Assembly: GCF_900142125.1 (NCBI RefSeq)
Contig: NZ_FQZT01000001.1
Coordinates: 62,001 to 126,000 of the forward strand
Source of the DNA: Malonomonas rubra DSM 5091
GTDB taxonomy: Bacteria > Desulfobacterota > Desulfuromonadia > Desulfuromonadales > Geopsychrobacteraceae
Direction of reading: 5' to 3'
Length of the DNA: 64,000 bases
In this document: piece after piece, positions 1 through 64,000 of the stretch
Position numbering within the stretch: position 1 is the first letter of the stretch
Layout of the letters: each line of letters begins with the position of its first letter
Made by a program: the position numbers and the translations under genes
The notes under the pieces: model-generated
The model's input: the letters and a program-made list of their open reading frames with translations, nothing else
Databases searched by the model: none
Told to the model about the DNA's origin: nothing

Positions 1-321
1 GAGTGTATCGACAAACAGCTGCTGTTTCCATTTCAACTGTTCAGCATAAGGGAGCTGTTGCCACTGGCAGCCACCACATTCATCGGCAACCGGGCAGGGA
101 GGAGTACGGCGTAGAGGAGAAGGTTGCAGCAGCTCTGCAACCTCACCTTCTGCGTAGTTTTTCTTTATTTTTGTCAGTCGACAGCGAACGCGATCTCCAG
201 GGAAGGCTCCGGCAACAAAAACGACCCGACCATCCGTACGAGCAATTCCTTTACCGCCGTTGGCCAGCGCCTCAATTTTCAGAGGCCCGATCAATTTTTC
301 TTTCGGCTGCTGCTTTGACAA
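1..321 (-). CDS. rlmD: 23S rRNA (uracil-5-)-methyltransferase, RlmD/RumA type, N-terminal part only
   Basis: The N-terminal 107 codons lie here and the gene runs off the window at position 1. The translation has a TRAM-like beta-barrel start (residues about 8-60) followed by the iron-sulfur cysteine cluster CPVADECGGCQW, typical of SAM-dependent uracil-C5 RNA methyltransferases (TrmA/RlmC/RlmD). No in-frame ATG exists upstream. I take the TTG at 319-321 because an AAAGGA ribosome site sits 7 bases before it. It begins 11 bases after the lysA stop, so it is probably the third gene of lrp-lysA-rlmD. Family is clear; RlmD versus RlmC cannot be settled without the C-terminal part. Confidence 0.85.
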   Translation of the reverse strand, partial: MSKQQPKEKLIGPLKIEALANGGKGIARTDGRVVFVAGAFPGDRVRCRLTKIKKNYAEGEVAELLQPSPLRRTPPCPVADECGGCQWQQLPYAEQLKWKQQLFVDTL

Positions 322-332
322 AAACCTGTCCT

Positions 333-1595
333 TTACTTTGGAGCCATTTCGTCAGCGTCAAACTTCAACGTTGCAAAATAGTCGTCCACAGTTTCAGCAC
401 GGCGGATCAGTTCAACACTGCCATCTGCCTTCAACAGCAGCTCCTTTGGACGCAGACGACCGTTATACTGGAACCCCATGGCATGCCCATGAGCACCACT
501 ATCATGAATAACGACCAGATCCCCTTCATCGATCTGCGGCAGCTCACGCTGAACCGCGAATTTGTCGTTGTTCTCGCAGAGCGAACCGACGACATCGTAG
601 ATTTCTGTCTTTTCCTGTCCTTCTTTACCAACGACATCGATGTGATGGTACGCTTCGTACAAGGCTGGCCGCATCAACGACGACATACAGGCATCAAGGC
701 CAACATACTTGCGGTAGGTCTCTTTCTGGTTGATGGCCGTAGTCACCAGGCAACCGTGCGGCCCGGTCATGAAACGGCCACTCTCCATGTACATCCGAGG
801 CGCATAGCCATGCTTTGACTTGAACGCATCGAACTGCGCAGCGATTTCTGTCGCCATGGTTTCAATATCGAGGGCATTCTGCTCCGGCTTATACGGAATT
901 CCAAAGCCGCCTCCAATGTTGACAAACTCGAAACGGATACCCAGTTCAGCTTCGACCAGCTCGGCAATTTCCAGGACCATCCGCGCGGTCTCGACCATAT
1001 AGGTATAGTCAAGCTCGTTGGAAGCAACCATGGTATGCAGTCCGAAACGTTTGGCGCCTTTTTCTTGTGCTTTCCGATAAGCCTCAATGACTTGGTCGTG
1101 TGTGACACCATACTTGGCTTCTACCGGGTTGCCGATTATGACATTACCAGTGCGACGTGGGCCAGGGTTATAACGGAAACAGATCAGCTCCGGGAACTCA
1201 GGAACTTTGTCGATCAGGGAGATATCGTCAAGATTCAACACACAACCACCTTCGGCGGCAGCGGCAGCGAACTCAACCGGGTCGGTATTGTTCGAAGTGA
1301 ACATGATATCTTCACCCTTAGCACCCAGCTGACGGCTGAGGATCAGTTCCGGGATCGAACTGCAGTCGGCACCGAAACCCATATCGAACATCAGCGCAAG
1401 AATTTTCGGGTTCGGCAGAGCTTTAACCGCATAATATTCACGGAAGCCGTCGATACCGGAAAACACCTGCTTCAGCTTCTCTCCAGTTTCGCGGATACCA
1501 ACTTCGTCATAAATATGAAACGGGGTACCGTAGTGCTCAGCGATCTGGTCGACGACGGGAAAAAGGCGGTCTTTGAAAGATTGTGACATGGGCAT
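333..1595 (-). CDS. lysA: Diaminopimelate decarboxylase (fold-type III PLP enzyme)
   Basis: Catalyses decarboxylation of meso-diaminopimelate to lysine in the cytoplasm. Residue K58 in YYAVKALPNP is the expected PLP lysine; a glycine loop (IGGGFGIPY) lies near residue 225 and the C-terminal MRPALYEAYHHI matches the substrate-side motif of LysA-type enzymes. At 420 residues it is normal length. The usual EPGR phosphate-binding motif reads ESGRF here, a small departure. The start at 1595 has AGGAG 7 bases upstream. It follows an Lrp regulator by 20 bases, suggesting amino-acid-responsive co-regulation. Ornithine/arginine decarboxylases share the fold, so LysA is the best but not the only reading. 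Confidence 0.87.
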   Translation of the reverse strand: MPMSQSFKDRLFPVVDQIAEHYGTPFHIYDEVGIRETGEKLKQVFSGIDGFREYYAVKALPNPKILALMFDMGFGADCSSIPELILSRQLGAKGEDIMFTSNNTDPVEFAAAAAEGGCVLNLDDISLIDKVPEFPELICFRYNPGPRRTGNVIIGNPVEAKYGVTHDQVIEAYRKAQEKGAKRFGLHTMVASNELDYTYMVETARMVLEIAELVEAELGIRFEFVNIGGGFGIPYKPEQNALDIETMATEIAAQFDAFKSKHGYAPRMYMESGRFMTGPHGCLVTTAINQKETYRKYVGLDACMSSLMRPALYEAYHHIDVVGKEGQEKTEIYDVVGSLCENNDKFAVQRELPQIDEGDLVVIHDSGAHGHAMGFQYNGRLRPKELLLKADGSVELIRRAETVDDYFATLKFDADEMAPK

Positions 1596-1615
1596 GGCAT
1601 AACTCCTGTAAATAA

Positions 1616-2083
1616 TTAACGATTCAGATCTATTTTTCTGGTTTCTTTGATTGTGTTGAGCACAATGCTGGTGCGGGTCGATTCAACACCGTCCAGCATC
1701 ATCAGTTCATCTCGCAAAATGGTTCCCAGTTCAACATTGTCAGCGACCCGTAATTTAAGCAGGTAGCCATCCTCTCCAGCAACCTGATGCACTTCTTGCA
1801 CTCCGGTCACCTCGGTCAACTTGGCAGCCAAGGCCCCGTTCGCATGCGGCAACACACGAATGTGAACAAAAGCGGCCAGCCCCTGGTCGAACTCAACAGG
1901 ATTCAAGCGGACCTCGTATCCTTCGATAAATCCGCGATCTTCTAACTTGCGGATACGTTCGAGGACGGCAGACGGTGCCATACCGACCTGACGAGCCACC
2001 TCAGCGTTAGGAACTCGCGCCTTCTCCTGAAGAATCTCCAGAATACTATGGTCTATTTCGTCGATCGTTCTCTCGTTCTTCAT
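1616..2083 (-). CDS. Lrp/AsnC-family transcriptional regulator
   Basis: A 155-residue protein with an N-terminal winged HTH (residues about 8-60, including AEVARQVGMAPSAVLERIRKL) and a C-terminal RAM/AsnC ligand domain with the G-V-x-E pattern (VTGVQEVHQVAGEDGYLL). Family members form octamers that bind amino acids and regulate amino-acid metabolism. It is the first gene of a tight group with lysA and the rRNA methyltransferase, so lysine or a related amino acid is a plausible effector; that is inference from position only. Confidence 0.9.
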   Translation of the reverse strand: MKNERTIDEIDHSILEILQEKARVPNAEVARQVGMAPSAVLERIRKLEDRGFIEGYEVRLNPVEFDQGLAAFVHIRVLPHANGALAAKLTEVTGVQEVHQVAGEDGYLLKLRVADNVELGTILRDELMMLDGVESTRTSIVLNTIKETRKIDLNR

Positions 2084-2158
2084 AGCTTCAGAATATAATT
2101 CTGTACCAAGCAGAAAGTCAACCCTTACAGTTAACTTTATTGGTGAAATTTCTGCGCA

Positions 2159-2803
2159 TCAATGAGTTTGATCGAGACGGATACTTTGCTCCTGAAGCAG
2201 GATAGCTGCAGGCAATAGAAATTCAGGGGAGAGAGTGATCGCTGAAGGAGAAAGTTCAAGACACCAATCACGCAGAATCCCTTTAAGGATTCCTCTACGC
2301 AATCGGTTTAAAAATCCACTTTTTTCAGGTTCAGGTTGCTGTTCACGGGCGCGTCGATCAAAACGACCGAGCAAGTTATCGCCAGCCAAAAGTGCGTATT
2401 CACCGCACCATCCGCCCAGGATATCCTCGATGAATTGCTCTTTAATTTTACGAGGGTCAACAATGCTGTAAAGCTGCTGATCAGCATCATCACAGACACG
2501 TATACCACGAGTTGTTTTCAAATGCAGAGTTGCCAGTTTGGCACCATCGTCACCCTGAAAAACAAAAAAAGTTAAATTCAGAAATTTACGTTTAGGACGC
2601 AGACTGAAAACAACCTTCTGATCATTATCAGGACGATAGAATTTCGTCGTACCACCCAAACAGCTACCAACTACGTGGACTCGATAAAGCAAACTGTCGT
2701 TGCGAGCATAAATTTCATACCAACTGGTTTCCCCTTTGAGCAGACGGTTATCGATGACCTGAACTTTTTTAAAGCGGTAGAAATCAGACACAACGAGTAC
2801 CAA
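2159..2803 (-). CDS. Hypothetical protein, possibly LURP/tubby-like fold
   Basis: 214 residues, not confidently recognised. The N-terminal two thirds is a series of short beta-type segments (VQVIDNRLLKGETSWYEIYA, LYRVHVVGSCLGGTT, KRKFLNLTFFVFQGDDGAKL) reminiscent of scramblase/LURP-one beta-barrels. No signal peptide or membrane span is evident. It lies 4 bases after the Na/Ca exchanger stop. The annotated TTG start has no clear ribosome site; the GTG at 2791 is an alternative. The gene is real by length, codon phase and operon context; the function is unknown. Confidence 0.6.
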   Translation of the reverse strand: MVLVVSDFYRFKKVQVIDNRLLKGETSWYEIYARNDSLLYRVHVVGSCLGGTTKFYRPDNDQKVVFSLRPKRKFLNLTFFVFQGDDGAKLATLHLKTTRGIRVCDDADQQLYSIVDPRKIKEQFIEDILGGWCGEYALLAGDNLLGRFDRRAREQQPEPEKSGFLNRLRRGILKGILRDWCLELSPSAITLSPEFLLPAAILLQEQSIRLDQTH

Positions 2804-2807
2804 GCGT

Positions 2808-3791
2808 TTAAACGGCTGCCAACACCTGAGAAACCAGATAGGCGTTGTAGCTAAGGTAAATTACCAACAACCCTGCCCCTTCAAGTCGATTGATACGACC
2901 GCCACTGCCGCGAATGCCGATACCAAAAACCAGCAGCGCAACGGTCAAACCTCCCATAACAGTACAGTCCCGCCAGAGCACGATCGAGTCGACCGGCATT
3001 GGATGAATCGCTCCGGCAATGCCGACAACCGCCAAGGTGTTAAACAGGTTTGAGCCCAAAACGTTGCCAAGCGCCAGGTCGTGTTCGCCTTTACGCGTTG
3101 CAGCCAGGGCCGATGCCAACTCTGGCAAGGAGGTGCCGATAGCAACCACCGTCAAACCGATAATCAGGTCGCTGACACCGAAAGCGCGAGCAATCTCAAC
3201 CGCCCCCCAAACCAGAATTCTCGAACTGACCACCAACAGCAGCATACCGAAGACTGTCCAGAACAGCGCTTTTCTCAACGGCATCGGCTCAACATCGACA
3301 GTGACATCGACATCGGCTTCAAGACTGTCGTGCCGGCTACGCATACCCTGAAAAATTGACCAGCCCATCAAAACAAAGAAAACACCGAGCAAAACCCAGG
3401 CGTCCATCCGACTGATGAAGCCGTCAAACAATTGGCCGACTGCCAGCACGGTAATCAACAGCAGTATTGGCAACTCTTTACGCACAACCCTTGATGTCAC
3501 CGCAATCGGACTGAGCAGCGCCGTCAAGCCAAGAATTAAAGCGATGTTGGAAATGTTAGAACCGTAGGCATTGCCAAGAGCCAACCCGGGGTTTCCTTGA
3601 GCAGCAGAAAAGGCCGACACCACCATCTCTGGTGCCGAGGTTCCGAAGCCGATGATCACCATGCCGATGAGAAGTGTTGGCATTCCGGCATGCAGAGCAG
3701 TTGCCGCCGCACCATCAACAAAGCGATCGGCACTCCAGACCAACACAGCCAAGCCACCAAGAACCGCAATCGCTGCAAGAGTCAAACTCAT
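2808..3791 (-). CDS. Calcium/sodium antiporter (CaCA family, YrbG-like)
   Basis: An inner-membrane cation exchanger of 327 residues with about ten hydrophobic segments and the internal duplication of the family: the two alpha repeats read GFGTSAPEMVVSA (about residue 48) and AIGTSLPELASALAA (about residue 216), each followed by a GNxxGSN motif (GNAYGSNISNIA, GNVLGSNLFNTLA). These carry the conserved acidic and asparagine ligands for Ca2+/Na+. Length and architecture are complete. The downstream hypothetical protein follows after 4 bases and is probably co-transcribed. Confidence 0.92.
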   Translation of the reverse strand: MSLTLAAIAVLGGLAVLVWSADRFVDGAAATALHAGMPTLLIGMVIIGFGTSAPEMVVSAFSAAQGNPGLALGNAYGSNISNIALILGLTALLSPIAVTSRVVRKELPILLLITVLAVGQLFDGFISRMDAWVLLGVFFVLMGWSIFQGMRSRHDSLEADVDVTVDVEPMPLRKALFWTVFGMLLLVVSSRILVWGAVEIARAFGVSDLIIGLTVVAIGTSLPELASALAATRKGEHDLALGNVLGSNLFNTLAVVGIAGAIHPMPVDSIVLWRDCTVMGGLTVALLVFGIGIRGSGGRINRLEGAGLLVIYLSYNAYLVSQVLAAV

Positions 3792-3883
3792 AAAATATAT
3801 CCGTTTAAGATCCGTTTCAGTTCACAGAAAGGAAGAAATAGACACGTATTCAAGAACACTTGTCAAGCAAAACAGGAGAAGAC

Positions 3884-4615
3884 TCAGCTTGCTCCATCAG
3901 ATTGCCAGAAGCGCATCTGCAAGACATCACAAGCTGTCAGACAATCCCCGTACCCGGCTCCGGTATCAATGTTTATTTCTGTTTGACTGATATAGGGCTC
4001 ACTGACGGGAGTATGCCCGTGAACAACTATCTTATCCCATCCTTTGACCTTCTTCCATAAGGGCTTGCGCTGCCACAAGAAAGCCTCATTCTGACGCTTT
4101 TCCCCAGTTGGATCCTTCGGGTCAACCCCGGCATGTACGAAAAAATACTGCTGGTATTGCCAATAAAAAACGGTACTGCTGAAAAACTCCACATGCTCGG
4201 CAGGTATTCTTTGCAACGCTGCACAGGGGTCTTCCACAATATCTCCGCCATTGTACGCCTGCAGACTTTCCTGGCCCCCGCAGGACACAAAATAAAAGAC
4301 CGCGGAGGGTAAGCCGCGGCCTTTCAGCGCCATAAAGTCATCCAGAAAAGTGTTTCTCCCCGATTGTTTCCGGTCGGCTGCGACAACGGCATCGAGCAAC
4401 ATCTGTTCGTGGTTACCGCGCAGAAAAACGGTCTGCGGATAACGTTTCTGGAAATCGATCAGCCAATCAATCACTTCCGGCGTCTGCGGACCACGATCGA
4501 CGTAATCGCCAAGGAAAACCAACTGATCTTTATCGGTGGGAGCAACGTCCTCCATCAGGCTCTGCAGCATCTGATATTGACCATGGATATCCCCGACAGC
4601 GATCAATCGGCTCAT
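3884..4615 (-). CDS. PPP-family serine/threonine phosphatase / metallophosphoesterase
   Basis: 243 residues with all signature blocks of PPP phosphatases: GDIHG (residue 8), GDYVDRG (about 36), GNHE (about 67) and VVHGHTP (about 195), supplying the two-metal site. These cytoplasmic enzymes dephosphorylate proteins or, in the ApaH/PrpE branch, dinucleoside polyphosphates. The ATG lies one base after the stop of the small membrane protein upstream (TAGAATG), indicating translational coupling. Substrate cannot be read from sequence. Confidence 0.9.
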   Translation of the reverse strand: MSRLIAVGDIHGQYQMLQSLMEDVAPTDKDQLVFLGDYVDRGPQTPEVIDWLIDFQKRYPQTVFLRGNHEQMLLDAVVAADRKQSGRNTFLDDFMALKGRGLPSAVFYFVSCGGQESLQAYNGGDIVEDPCAALQRIPAEHVEFFSSTVFYWQYQQYFFVHAGVDPKDPTGEKRQNEAFLWQRKPLWKKVKGWDKIVVHGHTPVSEPYISQTEINIDTGAGYGDCLTACDVLQMRFWQSDGAS

Positions 4616-4616
4616 T

Positions 4617-4850
4617 CTATCCCCCGTCTTCCGGATGCTTTTTTGCAGGCAGCACCACTTTCAGCAACAAAAGAGCAACCGGTGCTCCGTGCATCAGGAG
4701 GTCAAAAATATCGATAGGCCGGACCAACTGTCCGGCCATCAACATGCGGACCTTTTCAACCAGATGAGGTTCCGGGACAAAAGGCGACAAACCGAGCAAC
4801 AGAGCCGCCGGCACCAGGAACGAATATGGAAGGCTACGGATAAAATCCAT
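4617..4850 (-). CDS. Small two-span membrane protein, unknown
   Basis: 77 residues with hydrophobic stretches at about 7-25 (PYSFLVPAALLLGLSPF) and 50-65 (HGAPVALLLLKVVLP), consistent with two short membrane helices. It is one base upstream of the PPP phosphatase and so likely co-translated. No family recognised; RND-type or integrase-type alternatives do not fit. It may act as a membrane partner of the phosphatase, but that is position-based only. Confidence 0.65.
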   Translation of the reverse strand: MDFIRSLPYSFLVPAALLLGLSPFVPEPHLVEKVRMLMAGQLVRPIDIFDLLMHGAPVALLLLKVVLPAKKHPEDGG

Positions 4851-4883
4851 CGATTGTTTAGATCCTCAACAAACAAACATCTA

Positions 4884-5384
4884 TCAATAAGATTTGCGAA
4901 AAACAGTTTTGTGACATTGTGGGCAAGGTGGAACCTTCACCGCGGACTTGAAATGCATCTGGCTACCGCACTCTTTGCACGTCAAAGTACCGGGGCTGGT
5001 CACCTCCCCGGTTTTTACTTCGAGGACCTGCTCAGACTTTCCTGCCAGCTCGTTAAAAAAAGCTGCCGCGTTGCCGAGAACTTTAGCGATACCACTCTGC
5101 AAGCCAGCAGTCACCCGGCGTGGGTCAACAACACTGAAAACCGAATCGCCTGCCTCCTGTGCTTTTTTGGCTGCTTCGTTGAGATCACGACGCACATAGC
5201 CGCTGATTTTATCTATCTGCTCACGCGTATATTCACCTCGTGCTGAAACTTCCTCTCCAGCTTTTTTCAGCGCTTCCTCTATATTTTTACGGCCGCCGTG
5301 CAGAAATTCATTCGCCTGTCCGGCCAGCTTCTGATAAAGGCCGACATCTTCATGGTCCGGCGTCTGCTGATTCTTTTCAGTCAT
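4884..5384 (-). CDS. Zinc-ribbon protein, YbeL/DUF1451-like
   Basis: 166 residues. The N-terminal ~115 residues are charged and helical (for example YQKLAGQANEFLHGGRKNI). The C-terminus carries a four-cysteine zinc ribbon, CKEC at about 136 and CPQC at about 153, near MHFKSAVKVPPC. This layout matches the YbeL/DUF1451 family of soluble zinc-ribbon proteins, whose role is poorly known. A TCCTCC-complement ribosome site precedes the start. It stands alone between the small membrane protein and the lipase. Confidence 0.75.
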   Translation of the reverse strand: MTEKNQQTPDHEDVGLYQKLAGQANEFLHGGRKNIEEALKKAGEEVSARGEYTREQIDKISGYVRRDLNEAAKKAQEAGDSVFSVVDPRRVTAGLQSGIAKVLGNAAAFFNELAGKSEQVLEVKTGEVTSPGTLTCKECGSQMHFKSAVKVPPCPQCHKTVFRKSY

Positions 5385-5429
5385 TTTCTCCTCCCCAGGT
5401 AAAATTACATACGAATTATGGATGAAAAG

Positions 5430-6518
5430 TCATATTTCTCGACGTGCGTTCGCGACTTCGACCAGCTTTTTACGATAGAGAAGCGAGCTATGACTTTTCA
5501 CCGGTGTAAAAATAGATGCTTTAAGATGTTTCCAGAACCATTGCATGCGATCCAGACCAGGAGGATTGAGCACCAATCGAGCTTCGTGAAAGCGTCCCCC
5601 TTGCACATCGGTTAAATATCGCAAGTCCCCATAATGACGATATCCGTTGAGTTTATCAAGCTCCTGCTCAAGCCATCGGAAAAGAGATTTAAGTGGTGCG
5701 ATACTGTCGAACACCCACGCCAGTCCCTTTACCAACCGAATCGCCAGTTGATTTGCTGCTCCCAGGGGAACACGCGGAACAATATCACTGGAATTAACCA
5801 CCCGGTAAACAGGGGTCTTGATGTCAAAAAAGAACTCGTAATCGCCGACCCGTGGGGCACCATAGGTGTAACAGGCACCATCGATGTTGCGAGCAAGGTA
5901 TTTGGTCGCCAGAAGAGCCAGCGCGCCACCGAGCGAGTGACCTGTGATAAACAAGGGCAGCAGATTGCCATCAGCATCGAGGCAGGCCTTTTTTTTCAAG
6001 GCTGAACGAATATCATCTTTGATCAGATCAAAAGCCTTATAGAAACCATTGTGTACCCGGTAGCCATCCTTTTGCTTTGGCACTGCATCAGCATCAGTCA
6101 ACCAGTCATTGATCTTTTTTTCTGTACCGCGGAACGCCAGCACCAGGTACGGATCCGTACCCGGCGAAATTCTTTTGCAGAGAAAACCCTGAGAAGTTGC
6201 CCGGTCGAAGTGAGCAATATACTGAAAACCGGCAATCTTGAGAATTTCCTTGAAAGCCGTCAGGTTTGCCCCCTTGTTGTGATAGAGCTTTTCGGCGAAA
6301 TCGGCGAGGAAACGTTCCAGGCTCTCGTCAGACTTGTTGGTTACGATTTTAGCAGCCTCAATGGCAGCCTCACTTAAAAGACCGTCGACGCCTTCAAACG
6401 GAAAATAAGCCAGTCCTGACATCTCACCCAATACATACGCCATCCGATCGCTGTACGCAGCTCGCTTAATCGGTGGTGACAAAAGCTTCTGATCTACAAA
6501 ATAAGTATTATCGCCCAT
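5430..6518 (-). CDS. Class 3 lipase family protein
   Basis: 362 residues with the alpha/beta-hydrolase nucleophile elbow GHSLGGALA (about residue 195) preceded by VLAFRGTEK, the oxyanion region typical of fungal-type class 3 lipases. The aspartate is probably in NSSDIVPRVP (about 258) and the histidine in the YRHYGD segment. There is no signal peptide, so it is presumably cytoplasmic. I choose the ATG at 6518 over the TTG one codon upstream because GGAG lies 7 bases before it. A catalytic activity on acylglycerols is inferred from family only. Confidence 0.85.
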   Translation of the reverse strand: MGDNTYFVDQKLLSPPIKRAAYSDRMAYVLGEMSGLAYFPFEGVDGLLSEAAIEAAKIVTNKSDESLERFLADFAEKLYHNKGANLTAFKEILKIAGFQYIAHFDRATSQGFLCKRISPGTDPYLVLAFRGTEKKINDWLTDADAVPKQKDGYRVHNGFYKAFDLIKDDIRSALKKKACLDADGNLLPLFITGHSLGGALALLATKYLARNIDGACYTYGAPRVGDYEFFFDIKTPVYRVVNSSDIVPRVPLGAANQLAIRLVKGLAWVFDSIAPLKSLFRWLEQELDKLNGYRHYGDLRYLTDVQGGRFHEARLVLNPPGLDRMQWFWKHLKASIFTPVKSHSSLLYRKKLVEVANARREI

Positions 6519-6576
6519 CAATTTCTCCCCGCGCTAAACAATTCCAAAGGCTTATCGAAAAAGCATTAATTCATTA

Positions 6577-6604
6577 ATTTTAGCACGCAGTTGATTGATG
6601 ACAA
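6577..6604 (-). promoter_or_regulatory. Possible sigma-70 promoter for the lipase gene
   Basis: Read on the minus strand, TTGTCA (6599-6604) and TAAAAT (6577-6582) are separated by 16 bases, 59 bases upstream of the lipase start. The match is moderate and untested. Confidence 0.45.
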
Positions 6605-6636
6605 GGAAGGATAAATCCGCCAAAGAAGAGAAAATA

Positions 6637-6667
6637 AAAAGCCGATCCCTTATCGGAATCGGCTTTT
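6637..6667 (-). terminator. Rho-independent terminator of tRNA-Pro
   Basis: A 10-bp perfect stem, AAAAGCCGAT with ATCGGCTTTT, around an 11-base loop, followed on the minus strand by a T-rich tail. It lies just downstream of tRNA-Pro. Confidence 0.85.
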
Positions 6668-6676
6668 AAACGCTGA

Positions 6677-6753
<77 letters not shown>

Positions 6754-6770
6754 TCAAATCAGCGTCGCGG

Positions 6771-6799
6771 ATTATGTTGTATTTGCCCCTGTCTGTCAA
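6771..6799 (-). promoter_or_regulatory. Sigma-70 promoter for tRNA-Pro
   Basis: On the minus strand TTGACA (6794-6799) is followed after exactly 17 bases by CATAAT (6771-6776), 17 bases before the tRNA 5' end. It is inserted just after the stop of the paaK gene. Confidence 0.85.
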
Positions 6800-6800
6800 G

Positions 6801-8123
6801 CTAGTTCTTGCGGTTGTCGAAAACCCGGCAGGCCTTCCCCTCGTGTCGAGTTATACTGGATGGTTCGACCAGTTTCACTTTTGCGCTCAGGCCAAGAGCC
6901 GATTGCAGTTTCTTTTCGGCGTTGACAACAAAGGCACGCTGCTGCTTCATTTCATCGAAGAAAATCTTCTCGTTAACTTCGACCAGAACTTCAAGCTTGT
7001 CCTGATTATTCTCCCGTTCGACAACCAACTGGTAATGCGGCTCACAGCCTTCAATCTGGAACAGCACCTCTTCAATCTGGGTCGGGAAGACATTGACCCC
7101 CTTGATAATCAGCATATCGTCGCTGCGGCCACGGGTCTTTTCCATTCTCGCGAAGGTCCGTCCACAGTCACAGGTCTCGTAATGCAGGCGGGTGATATCG
7201 CGGGTGCGGTAACGGATCATCGGGAAGGCCTGTTTGGTCAGGCTGGTCAGCACCAGTTCGCCAACAGAACCTTGCGGCAACACCTCACAGCTATCAGGGT
7301 CAATAATCTCGGCGATAAAGTGATCTTCCGCCAGATGCATGCCGGATTTACAGAGACACTCACCGGCAACCCCGGGTCCCATGATTTCCGACAACCCATA
7401 GTTGTCGGTCGCAATAAGGCCAAGACGTTTTTCGATTTCGGTCCGCATCTGCTCGCTCCAGGGCTCAGCACCAAACAGACCGACACGGAGCGCCAGCGAT
7501 TCCGGATCAATTCCCTGTTTTTCAAATCGATCGGCAATCGTCAGCGCATAAGACGGCGTGCAGACCAACGCTGAGGAACGGTAGTCCTGCATGATCATCA
7601 GCTGTTTGTCGGTATTGCCGCCAGAGATCGGGATAACCGATGCCCCTATCGCTTCGGATCCGTAATGGAGGCCGAAAGCACCGGTAAAAAGACCATAGCC
7701 GAAGGCGATATGAACGATATCTTCGTTGGTAACACCGGCTGCGGTCATGAAGCGGGCGACCAGTTCGGTCCAATTCGTCAGATCCTGTTTGGTGTAACCA
7801 ACAACCGTCGGTTTTCCCGTTGTACCGGAAGAGGAATGGATGCGTACGACATCGCGCATTGGTACGGCGAACATGCCGTAAGGATAGTTGAGCCGCAAGT
7901 CCTCTTTCGTAGTAAAAGGGAGCGAAGCAAGATCAGGCAGCTCCTTCAGGTCGCCTGGCTGAAAGCCGGTCTCTTTAAATTTACCCTGATAGCAGGAAAC
8001 ATTCTCCGCTACCCGCTGCAGAGTCTGTTGCAAACGCTGCAGTTGTAACTGCAATAATTGCTCACGCGGCATGCATTCGGCCGCCGCATTCCAGATGGCC
8101 GTTTGTGGGTCCATAAAGCTCAA
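6801..8123 (-). CDS. paaK: Phenylacetate-CoA ligase (second copy)
   Basis: 440 residues, ANL-superfamily adenylate-forming ligase. The AMP-binding P-loop [14 protein letters not shown] is near residue 95, [10 protein letters not shown] near 240 carries the aromatic/acidic nucleotide contact, and YRTRDITRL plus [16 protein letters not shown] mark the hinge to the C-terminal domain. It activates phenylacetate or an aryl acetate to its CoA thioester. It is the last gene of iorA-iorB-paaK-ACT-paaK and resembles the upstream copy throughout. In this setting it may run towards ATP formation from aryl-acetyl-CoA released by the Ior enzyme; direction is inference. Confidence 0.93.
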
Positions 8124-8156
8124 CTATCCAATCAAGTGTTTCTATTTAACTAACTG

Positions 8157-8588
8157 TTAGATCGAGGTTAGTTTCTTTCCTTCGATAATCTTGATATTGT
8201 TGTTTTTTAACACCTCAATGGCGGCATCAACATCATCGAAACGGAAAATGATAACGGCATTGTCACCGGAGCGCTCGACAAATGCGTACATATATTCAAC
8301 ATTGATATTGTTTTTGTCGAGGGTTTGCAGCAGCGAGGAAAGTCCACCCGGGCTATCCGGAACCTCAACACCGATGACCTCTGTTTTGCTGACAGTAAAG
8401 TTCTGCTCGCGCAACACTTTGAAAGCCAGATCGGTATCATTAACAATCAAACGCAGAATGCCGAAATCTGAAGTGTCGGCCAACGATAGCGCGCGGATAT
8501 TTACCCCGGCATCACCGAGAACGCCGGAGACCTCAGCCAGGCGGCCCGATTTGTTTTCAATAAAAATCGAAATTTGTTCAACTTTCAT
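8157..8588 (-). CDS. Tandem ACT-domain amino-acid-binding protein
   Basis: 143 residues made only of two ACT domains: the first begins [19 protein letters not shown] with G-x-L pattern, the second includes [19 protein letters not shown] (about residue 76). ACT domains bind amino acids allosterically. The gene sits between two paaK genes downstream of iorAB, an arrangement seen in anaerobes that use aromatic amino acids, so sensing of an aromatic amino acid or product is plausible. No DNA-binding or catalytic domain is present. Confidence 0.88.
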
Positions 8589-8604
8589 TGTCAGTCCCCT
8601 TTTC

Positions 8605-9912
8605 TCAGGATGATTTTTGACGGTTATCGATCACCCGCACGGCTTTACCTTCGCTGCGAGTGATGCTTTTCGGCTCGACCAGGCGAACCTTACAGGTGAC
8701 ACCGAGCAGATCCTTAATATCTTTACGGATCTTGTTTGACAGGTTCTGCAACTCTTTGATCTCGTCGGAGAAGGTCTGCTCGTTGACTTCAACCTGAACT
8801 TCCAAGGTATCAAGATTCCCTTCGCGCTCGACAATCAGCTGGTAATGCGGTTCGACACCTTCAATATTGAACAGCACCGATTCGATCTGGCTCGGAAAGA
8901 CATTGACGCCACGGATAATTAGCATGTCGTCGCTACGGCCGCTCAGACGTTCGATCCGGGCATGAGTCCGCCCACAGATGCACGGTTCCTTGATCAGCCG
9001 GGTAATATCGCGGGTCCGGTAACGGATCAACGGAATCCCTTCCTTGGTGATGGTGGTAATGACCAGCTCGCCCTTCTCTCCGACCGGAAGAACTTCACCT
9101 GTTTCAGGATTGATAATCTCCGGGATGAAGTGATCTTCCCAGATATGCAGGCCGTTCTGCGCCTCGACACATTCAATGCCGACACCGGGCCCGAGGATCT
9201 CCGACAGTCCGTAAATATCGATCGCCTTGATATTAAGCTTTTCCTCGATCTCCTGACGCATTTTCTCGCTCCAGGGTTCGGCGCCGAGGATACCGACCTT
9301 AAGCTTCAGGTTCTTGATGTCGATCCCCTCTTCCGCTGCGACCTCGGCGAGGAATAGGCTGTAGGACGGGGTGCATGTCAGCACGGTGGAGCCGAAATCC
9401 TGCATGATCATCAGCTGCTTTTTGGTGTTGCCACCCGACATCGGGATAACCGATGCACCGACCCGCTCAGCACCGTAGTGTGCACCGAGGCCGCCGGTAA
9501 ACAGGCCATAGCCGTAAGCGTTATGGATCACGTCGCCCTTGTTAGCGCCGGCGGCAACGAAAGAGCGCGCCATCAGCTCGGTCCAGGTCTCGATATCGCG
9601 CCGGGTATAACCGACAACAGTCGGCTTGCCGGTGGTGCCGGACGAAGCGTGAATACGGACAATCTGCTCCAGGGGCACGGCAAACAAACCGTACGGATAG
9701 TTGTCACGCATATCCTGCTTCAGCGTGAACGGCAGCTTCTGCAGATCATCAAGCGATTTGACATCGGCCGGGGTAATGCCCGCCTTTTTAAACGATTCCT
9801 GGTAGAAAGGAACCGTAGCGTAAACACGCTCTACGACCTGTTGCAGTCGCTTGAGTTGTAACGACTCGATCGCTTCACGCGGCAGAGTCTCAAATTCATC
9901 ATTCCATATCAT
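8605..9912 (-). CDS. paaK: Phenylacetate-CoA ligase (first copy)
   Basis: 435 residues with the full ANL-ligase motif set: [17 protein letters not shown] (about residue 94), [11 protein letters not shown] (about 240), [13 protein letters not shown] and [16 protein letters not shown]. It converts phenylacetate-type acids, CoA and ATP to aryl-acetyl-CoA, AMP and PPi in the cytoplasm. It follows iorB by 24 bases and precedes the ACT protein by 16, so the five genes are likely one transcript. The two ligases may differ in aryl specificity (phenyl-, hydroxyphenyl- or indole-acetate); sequence alone does not say which. Confidence 0.94.
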
Positions 9913-9936
9913 CAGTGCCTCCTCGAGAGAATCACT

Positions 9937-10515
9937 CTATACGGCGTTGCGGCCGAGCTCAAATGCATTGAGATTGATGTCGAGCAGCTTCGCCGGAACC
10001 ATCTTGTTCAGAGCGTCAATCCAGAGTTGATAGTCGACATCGAGAACTTTCGACAGCGCACCGAGCAGCACCGTATTGACGGTTTTCGGATTGCCCGCTT
10101 CCAGTGCCAGGTCAAGTCCATTGATCACCTTGGTTGCGGGAAACTGCTTACCGATTTCATCAGCCAGATTTTCCGGGTATACCTGCTTGCCAAGAGCAAC
10201 AGACGGAGGTGCAATTTTCAGGTTATTGACGATTACCTGGCCCTCTTTGCGCAGCAGCGGGAGATAACGTTTTGCTTCCAGCAGCTCGAAGCTGAAGAGG
10301 ATATCGACCTCCCCTTCCGGGATGATCGAAGAGTAGACCTTTTCGCCATAGCGCACGTGTGAGGTAACGCTGCCACCACGTTGCGACATGCCGTGGATTT
10401 CGTTCTTTTTGACATCCATCCCGGCCATCATCATGACCTCGGAAAGAACCTCACTAGCGAGCAGAATTCCCTGTCCACCAACACCTGCCAGCAGAATATT
10501 TTTCACATCACTCAT
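9937..10515 (-). CDS. iorB: Indolepyruvate:ferredoxin oxidoreductase, beta subunit
   Basis: 192 residues of the POR gamma-type domain: LLAGVGGQGILLASEVL (residues 8-24) and HGMSQRGGSVTSHVRYG are the characteristic motifs. With IorA it oxidatively decarboxylates aryl pyruvates (from transamination of Trp, Phe, Tyr) to aryl-acetyl-CoA, reducing ferredoxin. Its ATG lies directly after the iorA stop, indicating coupled translation. Length is typical for the family. Confidence 0.93.
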   Translation of the reverse strand: MSDVKNILLAGVGGQGILLASEVLSEVMMMAGMDVKKNEIHGMSQRGGSVTSHVRYGEKVYSSIIPEGEVDILFSFELLEAKRYLPLLRKEGQVIVNNLKIAPPSVALGKQVYPENLADEIGKQFPATKVINGLDLALEAGNPKTVNTVLLGALSKVLDVDYQLWIDALNKMVPAKLLDINLNAFELGRNAV

Positions 10516-10517
10516 AA

Positions 10518-12269
10518 TTATTCACCATACTCAATAAAAGCATCGAAACCGCAGGTCTGCTGGCATACCTTACAACCGACACAGATGATCTTGTCGATGT
10601 TCGACTTCTTGTTTTCTTCATCCCAGGTAATCGCCGGGCAACCGAGTCGCAGGCAAGCTTTGCAACCGGTACACTTATCGTGATCGACATACAGCGGCAT
10701 CCGCTTGTCCATGTTGTCACGCGGCACCAGCATACAAGGGCGGCTGGTGATAATGACCGAGGTCTCCGGACGAGCCATTTCTTCACGGATAATCTTGCGG
10801 GTCAGCTTGATATTGTAGGGATCGATCACCTTGACATGCTCAACGCCAACAGCACGGCAAAGCTGCTCCATATCGACCCGGTAGGTCTCCTGCTCATTGA
10901 GCATATAGCCGGAGGTCGGGTTTTCCTGACGTCCAGTCATCGCGGTGATACGGTTATCGAGGATAATAACGGTTGAAGCGGACTGATTGTAAACCATGTC
11001 CATCAGGCCGTTGATACCGGTGTGCAGAAAGGTCGAATCACCGATGACGGCAACAACTTTACGCTGCTCTTCTTCGGAAATAACTTTGCTGATACCGGTT
11101 GCATTACCGATACTCGCTCCCATACAGACACAAGTATCCATCGCTGACAACGGCGGCAGAAAGCCGAGAGTGTAACAGCCGATATCGCCTGTGACATAAG
11201 CCTTGGCGCGGTTCAACTCCATGAAAACACCGCGATGCGGGCAGCCAGGGCACATGTTCGGGGGACGCGGTGGCAGTTCAGGAGAGTTGTCCTCAGTCGG
11301 CACATCTTTGCCGAACAGGGCCTTCTGTACCCGACCCGGAGTCAACTCGCCGCAGATCGGCAGCTTGTCTTTACCGACGACGTTAATCCCCATCGCCCTG
11401 ACCTGCTCTTCAATATAGGGGTCGAGCTCTTCGACGACATAAAGCGTCTCATAGTTGGCAGCAAAGTCGCGGATCAACTGTTTCGGCAGCGGGTAAACCA
11501 GGCCGATTTTGAGCACATCCGCGTCCGGCATGGCTTCCTTGACGTATTGGTACGCGACACCGGCAGTGATCACACCAACCTTGCCCGCGCCTTTTTCGAT
11601 ACGGTTGAACGGCTGCGTGCAGGACCACTCTTCCATGTCGATCAAGCGCTGCTCGACATCGTAGTGACGTTTGCGGGCATTGCCCGGCAGCATAACCAGT
11701 TTGGCAGCGTTGCGCTCAAGACTCGGAGTCGGCAAATCTGTCCTGCGTTCACCCAGGGTGACAATCGACTTGGAGTGGGAAATTCGTGTCGTGCTGCGCA
11801 GAAACATGGGGGTATCGAACTTCTCGCCGGCATCGAACGCCAACTTGGTAAAATCGAGCGCTTCCTGGCTGTCAGCCGGTTCGAACATCGGCACTTTGGC
11901 AAACTTGGCGTAGTTGCGGCTGTCCTGCTCATTCTGTGATGAGTGCAGTTCCGGGTCATCGGCCACAACCAGCACCAGGCCACCACGAACACCGGTATAA
12001 GACAGAGTGAACAGCGGATCAGCAGCGACGTTGACACCAACATGCTTCATAGTCACCAGCGAACGAGCGCCGCCAAAGCAGGCTCCGATGCCAACTTCCA
12101 GCGCCACTTTTTCGTTCGGTGCCCAGGAGGCGTCAATCTCTTTATATTGGGTCGTATTTTCCAGGATTTCGGTACTGGGAGTACCGGGATAGGCAGAAGC
12201 AACTAATACGCCTGCTTCATACGCACCTCGAGCGATGGCTTCATTGCCAGAGAGAATAACTTTCTGCAT
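10518..12269 (-). CDS. iorA: Indolepyruvate:ferredoxin oxidoreductase, alpha subunit
   Basis: 583 residues. The N-terminal half is the pyrimidine-binding domain (GNEAIARGAYEAGVLVASAYPGTPSTEI), the middle carries the thiamine diphosphate motif (GDIGCYTLGFLPPL, then GDSTFLHTGINGLMD), and the C-terminus has two ferredoxin cysteine clusters, CTGCKACLRLGC and CVGCKVCQQTC, for electron transfer. Head of the ior-paaK cluster; the 76-base gap upstream to the Ppx gene must hold its promoter, but I cannot single it out. An anaerobic peptide or aromatic amino-acid catabolic role follows from the family. Confidence 0.95.
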   Translation of the reverse strand: MQKVILSGNEAIARGAYEAGVLVASAYPGTPSTEILENTTQYKEIDASWAPNEKVALEVGIGACFGGARSLVTMKHVGVNVAADPLFTLSYTGVRGGLVLVVADDPELHSSQNEQDSRNYAKFAKVPMFEPADSQEALDFTKLAFDAGEKFDTPMFLRSTTRISHSKSIVTLGERRTDLPTPSLERNAAKLVMLPGNARKRHYDVEQRLIDMEEWSCTQPFNRIEKGAGKVGVITAGVAYQYVKEAMPDADVLKIGLVYPLPKQLIRDFAANYETLYVVEELDPYIEEQVRAMGINVVGKDKLPICGELTPGRVQKALFGKDVPTEDNSPELPPRPPNMCPGCPHRGVFMELNRAKAYVTGDIGCYTLGFLPPLSAMDTCVCMGASIGNATGISKVISEEEQRKVVAVIGDSTFLHTGINGLMDMVYNQSASTVIILDNRITAMTGRQENPTSGYMLNEQETYRVDMEQLCRAVGVEHVKVIDPYNIKLTRKIIREEMARPETSVIITSRPCMLVPRDNMDKRMPLYVDHDKCTGCKACLRLGCPAITWDEENKKSNIDKIICVGCKVCQQTCGFDAFIEYGE

Positions 12270-12345
12270 AACAGTCCTTGTGAATTTAATGACTTGAAAT
12301 ATCGGTAAAGCGAAGCCCGAATAATAGGCAATTGGATAGGTTCTG

Positions 12346-13266
12346 TCAATCAGATCGGTCGGCGCAGAAATCGAGGAGAAGACCTTCCAGTAAACCGGAA
12401 TCAGCGACCCGAATCGATTGCTGTTTTAGGTACTGGCAAAGAGCGATAATCATCTCTAACCCAGGCATGATCACGTCACCCCTTCCCGGCTCGAAACCGG
12501 GGAGTTGCTCGCGCTCGGCAATGCTCATTCCATCCAGCCGATCCTGTGTCGCCAACAGCCAATCAAGGTTAAGCTGATGATTATTGATGCGACTGCGATC
12601 GTATTCAGACATTTTCAGGTCAAGTGCTGCGAGGGTGGTGAAAGTCCCAGCCGTGCCGATCAATTGAACTCCAGCGAGTTGCAAAGGAGAAACACCAGAG
12701 CGCAGCATATCGGTGGAGAACTTCACCACCAAATTTTTGACATGTTGCCGTCTCGACTCTGCATGGGGCATCTCTTCGCTAAGCTGGACAACCCCGACAG
12801 GATAACTGCACGAATGCACAACCTCATGCCAATCCTGAAAAACAAGCTCGGTGCTCCCGCCACCTATATCAACAATCAGGGCCGTCTGAGGAGTCGGCTT
12901 TAACACAGACAACACACCAGTAGCACTGAGTCGTGCCTCTTCATCGCCGCTGATAATCTCGAGAGGGAGGCGGGTTTTCATTTTAACCAGGTTGACCAAG
13001 TGCTGACCGTTTTCAGCACGCCGTAAAGCTGCTGTACCGACAGCACGTATCTTTTCTACTCCGTAATCTGCTGCGATCCGGGCAAATTCAGAAACAACGG
13101 CAAGAGTTCGATCGATACTTTCTCGTGCCAGCCCAATTTCAGGCTGATAACCACCGGCAAGACGAGTGATCTGATGTTGATATAATCTCGGCTGCAGCCC
13201 ATTCTGCTTGCATTCACCAATCAGCATTCGGACGGTGTTGCTGCCGATATCAATAGCTGCGTACAT
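12346..13266 (-). CDS. Ppx/GppA phosphatase family protein (exopolyphosphatase / pppGpp phosphohydrolase)
   Basis: 306 residues from the ATG at 13266, which opens with MYAAIDIGSNTVRMLIGE, the ASKHA phosphate-1 motif; the phosphate-2 motif is ALIVDIGGGSTELVF (about residue 125). A longer frame exists upstream, but this start has GGAG at a suitable distance and lies one base after the stop of the Na/Pi cotransporter, implying coupling. The single-domain length fits the short Ppx/GppA branch without an HD domain. Pairing with phosphate uptake suggests a role in phosphate or polyphosphate balance. Confidence 0.9.
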   Translation of the reverse strand: MYAAIDIGSNTVRMLIGECKQNGLQPRLYQHQITRLAGGYQPEIGLARESIDRTLAVVSEFARIAADYGVEKIRAVGTAALRRAENGQHLVNLVKMKTRLPLEIISGDEEARLSATGVLSVLKPTPQTALIVDIGGGSTELVFQDWHEVVHSCSYPVGVVQLSEEMPHAESRRQHVKNLVVKFSTDMLRSGVSPLQLAGVQLIGTAGTFTTLAALDLKMSEYDRSRINNHQLNLDWLLATQDRLDGMSIAEREQLPGFEPGRGDVIMPGLEMIIALCQYLKQQSIRVADSGLLEGLLLDFCADRSD

Positions 13267-13267
13267 C

Positions 13268-14956
13268 TTATCTTTCTCCGATGACCGCTTCGGAAACTTT
13301 ATAGGTATGGTCGCCGATTTTTTCGAAATTATGCAGCATATCGATAAAAAGCAAACCGGGTTGTACCGCACACTCACCGGTATTCAATCGTGCTATATGT
13401 TTCAGTCGCATTCTGTTTTCCATTTCGTCGATGCAGTCTTCAAATTCGATCGCCTCAACCGCAATCGTTGTATCCCCCGTTTCCATCGCCTCGACGACAA
13501 ACCGAAGGAAATCCATTGTTTTCTCGCCAATGATGGAAATTTCATTCTCGCCTATATCTGAGAATATGATTTTCGCTTCGATTTTTTTCTGCCCAAGTTG
13601 CCACAAGTTCTCACAATGGTCGCCAATCCGTTCCAAGTCGTTGACGATATGCAGCAAGTTACCGATTGAGGCGGACGTCTGTGAAGATATGGAGCGCTGA
13701 GACAGTTGAACCAGAAAATTGGTGATTTCTCTTTGCAGCATATCGACCAGTTCTTCCCGCCGCTCCAGTTCACTGATCCTCTTGGTATCCTCATCCTCAA
13801 GAAAATAATTTGTTTCCTGCAGCATCTCCAGGGCGACAACCGCCATTCGTTGTGCTTCCCGCCGTGCCTGCCCGATCGCGATCGGCGGCGTATTTAAAAT
13901 CCGGTTGTCGATATACTTGACCTGCATACTTTCTGAGACATCTTTCCCGCGGATAGCGATGGTTGAGATTTTGGCCAAGATACCGACAAAGGGTAAAAAT
14001 AATAGGACATTGATAATGTTGAACAGGGTATGAGCGTTGGCAATATGCCGTGCTATATATGGTTTGTCACCGATCGCGGCAGAGAGACTTTCTGCCTGCG
14101 CTTGAGTCTGGATAACAAAGTCAGCATCTCCAGGAGTGAGAAAAGCGACCAGCTTCAGATAGAAGGTCAGAAGTAGCAAAACAAGCACAGTGCCGACAAC
14201 ATTGAACAGGAAATGCGCAAAAGCAGTCCGCCGAGCGGCCAAATTTGCACCGATCGCAGAGATGTTCGCAGTAATCGTGGTGCCAATATTTTCACCAAGC
14301 ACCAAAGCAACACTGGTTTCGAAGTTAATCAACCCCACTGTTGCCATGGCCAGTGTCACGCCAACAGTTGCCGCACTACTCTGGACGACAAGAGTCAACA
14401 AGGCCCCGATCAAAACAGCCACCAGCTTATATTGACCGACAAAAACAAGCAGTTGTCTGAAGTCTTCACTCGATTTCAGCGGCTCAAATCCTTGTTTCAT
14501 CGTGGCCAGGCCAAACAGTAGCAGTCCAAAACCAAGGATGATTTCACCAGCATAAACATGCTTTTTCATCCTGCTGAATAACTTGAATGCAGCCCCGAGG
14601 GCAATCAACGGCAAAGCGAATTGCGTGATATTGAAGGCAATCAACTGCGCCGTAACCGTTGTCCCGATATTCGCCCCGAGAATCACGCCGATCGCTTGAA
14701 CCAGTGACAGCAAACCGGCATTGACAAAACTGACGGTCATAACGGTCGTTGCGGTCGATGATTGAAGGATCGCCGTTACGGCCATACCAACAAAAGTTCC
14801 TGCAAGACGATTATTTGTCAGGGCTGAGAAAATTCTCCGGATTTTTTCCCCGGCAACCTTGTGCAGCCCTTCCGACATGGTTTTCATGCCGAAAAGGAAC
14901 AATCCGAGGCCCCCAAGTAAACCGAATAAAAATTGCTGGCTTATAAACACGGACAT
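13268..14956 (-). CDS. Na/Pi cotransporter II-related protein with PhoU domain
   Basis: 562 residues. The N-terminal ~330 residues hold about eight membrane segments and the two inverted repeats of the NptA/YjbB family (AVTAILQSSTATTVMTVSFV and LTLVVQSSAATVGVTLAMA, each with QSSxAT). The C-terminal ~200 residues are helical PhoU-like (LHIVNDLERIGDHCENL and MLHNFEKIGDHTYKVSEAV with ExxxD-type metal signatures). It likely moves phosphate with sodium under PhoU control. It is translationally coupled to the downstream Ppx/GppA gene. Confidence 0.92.
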   Translation of the reverse strand: MSVFISQQFLFGLLGGLGLFLFGMKTMSEGLHKVAGEKIRRIFSALTNNRLAGTFVGMAVTAILQSSTATTVMTVSFVNAGLLSLVQAIGVILGANIGTTVTAQLIAFNITQFALPLIALGAAFKLFSRMKKHVYAGEIILGFGLLLFGLATMKQGFEPLKSSEDFRQLLVFVGQYKLVAVLIGALLTLVVQSSAATVGVTLAMATVGLINFETSVALVLGENIGTTITANISAIGANLAARRTAFAHFLFNVVGTVLVLLLLTFYLKLVAFLTPGDADFVIQTQAQAESLSAAIGDKPYIARHIANAHTLFNIINVLLFLPFVGILAKISTIAIRGKDVSESMQVKYIDNRILNTPPIAIGQARREAQRMAVVALEMLQETNYFLEDEDTKRISELERREELVDMLQREITNFLVQLSQRSISSQTSASIGNLLHIVNDLERIGDHCENLWQLGQKKIEAKIIFSDIGENEISIIGEKTMDFLRFVVEAMETGDTTIAVEAIEFEDCIDEMENRMRLKHIARLNTGECAVQPGLLFIDMLHNFEKIGDHTYKVSEAVIGER

Positions 14957-14997
14957 TTATGAATCTCTTTCCTGGAAAATCCCAGAGTATTGAATTC

Positions 14998-15030
14998 AAA
15001 AAAGCGGTAGATATATTTTAATCTACCGCT
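14998..15030 (-). terminator. Rho-independent terminator after the cyclic-nucleotide-binding gene
   Basis: 10-bp perfect stem AGCGGTAGAT/ATCTACCGCT with an 8-base AT loop, followed on the minus strand by six T residues. It separates the 15.1-17.8 kb genes from the phosphate pair downstream. Confidence 0.85.
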
Positions 15031-15094
15031 CAAACAAACGCTCAAAAAATTTTTAGTGCACATTTTTCTCAAAGAATCGTGAATAAGGCAGCTG

Positions 15095-15577
15095 CTATGC
15101 AGATTTATTCCTTTTCAAACTGGCCAGCAGCATAGCCCGGTAATCCTTCTGCGAATTCCGTATCCGCTCACTGAAGATACGTACGATATTCAAGGCTAAC
15201 TTCAGGCAAAGTGACGCATTTTTACTTGCGAGCGCATCGAAAGTCTTGCGGTTCAAACCATAGAGGATGGCATCTTCAGCAATACGCGCCGTTGCCGATC
15301 TGCTGCCACCATCGAGCACGGCCATCTCACCGAAAATATCATCGGGGCCAAGAACAATCAAAACCTGTTCATCCCCTTCGGCCAGCATGCGTGAAATTTG
15401 TACTGTACCCTGCTTTATAAGGTAGAGCGATTCCCCCGGCATGTTCTCGATGAAAATGGTTTTACCTTCCTCGACCTTCTTCATCGTAAAGAGCTGCTGC
15501 AACTTATTAACTTCGTCTGACGACATGTCGTTGAAAAGAGGGCTGTCATGGAGGCCACTAAAATCGACTTGACTCAT
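15095..15577 (-). CDS. Cyclic-nucleotide-binding (CNB) domain protein without HTH
   Basis: 160 residues forming one cNMP-binding jelly roll: LFNDMSSDEVNKL at the N-terminus, then GESLYLIKQGTVQISR and the phosphate-binding cassette DIFGEMAVLDGGSRSATA (about residues 87-104). The canonical cassette ends RSATA with an arginine as here. After the barrel there is only a short helix and no winged HTH, so it is not a Crp-type regulator by itself. AGGAG precedes the ATG at 15577. Such stand-alone proteins may act as protein-protein regulators; target unknown. Confidence 0.85.
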   Translation of the reverse strand: MSQVDFSGLHDSPLFNDMSSDEVNKLQQLFTMKKVEEGKTIFIENMPGESLYLIKQGTVQISRMLAEGDEQVLIVLGPDDIFGEMAVLDGGSRSATARIAEDAILYGLNRKTFDALASKNASLCLKLALNIVRIFSERIRNSQKDYRAMLLASLKRNKSA

Positions 15578-15619
15578 ATCACCATCTCCTAAAAGACCAA
15601 ACTCGAAAAAACAGGTTCA

Positions 15620-16123
15620 TCAACGATAAGCGGCAACATAGTTCAGGTAATTTTCTGCCGACTGCTTCAAACCCGCAATTTCTTCAGCTGTCAATTCACG
15701 CTTAAAGCGTGCTGGTGAACCGGCAAACAGGGTCCCGGATCGGACAAGGGTTCCGGGAGTGACCAAGGCACCCGCCGCCACCATGGCATCGTCTTCTACG
15801 ACAGCGGCATCCATTATTACTGCGCCCATCCCGATCAAACAACGATCGCCGATACGGCACCCGTGCAGGGTAACATTGTGGCCAACAGTGACATCGTCAC
15901 CAACCCAGGTCGGATTTTTTTTATGGGTAACGTGAACAACACTGCCATCCTGAATATTGCTCCGTTTGCCGATACGGATAAAATTAACATCACCACGTAC
16001 CACTACATTAAACCACAAACTCGATTGTTCGCCGATATGAACATCACCAATTACCTCTGCCGAATCGACGAGAAAAACATCGTTGCCGAGTTGTGGCGTT
16101 ATTCCCTTAAACGGATGGAGCAT
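15620..16123 (-). CDS. Gamma carbonic anhydrase family protein (YrdA-like)
   Basis: 167 residues with the left-handed beta-helix hexapeptide pattern (VIGDVHIGEQSSLWFNVVVR, IGDRCLIGMGAVIMDAAVV). The metal-binding histidines of the family are visible as HVTH near residue 66 and GHNVTLHGC near residue 84. Family members are trimers that bind zinc or iron at subunit interfaces; some hydrate CO2, others lack activity. It lies between the CNB gene and ihfB with its own start; no operon partner explains its job. Confidence 0.9.
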   Translation of the reverse strand: MLHPFKGITPQLGNDVFLVDSAEVIGDVHIGEQSSLWFNVVVRGDVNFIRIGKRSNIQDGSVVHVTHKKNPTWVGDDVTVGHNVTLHGCRIGDRCLIGMGAVIMDAAVVEDDAMVAAGALVTPGTLVRSGTLFAGSPARFKRELTAEEIAGLKQSAENYLNYVAAYR

Positions 16124-16152
16124 TATTTATTCACCTTATAAAAAACGGACAC

Positions 16153-16187
16153 AAAAAAACCACTCACAGGATTCCGCAAGTGGCTTT
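16153..16187 (-). terminator. Rho-independent terminator after ihfB
   Basis: On the minus strand a ten-pair stem (CCACTTGCGG with CTGTGAGTGG, three G-T pairs, loop AATC) is followed by seven T residues. It lies between ihfB and the gamma carbonic anhydrase. Confidence 0.8.
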
Positions 16188-16209
16188 TCAAATTAATCAG
16201 ATCGATCGT

Positions 16210-16485
16210 TCAACTATCGACTCTTTCACGCAACTCTTTTCCAACCTTAAAGAACGGCAGCATCTTTTCTTTGACTTCAATCACCTCACCAGTTTTAGGA
16301 TTTCGCCCCATGTAGGCTTTATAGTCTTTCACCATAAAACTGCCAAAGCCACGAATTTCAATGCGGTCTTTATCGATTAACGCCTGAGACATGGAATCAA
16401 ATATCAGATTGACGATCTGCTCAGACTTCTTATAGGTCAGGTTCTTTTTAATCGACAGTGCTTCAACCAGTTCTGACTTGTTCAT
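16210..16485 (-). CDS. ihfB: Integration host factor, beta subunit type (HU/IHF family)
   Basis: 91 residues, the standard size. The sequence MNKSELVEAL at the N-terminus, RIEIRGFGSF at about 42 and GRNPKTGEVIEV at about 60 (the DNA-intercalating arm, proline present) match IHF-beta more closely than HU. It bends DNA in replication, recombination and sigma-54 transcription. It has its own promoter and terminator, so it is monocistronic. Confidence 0.9.
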   Translation of the reverse strand: MNKSELVEALSIKKNLTYKKSEQIVNLIFDSMSQALIDKDRIEIRGFGSFMVKDYKAYMGRNPKTGEVIEVKEKMLPFFKVGKELRERVDS

Positions 16486-16537
16486 AGTGCCCCCAAAAGG
16501 TGGAAATGACTCGCAGAATTTCGACTTATTGTTGAAG

Positions 16538-16565
16538 ACTATACAATATGATCAGTGCGTGTCAA
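16538..16565 (-). promoter_or_regulatory. Sigma-70 promoter for ihfB
   Basis: On the minus strand TTGACA (16560-16565) and TATAGT (16538-16543) are 16 bases apart, 53 bases upstream of the ihfB start codon. Confidence 0.75.
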
Positions 16566-16615
16566 CAAGAGTGGCAAAAAATTCAAGCAGTTGGCCACTT
16601 TTCCTTACATTTTTC

Positions 16616-17182
16616 TTAAATTATCGTAAAGGGGGAAAGAGTCCAGATAACCTTGGCATCGCTATCACCAACATTGTCCCAGCGGTGAGGTAGATGAGAT
16701 TTAAAACAAAGGCTATCCCCCGCCTCAAGATTATAAACCTCATCGACAATGGTCATACGCAGCTTGCCTTCAAGCAGATAAATCAGCTCATCACCGGGAT
16801 GATACATGTTTTGTTGACCGCTGCTACCGCCCTTTTGCACCGTACAATAGAAGGACATGAATTGAGGATCACGCAGACCAGAAGTGAAGGACTCGGTGTG
16901 CATATTATATTCATCGTCATAAACGGTTTTGTCGCGTTCGCCCGGCCTTGTGTGGACAACTTCATGCGAGGTGGAAACATCTTCGACAAAGTAATTGATG
17001 CTTTTATCGAAAACAGTCGCCAATCGCATGAGAATTTCTACAGATGGAATCGTCAGGCCACGCTCAATTCTGGAAATCATATTTGAAGACACCTGAGATT
17101 TTTCTGCCAGGATCTGAATGGTCATATCCTGCTTCAAGCGGATTTCCTTTAATTTTTTGCCAACAATCTTTTTTACTTGCAT
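16616..17182 (-). CDS. XRE-family regulator with C-terminal cupin (copy A)
   Basis: 188 residues: an HTH_3 domain (residues about 8-62, core VSSNMISRIERGLTIPSVEI) joined to a cupin_2 barrel (about 105-185, HPGDELIYLLEGKLRM and HRWDNVGD). Cupin-XRE proteins sense small carboxylates or amino-acid derivatives and regulate nearby metabolic genes. It lies 37 bases after the closely similar copy B, so the pair is a tandem duplication. An AGAGG site precedes the ATG. Confidence 0.92.
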   Translation of the reverse strand: MQVKKIVGKKLKEIRLKQDMTIQILAEKSQVSSNMISRIERGLTIPSVEILMRLATVFDKSINYFVEDVSTSHEVVHTRPGERDKTVYDDEYNMHTESFTSGLRDPQFMSFYCTVQKGGSSGQQNMYHPGDELIYLLEGKLRMTIVDEVYNLEAGDSLCFKSHLPHRWDNVGDSDAKVIWTLSPFTII

Positions 17183-17219
17183 TGCAACCTCTAATAAAAA
17201 GTCTTTCTATATTATTAAA

Positions 17220-17780
17220 TCACACATTTGGTGGAGGAGAAACTACCCAAAGAATTTTAGCCTGCAAATTACTGCGATTACGCCAACTATGGGGGATTGA
17301 GGCCTTAAAACCGATAGAATCACCTTTGTCGAGGATATATGTGTCGCCATCAATCTGGAATTCGAGACAGCCTTCGATCACCATGGCGAATTCTTCGCCC
17401 GTGTGGACCATCCCTCCCTCACCACTATCACAGTGCGGCTCAAGAGTATCAACGAACACGGAAAATCCAGGATCCCGCAGGCCCTGGGTCAAGCTGTTGA
17501 TCTGATGCTTGTCTTCAAAAAAGAAAATAGGCTCTCCCTGCTCAGCGGGGGTATAGACAACGGTACTGCCTTTTTCCGCCTCTTCAACAAAGTAACTGAT
17601 GCTCAACCCGAGAGCATCTGCCAACTTCATCAGGATCTCAACTGAAGGCGTTGTCAAACCGCGTTCGATTCGTGAAATCATGTTTGACGAAACCTTTGAC
17701 ATTTCAGCAAGTTCTTGAATCGTTTTATCCCTCTTCAAGCGTGAAGATTTTAGCTTTCTACCAATTAATTTCTTGACCAT
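17220..17780 (-). CDS. XRE-family regulator with C-terminal cupin (copy B)
   Basis: 186 residues from the ATG at 17780 (MVKKLIGRKLKSS); GAGGTG stands 8-9 bases before it, whereas the longer frame has no such site. HTH core VSSNMISRIERGLTTPSVEI is nearly identical to copy A, and the cupin (HTGEEFAMVIEGCLEF, PHSWRNRSN) is clearly diverged, suggesting the two bind similar DNA but different ligands. Both genes read on the minus strand away from bioB. Confidence 0.92.
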   Translation of the reverse strand: MVKKLIGRKLKSSRLKRDKTIQELAEMSKVSSNMISRIERGLTTPSVEILMKLADALGLSISYFVEEAEKGSTVVYTPAEQGEPIFFFEDKHQINSLTQGLRDPGFSVFVDTLEPHCDSGEGGMVHTGEEFAMVIEGCLEFQIDGDTYILDKGDSIGFKASIPHSWRNRSNLQAKILWVVSPPPNV

Positions 17781-17914
17781 CACAGAAACACCTCTATTGA
17801 ATTTTAAAATCACGTTTTATCATTCTGATTACGTCAAGTCAATACTATATGAGATAGAACAAGCACCAAATGGTAGCAGCTCCTAAACTCCCTTTATTTC
17901 AATATAGTTATCAA

Positions 17915-17946
17915 TTGTAAACCAGACCAACAACTAGAGTTGACAA
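17915..17946 (+). promoter_or_regulatory. BirA-type biotin operator upstream of bioB
   Basis: TTGTAAACC (17915-17923), 14 bases, then AGTTGACAA (17938-17946). This follows the BirA operator pattern TTGTAAACC-N14-16-GGTTTACAA with two mismatches in the right half. It lies 50 bases before the bioB start. The same architecture with the same 14-base spacer occurs before bioW. Confidence 0.75.
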
Positions 17947-17995
17947 GAAATGCCGACAAAAGCTAACCTGCGCAAAATCTGTGAAAGGAATTTCA

Positions 17996-19703
<1,708 letters not shown>

Positions 19704-19707
19704 TTGC

Positions 19708-22700
19708 TTACTTGAGATCAATCACATCACGAATTTTTGTCAGCAACGAAAAGGGAGAGATCGGTTTATTCAGCAGGATGATGTCGTCACCGACCAACCC
19801 CTGATCTCGCAAAGCATCGAAGGTATATCCACTGATAAAAATCACGGGCAATTCAGTTCTCTTACGGATTTCCTGGTAAAACTCGATTCCCTTGATGCCA
19901 GGCATCACGACATCCGATAGGATCAAATCGAGCTCTTCTTTTCGTTCATCCAGGATTGCTAACGCCGATTCAGCACAGTTCCCGGTGAGAACTTTATAGC
20001 CTACGGAATGCAGAATATTGAAAGTGGTTTCCAGCACCTGAGGGTCGTCTTCAACCAGCAAGACAGTTTCCGTACCGCCAGGCAGATGACCTGTATCGAC
20101 CGCTGGTTTCTGCAATGGACGTTTATTGGTCAGGGGCAGGTAGATACTGAAACAGCTCCCCTCCCCGTCCTTACTGTCGACGAGGATATACCCTTTATGT
20201 TGCTTGACGATACCCCAGGCGATTGCCAGCCCTAGCCCGGTTCCTTTGCCGGTATCTTTGGTGGTAAAGAAGGGGTCGAAAATATTCTGCAATACGTTCG
20301 GACTCATGCCAATACCGGTATCCTCAACCTTGATCAAGGCATAGTTCCCCGGTTCGCCGTAGCCATGGACCTGGCAGAAATCCTTATCGATCGACGCTGG
20401 TTCTGTCGAGATTTTCAGCACCCCACCACCCGGCATTGCATCGCGCGCGTTGGTTGCCAGGTTGACCAGCACCTGTTCCAGCTGCGAGGTATCGGCTTGA
20501 ACGAATAGCTGCTGCTTCGAGAGAGTCAGCTGCTTTTCAATATGTTCACCGATCGCCTTGCCGAACAGGTCCTGTACATTCAGCACCAGCCGATTCAGGT
20601 CAACCGGTGTTAACGGTCCGGTTTTCTTGCGGCTGTAAGCAAGCAGACCGTGGGTCAGCTTGGAACCGCGATCTGCAGCCTCGGCAATTTTACTTATCTT
20701 CGGCAACAGCTGTCTATCATCCGCATAGAGTGACTGCAACAAACCGGCATAACCTGAGATAACCGTCAGAATATTATTAAAATCGTGGGCAATACCACCG
20801 GTCAGAGTGCCGACAGCCTCCATCCGTTGCGAGTGCTGCAGCTGTTTCTCCAAGGTGCGGCGGCGGGAGATATCGATAAAGGTGATGACACCTCCGATCA
20901 ATTCGCCGTCGCGCATCATCCTGTGCCCCCAAAATTCAACCGGCACTTCCCGCCCATCCTTACGTTTAAGGACTCCGTCAGAACCGGTCAACTTTTCTTC
21001 GCTTTCGATGGCCGTCATAAAGGGGCAGGTGCTGTCGCTGCCTATCAACTCGCGCATCCGTTCGTTATCGACCAGTTCGCAGAAACTTTCGCCAATCAGC
21101 TCTGCTTCGTCGTCGTAGCCAAGCATACGCAGGGTCGAAGGATTACAGAAGACGCACTCGCCCGAGAGGTCGATTCCAACGATTGCTTCCGCCGTGGAAT
21201 TGAACAGGGTCCGCAGCATCTCCTCGCTGTGTGCCAGCTCGCGAACATAGTCGAGGCGTTCGCATTCGGCCGCAGCCCGTGATGCGATGACCGACAGTAA
21301 CTCTTCAACATGGGGGACAGCGATCATCGCGTTGCGCGAAAATGCGCTGACCGCACCAAGAATTTGACCGTTATGGCCAACCATCGGAATACCGATAAAG
21401 CTCTGTATACCGGCGAGTTTGAACTGGCTGAGAGCAGGATAGCGGGACGCTGCATCCTCAGTGTGAAAAATATAGTTGCCATCGAGAATTTCTTTGTAGG
21501 GGGTCCCGGCCAACTGTAAGGAAAAAGGGTTCTTCAGCTCCCCATGCAGGCAACCGGCCTGAATTTTCATCCGCTCACCTGAAACTAGTCCGATACTCGC
21601 TCCGTCGGCATTCAACCAGTCACAGAGGTTTTGAACAATCTCATCAAGACAATCCTGGCCGGTCAAACCGACGGTACTGCGAACCAGCGTCTTGATTGAA
21701 GACTCGTATTTCTCACGTAAAGTGATATCGCGGGCAACCGAGAAAAAAACCTGCTGGCCGTCCAGCTCAAACAATTGGCAGCCAATTTCTACCGGCAGCC
21801 AGTCTCCGTTACTGGTCAGCAACTCGGTTTTAAACAGAACCTGCTCTTTTTCCGTAATCTCATCCAGCACCCGCCGAAACTCTTCAGGATCATCCTGGCT
21901 GATGCGGTTAAGGTTATACGGCGTTTTTTCCAACAATTCCTGACGCGAATAACCAAGCAGCCGACAAGCAACATCATTCACTTCAACAAAAGAACCGGGC
22001 GTTCCATCGGTGAAGCGTTTCGAGACCAGGATGGCATCGGTCACACCATTGAACAAACGTGAGAAATACTCCTTGTTCTGCAGTAGTAATTTCTCTCGTT
22101 CATCGATCGTCTGCCGCATCAAGCGAAAGCTGTCTGAGAGGCAGTCAATTTCCAGGTGATTACCATAAGGCAATGGGTGACGGTAATCCCCTTCGGCAAA
22201 GGATTCAGCGCTTTGCGCCAGATCGGAAATTGGTCGCACGATCTTCCGCGCCAGCGTCCTCGACCATAAAGAGGCAAGGACGAAAGCTAGCATCAGCGAA
22301 CTGACCAGAATAATTTTCAACCGCCAGACAATTCCAAGCAGGCCGGAATATTCCTGTCCATACAACACAACCCAGCCGACATCTGGCATCTGAATGGCCG
22401 TACCAAGATAGTCTTTACCACCCAATTCGTAATGGGCCGTATGCTGTCCTCCCGTCAATGCACTTTTGGCCGGTTCCAAGTGCTGCAGGTCCAGCAATTC
22501 AGGTGCTGCTGCCTGTGGAAACTGAAAGACCAGCTGACCTGAATGGTCCAGTAGCAACAAGTGAGCTGGTTGTTGTCCCGGCAGGGGCATGAAACGTTGA
22601 TTCAGATGATCGACATTGACATATGCGACGATCAGCCCCTCGTCAATTTTATTGGTCAGGGCAACGGAAATCCGGCCATCTTCTTGGGAAAAAAAAGCTT

Positions 22701-23151
22701 CCGACCAAGCCACGCCAGAGCCACTACGTACGTTTTTGACCTGGGGCAACAAGGAAAAGTCCTGCCCGATATAATCGGCAGGACTTTTCCTGAAATCGAT
22801 TGGTAAACCGGTCGCAACAACTCTCCCGACCGCGTTCAGAACAAAAACGGAATCAATACTATGGTTGTCATTGACAATCTGATCGAGATAAGAGTTACAG
22901 CCTGTTAATTTTGCAGGAAAAAATTTGCAGAATCGTCCTATTTCACGAACAAGAACGTGGGGTTCCTGTAGGTCGAGAGCAATCTTCGCGGCAATCGATT
23001 CAGCTGCCGACTGATTTTCATGTGTCAGTCGATGTTCGGTTTCACGGGAGAAAAAATCGAAAGAAACGATGCTGACGATCAGCAAAGGAAGGATCGAGAC
23101 AACCACGAACCGCCAACTCAGGGCATCTTTCAGGCTGTAGTCGATTTTCAT
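19708..23151 (-). CDS. Membrane hybrid histidine kinase (sensor-HAMP-PAS-GAF-PAS-HisKA-HATPase-REC)
   Basis: 1147 residues. One membrane span at about 15-32, an extracytoplasmic Cache-like domain to about 275, a second span (IILVSSLMLAFVLASLW), HAMP, a PAS domain (about 365-475), GAF (about 490-640), a second PAS with PAC (about 655-775), the HisKA box GGIAHDFNNILTVISGY, an HATPase domain with GTGLGLAI, and a receiver at the C-terminus whose phosphoacceptor lies in LILSDVVMP. It is convergent with bioD with only 4 bases between stops. No separate output regulator is adjacent, so its target is unknown. Confidence 0.92.
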   Translation of the reverse strand: MKIDYSLKDALSWRFVVVSILPLLIVSIVSFDFFSRETEHRLTHENQSAAESIAAKIALDLQEPHVLVREIGRFCKFFPAKLTGCNSYLDQIVNDNHSIDSVFVLNAVGRVVATGLPIDFRKSPADYIGQDFSLLPQVKNVRSGSGVAWSEAFFSQEDGRISVALTNKIDEGLIVAYVNVDHLNQRFMPLPGQQPAHLLLLDHSGQLVFQFPQAAAPELLDLQHLEPAKSALTGGQHTAHYELGGKDYLGTAIQMPDVGWVVLYGQEYSGLLGIVWRLKIILVSSLMLAFVLASLWSRTLARKIVRPISDLAQSAESFAEGDYRHPLPYGNHLEIDCLSDSFRLMRQTIDEREKLLLQNKEYFSRLFNGVTDAILVSKRFTDGTPGSFVEVNDVACRLLGYSRQELLEKTPYNLNRISQDDPEEFRRVLDEITEKEQVLFKTELLTSNGDWLPVEIGCQLFELDGQQVFFSVARDITLREKYESSIKTLVRSTVGLTGQDCLDEIVQNLCDWLNADGASIGLVSGERMKIQAGCLHGELKNPFSLQLAGTPYKEILDGNYIFHTEDAASRYPALSQFKLAGIQSFIGIPMVGHNGQILGAVSAFSRNAMIAVPHVEELLSVIASRAAAECERLDYVRELAHSEEMLRTLFNSTAEAIVGIDLSGECVFCNPSTLRMLGYDDEAELIGESFCELVDNERMRELIGSDSTCPFMTAIESEEKLTGSDGVLKRKDGREVPVEFWGHRMMRDGELIGGVITFIDISRRRTLEKQLQHSQRMEAVGTLTGGIAHDFNNILTVISGYAGLLQSLYADDRQLLPKISKIAEAADRGSKLTHGLLAYSRKKTGPLTPVDLNRLVLNVQDLFGKAIGEHIEKQLTLSKQQLFVQADTSQLEQVLVNLATNARDAMPGGGVLKISTEPASIDKDFCQVHGYGEPGNYALIKVEDTGIGMSPNVLQNIFDPFFTTKDTGKGTGLGLAIAWGIVKQHKGYILVDSKDGEGSCFSIYLPLTNKRPLQKPAVDTGHLPGGTETVLLVEDDPQVLETTFNILHSVGYKVLTGNCAESALAILDERKEELDLILSDVVMPGIKGIEFYQEIRKRTELPVIFISGYTFDALRDQGLVGDDIILLNKPISPFSLLTKIRDVIDLK

Positions 23152-23250
23152 CAGCGCACACAGTCAGAAAAGAGTTAAAAGAAAGCGGAACCTCGCGCGT
23201 GAGTATAGGAAGGTAATCTGTTATTTTCAACAGTTATCTAAAACCCATAA

Positions 23251-23853
23251 CTAGCGGTCACTCCGGGAAAACTTGTTGAAGCGAACCCCCTGGTAAGAAA
23301 ACTGGACTCGGTCGGGGTAGATTTTTTCGACCAGTGCACCTTCAATAGAGGTCCCTTCCATAACCGGTAGCTGGCTGATCACAGCTAAACGTGAAGAAGA
23401 ATCGGTATGGTAAACAATCTCTTCAACAAGCAGCTCCGGGATGATGATTGAAGCACGAAGCTGATTATTCTTCTCTATTTCACCCGATTTAGAACCTTCC
23501 ACAGAAGAACTTCCAGAGACCTGTTTGTCTACAGGCTGTTGCGTGATCTCCGCCTGGCGAGGCTGTTCCATGGATGGCTCAAGAGGAGGAGACACAACCT
23601 CATCCTGCCGCGGGACATTAGGAATCACGACAACAGGATCCGCAACGGGCTGCAGTCTCGACAGAACCCCAAATAGAAGCACTGCAGCAAAAAGCAAAAA
23701 TACAGAAACAAGAACAATAGGCAGCATGGCAAAAGCAGGTTTCGGCTGCTCGTAATTACCTTTCAGGATATCGTGAGCCAGATCGACGCTGCCCTCTCCA
23801 AGTGATGCCTTATCGTCTTCAACCTTACGGAGTGCCTTCAATATCGAACTCAT
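23251..23853 (-). CDS. gspB: GspB-like general secretion accessory protein
   Basis: 200 residues: N-terminal MSSILKALRKVEDDKAS motif typical of GspB, a single membrane span (about 45-65, LPIVLVSVFLLFAAVLLFGV), a Pro/Gln-rich linker, and the C-terminal GspB domain ending LVEKIYPDRVQFSYQGVRF. GspB partners the GspA/ExeA ATPase to place the type II secretin in the cell wall. Its ATG overlaps the gspA stop by 4 bases (ATGA). Confidence 0.85.
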   Translation of the reverse strand: MSSILKALRKVEDDKASLGEGSVDLAHDILKGNYEQPKPAFAMLPIVLVSVFLLFAAVLLFGVLSRLQPVADPVVVIPNVPRQDEVVSPPLEPSMEQPRQAEITQQPVDKQVSGSSSVEGSKSGEIEKNNQLRASIIIPELLVEEIVYHTDSSSRLAVISQLPVMEGTSIEGALVEKIYPDRVQFSYQGVRFNKFSRSDR

Positions 23854-25538
23854 TGCGCAGTCTCCGTTGTCAACCGTGGCATGGCGTAACCGGCATCACG
23901 ATACAGCCAGAACAGGGTGAAGGCACCAACCCTGCCATCCGGGGCCAGTCGTTTTTTCTGCTGAAAATCTGCAACTGCAGCAATCGTCGGGGGGTCATAT
24001 TCCTGTGAAACGAGCACATTATCAGCACCATTGCGAATCAGTAATTCCTGAATAGCGGCAACTGTTCGCCCTTTCTTCCCGGGACGATTGACCATCGAAA
24101 TCGAATCGAAATTACGGTACGCCAGCAGAGCCTTGCCGAACCAGATGCGCTCCAGTTCCGGCAGAGCAACCCAACCATCTTCAGAAATTTGCGGCCAGAG
24201 TTTAGCAAACCCGTCTCGCTGCCCCGTCAGGCTCAAATATCTTTTCCGTGCGACCCCCGGTAAAGCAATTTCAAGAATTGCAGGGACATCGTAATGCAGC
24301 AAATCCTCGATCCTTCCATCATATTCCAGAACGACCAGGTCGAGCTTCTCCAGTGCGGTGACCATCTGCCGCTTGTTGCTGATCGACGGAACCGCTTTCG
24401 GTAGGTCATGTTGCCAGCTTTCGGCAAATTGCATCATCGCCTGCAGGCCAGTTTCTTCAACCGGCATAGTGACAATCCGCTTTTTGTACAGCTCGACCCG
24501 CTGCTGATCAACAACAGGCTCTACTGACTGTGATTTCTCAACAGTTACTGGTGCAGGAGGCAAAGGTTCGTCAGCGTGAACGGAGGGCACTGCTTGATCA
24601 GGCACCGCCTCCTGTGAAGCGAGCTGTGGCGGACTGAGCAGCAGCTTGGTCGTCAACATAATCAAAACCAAGGCAGCCAACCCGATAGCGACTAAATTCT
24701 TCGACGTGAACCTGGATGTTTTTTGTTGATGCTGCAGTTCTTTCTGCGCAGTTTGTACATCGGCCTTTGTCACTGAACGAGCGTCTCGAGCGTAAGCAAC
24801 CAGCAAGGCACGGTCGCAGAGAATATTAACCAGCCGTGGCGTCCCTTTGCTGAAACGATAAACCTGCGCCAAAGCGCTTTCCTGGAACAGATCGTGGCTT
24901 TTTGCACCAGCTATTTTCAAACGATGCAAAACATATGCACGCGTATCCTCAGCATCCATTGCCTCGAGCTTATAACTGACGGCCAGGCGTTGCCGCAACT
25001 GACGCAGGTCCTTGCGCTGAAGGATTTCATCCAATTCCGGCTGTCCAACCAAAACCAACTGAATCAGCTTTTCAGTTTCTGTTTCCAGGTTGGAAAGCAA
25101 ACGCAACTGTTCCAGCACCTTCGGGTCGAGATTCTGGGCCTCATCGATGACCAGGACAACAGTTTTGCCTTCTTCACGCTGTACTAACAAAAAGCGATTC
25201 AAAGAATCGAAAAGATCAACCAGGTTGCTCTTCTCAGAATTGTAGTCGATAGCAAACTCACGATGAATTACCTGCAATAACTCAATGGCGCTGAGACATG
25301 GGTTGAAGATTAACGCCACCCTGTAATCAGCCTCATCCAACTGCCCCAGCAAAGTGCGCAGCACAGTTGTTTTCCCAGTCCCGATTTCTCCGGACAGAGC
25401 AAAGAAACCGACCCGCTGCTGAACACCATAGAGCAGATGGGCAAATGCCTCTTTATGTTTTTTGCTGAGAAAAATAAAGCGTGGATTCGGTGTTATATGG
25501 AACGGTTTCTCACTGAAACCGAACATTTTAAGATACAT
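23850..25538 (-). CDS. gspA: GspA/ExeA-like AAA ATPase with peptidoglycan-binding domain
   Basis: 562 residues from the ATG at 25538. An AAA_22-type ATPase covers residues 1-280: MYLKMFGFSEKPFHITPNP, Walker A GEIGTGKTT, Walker B LVIDEAQNL. A membrane span at about 285-305 is followed by a periplasmic part ending in a PG_binding_1 domain (AVADFQQKKRLAPDG). It organises secretin insertion through peptidoglycan remodelling. The T2SS-like genes are about 35 kb away in this window, so the pair may serve that locus in trans. Confidence 0.88.
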   Translation of the reverse strand: MYLKMFGFSEKPFHITPNPRFIFLSKKHKEAFAHLLYGVQQRVGFFALSGEIGTGKTTVLRTLLGQLDEADYRVALIFNPCLSAIELLQVIHREFAIDYNSEKSNLVDLFDSLNRFLLVQREEGKTVVLVIDEAQNLDPKVLEQLRLLSNLETETEKLIQLVLVGQPELDEILQRKDLRQLRQRLAVSYKLEAMDAEDTRAYVLHRLKIAGAKSHDLFQESALAQVYRFSKGTPRLVNILCDRALLVAYARDARSVTKADVQTAQKELQHQQKTSRFTSKNLVAIGLAALVLIMLTTKLLLSPPQLASQEAVPDQAVPSVHADEPLPPAPVTVEKSQSVEPVVDQQRVELYKKRIVTMPVEETGLQAMMQFAESWQHDLPKAVPSISNKRQMVTALEKLDLVVLEYDGRIEDLLHYDVPAILEIALPGVARKRYLSLTGQRDGFAKLWPQISEDGWVALPELERIWFGKALLAYRNFDSISMVNRPGKKGRTVAAIQELLIRNGADNVLVSQEYDPPTIAAVADFQQKKRLAPDGRVGAFTLFWLYRDAGYAMPRLTTETAQ

Positions 25539-25677
25539 GCGCAACCCTAAAATTAGAAAGTTTCTATCTCCCGTAATCTTTCATACAAAGCCCTTGTTTT
25601 TCAAGCGAAATCGATGCGTATCCGACTCTCTCTGCTAAACTATTGATATCCAATTTGATGAAAAAAGGAGGTTCCTC

Positions 25678-27387
25678 ATGGGCGCCTGGAAACGTTTTAC
25701 GCAAAAAGAACGGATTGCCTATTTTTCGATGGAAATCGGCCTGAAAGCGGAAATTCCGACTTACAGTGGCGGACTCGGCGTTTTGGCAGGTGACACGATC
25801 AAAAGCGCAGCTGACCTGAAAATCCCAATGATTGCTGTCACCCTGCTCTATCGTAAAGGATATTTCCTGCAGCACTTCGGCCACGACGGCTGGCAACAGG
25901 AAAGCGATATCGAATGGCTGCCAGAAAAACATATGCAGCTCCTGCCGACGAAATCCCTGGTAACAATAGAAAACCGCGATGTCAAGATTCAGGCCTGGCT
26001 CTACAATGTGAAAAGCCCAACCGGTGGTGAGGTCCCGATCCTGTTTCTCGACACTGACATTCCCGGCAACGACCCGGCAGATCGAAACCTGACTGACCAT
26101 CTTTACGGCGGAGGCCTGGAACTGCGCTTGAAGCAGGAAATAATCCTCGGCATCGGTGGAGCCCGTATCCTCGCTGCACTGAATTTTGCGGTGAAGAAAT
26201 ATCACATGAACGAAGGGCATGCCAGCCTGCTGACCTTGGAGCTCCTGAATAACACCCGCGTGCCAATCCATGAACTACATATCGACAATAACGGCTACAT
26301 GGAACAGGTCATGAAAAAGTGTGTTTTCACGACCCACACGCCGGTTGAAGCTGGACACGATCGTTTCCCCTACGATTTGGTCGAGCGAATCATGCCACCA
26401 GAAGTTCCGATCGACCTTCTCAAAGAGATTTCAGGCCCCGATGCACTGAACATGACTCTCCTCGCTCTTAAGCTCAGCCATTTCATCAACGGAGTGGCGA
26501 AACGGCATGGAGAAGTTTCTCAGAACCTGTTCCCCGGCTTTGAAATTCATGCGATCACCAACGGCATCCATCCATTTACCTGGTGTTCCCCTTTTTTCGT
26601 CAACCTGTTCGATAAACACCTCCCCGGCTGGGCAAATGAACCGGAGCTACTGGTCCGTGTCGACAATATTCCCGACGAAGAGATCTGGGACAACCATTGT
26701 GGCGCTAAAGCTTTTTTCCTCCAATACATCAAAGAAAAGACGGGAAGAGAGCTCAACCCAGATGTCTTAACCATCGGCTTCGCCCGTCGCGCAGCAACTT
26801 ACAAGCGCGGCGATCTGATCCTGCATGACCTCGAACGCCTGATTGACATTGGTCGCGGTAAATTGCAGTTCGTCTTCGGTGGCAAAGCTCACCCGAAAGA
26901 TGACGAAGGAAAAAAGGTCATTCAACGTATCATCCAGAAGGCTGAGGAGATGCACGGTGCCATTGAAATGGTCTACCTGGAAAACTACAACATGGAAGTC
27001 GCTTCATATTTCATCCCCGGGGTAGATGTCTGGCTGAACAACCCGATGCGGCCTCTCGAAGCTTCCGGCACCAGTGGAATGAAGGCGGCACTTAACGGCG
27101 TTCCAAATTTCAGCGTACTGGATGGCTGGTGGATCGAAGGACATATCGAAGGCGTCACTGGCTGGTCGATCGGACCGTCCCCGGCCGAAATAGACCAGGA
27201 GATCGGACGCGCACCAGAAGACCTGGAAGATATCTACCAGAAGCTGGAAAATATAATTATTCCACTCTATTACGAAGACCGTCCAGGCTGGATAAAAGTG
27301 ATGAAAAACGCCATCGGGAAAAATGCCTATTACTTTAATACCCATGTCATGATGCGGCGTTACGTCACTGACGCGTACATCCATTAA
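25678..27387 (+). CDS. glgP: Alpha-glucan (glycogen/maltodextrin) phosphorylase, short GT35 form
   Basis: 569 residues, shorter than the ~800-residue classical enzymes but typical for the alpha-glucan-phosphorylase branch of anaerobes. YFSMEIGLKAEIPTYSGGLG opens the catalytic domain; the PLP lysine is in ASGTSGMKAALNG (about residue 470), and NEGHASLL and THTPVEAGHDRF are conserved blocks. It releases glucose-1-phosphate from storage glucan. AAAGGAGG lies 6 bases before the ATG. A 235-residue antisense frame across its 5' third is a coding shadow. Confidence 0.94.
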   Translation: MGAWKRFTQKERIAYFSMEIGLKAEIPTYSGGLGVLAGDTIKSAADLKIPMIAVTLLYRKGYFLQHFGHDGWQQESDIEWLPEKHMQLLPTKSLVTIENRDVKIQAWLYNVKSPTGGEVPILFLDTDIPGNDPADRNLTDHLYGGGLELRLKQEIILGIGGARILAALNFAVKKYHMNEGHASLLTLELLNNTRVPIHELHIDNNGYMEQVMKKCVFTTHTPVEAGHDRFPYDLVERIMPPEVPIDLLKEISGPDALNMTLLALKLSHFINGVAKRHGEVSQNLFPGFEIHAITNGIHPFTWCSPFFVNLFDKHLPGWANEPELLVRVDNIPDEEIWDNHCGAKAFFLQYIKEKTGRELNPDVLTIGFARRAATYKRGDLILHDLERLIDIGRGKLQFVFGGKAHPKDDEGKKVIQRIIQKAEEMHGAIEMVYLENYNMEVASYFIPGVDVWLNNPMRPLEASGTSGMKAALNGVPNFSVLDGWWIEGHIEGVTGWSIGPSPAEIDQEIGRAPEDLEDIYQKLENIIIPLYYEDRPGWIKVMKNAIGKNAYYFNTHVMMRRYVTDAYIH

Positions 27388-27475
27388 CGCGGCAAAGAAA
27401 CTCCTTTGCAAAAAAAAAGCTCTATGTTAATGTGCTGCGGTTCTAGGATAGCGTTTGTTTAAAGGAGAAATATTG

Positions 27476-27805
27476 ATGTCTACAATCCTGATCGCACTTC
27501 ACGTTATTGTCTGTATCGCACTAATCATCATTGTCCTGCTGCAGATGGGCAAAGGTGCAGAAGCGGGTGCTTCTTTCGGTGCCGGTGCCAGCAACACCGT
27601 ATTCGGTGCGTCCGGTGGTGGCAGCTTCATGGGTAAAGTGACAGCCGGCGCCGCAGTTATTTTCATGTTGACCAGTTTGTCCCTGGCCTACTTTTACGGT
27701 TCCCCAAGCTCGCAGAGCGTCATGCCGAGCAGCGTTGCCGCCCCGGCAGCAGAAACCCCGGCACCAGTTCCAGCAGCACCTGCCGCAGAGGAAGAAAAAA
27801 AGTAA
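27476..27805 (+). CDS. secG: Protein-export membrane protein SecG
   Basis: 109 residues with two membrane spans (about 3-22 and 52-72) separated by the glycine-rich cytoplasmic loop GAEAGASFGAGASNTVFGA, the signature of SecG. It associates with SecYE to help SecA-driven translocation. The C-terminus is an Ala/Pro tail of low complexity. I start at the ATG at 27476 with AAGGAG 8 bases upstream. As often seen, it is directly followed by tRNA-Leu. Confidence 0.95.
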   Translation: MSTILIALHVIVCIALIIIVLLQMGKGAEAGASFGAGASNTVFGASGGGSFMGKVTAGAAVIFMLTSLSLAYFYGSPSSQSVMPSSVAAPAAETPAPVPAAPAAEEEKK

Positions 27806-27824
27806 ATTCAGTAAAGATTATTGG

Positions 27825-27854
27825 TTGACAGTAGAGAAGGCTTTTCAGTATATA
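27825..27854 (+). promoter_or_regulatory. Promoter for tRNA-Leu
   Basis: TTGACA (27825-27830) and TATATA (27849-27854) are 18 bases apart, ending 12 bases before the tRNA 5' end. Confidence 0.7.
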
Positions 27855-27866
27855 TACAACCCGCTT

Positions 27867-27953
27867 GCCGAAGTGGTGGAACTGGTAGACACGCCATCTT
27901 GAGGGGGTGGTGACCGCATGGTCGTGCGAGTTCGAGTCTCGCCTTCGGCACCA
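27867..27953 (+). tRNA. tRNA-Leu (anticodon GAG)
   Basis: 87 bases with the long variable arm of a class II tRNA. Acceptor stem GCCGAAG/CTTCGGC, discriminator A, encoded CCA; anticodon stem CCATC/GGTGG with loop TTGAGGG gives anticodon GAG (codon CTC); T-arm GAGTTCGAGTCTC. Its 3' end is the likely attachment site of the integrase-bearing element that follows. Confidence 0.97.
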
Positions 27954-28004
27954 ACAAAAAACACTTCTTGTTAATTCAAGAACTTAAGACCCAATCTTCA
28001 TAGC

Positions 28005-28023
28005 TGGTACACAATCTGTACCA
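28005..28023. promoter_or_regulatory. Perfect inverted repeat upstream of the integrase gene
   Basis: TGGTACA, 5 bases, TGTACCA, ending 4 bases before the integrase ribosome site (GGGAGG). It could be an operator for autoregulation or a recombinase arm site. A second repeat TTCTTG-N6-CAAGAA lies at 27965-27982, just after the tRNA. Both roles are inferred from position only. Confidence 0.55.
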
Positions 28024-28040
28024 CAAAGGGAGGTTGGGTT

Positions 28041-29336
28041 TTGTCTTTTCATCTCGTTAAGCGCAACAGTTCTTATTACTTCCGTATCCGTATCCCTTCA
28101 GATCTGATCGATCACTTCCAGCGTACCGAGGTAAGAAAGTCCTTGAAGACGGCAGATCTGTCTGCAGCCAAAATTCTCTGCTCTCACTGGGAAGGGAAGT
28201 TCCAGCAAAGCTTTGCTCTTCTTCGGTCGGGAGCCCGTTACCCTCTGGAAGAATTATTCCCTGCCGAAAAGAAGTCCCAAAACCTATCCACTCTCATTGA
28301 TCAATATGTTCAGGATCGATCCCCTCATTGGACAGAGAGAACGAAGATAGAATTTGTCCAGTATCTGTCAGTCCTCCTTAATTTAATCGGTGACAAACCT
28401 CCTGCCTCCATCTCTCGGGCTGATTGTCTTGCTTGTCGGGATCTGCTCAGAAAGCTTCCACCCAATTTCACCAAAAAGAAGAAATACAAGGGGATGAGCG
28501 TAAAGGCAATTGCTGAGAGCAACGATGAAACGGTTCATCTCAGTGCTAAGACGGTAAACAAATTCCTTACTCTGCTCTCCTCCTTCTTCAAGTGGTGCAT
28601 CAAGCAGGATTTGCTCTCACAGAACCCCTCTGAGGAGCTTCTTCTTTCGGTTAAAACATTAGCCTCCGAAGAGAGAGATGCTTACTCAGTCGATGACATA
28701 TCATTAATTCAAAAGAAACTCCCTAGGAGCTCTTCAGAGCCAGAAAAATACTGGATTCCAATGATTGCCATGTACTCTGGTTTACGATTGGATGAGATCT
28801 GTCAACTTCAGAAGGAAGACGTTCAGACCATAGATGGTGCTTACTGTGTCAATATCAATTCTTCGGGAGACAAACACTTAAAGACTGTTTCCGCTTCACG
28901 GATTGTTCCTGTTCATCCTAATCTGATAGAACTCGGATTTCTTCGTTACGTGGACGGCATCAAAGGTGGACAGCTGTGGAAAAATCTGGAGCCTGATCAG
29001 TATGGTCGATGGGGGCATAAATTCGGGAAGTGGTACGGCTTGTTCAACCGGAAAGAGATCACTGACAATCCCAAGAAGTGCTTCCATTCTTTTCGGCACA
29101 CTGTGGCTAATCAACTGAAACAGAAAGGGGTTAAGGACTCCTTGATTGCCGAGATACTCGGACATAAAAATGAAAGCATCACAACGGGTAGGTATGGGAA
29201 GAATTATGAGGTTGGAACATTGCTTCAAGCCTTGTCTTTGGTTGGGTGTCAATCGGCATTGAAAAATGACCCACCATCGGCGTCCAATTTTGACCCACCT
29301 CAGCGGGTTAGTTTTGGTCGTTTTTCCTGGTCCTGA
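28041..29336 (+). CDS. Tyrosine site-specific integrase at tRNA-Leu (C-terminus altered by IS insertion)
   Basis: 431 residues from a TTG start with GGGAGG 7 bases upstream. An N-terminal SAM-like core-binding domain (about 70-200) precedes the catalytic domain: the first arginine is in [11 protein letters not shown], the HxxR box in [11 protein letters not shown] and the nucleophile in GRYGKNYE. It lies 87 bases after tRNA-Leu and points away from it, the normal layout for a tRNA-integrated island. The last ~25 residues (from about NDPPS) are read from the IS21 end, so the native C-terminus is lost, though all catalytic residues remain. Confidence 0.9.
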
Positions 29337-30049
29337 TTCTCCAACTTTCATTCCCGGTTTCGATAATCTCACAGTGGTGCGTCACCCGGTCGAGTAAGGC
29401 CGTGGTCATCTTGCCGTCACCAAAAACCTGGGGCCATTCGCCGAAGGTCAGATTGGTGGTGATCAGTAACGAGGTTTTCTCATACAGCTTTGAGATCAAG
29501 TGAAACAGAAGCTGCCCGCCGCTCTTGGAGAACGGCAGGTAGCCAAGCTCATCAAGTACCACCAAATCGACTCTGCCCAGACTGGCAGCAAGTCTTCCGC
29601 CTTTACCGAGAAGTTTCTCCTGCTCAAGTTGATTGACCAAGGTCGACCAAGTTGAAGTAGCGGCATCGCTTGCCGCTACGAACAATATGTCGGGCGATGG
29701 CAATCGCCAGATGGGTTTTTCCGGTTCCGGTGCCGCCGACCAGAATGACGTTGGTCTGGTTGACGAGGAACTGCCCTTCGTAAAGAGTTCGGACTTGGGT
29801 TTCGTTGACCGGCGAAACGCTGAAGTCGAACTGATCGAGATCCTTAGACACCGGGAACTTGGCCTGTCCCATCCGATAGCGGATGCTGCGCATCTTGCGT
29901 TCAACTTGCTCTGCATTGAGCAGTTCCAGCAAGATTTTTTCCGGGATCGATTTTTGCCGAGTGCCGTTGACCAACACTTCATCAAGGATACTGCGCATCC
30001 CATGCAGTTTCAGTTCTTTCAAAGCTGTCAACAGTTGCTGACGTAGCAC
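29308..30049 (-). pseudogene. istB: istB, IS21 helper ATPase, frameshifted
   Basis: The N-terminal frame (30049 down to about 29640) encodes a DnaC-like AAA protein with Walker [14 protein letters not shown] and ends prematurely after [12 protein letters not shown]. The rest of IstB ([17 protein letters not shown], then [15 protein letters not shown] as Walker B) continues in another frame to 29308. One extra G near 29637-29641 explains the shift: removing it restores NLVDLVNQLEQ. IstB would help IstA select and capture target DNA; here it is most likely inactive. Confidence 0.9.
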
Positions 30050-31547
30050 GGCGACCTCCAGAGAGTAGACGGTTGTAGCGATTGCAATCGGCTGTTGGGA
30101 ACAGGCTCAATTGCGGTAGATTCTCCGGGGCTTGATAATCGGTTGTCGTCTGCGGTTCAGTTGCTCGTGACAGAATATTCAGCACCAGATCGCGGCTGAT
30201 GGTTCTTGATAGCAACGCTTCCTTGCAGGCCTGCTCAACGGCGCCCAGCCCGTAGCGCGGAATAACCGCGAGAATGACGACGAACTGTTTATCTCCGTCA
30301 TCTGTTCACCCCTGTCGTTCCCGTGCCTTCTGTAAGGCCTGCGGCAGCTCCCAGTCACGAAACGGTGCGCCGTTACGCAATGCCCCCGGCTTCTGCTTGA
30401 GAACATCGAGATAGTGCCACGGGGTGTAGATGGTTCGGTCTCGGCCATACTGACGACGGTGCAGGCCGATCAACTTGCTGCCGTAATGGAAAGAGATGCG
30501 GTCGGCATAGGCGCGAACAGTGATAATCTTGCCGGCGCAACGGGCTTCAACGCTGTAACGGTTGCGGTCGAAGCTGACTAACGAGGTTGGCGTTACTCTC
30601 GCAGTGCTTTCCTGATAGGCGTCAAAAGCAACACGAGTCTGGACCAACGATTCCCGTTCCTGTTCGACGACCTCGGCCACTGTCTGGTTTGGGTAGTCGG
30701 GATGCTTTTGGCGGGCGGCCAGCGCCTTACACTCGTCTCGCAACCATTGGTTCAACTCATCCAGATCGGCAAACTTACGCCGCTTGCCGAACAGCTTCTG
30801 ACGGATCACTCCGACCTGCCGCTCCACCTGTCCTTTCTCCCAACCGGCAGCAGGAGTGCAAGCGACCGGCTCGAACAGGTAGTGGGAAGCCAAGGTCTGA
30901 AAGCGCCGGTTAAACACCCGCTCCTTGCCCATCAGTACCTTGCTGACCACGGTCTTCAGGTTGTCATAGATCCCTTTGCGGCAAGAACCGCCGTAGAACA
31001 AGAATGCCTGAACATGGGCGTCCAGAACCATTTCCAGTGTCTCGCGCATGTAAGCGACGCAGAACGGAGCACGGCTGTGACTGAGACGGAAATGAGCCAA
31101 CTTGATCTTGACGTTTGAGCCACCCAGTTCGATCTGCTCATAGCTCCAGTCAAATTGAAACGCCTCGCCCGGAGCGAAAACCAGTGGGATAAAAGCCCTT
31201 GTGCCCGTATCCTGCTCGCGCCACTTCTTAACGAAGCGCCGGACCGTATCGTAACCACCTTCAAATCCTTCACGCTGTAGCATCTCGAACAACAGCAAAG
31301 CTGTTCGACGCTGTTTCGGCGGCTTCTTCTGATCTTCCTCAAGCGCCTCAATCAGTTGGTCTTTGTATGGTTCCAGCTTAGGCCGAGGTTGGATTTTACG
31401 TTCGTAATGCAGCTCTGTGACATCGGAGCGGATGATCTTCCGGACGGTATTGCGGGCCAGATTCATTTCCCGGCAAATCTGTCGGATCGACTTCTTGTCC
31501 CGGTGGTAGGCTCGTCGGATTTTAGCAATGGTTTCCACAATCAGCAT
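29982..31547 (-). pseudogene. istA: istA, IS21 transposase, interrupted by in-frame TGA
   Basis: DDE transposase. The HTH region IRQICREMNLARNTVRKIIRS is near the N-terminus, FQFDWSYEQIEL carries the first catalytic aspartate, and the rve core runs through IYDNLKTVV. Translation meets TGA at 30306-30308 after KARERQG, but the same frame continues with FVVILAVIPRYGLGAVEQA and NILSRATEP to a stop at 29982, the normal IstA C-terminus. It is therefore a single nonsense mutation, not a short protein. I prefer the ATG at 31547; an upstream in-frame start at 31583 is possible. Confidence 0.88.
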
Positions 31548-31652
31548 CTCCTTCCTAAAAGCTCCTCTCTCTGCAAAAAGCAAAGAGCTTGGAGGATGTG
31601 CTGAGGTGGGTCAATTTTGGACGCCGATTACCCCCGAAAGTGGGTCATTTTT

Positions 31653-32156
31653 GCATGCCGGCCGACAATTAAGGTTATTGACGGCATTCCTTGTTTTGAC
31701 ATGAACGACCGTGGAGACAGGAAGTTAAAAACATCATCATCGGAACGATTAATCCCTATACATCAAGGACTTATCGAGAATGGCATCATGTCTTACATCA
31801 AGTCCATCAAAGGCTTGCGATTGTGGCCCAACCTCTCACCTGACAAGTACGGTAAATACGGTAAGGTCTTTGGCAACAAGTACGGAAAGATCAACAGAGA
31901 GCTGATACCTGACACCAAGAAGTGCTTCCACTCGTTCCGCCATACGGTAGCTGACACACTAAAACAAGCAGGTGTGAACGAGACGTTAATCATTGAGCTA
32001 CTTGGTCACGATGATCCACAGATTACTACCGGGAGGTATGGCAAACGGCATAGACCGAAGGCCTTACTTAAAGACGTATTTTCCGTCCGGTTGATTAGTT
32101 TGTTATATAGCTTTTTTAGTAGGGGCGTATTTCCTCTGCTTTTAATTTGTGAATAA
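31653..32156 (+). pseudogene. C-terminal remnant of a second tyrosine integrase
   Basis: Reading in frame from the IS right end, the translation gives VIDGIPCFDMNDRGD through [16 protein letters not shown] and [16 protein letters not shown]. This aligns along its whole length with residues about 275-400 of the integrase at 28.0 kb, as a paralogue and not a duplicate. The N-terminal and core-binding domains and the first catalytic arginine are missing, so it cannot be active. The missing portion was presumably removed with the IS21 insertion. Confidence 0.85.
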
Positions 32157-32298
32157 TTTTCTCTACTTCGTCATTTTTTTATTAAAAACTTCACTTATAT
32201 AAGAAAGCTGAATGCTTCTCCTACCGGGGAAGCTTACGTTACCTTCTGCGATTACAGCTTAATTTTGCAGCAGGCTAAGCTTTCCCAAGGACAACTAC

Positions 32299-34050
32299 TT
32301 AGAAATCAAACTCATATTTTATATTACCAGTGCTCGTTCCAGCGTCGCATACATTATACCTCAAGCTTGCATAACTGTTGTTCGGCAAGAAACCAACATT
32401 AATCGGTCTTCTTGCGGAGACCTCTACACTGTGAGCTTCGTAACCTGAGAGCCCAATACCATCAAAGGCATACTTAACATATACACTACTGTCATCATTA
32501 AAGGTGAGCTCACTACCAATCTCAGCTCTAGCACGCAGTTTTTCTGTATTTATACTTCTTCCATCAATGTGGATAATATCTGGAGCATCGTACTCCCATA
32601 AGCCAACAGCAGCTACAAATGAACGCATGGTAGCTTCCTCGGAAATATTCCAAGAGCGACTAATTTCAGGCCCAAAACTAAGATTGCCAAGTGAGACTGT
32701 TTGTGCACCTACGGTCTTGTTGGTTGCTGTCAGCCGTTTGGAACTAGTGAAAGCTTTTTGTTCTTCCTCAATGTAGCTGAAACCTAACCGTGGGGCGACA
32801 TACCATTCACCATACGTCATGTCTCCAGTTAGGTTTGCCTCAACCTGCCAACGCTCACCATCAAAGCTATCCCAACCTTTGTTTGAAACATTAATTTCAT
32901 TGTCAGACCTTCCCCAAGCAATTCGAACGTCCAATATCAGACTATCATCAATGCGAGTCACAAAATATGGGCCCATCATCCAGCCCCACCCTTTACCTTC
33001 AGCGGACAGCCCTGTTGCAGAGCTTTCGTAAAAGTCATACTGTGCAAGAACACCAAACAGAGTATCCAGACTGTAACGGTAGTCTGCACCTACCATGAGA
33101 AGCCCGAAGTCCGAATCACCCTCGTTGCCACCACGCTTATCATTCGTGTATTGCCAACGACCTTTAACCCAAAAGTTTGCGTTAGTTGGTTCGTCATTGA
33201 ACTGGCTCATACTTGCAGCAAAGGAGCCTTGTCCACTTTTTATGCCCACATAAAACGGTAAAGAAAGTAAAGACTCTTCAGTAAGGTTGGCCAGTAATTC
33301 TTCAGGTATAGGTATATAGCCATTTATCAAATCACTTACATTGCTGTTGCCGAAACCTTGCCCCGTCATCAAGCCTGAAAGGTTGGGGCTCTGCGAAGCT
33401 ATAGCTCGCAGGTTAGCGGACAAGATGTTCCTTATAGCACCTTTATAATCTGATTCTGAGGGAGTAGGCGGAAGTGTGCTATCAAATAACAAGTGTTGGA
33501 CACTCCCTTTTAGGGTGCCTCCCAAATCCCGGACAGTAAAGGTTATATAAACGTCTAATCCATCAACCTGTGGAAGGTTAATATTGACTGGCTGCCCAGC
33601 AAAAGCGTTACCACTTAAAATGAAGGTATCAGCAGAAATAGTACGAGAGAATGGAGGTGGTAGCGATAATGTAGTCTCTTTGAGGATAAAAGTAATGGAA
33701 GGCTTGCCTGCGGGAGAAACTGTTTGAAGCGTTGCCCATGTCAAATCACCTATACCAGCACCACCAATAGATGGCTCGAAAACATAGTTCGTATCAGCAA
33801 AGGTGGCCCCGCCACTTAAGGAAATCTCAACAGTATCGCCAACGGCAAAGGCTGGCGACCCGATTCTGTCTAATGCCAAGGTATCCTGAGGAATTAAAGC
33901 CGTTGCTTCATTCGTGATAGTTTTGTACGGCTCAGGAAAAGGAGTCCCTCCCCCGCTAGACCCTCCAGCGCTATAAAGGTCATACGCAAATAACTGAGAC
34001 GTAATAAGAACTAAGGCCAGAACAGACCCACAAAAGCATAACTTCCTCAC
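32299..34050 (-). CDS. Autotransporter-like outer-membrane beta-barrel protein
   Basis: 583 residues. I start at GTG 34050 because AGGAGG lies 5 bases before it and a signal peptide follows at once (LCFCGSVLALVLITSQLFA, cleavage near FAYD). Residues about 30-200 are a Gly/Thr/Ser-rich surface region; the last ~300 residues show alternating strands of an autotransporter beta domain (FWVKGRWQYTNDKRGG, LFGVLAQYDFYES, WYVAPRLGFSYIEEE) and end in EFDF with terminal phenylalanine. It lies in the island next to the integrase remnants. A surface adhesin-type role is likely; no protease motif is seen. Confidence 0.82.
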   Translation of the reverse strand: MRKLCFCGSVLALVLITSQLFAYDLYSAGGSSGGGTPFPEPYKTITNEATALIPQDTLALDRIGSPAFAVGDTVEISLSGGATFADTNYVFEPSIGGAGIGDLTWATLQTVSPAGKPSITFILKETTLSLPPPFSRTISADTFILSGNAFAGQPVNINLPQVDGLDVYITFTVRDLGGTLKGSVQHLLFDSTLPPTPSESDYKGAIRNILSANLRAIASQSPNLSGLMTGQGFGNSNVSDLINGYIPIPEELLANLTEESLLSLPFYVGIKSGQGSFAASMSQFNDEPTNANFWVKGRWQYTNDKRGGNEGDSDFGLLMVGADYRYSLDTLFGVLAQYDFYESSATGLSAEGKGWGWMMGPYFVTRIDDSLILDVRIAWGRSDNEINVSNKGWDSFDGERWQVEANLTGDMTYGEWYVAPRLGFSYIEEEQKAFTSSKRLTATNKTVGAQTVSLGNLSFGPEISRSWNISEEATMRSFVAAVGLWEYDAPDIIHIDGRSINTEKLRARAEIGSELTFNDDSSVYVKYAFDGIGLSGYEAHSVEVSARRPINVGFLPNNSYASLRYNVCDAGTSTGNIKYEFDF

Positions 34051-34149
34051 ATTTGCCTCCTGTAAAGATCCCTCTTTTAGGGCCATCATTTAATAGAATT
34101 TTCCGGTTGCCTATTGCGCTGCCAAAAATTCTTTCGGCGTCAGTTTCCC

Positions 34150-34335
34150 CAGTGAATAGATACCCCCGGGCAAACCCGGGGTCCTGATGTTCCGCAAACT
34201 GATTGCTGTTGCAATCAGTTAACACCACAGATCCTTCGGATCAGATTTCCCAGATGCCACAGCATCTGCAGCGGCACCCGAGAAAAGGACTCATTCAACC
34301 ACGGCTAAAGCCGTGGTGTTCTGTCTTCGACCGTA
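34150..34335 (+). ncRNA. Clustered-hairpin structured RNA, HEARO/omega-RNA-like, without iscB
   Basis: Five hairpins in 155 bases: 34164-34181 (CCCCGGG/CCCGGGG), 34197-34220 (AACTGATTGC/GCAATCAGTT), 34230-34242 (GATCC/GGATC), 34251-34268 (CAGATGC/GCATCTG), 34298-34317 (ACCACGGC/GCCGTGGT), all with 3-4 base loops. GTCCT at 34181-34185 can pair with AGGAC at 34286-34290 to enclose the middle three. The block begins right after GTGA (34152-34155), the junction reported for HEARO elements. No iscB or tnpB frame follows. The structure is seen directly; the family assignment is inference, and strand is assumed from the likeness. Confidence 0.5.
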
Positions 34336-34572
34336 CAATCTTCATGAACGAAAACCAACTCTCTTCTCACAGACGCATCATAACTGCATAACTTCAATAC
34401 TATATAGAACTTACAGAATGAAAAAATTTCTGTTCAACGGAAAAGATTTCTAAAAATATTTTATGAAAAAACGCTAAGGATAAAGGGGGGGAGCTTATCT
34501 TACTTAACGGTTATCAGATGCGAAATCTGTTCTTTTCAATGTGTCGATACACTCCCCTGTCACAGCAGCAAA

Positions 34573-35481
34573 TCAGATTGCCCCGACAGGTTTAAAGACA
34601 GAGCTTTCTTGGTCCCAGGTATATCCTCCTGCGTCCCAAATTTTTTCGATAAAATCCCAGTCAAGATTCAATTGACCGGTCTCTTCCAGCATTTCAGAAA
34701 CCTCTAGGATCTCGTGATCTTCAATAATCTGGTTGCCATTTCTGTCAGCCCAATGCAGTGGCTGAACCTCCATCTTGCCGACAGTGACGACATCTGCCTG
34801 CGTTCGCTGCCCATCGGGATTTGCGATCAACTCACCTTGAAGAGCAACCTTTGAACCAACCTCAGCGTTTTGGGGAACCTGTAAAATATAGGCAACGGAC
34901 TGTAACATCTGAGGCTTACGGAATATCCAGCGTGCCTTCCCCTTTTCGTTGTCAATCCCTGAGGCTGCAGGTTCAGATGCCACCAAATTCCATTCAGGAG
35001 GAAAAACCTCCCTCAAAATCATTCCTTTCAAGGGTTTATCTGATGTCAAATGAACTCGAACCAGAATTCGGTTACCAGGAGCAGCATAAGCTGGCACCAA
35101 ACGTTCAGCTGACAACTTGACACTACGGACTTCGTTGCCGGAAAAGTAAACGATCCCAACGACAGCAATCAATACTGCAATAGCAGCGAGGATGACAGAA
35201 GGCAAGCGACTGTTCTTCTCTTCCCTTTCAACGCTCTCAGTCTCTTCTGTCTCTCGTTTCAGAATTTCTTCGACCGGCACTTCAAGAGCTTCGGCCAGTT
35301 TAAGAGCATTATCTCGTCTAATTGTCGGGTAACGATTATTCTCCCAGCGCGAAACGGTATCGGTGGTAACACCAACGACCTTAGCAACGTATAGCTGAGT
35401 TAAACGTTTTTCCTCACGGATTTCACGAATCGCAGCACCATCGATTGAAACTGATGCGTTTTGTCTAGAATCGATATCCAT
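34573..35481 (-). CDS. Membrane-anchored XRE-type HTH regulator with extracytoplasmic EF-hand-like domain
   Basis: 302 residues from the ATG at 35481 (AGGGGAG just upstream; longer starts are possible). The N-terminus is an HTH_3 (IREIREEKRLTQLYVAKVV to SRWENNRYP). A charged linker leads to one membrane span (LPSVILAAIAVLIAVVGIVY, about 133-152), then an outside domain of ~150 residues with beta strands. Near the end DRNGNQIIEDHE fits a 12-residue calcium loop (D1, N3, N5, E12), as in EF-hand or dockerin repeats. It is divergent from the cytochrome c3 gene. The layout suggests one-component transmembrane signalling. Confidence 0.78.
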   Translation of the reverse strand: MDIDSRQNASVSIDGAAIREIREEKRLTQLYVAKVVGVTTDTVSRWENNRYPTIRRDNALKLAEALEVPVEEILKRETEETESVEREEKNSRLPSVILAAIAVLIAVVGIVYFSGNEVRSVKLSAERLVPAYAAPGNRILVRVHLTSDKPLKGMILREVFPPEWNLVASEPAASGIDNEKGKARWIFRKPQMLQSVAYILQVPQNAEVGSKVALQGELIANPDGQRTQADVVTVGKMEVQPLHWADRNGNQIIEDHEILEVSEMLEETGQLNLDWDFIEKIWDAGGYTWDQESSVFKPVGAI

Positions 35482-35590
35482 AGCTCCCCTGATCATTACA
35501 ATGTCATCTTCGCTCACGAGTCTAGCAGAGCTTTGCTGACCCTGTAAACAACCAAGAAAGACTGAAACCCGACCCGACATTTAACAGACA

Positions 35591-35663
35591 ACTCACTGAT
35601 ATCACATAAATACTCGTCGACATCTTCCGATATTGGACCCGATGTCTAATGATATCAGTGAGT
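35591..35663. promoter_or_regulatory. Perfect 14-bp inverted repeat between divergent HTH and cytochrome genes
   Basis: ACTCACTGATATCA (35591-35604) and its exact complement TGATATCAGTGAGT (35650-35663), 45 bases apart. Each arm contains the palindrome TGATATCA; their centres are 53 bases apart, about five helical turns. GACATC (35619-35624) and GATGTC (35641-35646) form an inner pair. Probable operator set for the membrane HTH regulator. Confidence 0.7.
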
Positions 35664-35725
35664 AAACTATGAAAAGATTCAGTCAGCCACGAACTTTAAT
35701 CTAACCAGAAAACGAGGAGGTCATG

Positions 35726-36049
35726 ATGAGAAAAATGCTGACATTGTTTGTCGCCGTAGCGCTGGTGAGTGGTTTTGCTTTTGCAGCAATTGCACAAGAC
35801 AAAGGGCCAGCGGAAATCAAAATGCCGGTCAACATGGGTGATGTTACTTTCAGCCATGGAAAGCACCAGGAAATGGTCGGTGACTGCGCGATCTGCCACC
35901 ACACCGGTCTTGATGATCCAAGTTGCAAAAGTTGCCACGGTAGTAAGCCGGATGCCCCAAAAGCAAAAAAAGTTTTTCACAAGCTCTGTAAAGATTGTCA
36001 CAAAAAAGAAGCTGGCCCGACGAAGTGCAAAGAATGTCACATTAAATAA
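35726..36049 (+). CDS. Small periplasmic tetraheme cytochrome, c3 family
   Basis: 107 residues with a signal peptide (LTLFVAVALVSGFAFAAIA) and four CxxCH heme sites in the mature ~85 residues: CAICH, CKSCH, CKDCH and CKECH. Four extra histidines (FSH, GKH, CHH second His, VFH) can serve as distal ligands, which fits class III bis-His tetraheme c3 instead of the three-heme c7. I start at the second ATG, 5 bases after AGGAGG; the first ATG at 35723 is only 2 bases away. It likely shuttles electrons in the periplasm. The inverted repeat and HTH gene upstream suggest specific control. Confidence 0.9.
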   Translation: MRKMLTLFVAVALVSGFAFAAIAQDKGPAEIKMPVNMGDVTFSHGKHQEMVGDCAICHHTGLDDPSCKSCHGSKPDAPKAKKVFHKLCKDCHKKEAGPTKCKECHIK

Positions 36050-36070
36050 CCATTTAATATAATTAAAAAA

Positions 36071-36106
36071 AATCGGCTCCTTAATTTAAGGAGCCGATTT
36101 TTTTTT
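36071..36106. terminator. Bidirectional rho-independent terminator after cytochrome c3
   Basis: AATCGGCTCCTTAA and TTAAGGAGCCGATT form a 14-bp perfect stem, with A-run before and nine T residues after. Confidence 0.92.
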
Positions 36107-36167
36107 GCATACTGTTCTGACAGCAATATGTTTTTAAAATTATTTATAAAAAATTTCTTATTTTTAG

Positions 36168-36195
36168 TTGACATTAATAATTATTTATTTATAAT
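36168..36195 (+). promoter_or_regulatory. Consensus sigma-70 promoter for a small RNA
   Basis: TTGACA (36168-36173) and TATAAT (36190-36195), both perfect consensus, 16 bases apart, in an AT-rich setting, pointing at a terminator 70 bases downstream and at no gene. Confidence 0.8.
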
Positions 36196-36201
36196 CATAA
36201 A

Positions 36202-36277
36202 CACAAAGAGAAAACAAACTCTCTCTAAACCAACTTTTTGCCCCGTGTTCTCCCTCCTGACGCGGGGCTATTTTTTT
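36202..36277 (+). ncRNA. Candidate small RNA with anti-Shine-Dalgarno terminator loop
   Basis: From the expected start about 7 bases after the -10 box to the end of a T-run is about 76 bases, with no ORF of note. The 3' end is a strong terminator: GCCCCGTGTT (36240-36249) pairs with GACGCGGGGC (36259-36268), followed by TA and seven T. Its 9-base loop is CTCCCTCCT (36250-36258), complementary to AGGAGG ribosome sites. The 5' half is unstructured and contains CTCTCTCT. No known family recognised. It is transcribed convergently with the pyrophosphatase gene, whose stop is 11 bases beyond. Confidence 0.68.
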
Positions 36278-36287
36278 GCACTATCAC

Positions 36288-37943
36288 TCAACCCGCCTTA
36301 AAAACTTTCATCAAATGAGGCACCAACTGCTTTTTCCGTGACAGAACACCATCCAGCCGGTAAAGATTCTGATCCTGCTGAGGGTAACCCATGATGTAGG
36401 GAAGCTCGTTCGGCCCAGCTGTTAATAAAAGGCTTGTTTCCATCACGATATCGGTGACAAGCAAAGCCGCCAATTCATATCCCTTTTCATCTCTTATCGT
36501 CTTAAGTTCATTCTGCAGCTCAACATGGCGCTGGTAAAACGAATGGAAATTAACAACCTCCACCTGCCCTAATCCCAACAAATGATCTCCCACCGTATAT
36601 TCTTTAAAATCAGTCAAAAGAAGTTCACGTGCAGGTGCACCACTTGCCATCGGGCTACCGGAAGCAAACAGCTCACCACCAAACAACTGATGGTCAAGAC
36701 CTGATAAAGATTCAAGCCAAGGAACAAGTTGTCGATCGATTTCCGTTGTTGTTGGCGATTTGAGGATGACAGTATCAGACAACAGACCTGCAAGCATCAA
36801 TCCGGCAATTTTCGGTTGTGGATCGATCCCGGCCTGTTGGAAAAGAGTTGCCACCAGAGAACATGTACTGCCGAGCGGTTGATTGATGAAGCGTATCGGC
36901 GTATCAGTGTGAAAATTCCCCAACCGGTGATGATCAACAACCTCCAGTATTTCAACCTTTTCGGCACCAGGCACAGCCTGCGACAGTTCGTTATGATCGA
37001 CCAGCATCAATTTAACCGGCGAACTTTTGATCAAATGGCTTTTCGTCGCAATCCCCCAAACGCGCTCATCCGGCGAAACAACGATAGCCCCCGGATTCTT
37101 ACTATGAAGCAACTTCAACCGTAAATCATCGAGCAAATCATTGGGTGAAACCCGGAGAAAATCATCATCGACCAGCTCCCCGACAGGTGTCGCCATCCTC
37201 GTTAACCAGACACTGTTGGCCGTATCATAAGGACTGATCAGGATAGAAACACCTCTTTCCCGTGCTTCTTCGAGATATTCGGTCGAGATCTCCGACTTGC
37301 CGGAAACAATCAACAAGCGAACGCCTGCGTCGATCGCCATTTTCTGAATTCCGCTTCTGTCACCGGTAATCAGAATGGTCTTCTCCGGCACGATCTCTTC
37401 GACCCAGCGACTGAAACTCGCTTCACAACGAGCGCCGACGTAAAGATTAAAATTCTCAACCTGATCGGGCTCACGCAGATGATGTCCCGTTGCCGAAAGA
37501 CACTGCTGAATTGACGCCAACGATGCCCTGACACGGCGCAACTTATCCGGTTCGCTCGGCACCAGAAAAACTTCCGTAGCCGTCTTCAGCAACAGCATCC
37601 CTTTAGGATGAAACTCATCATCGACAACCGGCAACATGCGGATATGGTGTTTGTGATAGAGCTCAATCGCTTTGGACATCGGCGCAGATTCGTGGATTGT
37701 CACCACTTCCTCTGTTACCACATCTTTGATCCGTGGGTGGACATCAGAAAGACGTTCAGGCACGGGCATGTTCAACCGCTCAAGGACAAACTCAGTCTGC
37801 TGATTCAAGTTCCCGGCACGCGCCGGTTGAATATTCTCAACCCCCTGCAAACGCCGCAACTCGGAATAAGCGATGGCACTACAAATCGAATCGGTATCGG
37901 GGTTACGGTGTCCAACGACGTAAACCCTTGCGTTGTTCTTCAT
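36288..37943 (-). CDS. ppaC: Manganese-dependent inorganic pyrophosphatase with CBS and DRTGG domains
   Basis: 551 residues, family II PPase. The DHH catalytic part is split: VVGHRNPDTDSICSAIAY at the N-terminus and VVDHHRLGN near residue 337. Between them lie CBS motifs (VVTIHESAPMSKAIELY and AIVVSPDERVWGIAT) flanking a DRTGG domain (about 190-250, ILITGDRSGIQKMA). The DHHA2 domain closes the protein. CBS-PPases are inhibited by AMP/ADP and activated by ATP or diadenosine polyphosphates. Hydrolysing PPi drives the ligase and polymerase reactions of the cell. Monocistronic by position. Confidence 0.94.
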   Translation of the reverse strand: MKNNARVYVVGHRNPDTDSICSAIAYSELRRLQGVENIQPARAGNLNQQTEFVLERLNMPVPERLSDVHPRIKDVVTEEVVTIHESAPMSKAIELYHKHHIRMLPVVDDEFHPKGMLLLKTATEVFLVPSEPDKLRRVRASLASIQQCLSATGHHLREPDQVENFNLYVGARCEASFSRWVEEIVPEKTILITGDRSGIQKMAIDAGVRLLIVSGKSEISTEYLEEARERGVSILISPYDTANSVWLTRMATPVGELVDDDFLRVSPNDLLDDLRLKLLHSKNPGAIVVSPDERVWGIATKSHLIKSSPVKLMLVDHNELSQAVPGAEKVEILEVVDHHRLGNFHTDTPIRFINQPLGSTCSLVATLFQQAGIDPQPKIAGLMLAGLLSDTVILKSPTTTEIDRQLVPWLESLSGLDHQLFGGELFASGSPMASGAPARELLLTDFKEYTVGDHLLGLGQVEVVNFHSFYQRHVELQNELKTIRDEKGYELAALLVTDIVMETSLLLTAGPNELPYIMGYPQQDQNLYRLDGVLSRKKQLVPHLMKVFKAG

Positions 37944-37998
37944 GTAAACTCCTCAACTGCCAGAGACATTTCGGCAGCAGACAAAATCGAAAAAAAGA

Positions 37999-38841
37999 TC
38001 AATCGTCGCTTCGAGCCAAATTCGGTAACTGACGCAGTACTCCTTTGACATCACCCAAGCCGATCACATTTTTAATAATGCCCCGATCCAGACGGTTCTG
38101 GTCGTCGATGCTGATATAAACATCACGTCCTTTGGTTTTGAAAACCGAGGGATCGAGCAGTACTTTACAAACCTGCCCCTGTTTGGAAAAGAACTTTTTA
38201 TCGCCTTTCTCTGGGCGAGTCAGCGGCTCGATAACAATCTCCTCAATTTCTTTACGATAAAAGGTCGGCACGTATAGCTTCCGTTCATTCTTCAACAGAC
38301 CGTACAAACCAAGCCGTAAATTATAAAAGGCGCTGACGAAATCGAAAACCGGGCCATCACCACTTAATGCGACCAGCTCGTCTTTAGAAACACGGCCATC
38401 TCGAACCCTTTTATAATGGACTTCTCTGGCATCATGATCGTAATCATAACTGACTCGCTTTTCTTTTTTCTTATCACCCTTCCCTTTAAAAGTATGCGAA
38501 CTATGGCGCAGTGGTCGCAATAGACCACCGGGGCCAATTTCCATTAAAGTCTGGTGTTTTTCCTCGCGCTGTCTTGTAACGAAAGCGGCAAAACCAAGGG
38601 TTTTAGCTTCCATCACAGCCAGGTAGGTGCCATCCTTTTCACCTTTCTCCAAGCGGATTGAACCTTCTGCTAGATGTTCAAACCAGAGGAAAGAGATATC
38701 GTACAGCAAATGCTCCCCAACAAGTGTCTCGACCGGGTGGCCGGTCCGTTGATCTGCGGAGAATGACACCTGCGGAAGGAGAAAGATTAAAAAAAACATG
38801 CCCACGGAAAAAGGTTTTATCATTCGCAATCGTATAGACAT
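37999..38841 (-). CDS. DUF3108 domain exported protein
   Basis: 280 residues with a signal peptide (FSVGMFFLIFLLPQVSFSA) and a body that fits DUF3108: EHLLYDISFLWFEHLAEGSI, then FYNLRLGLYGLLKNE and the C-terminal GRDVYISIDDQNRL. These proteins are predicted lipocalin-like barrels in the envelope; function unknown. It is transcribed on the minus strand alone, 55 bases upstream of ppaC. Confidence 0.82.
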   Translation of the reverse strand: MSIRLRMIKPFSVGMFFLIFLLPQVSFSADQRTGHPVETLVGEHLLYDISFLWFEHLAEGSIRLEKGEKDGTYLAVMEAKTLGFAAFVTRQREEKHQTLMEIGPGGLLRPLRHSSHTFKGKGDKKKEKRVSYDYDHDAREVHYKRVRDGRVSKDELVALSGDGPVFDFVSAFYNLRLGLYGLLKNERKLYVPTFYRKEIEEIVIEPLTRPEKGDKKFFSKQGQVCKVLLDPSVFKTKGRDVYISIDDQNRLDRGIIKNVIGLGDVKGVLRQLPNLARSDD

Positions 38842-39032
38842 TTCTATCTTCCAGAGTGGTAGAAATTAAAAGTTATCTCTTTAGTTTTTATATAATTAAC
38901 AATAACCTAGAGACTTTATCGACTAAACTACACGGCTAACTCTACTATTTCATTTGGGCGGGCAACTCATTAGCGTTTCAACAAATCATCACCGTCACAC
39001 CAGTCAAGCTGCAGCTCTGTGTAATAACATCC

Positions 39033-39061
39033 TTGACGAACGGTTAAGATACCATTAATAT
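39033..39061 (+). promoter_or_regulatory. Sigma-70-like promoter for the ArsR gene
   Basis: TTGACG (39033-39038) and TAATAT (39056-39061) are 17 bases apart and 34 bases before the start codon. The 38.84-39.10 kb intergenic stretch holds nothing else that I recognise. Confidence 0.65.
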
Positions 39062-39095
39062 CCATATATTCAAAATTCAGACAAGGTAGGGTCAT

Positions 39096-39410
39096 ATGAT
39101 TGAAACTGCAGAAAAATTGCCATTTGACAAGAATCAGGATTACGATCGCGAATCTGAAATCCTCAAAGTTCTAGGTCATCCGATTCGTTTGAAAATTGTT
39201 GCCGGTCTCATGTCTCAGTCCTGCAATGTGAAAAAGATCTGGGAATGTCTCGATCTCCCCCAGGCGACTGTTTCACAGCACCTGGCCCTTCTGAAAAACA
39301 AAGATATCATCTCTGGTCGACGAGAGGGTGTTGAAGTCTTCTATCAAGTCACCTCGCCTGAAGCCAAGCGAATCGTTGGTGCGATCTTTGGTTCATTCAG
39401 CTGCAGTTGA
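39096..39410 (+). CDS. ArsR/SmtB-family transcriptional regulator
   Basis: 104 residues with the winged HTH of ArsR repressors: ILKVLGHPIRLKIVAGL and PQATVSQHLALLKNKDIISGRREGVEVFY. Cysteines lie at about 48 (MSQSCNVKK) and 55 (WECLDL) and one near the C-terminus (FSCS). The first pair flanks the region used by persulfide-sensing members such as BigR/SqrR, so a thiol or sulfide signal is possible; a metal is also possible. No target gene is adjacent on the same strand. Confidence 0.9.
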   Translation: MIETAEKLPFDKNQDYDRESEILKVLGHPIRLKIVAGLMSQSCNVKKIWECLDLPQATVSQHLALLKNKDIISGRREGVEVFYQVTSPEAKRIVGAIFGSFSCS

Positions 39411-39435
39411 TGATTATAGATTTCAGTTTTGACAA

Positions 39436-39466
39436 AAAACGGCCACTTCTTAGAAGTGGCCGTTTT
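39436..39466. terminator. Bidirectional terminator between ArsR and tautomerase genes
   Basis: AAAACGGCCACTTCT and AGAAGTGGCCGTTTT form a 15-bp perfect stem with T-runs on both strands. Confidence 0.92.
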
Positions 39467-39494
39467 CATTGCTGTATTAAATGTACTGCTCCTA

Positions 39495-39692
39495 CTATTT
39501 TCCAGAGCGGATTGCTGCGACAGTTTTACCACGAATCCCCCAGTTTTCAGCCGGGACCTCTTCAATAATAACGTGGGTCGCTTCAGGATTTTTTCCCAGA
39601 ACCTCTTTCATCGCCTGGGTAATGCGATCCATCAGTTCCTCTTTTTTTTCATTACTGATTCCACCGACAGTTTGAACGGTTACAACAGGCAT
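39495..39692 (-). CDS. 4-oxalocrotonate tautomerase family protein
   Basis: 65 residues beginning MPVVTVQTVGG, so the catalytic Pro is residue 2 and becomes N-terminal after methionine removal. The body (SNEKKEELMDRITQAMKEVLG, then HVIIEEVPAENWG) is a standard 4-OT subunit. I start at the ATG at 39692 with AAAGGAGG 7 bases upstream; the longer frame is wrong. It lies 83 bases after bioC on the same strand. Substrate unknown. Confidence 0.9.
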   Translation of the reverse strand: MPVVTVQTVGGISNEKKEELMDRITQAMKEVLGKNPEATHVIIEEVPAENWGIRGKTVAAIRSGK

Positions 39693-39775
39693 CTGACGGC
39701 CTCCTTTCATTCGATATAAATAATGAGGCTCAAGTATAGCCCGACCGGTAAAAGAATCAATAGCCAAATATAGAT

Positions 39776-40573
39776 CTACCTCCTGCGCGCGATCAGGTAG
39801 ATCACTTCGTAAGTTGCCGGGATTCCCTGTGCTGTTCGATATCTATTCTCGTAATGAGCAATCATCTCATGCATGGTTTTCCGGGAAGCCAAACCACGAG
39901 GTTTCTTTTTGCTGGCATTCTGGGCACCAATTTTTTTCAAGCTTTTAAGTAATGCTGGTACGTTTTCGTGCCATTCGACTTCGAATTCTGACCGTAACTC
40001 GACAATTTCTAACTGCTCACCGAGTGCAGCAGAAATTTCCTGCCGCGATGGAAAGCTCTGTACGTGAGACTCCCTGTCGACCAGAGCAGAGCGATGTGAA
40101 TCGCGCAGTTCATATAACGTTTTTTCGCCAAACAGCGCCAGAGCCAGGATTCCGTTCGACAACAAGACATGGGAAACCTGTCGGAACGCATTGGGAAAAT
40201 CGTTGAGCCACTGATAAACAGAGCTGGACACAACAAGGTCAAAAGAACCTGCCGTAAAAGGCAAAGCTGCGGCATCGGCATCACATGCGACAAATTGTGG
40301 AAACGACTCTTTGATATATTGCGTCATTCCGTGAGCGATATCGGACAGCATCAACTGCAACTCGGGCTGCAATGTCAAAAGTTGTTGTGTCAGCAGTCCG
40401 GTTCCACAACCGATTTCCAAACCGAACGACCAGTCCTGGCGATAGGCCTTCAGCAATTCGGCCAAGCGTTTTGCGACGACCTGTTGCACAACAGCGTAAC
40501 GATCATAGTCTTTGGCTTGAGAAGAAAAGTTCTTACGAACAGATGCTTTATTAATATTTGTCTCAAGTGTCAC
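39776..40573 (-). CDS. bioC: Malonyl-[acyl-carrier protein] O-methyltransferase
   Basis: 265 residues from a GTG at 40573, which overlaps the bioH stop as GTGA and has GGAG 8 bases upstream. Opening residues INKASVRKNFSSQAKDYDRYA and SAM motif LEIGCGTGLLTQQLL are those of BioC, which methylates malonyl-ACP so that the fatty-acid cycle can build the pimeloyl chain. The VVSSSVYQWLNDF segment is also characteristic. Last gene of bioW-bioF-bioH-bioC. Confidence 0.9.
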   Translation of the reverse strand: MTLETNINKASVRKNFSSQAKDYDRYAVVQQVVAKRLAELLKAYRQDWSFGLEIGCGTGLLTQQLLTLQPELQLMLSDIAHGMTQYIKESFPQFVACDADAAALPFTAGSFDLVVSSSVYQWLNDFPNAFRQVSHVLLSNGILALALFGEKTLYELRDSHRSALVDRESHVQSFPSRQEISAALGEQLEIVELRSEFEVEWHENVPALLKSLKKIGAQNASKKKPRGLASRKTMHEMIAHYENRYRTAQGIPATYEVIYLIARRR

Positions 40574-41391
40574 TTCAAAAACTCCAACCATGAAGCAACG
40601 GTCTGCTGTGGGCGGCTGAAAAAAGGTGCATGACCAACCCCTGACATTCGCTGAAGCTGTGCTTCCTGCAATGTATCAGCAAGAAACTCCCCTGCCCCAA
40701 CAGGAACAATTTGGTCAAGCTCGCCATGGAGAATATGAACAGGAAGTTGAACTTGTTGCAACTGTGCTCGCAAATCGGCTTGTGACAAAACATCGAGCAG
40801 GGTTTTGGCCTGTTTTTTTTCCGGTAGTTTGCCGGGCCGAACAGCAAAGCCGATAATTTCACGGTAACGACGACGGTCCAATTCTTCGCCAGTAAACTGT
40901 AACTGAAAAAAATCACCCATGGTTTTTTCATAGCAACGATCGATATTTCGCGACAATGCTTTCACCTGGGTTTTGGGCAGGCCGTGCAACCAGCCATCGG
41001 TCCGGCAAAAACAAGGAGTTGTTGCAACCAACAACAGTTTTTCAAGCAGCAAAGGTGACTCAAGGGCAAGCTGCAAGGCGACCTGCCCTCCTAGCGACCA
41101 GCCAAGTAAGGCAAAAGACGGTAACGCCAACTGCTGAGCCCAGTCAGCGATATCCTCGGCGATTCCTTCCAAACTGTATTGACCGCAAGGCTCAGAATAT
41201 CCATGCCCTGGCAGATCGGGACAGAAGACCGCATAATTTCCTGCCAATAACGGAGCCACTTCGCTGAAGACGACAGAACTCATTGACCAACCGTGCAACA
41301 ACACAAGAGGGGGACCCTCGCCCCAGTGCCGCCACGCTAATTTCCGACCACTCTGCAAGAGACTGTACTGCAAATCAGGCAGGTCACTCAC
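40570..41391 (-). CDS. bioH: Pimeloyl-ACP methyl ester esterase
   Basis: 273 residues from GTG 41391 (GGGGG-type ribosome site 7 bases upstream; an in-frame start further up lies inside bioF). An alpha/beta hydrolase with the oxyanion HG motif LLHGWS, nucleophile elbow GWSLGGQVAL, and the C-terminal GVGHAPFFSRP histidine. BioH cleaves the methyl ester from pimeloyl-ACP once the chain is complete. Overlaps with bioF (8 bases) and bioC (4 bases) show a tight operon. Confidence 0.88.
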   Translation of the reverse strand: MSDLPDLQYSLLQSGRKLAWRHWGEGPPLVLLHGWSMSSVVFSEVAPLLAGNYAVFCPDLPGHGYSEPCGQYSLEGIAEDIADWAQQLALPSFALLGWSLGGQVALQLALESPLLLEKLLLVATTPCFCRTDGWLHGLPKTQVKALSRNIDRCYEKTMGDFFQLQFTGEELDRRRYREIIGFAVRPGKLPEKKQAKTLLDVLSQADLRAQLQQVQLPVHILHGELDQIVPVGAGEFLADTLQEAQLQRMSGVGHAPFFSRPQQTVASWLEFLK

Positions 41392-42565
41392 CGGCAAGCC
41401 CCCTTTTAACCACATGCACAATGGCTTGCGCAGCTTGTCGCAACTCAGTCGGCGTATGATCTGCCATTAAGGTCGCCCGCAGCCGGCAGGTTCCGGGAGC
41501 AACCGTCGGCGGCCGAATTCCACTGAGAAAAATTCCTTGTTGGAACAGCTGAGATGCGGCATGCATGGTCGGTTCCGGCTCACCGATCAGGACGGGAACT
41601 ATCTGCGTGCTGCTGCCACAGAGGTCAAAACCCGCACCGGATAAGATCGAGCTGAACAGCTCCCGATTTGCTTTCAGTTGAGTCCTACGGCGTTCGCCTT
41701 CTTCGCTCGCAACCAGATCGATCGCAGCAAGGTTTGCTGCCAGAACCGCGGGCGGTAGACTGGTCGAAAAAATAAAACTGCGCGATCGATTTATCAGGGT
41801 GTCGATCACAACACGGGTGGCAGCCAGATAAGCTCCAAAGCTGCCGAAAGCTTTACCAAAAGTGCCCATCTGCAGATCGATTTTATCGAGGCAGTTGAAA
41901 TGCTCCGCAGTTCCTCGCCCATGTTCTCCCAGTACGCCTCCGCCATGGGCATCATCGACCATCAGCCAAGCGTCAAAGCGTTCCTTCAAAGAGACCAACT
42001 CCGGCAATGGGGCGATATCACCATCCATACTGAAGACACCATCGGTGACAATTAACCAGCGTCCTTTCCGCGTTGACTGCTCCTTCGCCATCAACTCAGC
42101 AAGTGCCTGCACATCGTTATGCGGATAGACACAGGTACGAGCACCGGACAAACGACAGCCATCGATGATCGAGGCATGATTCAAACTGTCGGAGAAAATT
42201 GTATCTTCAGGTCCCAAAAGACCCTGGATAATTCCGTTATTAGCAGCATAACCGCTGTTGAAAACCAGTGCGGACTCGGTACTTTTAAAAGCAGCAATCC
42301 GCTCTTCCAAACGATGGTGCAACGACATGCTGCCCGAAATCAGTCGGCTCGCTCCCGAACCTGCACCAAAATCTTTTGCCGCCCGACATGACGCTTCGAT
42401 CAAAACCGGATGGTTGGCCAGTCCCAGGTAGTTGTTCGAGCAAAGCAGCAGATGATCCGTTCCGTCGATCCTGACCCTCGGCCCCTGCGCAGACTCTATT
42501 TCACGCAGGGTACGCAACATCCCCTGCTCGGCCAGAGTGGCCAGATGACCTTTAAACTGTTTCAT
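41384..42565 (-). CDS. bioF: 8-amino-7-oxononanoate synthase
   Basis: 393 residues, alpha-oxoamine synthase. The PLP lysine is in MGTFGKAFGSFG (about residue 237); LLCSNNYLGLANHP, FNSGYAANNG and VDDAHGGGVLGEHGRG are conserved blocks. It condenses alanine with pimeloyl thioester. Its ATG overlaps the bioW stop (ATGA). Since bioW makes pimeloyl-CoA and bioC/bioH make pimeloyl-ACP, this enzyme may have to accept both. Confidence 0.95.
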   Translation of the reverse strand: MKQFKGHLATLAEQGMLRTLREIESAQGPRVRIDGTDHLLLCSNNYLGLANHPVLIEASCRAAKDFGAGSGASRLISGSMSLHHRLEERIAAFKSTESALVFNSGYAANNGIIQGLLGPEDTIFSDSLNHASIIDGCRLSGARTCVYPHNDVQALAELMAKEQSTRKGRWLIVTDGVFSMDGDIAPLPELVSLKERFDAWLMVDDAHGGGVLGEHGRGTAEHFNCLDKIDLQMGTFGKAFGSFGAYLAATRVVIDTLINRSRSFIFSTSLPPAVLAANLAAIDLVASEEGERRRTQLKANRELFSSILSGAGFDLCGSSTQIVPVLIGEPEPTMHAASQLFQQGIFLSGIRPPTVAPGTCRLRATLMADHTPTELRQAAQAIVHVVKRGLAGE

Positions 42566-43365
42566 CCTATCGTCCTATCCACTGCTGGGTATATATCCCC
42601 CACGGTCTCGATCAAAAAGGCCCGCTGTTCAAGCCAATCGACCAAGGACGCAAGCTGCTCTCGCCCACAGCGCACAAAAAATGCCCGGCCGCCGCGTTCT
42701 TCCCCAAAAGGTTTCAACAGGTTGATCCGCTGATATCCATCTTTTGCTGAAGCGACATAGCCAGCCTGATAATCAGGGTCATCTGACCAGCAGAGTTCTG
42801 CCACAATTTCAGGTGCGGCGACAACTTTTGCCGCTAAAGTCATGGCCTCGACAACATGCTGGTTCTCCAGCCCATGAGGTTTTAACTTTTCGATCAACTC
42901 TTTCCGAGCAGCCACTGACAAATCCATCCGACTGGCGCGAACTCCTCGGGAAAAATCTTTTTCCAAGCGCTGGCCACTATCGGCATCAACTAACATCGCA
43001 CCACGCATACTCTGTCCGCCTGGCGCAGCCCCATCAGCAAGAGCCTGCATTGCTTTTTCTGCTGAATTAGCTGTAACGCCAGCCGTCACCAAAAGCTTGA
43101 GAGCAAGCTTCCGCCCTTCCTGCCAATCCATAACGGTATTTGAATAAAGATTCGGCAATCTCCCGATATCAATATCCTGTGCATTCACAGCGTCCACTTG
43201 CAGCTTTATTTTGCTAACCGGCCCCCGAGGGTGCTGCAGAGCACGCTGTAGCATTGCAACCGCCACATCACCCAGTTGATCTGTGGGCACCAGTCTTTCA
43301 GCTCCAGAAATATGCATGTAATCACGCTCGGCACGCATCCTGATGCTATTCAGTTGTCTCATCAT
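42562..43365 (-). CDS. bioW: 6-carboxyhexanoate-CoA ligase (pimeloyl-CoA synthetase)
   Basis: 267 residues. The segments SIRMRAERDYMHISGAERL, MRGAMLVDADSGQRLEKD, RGVRASRMD and AELCWSDDPDYQAGYVA with GYQRI match the BioW family (known from Bacillus subtilis) closely. It activates free pimelate with ATP and CoA. No strong ribosome site is seen before the ATG at 43365, and a second ATG lies next to it. A BirA-like operator lies 29-60 bases upstream. Its presence beside bioC and bioH is unusual. Confidence 0.92.
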   Translation of the reverse strand: MMRQLNSIRMRAERDYMHISGAERLVPTDQLGDVAVAMLQRALQHPRGPVSKIKLQVDAVNAQDIDIGRLPNLYSNTVMDWQEGRKLALKLLVTAGVTANSAEKAMQALADGAAPGGQSMRGAMLVDADSGQRLEKDFSRGVRASRMDLSVAARKELIEKLKPHGLENQHVVEAMTLAAKVVAAPEIVAELCWSDDPDYQAGYVASAKDGYQRINLLKPFGEERGGRAFFVRCGREQLASLVDWLEQRAFLIETVGDIYPAVDRTIG

Positions 43366-43393
43366 GCCGGGACGGTATCACCAGCACACCTAC

Positions 43394-43425
43394 TTGTCAA
43401 CCAGGACAAAACCACAAGTTTACAA
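43394..43425 (-). promoter_or_regulatory. BirA-type biotin operator upstream of bioW
   Basis: On the plus strand TTGTCAACC (43394-43402), 14 bases, AGTTTACAA (43417-43425). Two mismatches to the TTGTAAACC-N14-GGTTTACAA pattern. Spacer length equals that of the bioB site. Confidence 0.75.
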
Positions 43426-43453
43426 GCATGCCATCCTTCGGATATTAAGCCGG

Positions 43454-43482
43454 TTGACAAGAATCACATTTATTTATATAAA
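43454..43482 (+). promoter_or_regulatory. Sigma-70 promoter for the receiver-GAF gene
   Basis: TTGACA (43454-43459) and TATAAA (43477-43482), 17 bases apart, 28 bases before the start codon. The -35 box lies inside GGTTGACAA, an extra BirA-like half-site. Confidence 0.75.
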
Positions 43483-43509
43483 GGAATCTTATTATAGGGA
43501 GCCAATCTT

Positions 43510-44475
43510 ATGGATGAGCCAATACTTGTCGTCGACCACGTTGAAGATCGTCGTGAGCATTTAGTCTCGATGCTGCAAGAGCAGGACCTGGATGTAACCC
43601 AGGCATCTTCATGCGAAGATTGTTTGAACCTGTTGCGTCAAAAAAGCTTCCCTGTCATTTTGAGCGAAACCGACCTGCCGCGAAAGAGCGGTCTTTTCCT
43701 CCTCAAAGAAGCCAAATCCATCCAACCTCAAACCGAAGTCATTCTGCTGACTCACAACGCTTCTTCTTTCACATTACTTCAAGCAATCCGCCACGGTGCT
43801 TACGATTTTATCTTGCGCCCAATCGACAGTAGCGAAATTCTCTTCAATACACTTTGCCGTGCCCTTGACCACATTCGTCAGCGGGCAGAACGAGATAACC
43901 TGCTCCATGAACTTGAAAGTAAAAACCGATCGCTGAACAGCGCTCTCCACCGATTAAAAACGCTGACGGAAGACATAAAGAAAATGGCTGAGTCGGATCA
44001 AGTCGAAGAGATTTTTCGGATTATGCTGCATGCAGCGACAACCGAACTTCATGCTGGCAATGGGCTTATCGCCCTGTTCAACCGTGACAACAGCAGTTTA
44101 GCATTAAAAATGGGAGAAAAAATTTCAGCAGAAACCTGTGGGAATTTTTCCCGTCGACTTCCAGATGGGCTGATCCAGGTCATTGCTAAACGCAGTAAAC
44201 CGGTGTTGATCCCCTCGCGCCTGCCACAGGGGCTGGCAAATCTAAAACACAATGAAGAAGATCAACTGTTGAAGCTACCGGGACTGGTATCGGTTCCCTT
44301 GCAGATCAATAATCGTTCTGCGGGGCTGATGCTGCTCAGTGGTCATCCGCCAAAATTGCCGTTCGCCGAACACGACCTGCTCTACCTCAGGCAACTGGCG
44401 GTTCACTCTCAGTTGCTACTGGAAAAAGCTGGTCAAATTCATCTGCTGCGCCGTAACTGCGCCGTATCAGCCTGA
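43510..44475 (+). CDS. Degenerate receiver-GAF protein
   Basis: 321 residues: receiver domain (1-120), a coiled-coil helix (about 125-165, ERDNLLHELESKNRSLNSAL) and a GAF domain (about 170-315). In the receiver the phosphoacceptor position (four before Pro in SETDLP) is Glu, not Asp, and the invariant Lys before Pro is Arg (ILRPID); the acidic pocket keeps DHVED and the switch Thr is present. It is therefore a pseudo-receiver, perhaps locked in the active-like form. There is no DNA-binding or catalytic output domain. It is divergent from bioW. Confidence 0.85.
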   Translation: MDEPILVVDHVEDRREHLVSMLQEQDLDVTQASSCEDCLNLLRQKSFPVILSETDLPRKSGLFLLKEAKSIQPQTEVILLTHNASSFTLLQAIRHGAYDFILRPIDSSEILFNTLCRALDHIRQRAERDNLLHELESKNRSLNSALHRLKTLTEDIKKMAESDQVEEIFRIMLHAATTELHAGNGLIALFNRDNSSLALKMGEKISAETCGNFSRRLPDGLIQVIAKRSKPVLIPSRLPQGLANLKHNEEDQLLKLPGLVSVPLQINNRSAGLMLLSGHPPKLPFAEHDLLYLRQLAVHSQLLLEKAGQIHLLRRNCAVSA

Positions 44476-45369
44476 CCTGCGGTAGTGAAATCCCCAGACA
44501 CCACGATGCTCTTCCGCCTCCGGGAAATCCTCACCTGGTTGAAATTTAGCAATCAACATCATCTGCGGCAGCAGTTCGTCAAACATGGCCTGCAGAAAAT
44601 CAGGGCTGAGATGAGGGCCATTCAAGCAGGCCAGCACATCGGCGCTCCCAGCTAACAAGGAAGGAAGCTTGCGTAACAGCTTCGGCCAATCTCGTTCAGC
44701 TTTAAAGCTTTTCCCTTGATAAGCGGGCGGGTCACAAATTACCAGATCGAATGGGCCGAGGCTTGAAAGCTTCTTGAAACTGCGAAAAACTTCCAACGGC
44801 AGGAAGCTGGCCTTCCGCAGATCAATATCATTCAACCGATGATTTAAACGTCCAAGCTCCAGCGCACCACGATTCATATCCACATTCACAACTTCCTCAG
44901 CACCTGCGGTGAGGGCAGCAACCGAGAAGCTGCAACTATAGGCAAACAGGTTGAGCACCCTCTTACCTGGCGCCAAACCAGCGATCAGGTTGCGACCGAC
45001 ACCCATATCAGGGAAAAATCCGATATTCTGTGCCTGCCCAAGACGCAACCGGAAATGCCTACCATCTTCCACAGCATCAACGCTATCAGGCGGGTTACCT
45101 GCCAGGCAAGCGACCGGGCTGTCAGGTTGGTAACGCTGTTGAACCAATACCGCTTCCAGCCGACTAATCTGCTGCTGCAGATATCGACTCAATTGCCCTA
45201 ATTCAGACTGATCACGAGGAGAATAAAGAGTTATCAGGACCACTGGCGCAAACCAGTCAATCAAGATATCTTCATAGCCGGGAAAACAGTGTCCTCGGCC
45301 ATGAAAAAGACGTTTCGATTCCGTGGACAAAGGCAATCGACCCTCTATCTCTTGAAAAACACACTTCAT
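44467..45369 (-). CDS. Class I SAM-dependent methyltransferase, RlmI-like
   Basis: 300 residues from the ATG at 45369 with AGGAG 5 bases upstream. The SAM-binding core contains VLNLFAYSCSFSVAALTAGA and the acidic VNVDMNRGALELG, with the catalytic VICDPPAYQ block (about 215) as in RlmI/RlmK-type 23S rRNA methyltransferases. A preceding segment, GQAQNIGFFPDMGVGR, matches the flipping-loop region of that family. No PUA domain is obvious, so it is a shorter relative. Its 3' end overlaps the receiver-GAF gene convergently by 9 bases. Confidence 0.85.
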   Translation of the reverse strand: MKCVFQEIEGRLPLSTESKRLFHGRGHCFPGYEDILIDWFAPVVLITLYSPRDQSELGQLSRYLQQQISRLEAVLVQQRYQPDSPVACLAGNPPDSVDAVEDGRHFRLRLGQAQNIGFFPDMGVGRNLIAGLAPGKRVLNLFAYSCSFSVAALTAGAEEVVNVDMNRGALELGRLNHRLNDIDLRKASFLPLEVFRSFKKLSSLGPFDLVICDPPAYQGKSFKAERDWPKLLRKLPSLLAGSADVLACLNGPHLSPDFLQAMFDELLPQMMLIAKFQPGEDFPEAEEHRGVWGFHYRRSG

Positions 45370-45481
45370 CAAATCTCCTGTTGCAGATGATTTCTCATTT
45401 TAAACTTTATCCATATTATCAAGTAGAAATGATCAGAATTTAGAGTCATAATAAGAACTCCACAGAAACTGGAGGAATCCG

Positions 45482-46333
45482 ATGAAAAAAATCAATCTCC
45501 TGATTTTTATTCTCGTCATTATAATCGCAGTCCTTGGTCTCACCATTTTCATGCAAAAAACCACTCAGCCACCAGTCCCTGTACAGCAGGAGCTTGCAGT
45601 TGTTGAGCAACCTGAGCCAGTAAAGAAACCGATTGTCCATTACCCGGTTCCAACACCGCCGCCTGTCACCGAGGTGCCGGATGAGGAGACACAAGAGCAA
45701 TCCGCCGCTCCAGAAGTCAAAGAACCAGAACTTCCGAAAACCTTGCCGCCTATTGAGCAGAGCGATCAGACAATTGAAGAGGCACTGCAAAATCTGAAGC
45801 TGGGGGACTCTCTGTCGCGGATAATTCTGTTGGAGAACTTTATCCAGCGCTTGGTGACGACCATCGATAACCTGCCAGAAAAAAAGTTGCCACGGGCGCA
45901 TCTGCCGATCGTGCCGCCGAAGCCACCCTTTATCGTTGCGGGAACCGAAGACTCACCACAAACCAGTCGGCGCAATTTCGCCCGTTATGCAAATCATGTC
46001 AAGCTATTGGAAACCCTTGACAGCTCACTGGCACTGAAACTTTACATCCATTTCTACCCGTTGTTCCAGACAGCGTATGAGCAGCTTGGTTACAACAATG
46101 CTTATTTTAATGACCGTCTGGTTTATGTTATCGGCCACCTGCTGGAAACACCGGAGCCGAATGAACCGATCGCGTTGACCCAGCCGGTTATCGTTTACAA
46201 ATACGCAGACCCTTTACTGGAACAGTTGTCAACCGGCCAGAAGATGCTGTTGCGCATTGGTCCTGAAAATCGCAGCAAAGCAAAAAAAATACTAGCAAGC
46301 TACCGAGACAAGCTGATCAATCTTCACCCATAA
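45482..46333 (+). CDS. DUF3014 membrane-anchored protein
   Basis: 283 residues with a single N-terminal membrane anchor (NLLIFILVIIIAVLGLTIF), a Pro-rich linker (to about 85) and a conserved globular part (LGDSLSRIILLENFIQRLVT, RRNFARYANHVKLLETLD, LIHFYP-like LYIHFYPLFQTAYEQLGY). This matches DUF3014, envelope proteins of unknown function in delta- and gammaproteobacteria. AACTGGAGG precedes the ATG. Monocistronic, ended by a terminator. Confidence 0.85.
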   Translation: MKKINLLIFILVIIIAVLGLTIFMQKTTQPPVPVQQELAVVEQPEPVKKPIVHYPVPTPPPVTEVPDEETQEQSAAPEVKEPELPKTLPPIEQSDQTIEEALQNLKLGDSLSRIILLENFIQRLVTTIDNLPEKKLPRAHLPIVPPKPPFIVAGTEDSPQTSRRNFARYANHVKLLETLDSSLALKLYIHFYPLFQTAYEQLGYNNAYFNDRLVYVIGHLLETPEPNEPIALTQPVIVYKYADPLLEQLSTGQKMLLRIGPENRSKAKKILASYRDKLINLHP

Positions 46334-46334
46334 A

Positions 46335-46370
46335 AAAAGCCCACCTTCTCGACTGAGAAGATGGGCTTTT
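46335..46370. terminator. Bidirectional rho-independent terminator
   Basis: AAAAGCCCACCTTCTC pairs with GAGAAGATGGGCTTTT around GACT, with T-runs on both strands; shared by the DUF3014 gene and the GPERR gene. Confidence 0.9.
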
Positions 46371-46389
46371 TCACAACATCTTTTCGTTA

Positions 46390-46593
46390 TCAATAAATCA
46401 TATCGGCCAAACGCCGCTCAGGGCCTTTGTAGTTACGGTGTGCAAAGCGGCGGACAGGATCAATGCCGGGGTAAACCCATCCATCTGCCCGCTGGAACTT
46501 AACAATACTATCCTGTTCAATCAAGTTCTGCAGTGCTTGAGTCTCCACCATATCCATCATGCCATCTTGATAAACTACAGGAACTTCTCTCAT
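46390..46593 (-). CDS. GPERR-motif small protein (paralogue 1)
   Basis: 67 residues from the ATG at 46593 with AAGGAGG 6 bases upstream. The core is a beta-rich segment (VPVVYQDGMMDMVETQAL), then VKFQRADGWVYPGIDPVRR and a closing YKGPERRLADMIY. The last two blocks recur in the proteins at 46772 and 47038. No cysteines, no signal peptide. The family function is unknown; it is smaller than a PilZ domain although YxGPERR tails are common in c-di-GMP-related proteins. Confidence 0.75.
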   Translation of the reverse strand: MREVPVVYQDGMMDMVETQALQNLIEQDSIVKFQRADGWVYPGIDPVRRFAHRNYKGPERRLADMIY

Positions 46594-46733
46594 TGCGCAC
46601 CTCCTTGTAGATTTCAATAATACCACTTCAGATAGTTTGAGGCAAACCATGCGGCGGAAAAAACAACTACGAATTAGACACTTAACTCTTACTAACGGAC
46701 ACGATAAAAATCATTACACAAAATCAAAGCAGC

Positions 46734-46757
46734 AAAAAGCCCGGCGATAGCCGGGCT
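46734..46757 (-). terminator. Rho-independent terminator after GPERR paralogue 2
   Basis: On the minus strand AGCCCGGC/GCCGGGCT, loop TATC, followed by five T. Lies 15 bases beyond the stop at 46772. Confidence 0.85.
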
Positions 46758-46771
46758 AAATCAGTCTTTTC

Positions 46772-46957
46772 TCAACTCCTGCGTTCGGGACCTGCGTAAG
46801 CGTGATCCCCCCCGTTACGGATCGGGTCAAAACCGACGGTCACCCAACCGGTTGAGCGCATAAATTGAATAATTTTCCTTTTATCAATCAGCTTTTGCAG
46901 CTTACGTGGTGGCACCTGTTCTATCTTACCGGTGCTGTGACGTACCCGTATCAACAT
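46772..46957 (-). CDS. GPERR-motif small protein (paralogue 2)
   Basis: 61 residues: MLIRVRHSTGKIEQVPPRKL, then IIQFMRSTGWVTVGFDPIR and the C-terminal YAGPERRS. It aligns over its full length with the copy at 47038 and, from residue 20 on, with the copy at 46390. It is basic, soluble and without known fold assignment. The start lies within a minus-strand run toward the terminator at 46.74 kb. Confidence 0.75.
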   Translation of the reverse strand: MLIRVRHSTGKIEQVPPRKLQKLIDKRKIIQFMRSTGWVTVGFDPIRNGGDHAYAGPERRS

Positions 46958-47037
46958 TCCATTCCCTTTTCAATTGAGTGCCTAGAAAATATTTCCAGCG
47001 AATGGCAGAATAGCAAATCCTGCGTATACGACACCAG

Positions 47038-47259
47038 CTATTTTCTTTTCCCCCCTTCAAGTTCATAGAGGAGCCCGCCACGACGCTCTGGACCCCGGTA
47101 ATTCCCACGCAGTGAACTGCGAATCGGATCTTTACCCAGAGTCACCCAACCAGTGGAACGTTCAAACTGTTCGATTTCACTCATCACAATCAACTCGTCA
47201 AGCTTACGTGATGGGACTAAATCGATTCTGCCATCTTTATAACGCACCCGAATCAACAT
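47038..47259 (-). CDS. GPERR-motif small protein (paralogue 3)
   Basis: 73 residues: MLIRVRYKDGRIDLVPSRKL, then IEQFERSTGWVTLGKDPIR, YRGPERR and a short basic tail. It is closest to paralogue 2. A GGAGG site lies before the start, 14 bases after the stop of the DRTGG P-loop gene upstream, so it is probably co-transcribed with that gene. Function unknown. Confidence 0.75.
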   Translation of the reverse strand: MLIRVRYKDGRIDLVPSRKLDELIVMSEIEQFERSTGWVTLGKDPIRSSLRGNYRGPERRGGLLYELEGGKRK

Positions 47260-47273
47260 TTTTCCACCTCCGG

Positions 47274-48368
47274 CTAGTCAAGCAAAGCATCTATCGCTTC
47301 AAAGTCAAATCGTTTCTCGGCAAGTTCAGTTATCAAATGTAATTTATGCTTGTCTTCGTAAGTAATCTTCGAGACATCATCTTTAAGGATCTCAAAAACA
47401 TCGGATGTAGTTCGCCCTGCACGCATATAGGGAATACCACTGTCATCAATAATCTGCTTGGTGATATGACTAATCTGGCCTACACCCGGGATAATAATAC
47501 CCGCCAGTTTTTGCCTATACTCCCCAATCCGGTAAAGATTGGCCATCGTCACCAGGAGCTCATCACGGCTGCTATTGACGATAACCAGGGATGAATCCTT
47601 CAGCAATTCGGCTACACGCTGGGCTGAAGCAGCTCCGATCTGAATGTTGTGGACAATGCGCTGCTGCTCTTCTTCTGTTGCGTGCAACTTGATCCCCAGC
47701 ACATTTGCGATCCTGCGTAGGGTGGGGTTTGCGAGGATTGGCTGGTAATTAAAACCACCAATCACACCAATCCCCTCCGGTTCAAACGCCCTCCGCAGAT
47801 AACGCAGAGTCTGTTCTCGTTTTTCCGGGATAATTTTGTTGACCAAAACCGCTTTAACGTCTGCACGCTCCTTTTGGAATAATGCATAATTCATCATTGC
47901 CGAATCAACAACATTTCCCAATCCACCACCGGTCACCATCAACACAGAAGCACCAGTTTCTCTGGCGATCCGCGCATTATTACAACCAATCACAGAACCG
48001 ACACCGGTGTGGCCTGCACCTTCGATTATCAGGAAATCGTTTTTTGCATCCAGCTCTGCAATGGCATTAAACATCTCCTGCGCCACCTGTTCACGGGGCA
48101 GATCACCATCCATAACCCTACGGGTATCGCCTTGACCGAGCACAAATGGCGACATCAGCGGCAGGTCCTCTTCCAGTCCAAACATCCGGGCAATGAGGAT
48201 TGCATCTTTATCGGCAACAAGACCATTAAATTTTACAGGTTTCGGACCAATCGGCTTGATAAAGCCGACCCGGTCATATTTCTTCCTTGCCATATGCATA
48301 AGCGACAGACTCGTTGTGGTCTTACCACTATTCATACCTGTTGCTGCAATAAAAATTTTTCGGGCCAT
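47274..48368 (-). CDS. P-loop NTPase with DRTGG domain (phosphotransacetylase N-terminal-like)
   Basis: 364 residues. The N-terminal half is a BioD/CobQ-like P-loop domain (ATGMNSGKTTTSLSLMH at residue 9, then IIEGAGHTGVGSVIG near 116); the C-terminal part is a DRTGG domain (about 215-330, ending PYMRAGRTTSDVFEIL). The combination resembles the N-terminal regulatory half of bacterial Pta enzymes but lacks the acetyltransferase domain, so it is likely a stand-alone regulatory or ATP-binding protein. It is followed after 14 bases by a GPERR gene. Confidence 0.85.
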   Translation of the reverse strand: MARKIFIAATGMNSGKTTTSLSLMHMARKKYDRVGFIKPIGPKPVKFNGLVADKDAILIARMFGLEEDLPLMSPFVLGQGDTRRVMDGDLPREQVAQEMFNAIAELDAKNDFLIIEGAGHTGVGSVIGCNNARIARETGASVLMVTGGGLGNVVDSAMMNYALFQKERADVKAVLVNKIIPEKREQTLRYLRRAFEPEGIGVIGGFNYQPILANPTLRRIANVLGIKLHATEEEQQRIVHNIQIGAASAQRVAELLKDSSLVIVNSSRDELLVTMANLYRIGEYRQKLAGIIIPGVGQISHITKQIIDDSGIPYMRAGRTTSDVFEILKDDVSKITYEDKHKLHLITELAEKRFDFEAIDALLD

Positions 48369-48462
48369 AGAATCTCCTTATCAGAGTCCCGAATAGTACA
48401 ATATTTCTTGTAAAGAAAAAATCTAAACCCGCGGCAGATGATGTATACAGTCGCACAAGTTA

Positions 48463-48495
48463 CAAAAAAAGCGCCCTTTACAAAGAACGCTTTTG
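48463..48495 (-). terminator. Rho-independent terminator after dxs
   Basis: On the minus strand AAGCG and CGCTT, with CTTT/AAAG inside a two-base mismatch, are followed by seven T. Confidence 0.7.
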
Positions 48496-48550
48496 TTTGA
48501 GTATAAAGAAAACAAGATCAAATGCAATTCCAGCCCAGCCAGAAACAAGC

Positions 48551-50449
48551 CTAACTCGCCGAGGCTGCTTGCTTGGCGTTCAACGATTTAAGAACAGTCG
48601 TCACCAAACCATCCGCATTGATCCCAAGTTGAGCCCGCAGCTCTGCTTGGCTTCCCTGCTCGACAAAGCTGTCAGGGATACCAACACGTATTACGGGCAC
48701 TGTCATTCCGGCATCACTAAGTAGCTCCAACACAGCAGCGCCAAAACCACCTTGGAGTGCATTTTCTTCGGCGGTCACAACCAAAGGAGATTTTTCCGCC
48801 TGCGAAATCAGCAGCTCGCGATCAAGTGGCTTGATAAAACGCGCATCAACAATAGCCGCATCGATTCCCTGCTGCGATAACAGCTTTGCTGCTTCCAGCG
48901 CTTCGCCGACCATCACACCGATGGCGATGATCAGAACGTCAGCCCCTTCACGCAACAACTCGCCTGTGCCAATCTTTACAGTTTCGATTTCATTCGGTAA
49001 CGGCAACCCGACGCCGCTACCGCGTGGGTAACGGTAAGCAAAAGGCCCATCATGTTGCGCTGCAGTTTTCATAATTTTACGCATTTCAACTTCATCTCGC
49101 GGCACAGCGAACGTCAGATTGGGAACATGACGCATAAAAGACATATCGAACACACCATGGTGAGTCGGCCCGTCTGCACCGACAAGCCCACCCCGGTCCA
49201 TCGCGAAGGTGACCGGAAGGTTCTGCAGGCAAACATCATGTACAACTTGGTCGTAAGCCCGTTGCATAAAGGTTGAATAAATTGTAACAACCGGCCGCAA
49301 GCCCTGGCAGGCCAGGCCAGCTGCGAATGTCACTGCATGCTGTTCCGCAATACCGACATCGAAAAACCGATCAGGGTGAGCAGCGGCAAATGCATTCAAG
49401 CCAGTCCCTTCTGCCATCGCGGCAGTAATGGCAACCACACGATCATCTTCGTTAGCGAGTTCGACCAGTGTTTTTCCGAAAACACCCGTGTAGGACGCAG
49501 CACTGCCCGGTTTCGCACCGTTCACCTTGCCGGTAACCTTATCGAAGGGGCCAACGCCATGATATTTTGGCGGGTTTTCTTCTGCGGGAGCGTAACCCTT
49601 GCCTTTTTTAGTCGCAATATGCAGCAGGACCGGGCCTTTAATGTTAGCGACATTCTGCAGAGTTTCGAGCAACTCGTCGATATTATGGCCATCAATCGGA
49701 CCGAAATAATCGAAACCAAAGCCTTCGAAAAGCATGCCAGGAGTCATGAAACCTTTTAGTGACTCCTCTGCCTTTTTGGCGATGTTGACCAGATCCTTAC
49801 CGAATCCGGGAACAATACTCAAAATACTTTCTGTATCTTTCTTGAAGCGGATAAAAGCATCAGAAGAAAGCTTGCGGCTCAAAAAGGAAGAGAGCGCACC
49901 GACATTCGGCGAAATCGACATCTCGTTATCGTTGAGAATAACGACCATTTTCTGTTTCAGGTGGCCGGCGTGATTCAACCCCTCGAAAGCCATCCCGGCG
50001 GTAAGTGAGCCATCACCGATAACGGCAATGATTTTCTGATCTTTATCCAAGATATCCTTGCCTGCCGCCATACCCAGGGCAGCCGATATCGAGGTGCTCG
50101 AGTGGCCAACATCAAAAGCATCATGTTCGCTCTCTTTACGTTTCGGAAAGCCGCTGATGCCATCAAGTTGACGCAGAGTGTGGAAGCGATCGAGGCGCCC
50201 GGTCAGAAGTTTGTGAGCATAAGCCTGATGACCGACATCCCAGATAATTTTATCATTGGGAGAGTCAAAAACCTTGTGCAGCGCAATACTCAGTTCAACA
50301 ACCCCCAGTGAGCTGCCGAGGTGACCACCGTTCACCGATACTGTTTCAACAATCTCTTCACGCAACTCTGCGGCAAGCAGGTCCAACTGCTCGCGTTGCA
50401 GCTGTTTTATGTCAGCCGGAGTTTTCAGTTGTGAAAGAATTTCACCCAT
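48551..50449 (-). CDS. dxs: 1-deoxy-D-xylulose-5-phosphate synthase
   Basis: 632 residues, complete. The thiamine site is in [20 protein letters not shown] (about 150); [34 protein letters not shown] and the transketolase pyrimidine domain with [15 protein letters not shown] are all conserved. It forms DXP from pyruvate and glyceraldehyde-3-phosphate, the first step of the MEP isoprenoid pathway. It lies downstream of ispA, whose product uses the pathway's output. Confidence 0.97.
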
Positions 50450-50507
50450 TGTCTCTCTTCCTCACGTCATTGCAAGCGTCGGTCAAATACGACAAATGCC
50501 TTTTCTC

Positions 50508-51410
50508 TCAAAATGATCTATCAACAATATAATGTGCAATTTCTCGTAACGGTCGTGCCTTGTCGCCAAAAATATCGAGCGCCGTTAAAGCAACGTCGCG
50601 AAGCTCGCGAGCCCTCACACGAGCCCCTTCCAAGCCGAGCAGAGCTGGATAGGTCGCTTTGCCCCGTTCCTGATCGCTACCGACATCCTTACCCAGTTCC
50701 GACTGATCCGCAACGATATCAAGAATGTCATCTGCCACTTGAAACGCCAGTCCGGCAGCTTCGCCGTAGCGGCAAAGTGCCCGCCACTGGTCCTCATCGG
50801 CATCACCGATGATCGCACCCGATTTAATCGCAGCCAGAATCAGCGCCCCGGTTTTATGAGTGTGAATATATTCCAGTGTCGGCAGGTCGATCTCTTTCCC
50901 CTCGGACTCCATATCGACAACTTGGCCGCCAACCATTCCGCGCGAACCGGCACTTCGCGCCAGCAAGCTGATGACGGTATTGCGCTTTTCAGCATCAACT
51001 TCGGGCCAAACTGATTTATTCGATAATAGAATGAAAGCTTCTGTCAGGAGCGCATCTCCCGCCAGAATCGCATTCGCTTCTCCAAAAACTTTGTGATTCG
51101 TCGGTTCACCACGACGATAATCATCATCATCCATTGCTGGCAGGTCATCATGGATCAATGAATAGCTATGGATCATCTCTATGGCACAGGCCGCCGGCAA
51201 CACATGCTGCGTATTTCCCCCCAAGGTTTCACAAGCGGCGATCATCAGCACCGGGCGGATTCTCTTCCCCCCAGCAAAAACAGAATATCGCATCGCTTCG
51301 TGCAATTTCGCAGGAAGAGTGTCAGCGCCCGGCAAATAGCGATCAAGGGCCGACTCAGTCAGTTGAATCCGATCCTGCAGATAGGTCTCCAGCTGCCAAT
51401 CAGTCTTCAT
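50508..51410 (-). CDS. ispA: Farnesyl diphosphate synthase (short-chain polyprenyl synthase)
   Basis: 300 residues with both aspartate-rich motifs: DDLPAMDDDDYRRG (FARM, about residue 92) and DDILD (SARM, about 230). The two extra residues between the FARM aspartates (DDxxxxD) fit bacterial type II FPP synthases. It condenses IPP and DMAPP to farnesyl diphosphate for quinone and undecaprenol synthesis. The start overlaps the xseB 3' end by 11 bases, giving the usual xseA-xseB-ispA-dxs order. Confidence 0.94.
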   Translation of the reverse strand: MKTDWQLETYLQDRIQLTESALDRYLPGADTLPAKLHEAMRYSVFAGGKRIRPVLMIAACETLGGNTQHVLPAACAIEMIHSYSLIHDDLPAMDDDDYRRGEPTNHKVFGEANAILAGDALLTEAFILLSNKSVWPEVDAEKRNTVISLLARSAGSRGMVGGQVVDMESEGKEIDLPTLEYIHTHKTGALILAAIKSGAIIGDADEDQWRALCRYGEAAGLAFQVADDILDIVADQSELGKDVGSDQERGKATYPALLGLEGARVRARELRDVALTALDIFGDKARPLREIAHYIVDRSF

Positions 51411-51630
51411 CGAGAAATGCCTCGCGGGTAAAACTGCCGTCAGCTTGTTTCAGCAACTGCTCAACCTGCAGTTCCACATCCTGCAGAGATTTGCGACAGG
51501 CATCTGCTTGTTCAACACCTGTGCTGAAAACTTTCAAAGACTGCTCCAGCGACAACTCCCCGCTTTCAAGCTGAGTCACAGCGTCTTCCAGTTGTTTCAG
51601 TGCAGTTTCGAAGCCCGATTTTTTTGCCAT
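51400..51630 (-). CDS. xseB: Exodeoxyribonuclease VII small subunit
   Basis: 76 residues from the ATG at 51630 (MAKKSGFETAL), close to the family's normal size; two further in-frame ATGs upstream (51639, 51648) are possible and the ribosome site is not decisive. The helical XseB core FETALKQLEDAVTQLESGEL and LEQSLKVFSTGVEQADACR is clear. It binds the large subunit XseA to form the single-strand nuclease. Overlaps ispA. Confidence 0.92.
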   Translation of the reverse strand: MAKKSGFETALKQLEDAVTQLESGELSLEQSLKVFSTGVEQADACRKSLQDVELQVEQLLKQADGSFTREAFLDED

Positions 51631-51710
51631 CCCAGTCATTCCATTCATTAATGTCAAAAGTTAGATTATCGCTAGTGGAGCAAACCCCAGTCAAGCCCTT
51701 TCCCCCGAAA

Positions 51711-52913
51711 TTAAAGCTTTTTTGCCGCCTTCTCCACAGTTGCAATCAGCTCACCAGCGGCCAGCTGAATCTGCAGCCGATCACCAGCCTCAACCTGCTC
51801 AAAACTTTTCACAAGCGCCCCTGTCTCTGCCTGTTTCACCAAGGCATATCCACGTGCCAGCACAGCCAGAGGTGAAAGAGCATCGAGCCGGCCGGAAGCA
51901 ATCGCCAACCGTTCATGACAATCAGCCCAAATTGCCTTCATTGCCTGATCAAGACGTAAATATAACTGCTGCAGTTGCAGCCGCTGCAAACGGATCTCTT
52001 CAAAAGGAGCTTTCAGGCGCTTTTCCAAACCCTGCAATCGGCTTTGCAGCAGCAGCAGTCGGCTCTTCATCTGTTGTCCCAAGCGCAACACCAGCTGGTC
52101 GAGATGCCGTTCGAGATCCAATCGGTTCTGTACAACTAGTTCTGCTGCTGCGCTTGGTGTAGCTGCCCGCAAATCGGCAACCAGATCGGAAATCGAAATA
52201 TCAACTTCGTGCCCAACGGCAGAAATGATTGGGATTTCCGATGCAGCAATCGCACGAGCCACAACCTCTTCGTTGAACGCCCAGAGATCTTCACGTGAGC
52301 CGCCACCTCGACCAACAATCAGAATATCCGCGCTTGCTTCACGATTAAGATCAGCGATTGCTGCACTGATTTCTTCTGCAGCGCCTTCGCCCTGAACGCG
52401 AACCGCACGCAACAAAACCTTCACACCGGCCGAGCGACGCCGCAAAACCGTGAGAATATCATGGATCGCAGCACCTGTTGCAGAGGTCACAACACCAATT
52501 GTTTGAGGGAACTCGGGCAGATTTTTTTTGCGATGCGGATCGAACAGACCTTCCGCTGCAAGTTTTTGCTGTAACTGTTCAAACGCCAGTTGCAGGCTAC
52601 CGACACCGACCGGCTCCATTCCCTCAACGATTAACTGCAGATCGCCGCGCTGCGGATAAATTGATACGCGCCCGCGACAAACAACCTCGCTCCCCTCCTC
52701 CGGGCGAAAGCGTAAGGCACGCAAGTGGCTGCGAAAAATAGCACAACGCAGCTGCGACTTTTGATCCTTCAACGTAAAATAACAGTGTCCGGAAGCGGGC
52801 CGAGAGACATTCGCCAGTTCTCCCTGCACCAGAACTTCGACAAAATTGTCTTCCACCACCTCCTGCAACAATTCCACCAGGGCAGAAACGGTGACAATCT
52901 GACTATTTTCCAT
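51711..52913 (-). CDS. xseA: Exodeoxyribonuclease VII large subunit
   Basis: 400 residues: an N-terminal OB domain (VLVQGELANVSRPASGHCYFT, with CRGRVSIYPQRGDLQ) and the catalytic half with VVTSATGAAIHDILTVLRRR, ILIVGRGGGSREDLWAFN and AVGHEVDISISDLVADLRA. The C-terminal coiled region (DLERHLDQLVLRLGQQMKSR) binds XseB. It cuts single-stranded DNA from both ends. First gene of the xseA-xseB-ispA-dxs run. Confidence 0.95.
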   Translation of the reverse strand: MENSQIVTVSALVELLQEVVEDNFVEVLVQGELANVSRPASGHCYFTLKDQKSQLRCAIFRSHLRALRFRPEEGSEVVCRGRVSIYPQRGDLQLIVEGMEPVGVGSLQLAFEQLQQKLAAEGLFDPHRKKNLPEFPQTIGVVTSATGAAIHDILTVLRRRSAGVKVLLRAVRVQGEGAAEEISAAIADLNREASADILIVGRGGGSREDLWAFNEEVVARAIAASEIPIISAVGHEVDISISDLVADLRAATPSAAAELVVQNRLDLERHLDQLVLRLGQQMKSRLLLLQSRLQGLEKRLKAPFEEIRLQRLQLQQLYLRLDQAMKAIWADCHERLAIASGRLDALSPLAVLARGYALVKQAETGALVKSFEQVEAGDRLQIQLAAGELIATVEKAAKKL

Positions 52914-53048
52914 CTAGCAAATCCGCCTTTTCCAGCCCCTCCAGATAAAGCGAGGACGTATTATAACAGCTCGCACAGAGATTGACAGCGCTGCTTGGAT
53001 CCCCTATAAATAGTTAAATTTTCTAAATCTCTTCAAAGAGGGCCTTCT

Positions 53049-54440
53049 ATGGGACGACCCTACGTCATCACTATTTCGAGTGAAAAAGGTGGAGTTGGCA
53101 AAACAACTCTGGCAACCAACCTGGCGATCTACCTGAAAGGTCTGTCTGAGGATCTGCCAGTCACCCTGTTCAGCTTCGACAACCATTTCACTATTGACCA
53201 GATGTTCCAGCTCGGAAAACAGGAGAAGTCGCCGAACATCAGCAACCTTTTTACCGACAAAACAATCGATGAACTGGTCGTGCCAGGTCAATATGGCGTA
53301 CAGTTTGTGCCATCGAGCCGGAACATCCAGGAATGTCGAGATAGCATACAAACCTGTGACCTGCTCGCTGAAAAGCTGAGTCGCTCCCAGCTTGGCGGGA
53401 TCCTGATCATCGATACCAGTCCGGTCATCGACCCATTCACCCAGAACGCACTTTACGCCGCTGATCGAGTGATCGTGCCGATCAAGGACGCGGCCTCTTT
53501 GGAGAATTGCCGCCACCTGGCTGATTTTTTACACCAGCAGGAGCGGCCAAGATCAACCCTGCGCCTGCTCCCTTGTCTTGTCGATACACGCATCCGCTTT
53601 GATGGTCCTTTCCGCAATGCTTACCAGCTTCTGAAGGCTTACGCCATAAATCGCGGTTACAAATGCTACGAAGGTTACGTTGCCAAAAGTCCCAAAGTCG
53701 AATCGCTCAGCACCAATCCGAGTGGCAAAATTTTTTCCGTTATTACGCACGGCCGTAATACAGATGTCCACTTGCAGTTCATGCATTTGGCGCGGCAGGC
53801 CTATCTCGAATATCTTGAAAATGGTCCGAGCTGGATGAACGAGATTGCCAAGGAGCGATCTAACCGTGATGCGACCCTCGAACGTGAACGCCAGAAGCGT
53901 TTTTCCCAGCTCAGTAAAAGCTGCCTCTGCTGCGAGAAGGAACTACCAGAAGGAAATGTTTTGCCAGGTGCTTACTACCTGGAAAGCAATGACGCCAGCC
54001 TGAGCGGATTTGCAGAGGACAGTTGTTTTCTTGATATGATCGTTCAGGATTGTTTCGGTGAGCAGAAGGCCAAAGGCCTGGAAGATTCGTTGCGCGATCT
54101 GTTGTTGGAAACTGCCGACCGTTCATACATTCTGCTTCAACGCACCCAATTGCCGGAAGATGAGTCGCAAATCGACTTTTTCCGCCTCGATCACAACGGC
54201 GAAAAACTCTCCGGACGTAGTCTTGTGATAAAGGAAAAAGGATTTTTCAACCGGACACAAAATTCTCGGGTGCTGAAACTGTTCCGAAAATTTGATACAG
54301 AGCAGGGCCAGAAAACCCAAATGATCCTGGCCCGCAGGGGTGGACATCAACCTCTGGAGCTATTGGAGAACTACCACTACCAGAAGTTCCAGGCCGTTTT
54401 CGACAGAGTCAAAGTCGATCTTGCGGCGGAAGCTCAGTAA
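53049..54440 (+). CDS. ParA/MinD-like ATPase with an unrecognised C-terminal domain
   Basis: 463 residues. The first ~265 form a deviant-Walker ATPase (SSEKGGVGKTTLATNLA at residue 10; switch ILIIDTSPVIDPF near 120; ADRVIVPIKDAASLEN near 140). The rest is a separate ~190-residue domain containing CLCCEKELPEGNVLPG (about 296-312), a CxxC pair with possible metal ligand role, then FLDMIVQDCFGEQ and a basic C-terminus. I do not recognise this domain. It is alone, divergent from xseA, convergent with the deacetylase gene by a 7-base overlap. No ParB partner is nearby. Confidence 0.8.
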   Translation: MGRPYVITISSEKGGVGKTTLATNLAIYLKGLSEDLPVTLFSFDNHFTIDQMFQLGKQEKSPNISNLFTDKTIDELVVPGQYGVQFVPSSRNIQECRDSIQTCDLLAEKLSRSQLGGILIIDTSPVIDPFTQNALYAADRVIVPIKDAASLENCRHLADFLHQQERPRSTLRLLPCLVDTRIRFDGPFRNAYQLLKAYAINRGYKCYEGYVAKSPKVESLSTNPSGKIFSVITHGRNTDVHLQFMHLARQAYLEYLENGPSWMNEIAKERSNRDATLERERQKRFSQLSKSCLCCEKELPEGNVLPGAYYLESNDASLSGFAEDSCFLDMIVQDCFGEQKAKGLEDSLRDLLLETADRSYILLQRTQLPEDESQIDFFRLDHNGEKLSGRSLVIKEKGFFNRTQNSRVLKLFRKFDTEQGQKTQMILARRGGHQPLELLENYHYQKFQAVFDRVKVDLAAEAQ

Positions 54441-55612
54441 ACCTTTGCCAACATAGATGCGGGAACAAAATCGATCTGCTGTTGTTTCAACCACGGCAAC
54501 TCCTGCTGAAATGCCAGCAAGGTCTCAGGATAGGGGTGACAAATCGCAACCACCTCGCCCCGGTCGTCCGACATCTTCACCATGCGTCGAATCTGCTGGC
54601 GGATATAGGAAACATCCTCGCTGTTGTCGAGAAATATCTGCCGCGTCGCCGTAGGTACATGCATTCGGCGCGCCTCATCGTAGGCGACAGAACTGCCGAT
54701 TGTCTTGCTGTCGATAAAAAACTGCCCACCCTGTTGTAACTCATCCAGCACGACACGCATCGCATGACGGTTCTGAGTATAACCGGACCCCATGTGGTTA
54801 TTCCCCCCGGCGGCCCCCGGAACTTTTTCCATGTAACGACGCAGCAGACGTCTGGTTTCCATTTCCGACTGACCCAGCAGCAGCGCGTTTGGACCAGGAC
54901 TCACTCTTGGATAATTACTCGGCTGCATCGGCAGATGAATCATGTATTCGCGCCCGATATTCTGTAGCATCAATGCCGCTTCTGTTGCCTTTCGACTCTC
55001 AGGCAAAATTGCAGGCGTCACCATCAAGTCAAGCGCAAGCAACTGTTCAAAAGTTTTCAGCGAACGCCCCATATCATCCATAATGATAGCAACGCGTGGA
55101 CGACTGCTGGTGACGGCCAAAGGCACCCGGTAGCGCAATTCCAGCCGTAACTGTTTATTCCAATAGAGACGAACGTAACCCTTGCGTGGCAAAAGATCGA
55201 GATGGGCCGGAGCTCCTGTTTCGTTTATTCGTGCCGCAAGATCGAGTAAACGAGCCTGTTTCGGAAAATCTCCGAACATCTTCAATCGCTGCATTCGGCC
55301 CTCGCCCGGCAGCTTCTGCCAGCCTTGCGACTCCGGTCCATTGAGCAACTCATCATCTACCAGCTGATAAACCTGGGAATACCCAACGATACTTTGCACC
55401 TGCGGTCGTTCAACTTCGACCTGCCTGACTGGAACATATTCAGGCAAAAATGCAGTGCGCAACGCAACCAGAAGCACCAGACACAAACCGACGAAAGACA
55501 GCAGGAAAACGGTTGCCAACGCCACCCGGACTTTCTGGCTTTGCAGCATGGGGAATTTCTGGCTGAGTTTTGATGATTTTGATTTTATTGATTTCTTTTT
55601 CGTTTTTTTCAA
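54434..55612 (-). CDS. Divergent polysaccharide deacetylase family protein (YibQ-like)
   Basis: 392 residues with an N-terminal membrane anchor (VALATVFLLSFVGLCLVLLVAL) and the divergent NodB-like domain from about 165: VAIIMDDMGRSLKTFEQLL, EYMIHLPMQPSN, NHMGSGYTQNRHAM and the DSKTIGSSVAYDEA block. The metal-site aspartate and histidine positions are present. It is the last gene after ctpA, so it belongs to a wall-remodelling set. Start codon choice rests on the frame only. Confidence 0.87.
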   Translation of the reverse strand: MKKTKKKSIKSKSSKLSQKFPMLQSQKVRVALATVFLLSFVGLCLVLLVALRTAFLPEYVPVRQVEVERPQVQSIVGYSQVYQLVDDELLNGPESQGWQKLPGEGRMQRLKMFGDFPKQARLLDLAARINETGAPAHLDLLPRKGYVRLYWNKQLRLELRYRVPLAVTSSRPRVAIIMDDMGRSLKTFEQLLALDLMVTPAILPESRKATEAALMLQNIGREYMIHLPMQPSNYPRVSPGPNALLLGQSEMETRRLLRRYMEKVPGAAGGNNHMGSGYTQNRHAMRVVLDELQQGGQFFIDSKTIGSSVAYDEARRMHVPTATRQIFLDNSEDVSYIRQQIRRMVKMSDDRGEVVAICHPYPETLLAFQQELPWLKQQQIDFVPASMLAKVY

Positions 55613-55629
55613 GATAACTGTTCTTTTCT

Positions 55630-56937
55630 TCAGGCCGCTTTGCGTTGATACTGCAGGATATTCAACCCTTTAAGCAGGTCGAGCGCGCGCATCAACTGAT
55701 TGTCATTTTTTTCATGTTCTTCCAAAAACTCGACCTGCCCTTCACTTTCTTCTTGAACAGGTTGAGAATTTTTCAAAGGACGGAAATGGTTTTCCAGGTC
55801 CTTTTCACGTAGCTGGTGATTTTCCTGCAACATGCCGTTATGCTGCTGAGTCACCTCGATATCGGGCAAAATACCTCGGGCCTGAATCGAAATTCCGTTG
55901 GGAGTGTAATATCTTGCTGTCGTTAAACGAAGTCCCGTATCATCACTCATCGGGATGACCGACTGCACCGACCCCTTACCGAAAGTCCGCTCACCCAGCA
56001 ACACGGCGCGTCCGTGATCTTTCAAAGCTCCGGAAACAATCTCAGCCGCACTTGCGCTACCGCCGTTTATCAGTACCACGATAGGATAGTCAGACTCTGT
56101 TCCTTCGCTGGTTGCACGGAACTGTAACTGACTTCCTTCCTCTCGACCTTCAGTATAAACGATCAAGCCATCTGAAAGGAACAGGTCGGAAACGGCGACG
56201 GCTTGGTCGAGCAAGCCACCCGGATTATTGCGCAAGTCGAGAACCAAACCCTGCAGTGGCCCACCATTCTCAGCAATCCTTTTTTGCAGCTCATCCTGCA
56301 GGTCAGAACCAGTACGAACCTGAAATTGCGAAACCCTCGCATAAGCAATGCCGGGGAGCAAGAACTTGCTCTTTACGCTGTGCAGCTGAATACGATCCCG
56401 GACAAGGGTAAAATCCTGCGGTTCACTGAAGCTTTCGCGCCATATTTTAATTGTGACCTCCGCTCCTTTCGGGCCGCGAAGCAAACGGACAGCCTCCATA
56501 ATCTCCAGATCTTTTGTCGGTGTATCTTCGATCTTCAATATCTGGTCACCAGCTTTGATGCCAGCCTTGAACGCAGGGGTATCTTCTATCGGTGAGACAA
56601 CAAGCAGCAGGCCATCTTTTTTGGTGATTTCGATCCCCAGCCCGCCGAACTCACCGTGGGTATCGTCCTTCATGTCCTGATACATTTCTGCCGATAGAAA
56701 ACTGCTGTGAGGATCGAGGGTGGACAGCATTCCCCGGATTGCCCCATAAATCAGTTCGGTCGTATCCGTTTCTTCAACATAGCTTTTCCGAATTATCGAA
56801 AGGACATCGGTGAAGAGCTCAAGCATCTGGTAATCTTTTTTTTCGTTCGCTACCGCCGGAACGAGAAAAAAGACTGAGCAACCAAGCAGGGTTGCCAGCA
56901 TCACAAGTGTCGAAATAAAAACTTTTAGACGATGCAT
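55630..56937 (-). CDS. ctpA: C-terminal processing protease, S41 family
   Basis: 435 residues from the ATG at 56937 with AGGAG 6 bases upstream. A signal sequence (VFISTLVMLATLLGCSVFFLV) is followed by a PDZ domain (about 90-170, GLGIEITKKDGLLLVVSP) and the S41 protease with catalytic serine in GGSASAAEIVSGAL and lysine in ERTFGKGSVQS. Exported; such proteases process envelope hydrolases and lipoproteins. Follows envC in the ftsEX run. Confidence 0.94.
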   Translation of the reverse strand: MHRLKVFISTLVMLATLLGCSVFFLVPAVANEKKDYQMLELFTDVLSIIRKSYVEETDTTELIYGAIRGMLSTLDPHSSFLSAEMYQDMKDDTHGEFGGLGIEITKKDGLLLVVSPIEDTPAFKAGIKAGDQILKIEDTPTKDLEIMEAVRLLRGPKGAEVTIKIWRESFSEPQDFTLVRDRIQLHSVKSKFLLPGIAYARVSQFQVRTGSDLQDELQKRIAENGGPLQGLVLDLRNNPGGLLDQAVAVSDLFLSDGLIVYTEGREEGSQLQFRATSEGTESDYPIVVLINGGSASAAEIVSGALKDHGRAVLLGERTFGKGSVQSVIPMSDDTGLRLTTARYYTPNGISIQARGILPDIEVTQQHNGMLQENHQLREKDLENHFRPLKNSQPVQEESEGQVEFLEEHEKNDNQLMRALDLLKGLNILQYQRKAA

Positions 56938-56945
56938 GATATCTC

Positions 56946-58088
56946 CTAACGGCGCTTGAGCCACGTCAGTGGGCTTACAGCTGCTCCGTCTTTACGAATT
57001 TCAAAATAGATGCTGTCACGCCCTGCGAGACCACTCAATCCAACAACATCACCGGCTCGTACAACCTCTCCAGGCTTCCTGCTGAGTTCAGCTGCCTGCG
57101 CATAAAGAGAATGAAAACCACCGGCGTGGCTTAAAATCATCAGGTTTCCGTATCCGTTAAACCAGTCTGCAAAGACAACTTTACCATCAGCGACAGCTTT
57201 AATTGAAGTCCCGGGAGTCGCTGAAATTTCTAGACCATTACTTTCATAATAGGTTCCGAGAGCTTTGTCTTTTTTGGTACCGAACCCAATCAGCACATCA
57301 CCAGGAACTGGCCAGTCAAGCCTTCCCTTATCCGCGACAAAACTGACACCGCCCGGTTGCAGTTTGGGTTCAGCATGTTTTTCCTGCTGCAGTTTTTTTA
57401 CCAGCCCCTGCAGCCTCCGTGCTTTCTCTTGCAAAGAGGCAAGCTCGCTATTCAGCTGTTTTTTTTCTGCTTTGACTTTTTTCAATAAACGAGCTTGCAG
57501 ACGTCGGCCATCGGCAGCAACCTGCCTCTGCTGTTTTTCCTGCTCGAGCAGTGATGTTTTTTGCTCTTCCAAATCCTGTAAACGTGACAACTCCTGCTGA
57601 TGAGTTTCGATCACCTGACGGTAATCATCCAGCAATTCACGATCATGCTCAACGACGCGAGTCAGATAATGATACTGCTGCACCAACTCAGTTGGCGAAT
57701 CAGCAGAAAACAGAATTTTCAGCGGTCCGATTTCACCTTCTTTGTAAAGAGCAACCAAACGTTTTTGAATCCGCCTGCCAGTGGCACGGATCTTTTTCTT
57801 GCCGGCTGCAACCTGATTCTGCTGAGCAGAAATGGATTTAAGAACCTGCTGCTGTTCTTTTTTCAGCTGCGAGATCCGTCCATCTATCTTGCGCAATGTT
57901 CCATTCAGCACAGCCAGTTCACGAGTAAAACGAACTTCCGATTGCTCTTTCTGTTGCAAATCGATTTGCGTATTTTCTATACGTTGCTGGACCTGCTGCA
58001 ACTGACGGCGATTCTCATCCAGATCTGCAGCAACCTCACCGCTGTAAACAATCAGCAGCAGAATTATCGAAATGGCTCGAAAACGCAT
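56946..58088 (-). CDS. envC: Murein hydrolase activator EnvC (degenerate LytM)
   Basis: 380 residues from the ATG at 58088; a signal peptide (FRAISIILLLIVYSGEVAA) leads to a long coiled coil (about 22-240) and a LytM-type domain (about 265-380). The usual metal ligands of M23 peptidases are missing: the first motif reads SNGLEISA instead of HxGxDIAA, and the final HxH reads YFE. As in E. coli EnvC this implies an activator of amidases, not a peptidase. FtsEX upstream is its known partner. Confidence 0.92.
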   Translation of the reverse strand: MRFRAISIILLLIVYSGEVAADLDENRRQLQQVQQRIENTQIDLQQKEQSEVRFTRELAVLNGTLRKIDGRISQLKKEQQQVLKSISAQQNQVAAGKKKIRATGRRIQKRLVALYKEGEIGPLKILFSADSPTELVQQYHYLTRVVEHDRELLDDYRQVIETHQQELSRLQDLEEQKTSLLEQEKQQRQVAADGRRLQARLLKKVKAEKKQLNSELASLQEKARRLQGLVKKLQQEKHAEPKLQPGGVSFVADKGRLDWPVPGDVLIGFGTKKDKALGTYYESNGLEISATPGTSIKAVADGKVVFADWFNGYGNLMILSHAGGFHSLYAQAAELSRKPGEVVRAGDVVGLSGLAGRDSIYFEIRKDGAAVSPLTWLKRR

Positions 58089-58092
58089 GGAA

Positions 58093-58989
58093 TCAGATAC
58101 GAACAAAGCGACGCAAAGAGGTTAAACTGCCGAGGACTCCGAGCACAACGCCGGAGAAGACGAGAAATCCCTGTTGCCCGGGAGAAAGGAAAAGAAGGTC
58201 AAAGTCGGCCGGGGTTAACCAGAAAGATGTTAAACTCCGCACGAGTATAAGCTTGAACGAAATAATCAGAAAGCCGAGCGAAACAAGCCCACCCAGCAAG
58301 CCCTGCAGTGCTCCCTCCAGCAAAAAAGGTATCTGGATAAAACGCATCGTTGCTCCAACCAAAGCCATGATTTCCAGTTCGTCACGTCGCGCATAAAGGG
58401 TTAGCTTGATCGTATTGGAAACGATAAAAAGTGCCGCAAAAATCAGAAAACTACCAAGAATAAGACAGACAAATCGCAACATATCAACAAAATCATTAAA
58501 GCGCTCCAGCCACTTCTGGCCATACCGCAGATCCTCAACAGCCAACGTATTATCGAGCTGCTCGATGACTCTTTCTATTCCATCCTGATTTCGAAATGAT
58601 GGTTGCAGGGTCAATTCGAATGAAGCCGGTAACAGGTTGCGATTTACACCTTCGAGCAGGCTGGCGTCATCTGCCAATCGATTTTCAAAACGCTTCATCG
58701 CATCGTCAGGCGAAACGTAACGAACCTTTTCTACTTCGGCAAAAGCTTCCAGTTTTTTAGTGATAGCTGGCAATTCACGATGGCTGACAGGATTCTCGAG
58801 ATAAGCGATAACCTGGATTTCACGCGTCCAGTTGGAGGCGAGTTGTTCTATATTGACGACGACCAGGAAAAAAGTGGCAACAGTCGCCAACGCAACCGCC
58901 ATGGTTAGAATGGCTGCTGTACAGAGGAGCGGCCATTGGCGCATATTGCGAACGGCTCGACGGATAAAATAGCGGATATTTTCCAGCAC
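58093..58989 (-). CDS. ftsX: Cell division protein FtsX
   Basis: 298 residues with four membrane spans (about 22-45, 175-198, 222-245, 265-290) and a periplasmic loop of ~130 residues after the first (NWTREIQVIAYLENPV, ALAVEDLRYGQKWL), the EnvC-binding part. FtsX transmits FtsE ATPase cycles to EnvC. It follows ftsE and precedes envC by a few bases. Confidence 0.95.
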   Translation of the reverse strand: MLENIRYFIRRAVRNMRQWPLLCTAAILTMAVALATVATFFLVVVNIEQLASNWTREIQVIAYLENPVSHRELPAITKKLEAFAEVEKVRYVSPDDAMKRFENRLADDASLLEGVNRNLLPASFELTLQPSFRNQDGIERVIEQLDNTLAVEDLRYGQKWLERFNDFVDMLRFVCLILGSFLIFAALFIVSNTIKLTLYARRDELEIMALVGATMRFIQIPFLLEGALQGLLGGLVSLGFLIISFKLILVRSLTSFWLTPADFDLLFLSPGQQGFLVFSGVVLGVLGSLTSLRRFVRI

Positions 58990-59012
58990 AGCTGGACCCT
59001 CCGGTGAGAAAA

Positions 59013-59687
59013 TCAGCCCTCGACCGGCTGCTGATCTGCGATCAGGCGACCTTTATCGAGGGTCATAACACGACGCGGGAAGCGCCTGTGCAAGCTATGG
59101 TCATGGGTTGCCAGTAGCACCGTAGTGCCACGGGCATTAGCCTTTTTAAACAGTTCCATAATATCAAGGGTCACCTCCTGGTCGAGGTTTCCGCTCGGCT
59201 CGTCGGCCAGTAGAATCAAAGGGTCGACAACCAGCGCACGAGCAATAGCAATCCTCTGCTGCTCACCACCAGAGAGTTCCAGCGGCTTGCGCTGCAGGCG
59301 ATGTTCCAGGCCAACCTCTTTCAACGCCTGATACACCTTCTTGCTCACCTCATAGCGTTTCTTTCCCTGGGCTTCCAGAGCAAAGGCAACATTTTCATAA
59401 ACGGTGCGGCTCTGAAGAAGCTTGAAGTCCTGGAACACGACACCTATTTTTCGGCGCAAATATGGAATCTGACCACTACGAATGCGAGTAATGTTCTGAT
59501 TGTTAATCAGAATCTGGCCACGGGTTGGTTTTTCGGCAGCATACAACATGCGCAAAAAGGTGGTTTTACCGGCACCGGACGCTCCTGTGACATAAACAAA
59601 ATCCCCTTTCGGAATCTGGATACTCAGATCTTTAACCGCCGGGGACTCGCCACCATAACTTTTTGTCACATTGAAAAGTTGGATCAT
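59013..59687 (-). CDS. ftsE: Cell division ATP-binding protein FtsE
   Basis: 224 residues from the ATG at 59687 (MIQLFNVTKSYGG), the normal length; the longer frame upstream covers the pseudopilin stop. Walker A GASGAGKTT, signature LSGGEQQRIAIARAL and Walker B LILLADEPSGNLD are intact. It begins 4 bases after the stop of the pseudopilin gene, so transcription and probably translation run on from the secretion genes. Confidence 0.95.
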   Translation of the reverse strand: MIQLFNVTKSYGGESPAVKDLSIQIPKGDFVYVTGASGAGKTTFLRMLYAAEKPTRGQILINNQNITRIRSGQIPYLRRKIGVVFQDFKLLQSRTVYENVAFALEAQGKKRYEVSKKVYQALKEVGLEHRLQRKPLELSGGEQQRIAIARALVVDPLILLADEPSGNLDQEVTLDIMELFKKANARGTTVLLATHDHSLHRRFPRRVMTLDKGRLIADQQPVEG

Positions 59688-59691
59688 CAGG

Positions 59692-60099
59692 CTACCAGTC
59701 TCGGTAAGGAACTCCGTTGCCGCCAATCAAATCGCTACCGCTACGAATATCGTAACAACCACCCTCAGCCAGTTGCCCATTATCGGCCGGCTCTGGAGGA
59801 ATACACTCCCAGGTATCGGTTTCACGGGTAAAAGGATCACGCGGAACGCCGCGCAGATACTTGTCATAAACCAGCTGCTCAAGGCTGTCCGGGTAGCTCG
59901 ATCGATCAGCATAATACGCATCGATGGCTTTACGCATCAAGTAGAGATCTTCAGAAAGTACCGTCTCTTGTGCTTTTATCTGGCTGCGGCGGTACGATGG
60001 CACTGCAATGGCAAGCAGGATTCCCATAACAGCCATGACCGTTAGCAGTTCGATCAGGGTGAAACCACGCCGGTTCAGTATTTTTCGTTGTTTGATCAT
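59692..60099 (-). CDS. Type II secretion pseudopilin, GspG-like (second)
   Basis: 135 residues. The prepilin site is RRGFTLIELLTVMAVMGIL: cleavage between G and F by the prepilin peptidase, with E5 present. The C-terminus has the GspG features VPRDPFTRETD and YDIRSGSDLIGGNG. It lies 3 bases after the first pseudopilin. It would form the pseudopilus that pushes cargo through the secretin. Confidence 0.92.
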   Translation of the reverse strand: MIKQRKILNRRGFTLIELLTVMAVMGILLAIAVPSYRRSQIKAQETVLSEDLYLMRKAIDAYYADRSSYPDSLEQLVYDKYLRGVPRDPFTRETDTWECIPPEPADNGQLAEGGCYDIRSGSDLIGGNGVPYRDW

Positions 60100-60102
60100 C
60101 AG

Positions 60103-60582
60103 CTACCAATCACGGTAATAGGTACCGTCGAGAGCGATCCCATCGCTCTGTGAGTAAACATCATAAATATCGTTTCCACCCCAGACGGTAGTATCCGGCT
60201 CATCATCGTATGACCGTAATCCCCAGCCGTCATCATACTTATCAAAAGGGTCGCGGGGAATGCGACGCAGGTATTTTTTTTTGAACGGAAACAGCCCTCC
60301 CCAATCGTTCCCCTCCAGTAGCAACTCCAGTTCCTCGGGATACCCACTGGCATCGACTTCAGCGAAGATTTTCTTCTGCGCAACAGCATCTTGATAATCC
60401 TTATGATACTCATCAATTGCGGTGCGAAGAGTCCGTAGTGATCGACGTAGCTCCAACTCCTTGGTCCTGATCACAGTTACCTCCGCGAGCGGGATAACAG
60501 TCGCAGCAAGAATTGCCATCAGGGCAATTGCGATAACCAGCTCGATCAGGGTTAATCCGGACTTGTTTGAAAAAACACCCAC
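60103..60582 (-). CDS. Type II secretion pseudopilin, GspG-like (first)
   Basis: 159 residues with prepilin motif KSGLTLIELVIAIALMAIL (cleavage after G, Leu at +1 instead of Phe, E5 present), a long N-terminal helix and C-terminal IPRDPFDKYD and DIYDVYSQSDGIALDG. These are GspG-type calcium-site blocks. It follows the secretin by 14 bases. The two pseudopilins differ too much to be a recent duplication. Confidence 0.92.
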   Translation of the reverse strand: MGVFSNKSGLTLIELVIAIALMAILAATVIPLAEVTVIRTKELELRRSLRTLRTAIDEYHKDYQDAVAQKKIFAEVDASGYPEELELLLEGNDWGGLFPFKKKYLRRIPRDPFDKYDDGWGLRSYDDEPDTTVWGGNDIYDVYSQSDGIALDGTYYRDW

Positions 60583-60596
60583 CCTCAGTGCCCCCG

Positions 60597-63050
60597 TTAA
60601 TGAACCTCGATCTCAAGACCGATCGGTTCGGCATTCAAACGAATGCCTTGTGGATTGCGGAAGTTGGTCCGGGTCGGCTCGATCAGCCCCTTGCCTAGAG
60701 CCTTCGCCTTGAAGGTCATGCTGAAAAGCTCTCCACCTCCTGACACACCTTTTCCCCCTGCACCCTGTTTCAGACCGACGATGACCCGAGCTGAATCCTT
60801 CAGTACCGTGTGTGTGAAGACGGTCGGGCTATCGCCCTGCTTGAGAAAACCTCCTTCGGTCGCACTGACAAAATCGAACAGGTTACTGTCATACTGCACA
60901 TACATCGGTGCGCTGAAAAGTTCGCTGATTTCATCGACATAAAAGATCAACGAAAATTCCTCTCCATTTTTTACCAGCTCGGAACCTTTAATATAGATCA
61001 GCGGCTGTAACATGCCACTAGGCTGTTGAACAGGCAGAGTCACTTCTTCAACTGGATCATCTGCAGTTACTACTAGTTCTTCAGCAGTGGCTGCCGACTC
61101 AGGCTCAACTACGGCCGCAGTTGCAGGCACAGCAGCAGGCACAGCAGCAGGCTCTACCTTTTCTACGGGCAGAACTGGAACTGGCGCCGCATCAACAGGT
61201 TCAGCCGCCGCTTCAGTTTCAGAATCACTGTTGATCAGCTCAACGTCTTGCTGACCCTCCAGGTACTCATCTGCGAAGGTGCCGAAATTGCGGCCGAATT
61301 TCAGGTCATCCTCACCGCCTGACCAGATGCTGGCTGACTCACGTGTCGGCAGTTTTACTGAGCGAACAATATGAGGAGTAATCGACAAAAGGATTTCGCT
61401 TTTGCTGTCGGTATTTTGGTAGTGGGTAAATAACCGCCCCAGTAAAGGGATATCCCCCAACACGGGAATCGTCGTCTTCGCTTTACTTTCACTATCGCGC
61501 AACAAACCACCGATAATAGTTCTTTCGCCGTCTTTCAGGGTCAATGCCGTATTGGCGTTGGTCGTTGTAATGGTCAAAACGGAGGTCCCGTTAGCAGTGG
61601 TAGAACGACCGGAAACGTTACTGACCTCCAGCCCTAGTTTGGTCACCACGGTATTGTCGAGTTGAATTTCCGGCTCGACGTCAAGCTTCACACCGACATC
61701 CTGATAAGCAACGTTGTCGGAAGTCGTCCCGGAATCGGTTACGGTGACAGTTACAACCGGCTCACGGGTACCGATGTGTACTTTCGCTTTTTCCTTGTTC
61801 CTGACCCGAATCTTCGGATTCGCCAGCACTTCGCTATCACTTGCCTCTTTGAGAAAATCGAAAGATGCAGCTGGCAAACCGTAAAGAGTATCAAAGCCAT
61901 CGAATGAATCGACGACGACCCCGCTGATACTTGTCGCGGTCGTTGTTGGATCAGGGTTGATGCCAATATTCAACTGATACGCACCCAACTGAGGGCCAAA
62001 AGTAAGACCATCGGTGTGCAAAACCTCGATCAACTCTAGGTCAAAAACAACTTCCGCATCGCCACGATCGTTCGCTTCAATAATTTTCGCCGCCAGCTTG
62101 ATAACGCCGGGAGTATCACGGATGACAACGGCATTCAGCTCTTCATGAACGTAAATCTTGCGTACCTGCAGCATGGTGCGTAGCAGGTTGACCGCTTTTT
62201 TCGCATCGATATTCGAAAGATAGAATGTGTGAATCAGTTGATCTTCAAACTGTTTCTGCTTATCCCGTGTCTTCGGGAAAAGGACGATGGTTTTACGGTT
62301 GAGAATCTTTTTATCGAGCTTGTTCATCCGCAGTAAAAGCTCAAGTGCCTGGGAAAAAGTCGCTTTTTCCAGAAACAACGTCGTCTTGTTGCTGCGAACA
62401 TCTTCGTCAAGAATGAAATTGATACCAGAAAGGTTGGTCAGAATTTCAAATACATCCGGCAGTTTGGTATCAGTGAAATTCAGAGTAATCGGCTGATCGG
62501 AGATTACTTCAAGCTCAACGCCGTCAATCACTGTCAGCGCGGTCCGCTCAAGAACTTTTTTCAGCTGCAGTGCAGGTTGAAAATCTTCAACCTGGTCAAG
62601 TGCCTGTTCAACAGCTCTTCTTGCTTGCAGATGACGGTTGGCTTTAACGAAATCGGCTGCATCGATAACCAGCTTTTGTGCTTTCTGGTACTGTCCGGCA
62701 AGCTTGTAGCCTTCTGCAGCAGCGAAATTTGAACCATCCAGCTCTGCTGACAAACGATAGTGTTCACGCGCCTGCTGATAATCTGCCTGAGCGAAATATT
62801 CCTCTGCCTTGTTCCAGTGAAATTTTGCAGCTTCGTAACGTGCGGTATTCAAACGCAACTTGTAAGCATGATTATCCGGGGCTTTCTCTGTTGCTTCACG
62901 TAGAGATGCAACCGCCTGCTGATAGTCACCCTGTTGCAGTGCGTCTTCGCCGCGCTTGAATTCACCGCGGCCGGCTGCACATCCTGCCAGCACAACAACT
63001 GCCAGAAAAACACTAAACCGTGCTGACCATCGTCCGATCATTAATCGCAT
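60597..63050 (-). CDS. Secretin with TPR and C-terminal cohesin domains (PilQ/GspD-like)
   Basis: 817 residues. A lipoprotein signal peptide ends in the lipobox VLAGC; TPR-like helices follow (about 25-150), then an STN/N0 and N1 region (ISDQPITLNFTDTKLPDVFE) and the secretin domain (about 420-585, with TTIPVLGDIPLLGRLF). An Ala/Val/Pro-rich linker leads to a cohesin-type beta sandwich (about 680-817, SAPMYVQYDSNLFDFV). It forms the outer-membrane gate. Cohesin tails on secretins are known but uncommon. Confidence 0.9.
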   Translation of the reverse strand: MRLMIGRWSARFSVFLAVVVLAGCAAGRGEFKRGEDALQQGDYQQAVASLREATEKAPDNHAYKLRLNTARYEAAKFHWNKAEEYFAQADYQQAREHYRLSAELDGSNFAAAEGYKLAGQYQKAQKLVIDAADFVKANRHLQARRAVEQALDQVEDFQPALQLKKVLERTALTVIDGVELEVISDQPITLNFTDTKLPDVFEILTNLSGINFILDEDVRSNKTTLFLEKATFSQALELLLRMNKLDKKILNRKTIVLFPKTRDKQKQFEDQLIHTFYLSNIDAKKAVNLLRTMLQVRKIYVHEELNAVVIRDTPGVIKLAAKIIEANDRGDAEVVFDLELIEVLHTDGLTFGPQLGAYQLNIGINPDPTTTATSISGVVVDSFDGFDTLYGLPAASFDFLKEASDSEVLANPKIRVRNKEKAKVHIGTREPVVTVTVTDSGTTSDNVAYQDVGVKLDVEPEIQLDNTVVTKLGLEVSNVSGRSTTANGTSVLTITTTNANTALTLKDGERTIIGGLLRDSESKAKTTIPVLGDIPLLGRLFTHYQNTDSKSEILLSITPHIVRSVKLPTRESASIWSGGEDDLKFGRNFGTFADEYLEGQQDVELINSDSETEAAAEPVDAAPVPVLPVEKVEPAAVPAAVPATAAVVEPESAATAEELVVTADDPVEEVTLPVQQPSGMLQPLIYIKGSELVKNGEEFSLIFYVDEISELFSAPMYVQYDSNLFDFVSATEGGFLKQGDSPTVFTHTVLKDSARVIVGLKQGAGGKGVSGGGELFSMTFKAKALGKGLIEPTRTNFRNPQGIRLNAEPIGLEIEVH

Positions 63051-63089
63051 GCTTTTACCACTCCTATATTCAGCTTACGCTTATGCTGT

Positions 63090-63755
63090 TTAATTTTGCC
63101 CCGGCAAAACTGCCGGTTGTTCTTGGGTCGGTGCCGGGGAGGTATACTCAGGCACACTCGGCCGCCCTGAAGACACATTCTGTATCGCCATACGCTGCTT
63201 TTTACTCTCTGCGACTTGCAGCGTCACTCCCTTGTCTATTTCATTACGGCCTATATGGATACTGGTCGCATCAATCTTTTGTACGAGCAGGTCATCGGCA
63301 AAACGAACGCCCTGTTTAACCAAAAACACTTCTCCTTGCCGCGAGGCCAGGAACACCGTTCTTTCCCTGTCCTTCTGCAGATAGCCGAGAACTGTCAAGG
63401 GTTGAATCGGCTTCACAGCTGGTTCCACAGGCGTGATCACAGGTTTCGGCTGTGGTTTCGGTACAGGCGTGATCACAGGTTTCGGCTGCGGTTTCGATGG
63501 CGGCAGTTTTTTTATAGGTGGCGCGGGATAGATAGTGCCGAACAGGTCACGCTTCGGTTTCCGAAAAGAGGAGGCCTCTCCACCAGAAAAATCGAGAGCG
63601 TTCCCCTCTTTCGATTTTTCTGCCGCAAACGATTTAACGCTCAACGCTTCAGTCTTTCCAACCACTCGTTTTTGCCGAGGAGTTTGCTGCCAGGCATACC
63701 ACCCTGCAAACCCGAGAAGTATCAATAACAGGAGCAATAACCGCGCTCTACTCAT
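63090..63755 (-). CDS. PilP/GspC-like periplasmic accessory protein
   Basis: 221 residues with an N-terminal membrane anchor (LLLLLLILLGFAGWYAW), a Pro/Lys-rich linker containing two 12-residue repeats (PKPQPKPVITPV, DNA period 36 bases at 63428-63496), and a C-terminal beta domain with LTVLGYLQKDRERTVFLAS, as in PilP/GspC HR domains that dock to the secretin. The start overlaps the pilO-like stop by 8 bases. Confidence 0.82.
   Translation of the reverse strand: MSRARLLLLLLILLGFAGWYAWQQTPRQKRVVGKTEALSVKSFAAEKSKEGNALDFSGGEASSFRKPKRDLFGTIYPAPPIKKLPPSKPQPKPVITPVPKPQPKPVITPVEPAVKPIQPLTVLGYLQKDRERTVFLASRQGEVFLVKQGVRFADDLLVQKIDATSIHIGRNEIDKGVTLQVAESKKQRMAIQNVSSGRPSVPEYTSPAPTQEQPAVLPGQN
63428..63496. 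repeat. Two-copy 33-base direct repeat within the PilP-like gene
   Basis: Copies at 63428-63460 and 63464-63496, one base different, period 36; encodes the repeated PKPQPKPVITPV linker. Confidence 0.85.
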
Positions 63756-64000
63756 TACCGCCCCCCTGGAAGAAAGTCGTCAACTTGATCTGCAAAGCAA
63801 CATTTATCCCCTGCTCTTTTGTCTGGCGACCTGCCAGTCCAATATTGTCAATCAAAAGGATACGACTAGAGTTTTCAAGCAGATGGATAAATTTTTTCAC
63901 CTGTTCATAGCTGCCACCGACCGAAAAGCTGACGCCATATTTCAAAAAACCGGTTTCTTTGTCGACCTCGGGCTGATAATTCACCTGGCGGATTTCCAGG
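63748..64000 (-). CDS. PilO-like inner-membrane protein, 5' part outside the window
   Basis: The C-terminal ~84 residues are present and the frame runs past the window edge. They include VNYQPEVDKETGFLKYG, VGGSYEQVKKFIHLLENSS and RILLIDNIGLAG, the PilO/GspM-type ferredoxin-like fold that couples the inner-membrane platform to PilP. An apparent start at 63984 is an internal GTG. Overlaps the PilP-like gene. Confidence 0.82.
   Translation of the reverse strand, partial: LEIRQVNYQPEVDKETGFLKYGVSFSVGGSYEQVKKFIHLLENSSRILLIDNIGLAGRQTKEQGINVALQIKLTTFFQGGGNE

Follow-up and report, generated by a model that had tools for sequence, protein, structure and literature searches.

What kind of gene, if any, lies between the class III cytochrome c gene and the gene facing it in Malonomonas rubra DSM 5091? 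The locus belongs to the window, by which we mean the whole 64,000-nucleotide stretch of DNA that was analysed (NZ_FQZT01000001.1, positions 62,001 to 126,000); coordinates without a locus name are positions of the window. A preliminary description, made from the letters of the window, had read the intergenic element as a small RNA (sRNA) gene whose terminator loop is complementary to the Shine-Dalgarno sequence. We asked whether this anatomy holds, how widely it is conserved, and what the RNA would do.

Anatomy of the element

The perfect-consensus promoter of the preliminary description was confirmed: TTGACA (36168-36173) and TATAAT (36190-36195) are separated by a 16-base spacer and match the sigma-70 consensus at 12 of 12 positions. 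The distance of 70 bases given from promoter to terminator is right when counted from the -35 box, which lies 72 bases before the stem, and wrong when counted from the end of the -10 box, where it is 44. There was also said to be no open reading frame between promoter and terminator, and indeed ATG is absent from 36202-36268; the only start-like triplets in this interval, TTG at 36238 and GTG at 36245, fall at or inside the hairpin. The ten-pair stem with its 9-base loop was recovered as GCCCCGTGTT[CTCCCTCCT]GACGCGGGGC (36240-36268, loop at 36250-36258), and the loop displays CUCCCUCCU, including the CCTCCT that had drawn attention to it. The features of the element are as follows.

36156..36167, plus strand: A/T-rich stretch, TTATTTTTAG-like, before the -35 box; conserved in an alignment of 26 copies and possibly an UP element
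36168..36195, plus strand: sigma-70-type promoter TTGACA-16-TATAAT; 12/12 match, with TTGAC in 24/26 and TATAAT in 23/26 copies
36202..36276, plus strand: putative non-coding sRNA transcript of ~75 nt, both ends placed from the spacing of promoter and terminator
36219..36227, plus strand: pyrimidine-rich linker ACTCTCTCT; CUCUC in 21/26 copies, half paired in predictions
36240..36268, plus strand: intrinsic terminator stem-loop of 10 pairs, from the fold and covariation
36250..36258, plus strand: loop CTCCCTCCT, putative anti-Shine-Dalgarno seed; CCTCCT in 26/26 copies, CCUCC predicted unpaired at ≥ 0.95 in 26/26
36269..36277, plus strand: terminator U tract TATTTTTTT, directly after the hairpin; likely an Hfq site

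Folding the 86-nt strand gave -22.4 kcal/mol (z = -4.5), a value that none of 200 shuffles equalled. In the minimum-energy fold the stem is closed a little differently at its top than in the ten-pair drawing. The element is intergenic, with its own promoter and intrinsic terminator and without an open reading frame, as is required of an Hfq-dependent trans-acting sRNA.

Conservation within the bacterial family

A DNA query covering 36160-36282 was searched in 98 genomes, M. rubra included. At E ≤ 1 it matched in 73 of the 98, the weak matches being hairpin-only or chance. Sixteen copies in 15 other genomes could be followed over nearly the entire length of the query, at 92% to 78% identity. 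We aligned 26 copies from 25 genomes of a single bacterial family, over a span that begins upstream of the promoter and ends with the U tract (alignment A1). CCTCCT is kept in all 26 copies, TATAAT in 23, TTGAC in 24, the full TTGACA in 16, and CTCTC in 21. The CCTCC core of the loop is constant, whereas the bases adjacent to it vary among copies. In the predicted folds, the CCUCC core is unpaired at 0.95-1.0 in every one of the 26 copies, and the CUCUC linker is paired on average 0.51 in the 21 copies carrying it.

One genus, g5, keeps the promoter and hairpin with a different 5' part, which includes GCTCGACGGAGC in most copies. Six g5 copies were aligned separately, and the g5 copy L030, the stem of which is damaged, was excluded from the covariance model described below. 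Lack of conservation in related genomes had been named as grounds for abandoning the reading, and what we found is that promoter, stem pairing and C-rich loop are all conserved. An sRNA with an anti-Shine-Dalgarno loop is therefore well supported as the anatomy of this gene.

Spread of the hairpin over Desulfuromonadales

The preliminary description had also suggested a covariance search in Desulfuromonadales. Thirty hairpins of the family went into a covariance model, R1. They comprise 27 distinct rows, in which 99.3% of cells are paired and two-sided changes are already seen at two of the pairs. R1 matched 119 of 136 order genomes at E ≤ 0.01, amounting to 74 of 84 high-quality genomes and 49 of 53 genera, and the stem pairs covary. 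At E ≤ 1e-4, matches were found in 106 of the 136 order genomes versus 6 of ~292 phylum genomes outside the order (11 of 297 genomes in the phylum sample matched, five being order members, and the remainder was taken as ~292). Within the class, 138 of 277 genomes matched at E ≤ 1e-3, namely 112 order members and 26 others. This distribution marks the family as typical of Desulfuromonadales, with weaker matches in sister groups. No R1 match at E ≤ 0.01 was obtained in 17 of the 136 order genomes; complete genomes are among them, and therefore loss or divergence occurs. In the M. rubra genome the element scores 69.8 bits and the second match far lower, at 25.4 bits.

We quantified stem covariation on 75 matches from 64 loci chosen out of 252, which gave 72 distinct copies (A4). 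In this alignment, which is fitted to structure, 98.6% of cells pair versus 84.1% in shuffles, and two-sided, compensatory changes occur in 10 of 10 stem pairs versus 4.5 in shuffles. None of 500 shuffles attained any of five measures. The constancy of the loop among R1 matches is partly a product of selection by the model, because R1 includes the loop.

A fixed-pattern search of named genomes matched 42 stretches. The majority are labelled as Desulfuromusa, Malonomonas, Geopsychrobacter, Geothermobacter, Geoalkalibacter, Desulfuromonas or further members of Desulfuromonadales or Deltaproteobacteria; Desulfuromusa kysingii DSM 7343 is one strain that has the hairpin (L107). Outside these groups are contigs of Arthrobacter (two), Streptomyces (one) and Halorubrum (one), and two more bear the labels Chloroflexi and Desulfobacteraceae.

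Related sRNA families and other C-loop terminators

Tandem arrays of two or three such hairpins occur at several order loci, with three each at L033 and L042. A second sRNA family with its own promoter was found in the same bacterial family (alignment A5, 12 copies, L138-L154). Its 5' motif GTTGTGGCAGGC is present in 12/12 copies and ACCTCTC in 10/12, and it ends in a CCCTCC-loop terminator, with CCCTCC in the loop region of 12/12. A third family (alignment A6, 15 copies from f12, L158-L187) has a conserved TTGACATACCTGACnAAAAAGGTAATATAT-like promoter, ACCTCCT in 14/15 copies and CCTCC in the terminator of 15/15. Rfam returned nothing above threshold in 16 loci of related hairpins. Three f12 genomes hold 24, 24 and 14 R1 matches at E ≤ 0.01, the weakest of which may be chance; 30 of these 62 match places were fetched. 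The promoter region ACCTGACnAAAAAGGTAA of the A6 family looks like an operator, perhaps, we assume, that of an Rrf2/IscR-type repressor. The loop of L180, GATCACCTCCTGA, presumably repeats the 3' end of 16S rRNA.

Two other terminators of the M. rubra genome have C-rich loops. At L195:8062-8180 the hairpin CGCCGTCAAGG[ACCTCTCTCC]CCTTGACGGCG, followed by a long T run, lies 70 bases past TGGCATGCCGATTGCT, a perfect sigma-54-type box. The gene downstream looks to us like PtsP. This locus is a candidate sigma-54-driven C-loop sRNA. The second anti-Shine-Dalgarno terminator, GCCTCGGATCT[CCCCCCCCTCC]TGGTCCGAGGC (L081:1466-1540, identical to L189:4599-4673), lies 26 bases past the sigma-54-like box TGGCATAGTCCCTGCT; a multiheme cytochrome-like region is nearby.

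We tentatively raise the possibility that Desulfuromonadales share an anti-Shine-Dalgarno terminator-loop module, placed on several sRNA families with differing 5' parts and promoters that jointly mimic the 16S 3' end. Its inputs would comprise sigma-70 at the present element, the sigma-54-like boxes at the two C-rich-loop terminators of the same genome, and possibly an operator-covered promoter in the multi-copy family. If this were true, up to about two dozen loops per genome would form a translation brake, with a dose set by many inputs.

Comparison with known RNAs

RNAs with an anti-Shine-Dalgarno mode of action are known elsewhere, and, judged by its anatomy, the present family appears to work as they do. 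According to the available part of PMC10746234, NfeR1 (alpha-r14/ar14) has three hairpins with differing stems and CCUCCUCCC unpaired in each, silences ntrB at its start via anti-Shine-Dalgarno seeds, and is reported to be Hfq-independent. The window RNA is like alpha-r14/NfeR1 (RF02344) and the related 'cuckoo' or CcsR RNAs, which are mentioned in PMC10253847 (in part), in that its anti-Shine-Dalgarno motif is constant and predicted to be unpaired, on stems that vary. Unlike alpha-r14, which as far as these sources describe it is an alpha-proteobacterial RNA with three CCUCCUCCC hairpins, the window RNA carries a single hairpin of this kind, its terminator, with CUCCCUCCU in the loop.

No Rfam family reaches its threshold at the element, and no description of this sRNA family was found in open-licence PMC papers. 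The window copy is not matched by the ar14 model at E ≤ 1, and two order copies score below threshold (30.3 and 27 bits; gathering score 58.8). The best Rfam resemblance of order-level copies is to anti-hemB (RF02837, Burkholderia RNA 7), all matches of which fall short of the gathering score of 49.5 bits (37.8 bits at most); here too the window copy is not matched at E ≤ 1. CyaR (RF00112), an enterobacterial RNA with a C-rich anti-Shine-Dalgarno loop, is the only Rfam sRNA family that matches the window copy at E ≤ 1, below threshold (29.9 bits, gathering score 47, E 0.16). An Rfam identity was rejected, with ar14, anti-hemB and CyaR all under their gathering scores. A CsrA sponge of the CsrB/RsmZ type was also rejected: the loop of the plus-strand RNA is without GGA, and the RNA has one terminator hairpin.

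Mechanism and targets

The tip of the hairpin is complementary to the ribosome's gene-start signal, so it probably blocks the translation of some genes. We consider it probable that the element represents a trans-acting sRNA family of Desulfuromonadales, held by Hfq, the loop of which pairs with Shine-Dalgarno sites and blocks the 30S subunit. The strong sigma-70 promoter would give a transcript of ~75 nt that starts near 36202, with a pyrimidine-rich 5' linker (CUCUCUC) followed by an intrinsic terminator presenting CUCCCUCCU unpaired. Its U tail would be held by Hfq, and its loop would pair with purine-rich Shine-Dalgarno stretches, AGGAGGGAG as well as shorter or wobble forms, contacting the ribosome sites of mRNAs through CUCCCUCC. 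Such pairing would block 30S binding on a set of mRNAs. With the pairing site located in the terminator, the terminator would thus double as the seed. Hfq-bound sRNAs carry a U tail, and a Hfq gene (PF17209) is above cut-off in the M. rubra genome (E 2.0e-24) and in 124 of 136 order genomes. In our analysis Shine-Dalgarno masking is the likeliest mechanism, with specificity that would come from the bases flanking the core and perhaps from the linker.

We calculated pairing of the seed at 324 crudely called gene starts of the M. rubra genome. The true seed averaged -9.61 kcal/mol at these starts versus -7.12 for coding sequence. It had no advantage at the 324 starts over 100 shuffled seeds of the same composition (-9.39, sd 0.50). 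Since the shuffled seeds do as well, any C-rich seed favours starts, and the test lends specificity no support. The best predicted pairing in the sample was at L198:7443 on the minus strand (-20.9 kcal/mol).

The neighbouring cytochrome c3 gene had been put forward as one possible target. This gene is too short for the list of 324 starts, and its start was scored separately at -13.3 kcal/mol; 48 of the 324 sampled starts pair more strongly. Furthermore, the RNA persists where the cytochrome c3 gene was not found (it was detected at 18 of the 32 family loci, a set in which contig ends truncate some loci). On the strength of the 48 better starts, cytochrome c3 was rejected as a distinguished target.

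The exact complement of the loop was searched as AGGAGGGAG-N(2-10)-ATG in 10 genus genomes, yielding 18 matches (two of which are one site with two ATGs) versus 9 for the reversed pattern. The exact 9-base complement before an ATG is rare in these genomes. Four of the 18 matches, in four of the ten genomes (G003, G005, G006 and G007; loci L214, L215, L218 and L222), stand before one membrane-protein gene, with AGGAGGGAGAA, which has 11 bases of complementarity to the loop region of the sRNA. We take the gene to resemble NrfD/HybB; Pfam gave no match for the protein. It was traced in 25 loci, and its start was placed in 14, which do not include the own-genome copy, L233. The placed loci outside the genus keep the site in the form AGGAGGG, AGGAGG or GGGAGG. 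As the 3' end of the upstream frame is encoded by the same bases, the site is only a weak target lead.

The C-rich loop of a conserved sRNA could instead have another role: it might bind G-rich stretches in other parts of mRNAs, activate or stabilise its targets, or titrate a protein or a second RNA. The available part of PMC8295292 describes such a case in Helicobacter pylori, where the C/U-rich terminator loop of RepG pairs with a G-repeat of the tlpB leader, and where the outcome can be either repression or activation. The window RNA resembles RepG in having a C/U-rich terminator loop, which is predicted to be unpaired, and differs in that the known target of RepG in that source is a G-repeat, not a ribosome site, in a different phylum. 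Likewise, PmaR of A. tumefaciens acts mainly as an activator, through a C-rich loop other than an anti-Shine-Dalgarno sequence (PMC6234868, in part), and the outcome of the seed test at gene starts is in keeping with a role of this sort. However, the constant part of the loop is CCTCC, the complement of the Shine-Dalgarno core, with varying bases on its flanks, and both related families retain CCTCC in the loop as well (12/12 in A5 and 15/15 in A6). We regard another role as unlikely.

Neighbouring genes

The gene upstream encodes a class III cytochrome c (35723-36049, PF02085) and has its own terminator-like palindrome at 36065-36105. Downstream, a gene for a CBS/DRTGG/DHH/DHHA2 protein (36288-37943, minus strand) converges on the element; we call it ppaC on the assumption that it belongs with the family-II pyrophosphatases. 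A perfect 14-base inverted repeat, ACTCACTGATATCA / TGATATCAGTGAGT (35591-35604 and 35650-35663), lies between the cytochrome c3 gene and a divergent HTH gene and possibly provides operator sites for the HTH protein.

Using tblastn with five neighbour proteins, we surveyed 32 family and 11 order loci of ~3 kb or less each, some of the family loci ending at contig ends. Among the 32 family loci, ppaC adjoins the element in 22 and is convergent every time, a DUF255 gene adjoins in 4, and neither does in 6; the cytochrome c3 gene was found at 18 and the HTH gene at 21, in a set of which some loci are cut by contig ends. A DUF255 thioredoxin-like gene was present at 6 of the 11 order loci examined. 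DUF255 is codirectional with the element and downstream of it at all 10 loci that have the gene. The neighbours vary while the RNA persists, and therefore the element is a free-standing sRNA gene, as expected of one acting in trans; conservation of the unit regardless of neighbouring genes is also what an Hfq-dependent trans-acting sRNA calls for.

The arrangement with DUF255, at 4/32 family and 6/11 order loci, would suit an element that does not act in trans at all and is a conserved terminator, or a leader or attenuator controlling DUF255 where it is downstream. Yet ppaC is convergent at 22/32 family loci, that of the window included, so nothing lies downstream there to attenuate. Moreover, the cytochrome gene has its own terminator, and a conserved promoter stands between that palindrome and the hairpin. 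Control in cis is accordingly very unlikely.

On the minus strand no T run follows the hairpin, and hence the ppaC message may run through the whole sRNA antisense. It may extend to the two-way palindromic terminator at 36065-36105, in which case its 3' end, extended through 36065-36287, could bind the sRNA. Since the minus strand of the loop contains GGA and the ppaC message could traverse the element, one might look for the function on that strand, as a CsrA-sponge type of RNA (a AGGAGGGAG loop with GGA motifs) or as antisense pairing with the 3' end of ppaC mRNA. Against this, the promoter and T tract are conserved on the plus strand, and the RNA is found at 10/32 family loci without ppaC (some of them contig-cut), which makes a minus-strand function highly improbable.

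Is the element more than chance?

The loop 9-mer CTCCCTCCT occurs once in the window versus 0.47 expected. On its own it says little, because 40 of 100 shuffled windows also contain it. Scanning 464 kb of the 3.96-Mb M. rubra genome around the window returned 206 terminator-like sites, of which 105 have a loop of at least 6 bases; three of these loops are at least 60% C and none is at least 60% G. What sets the element apart from chance is conservation, with the family copies, the order-wide model matches and the stem covariation as the decisive evidence. A functionless coincidence of a strong terminator, a C-rich loop and a promoter-like site, which the shuffled windows might seem to invite, is already contradicted by that conservation and by the compensatory stem changes and is scarcely credible.

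Significance

Desulfuromonadales are mostly metal- and sulfur-reducing bacteria, and sRNA control in the order looks little studied. Among open-licence papers, we found none describing an sRNA in Desulfuromonadales; for Geobacter there are only predicted CsrB-type sRNAs, in a paper on CsrA (PMC11934962, in part). For this field, a family of sRNAs that spans the order and has a seed both fixed and testable provides a concrete object. The shared terminator-loop seed makes it possible to test whether a terminator loop can be a portable anti-ribosome-site module, and it raises the further question of how targets are chosen if a large proportion of gene starts can accommodate the seed.
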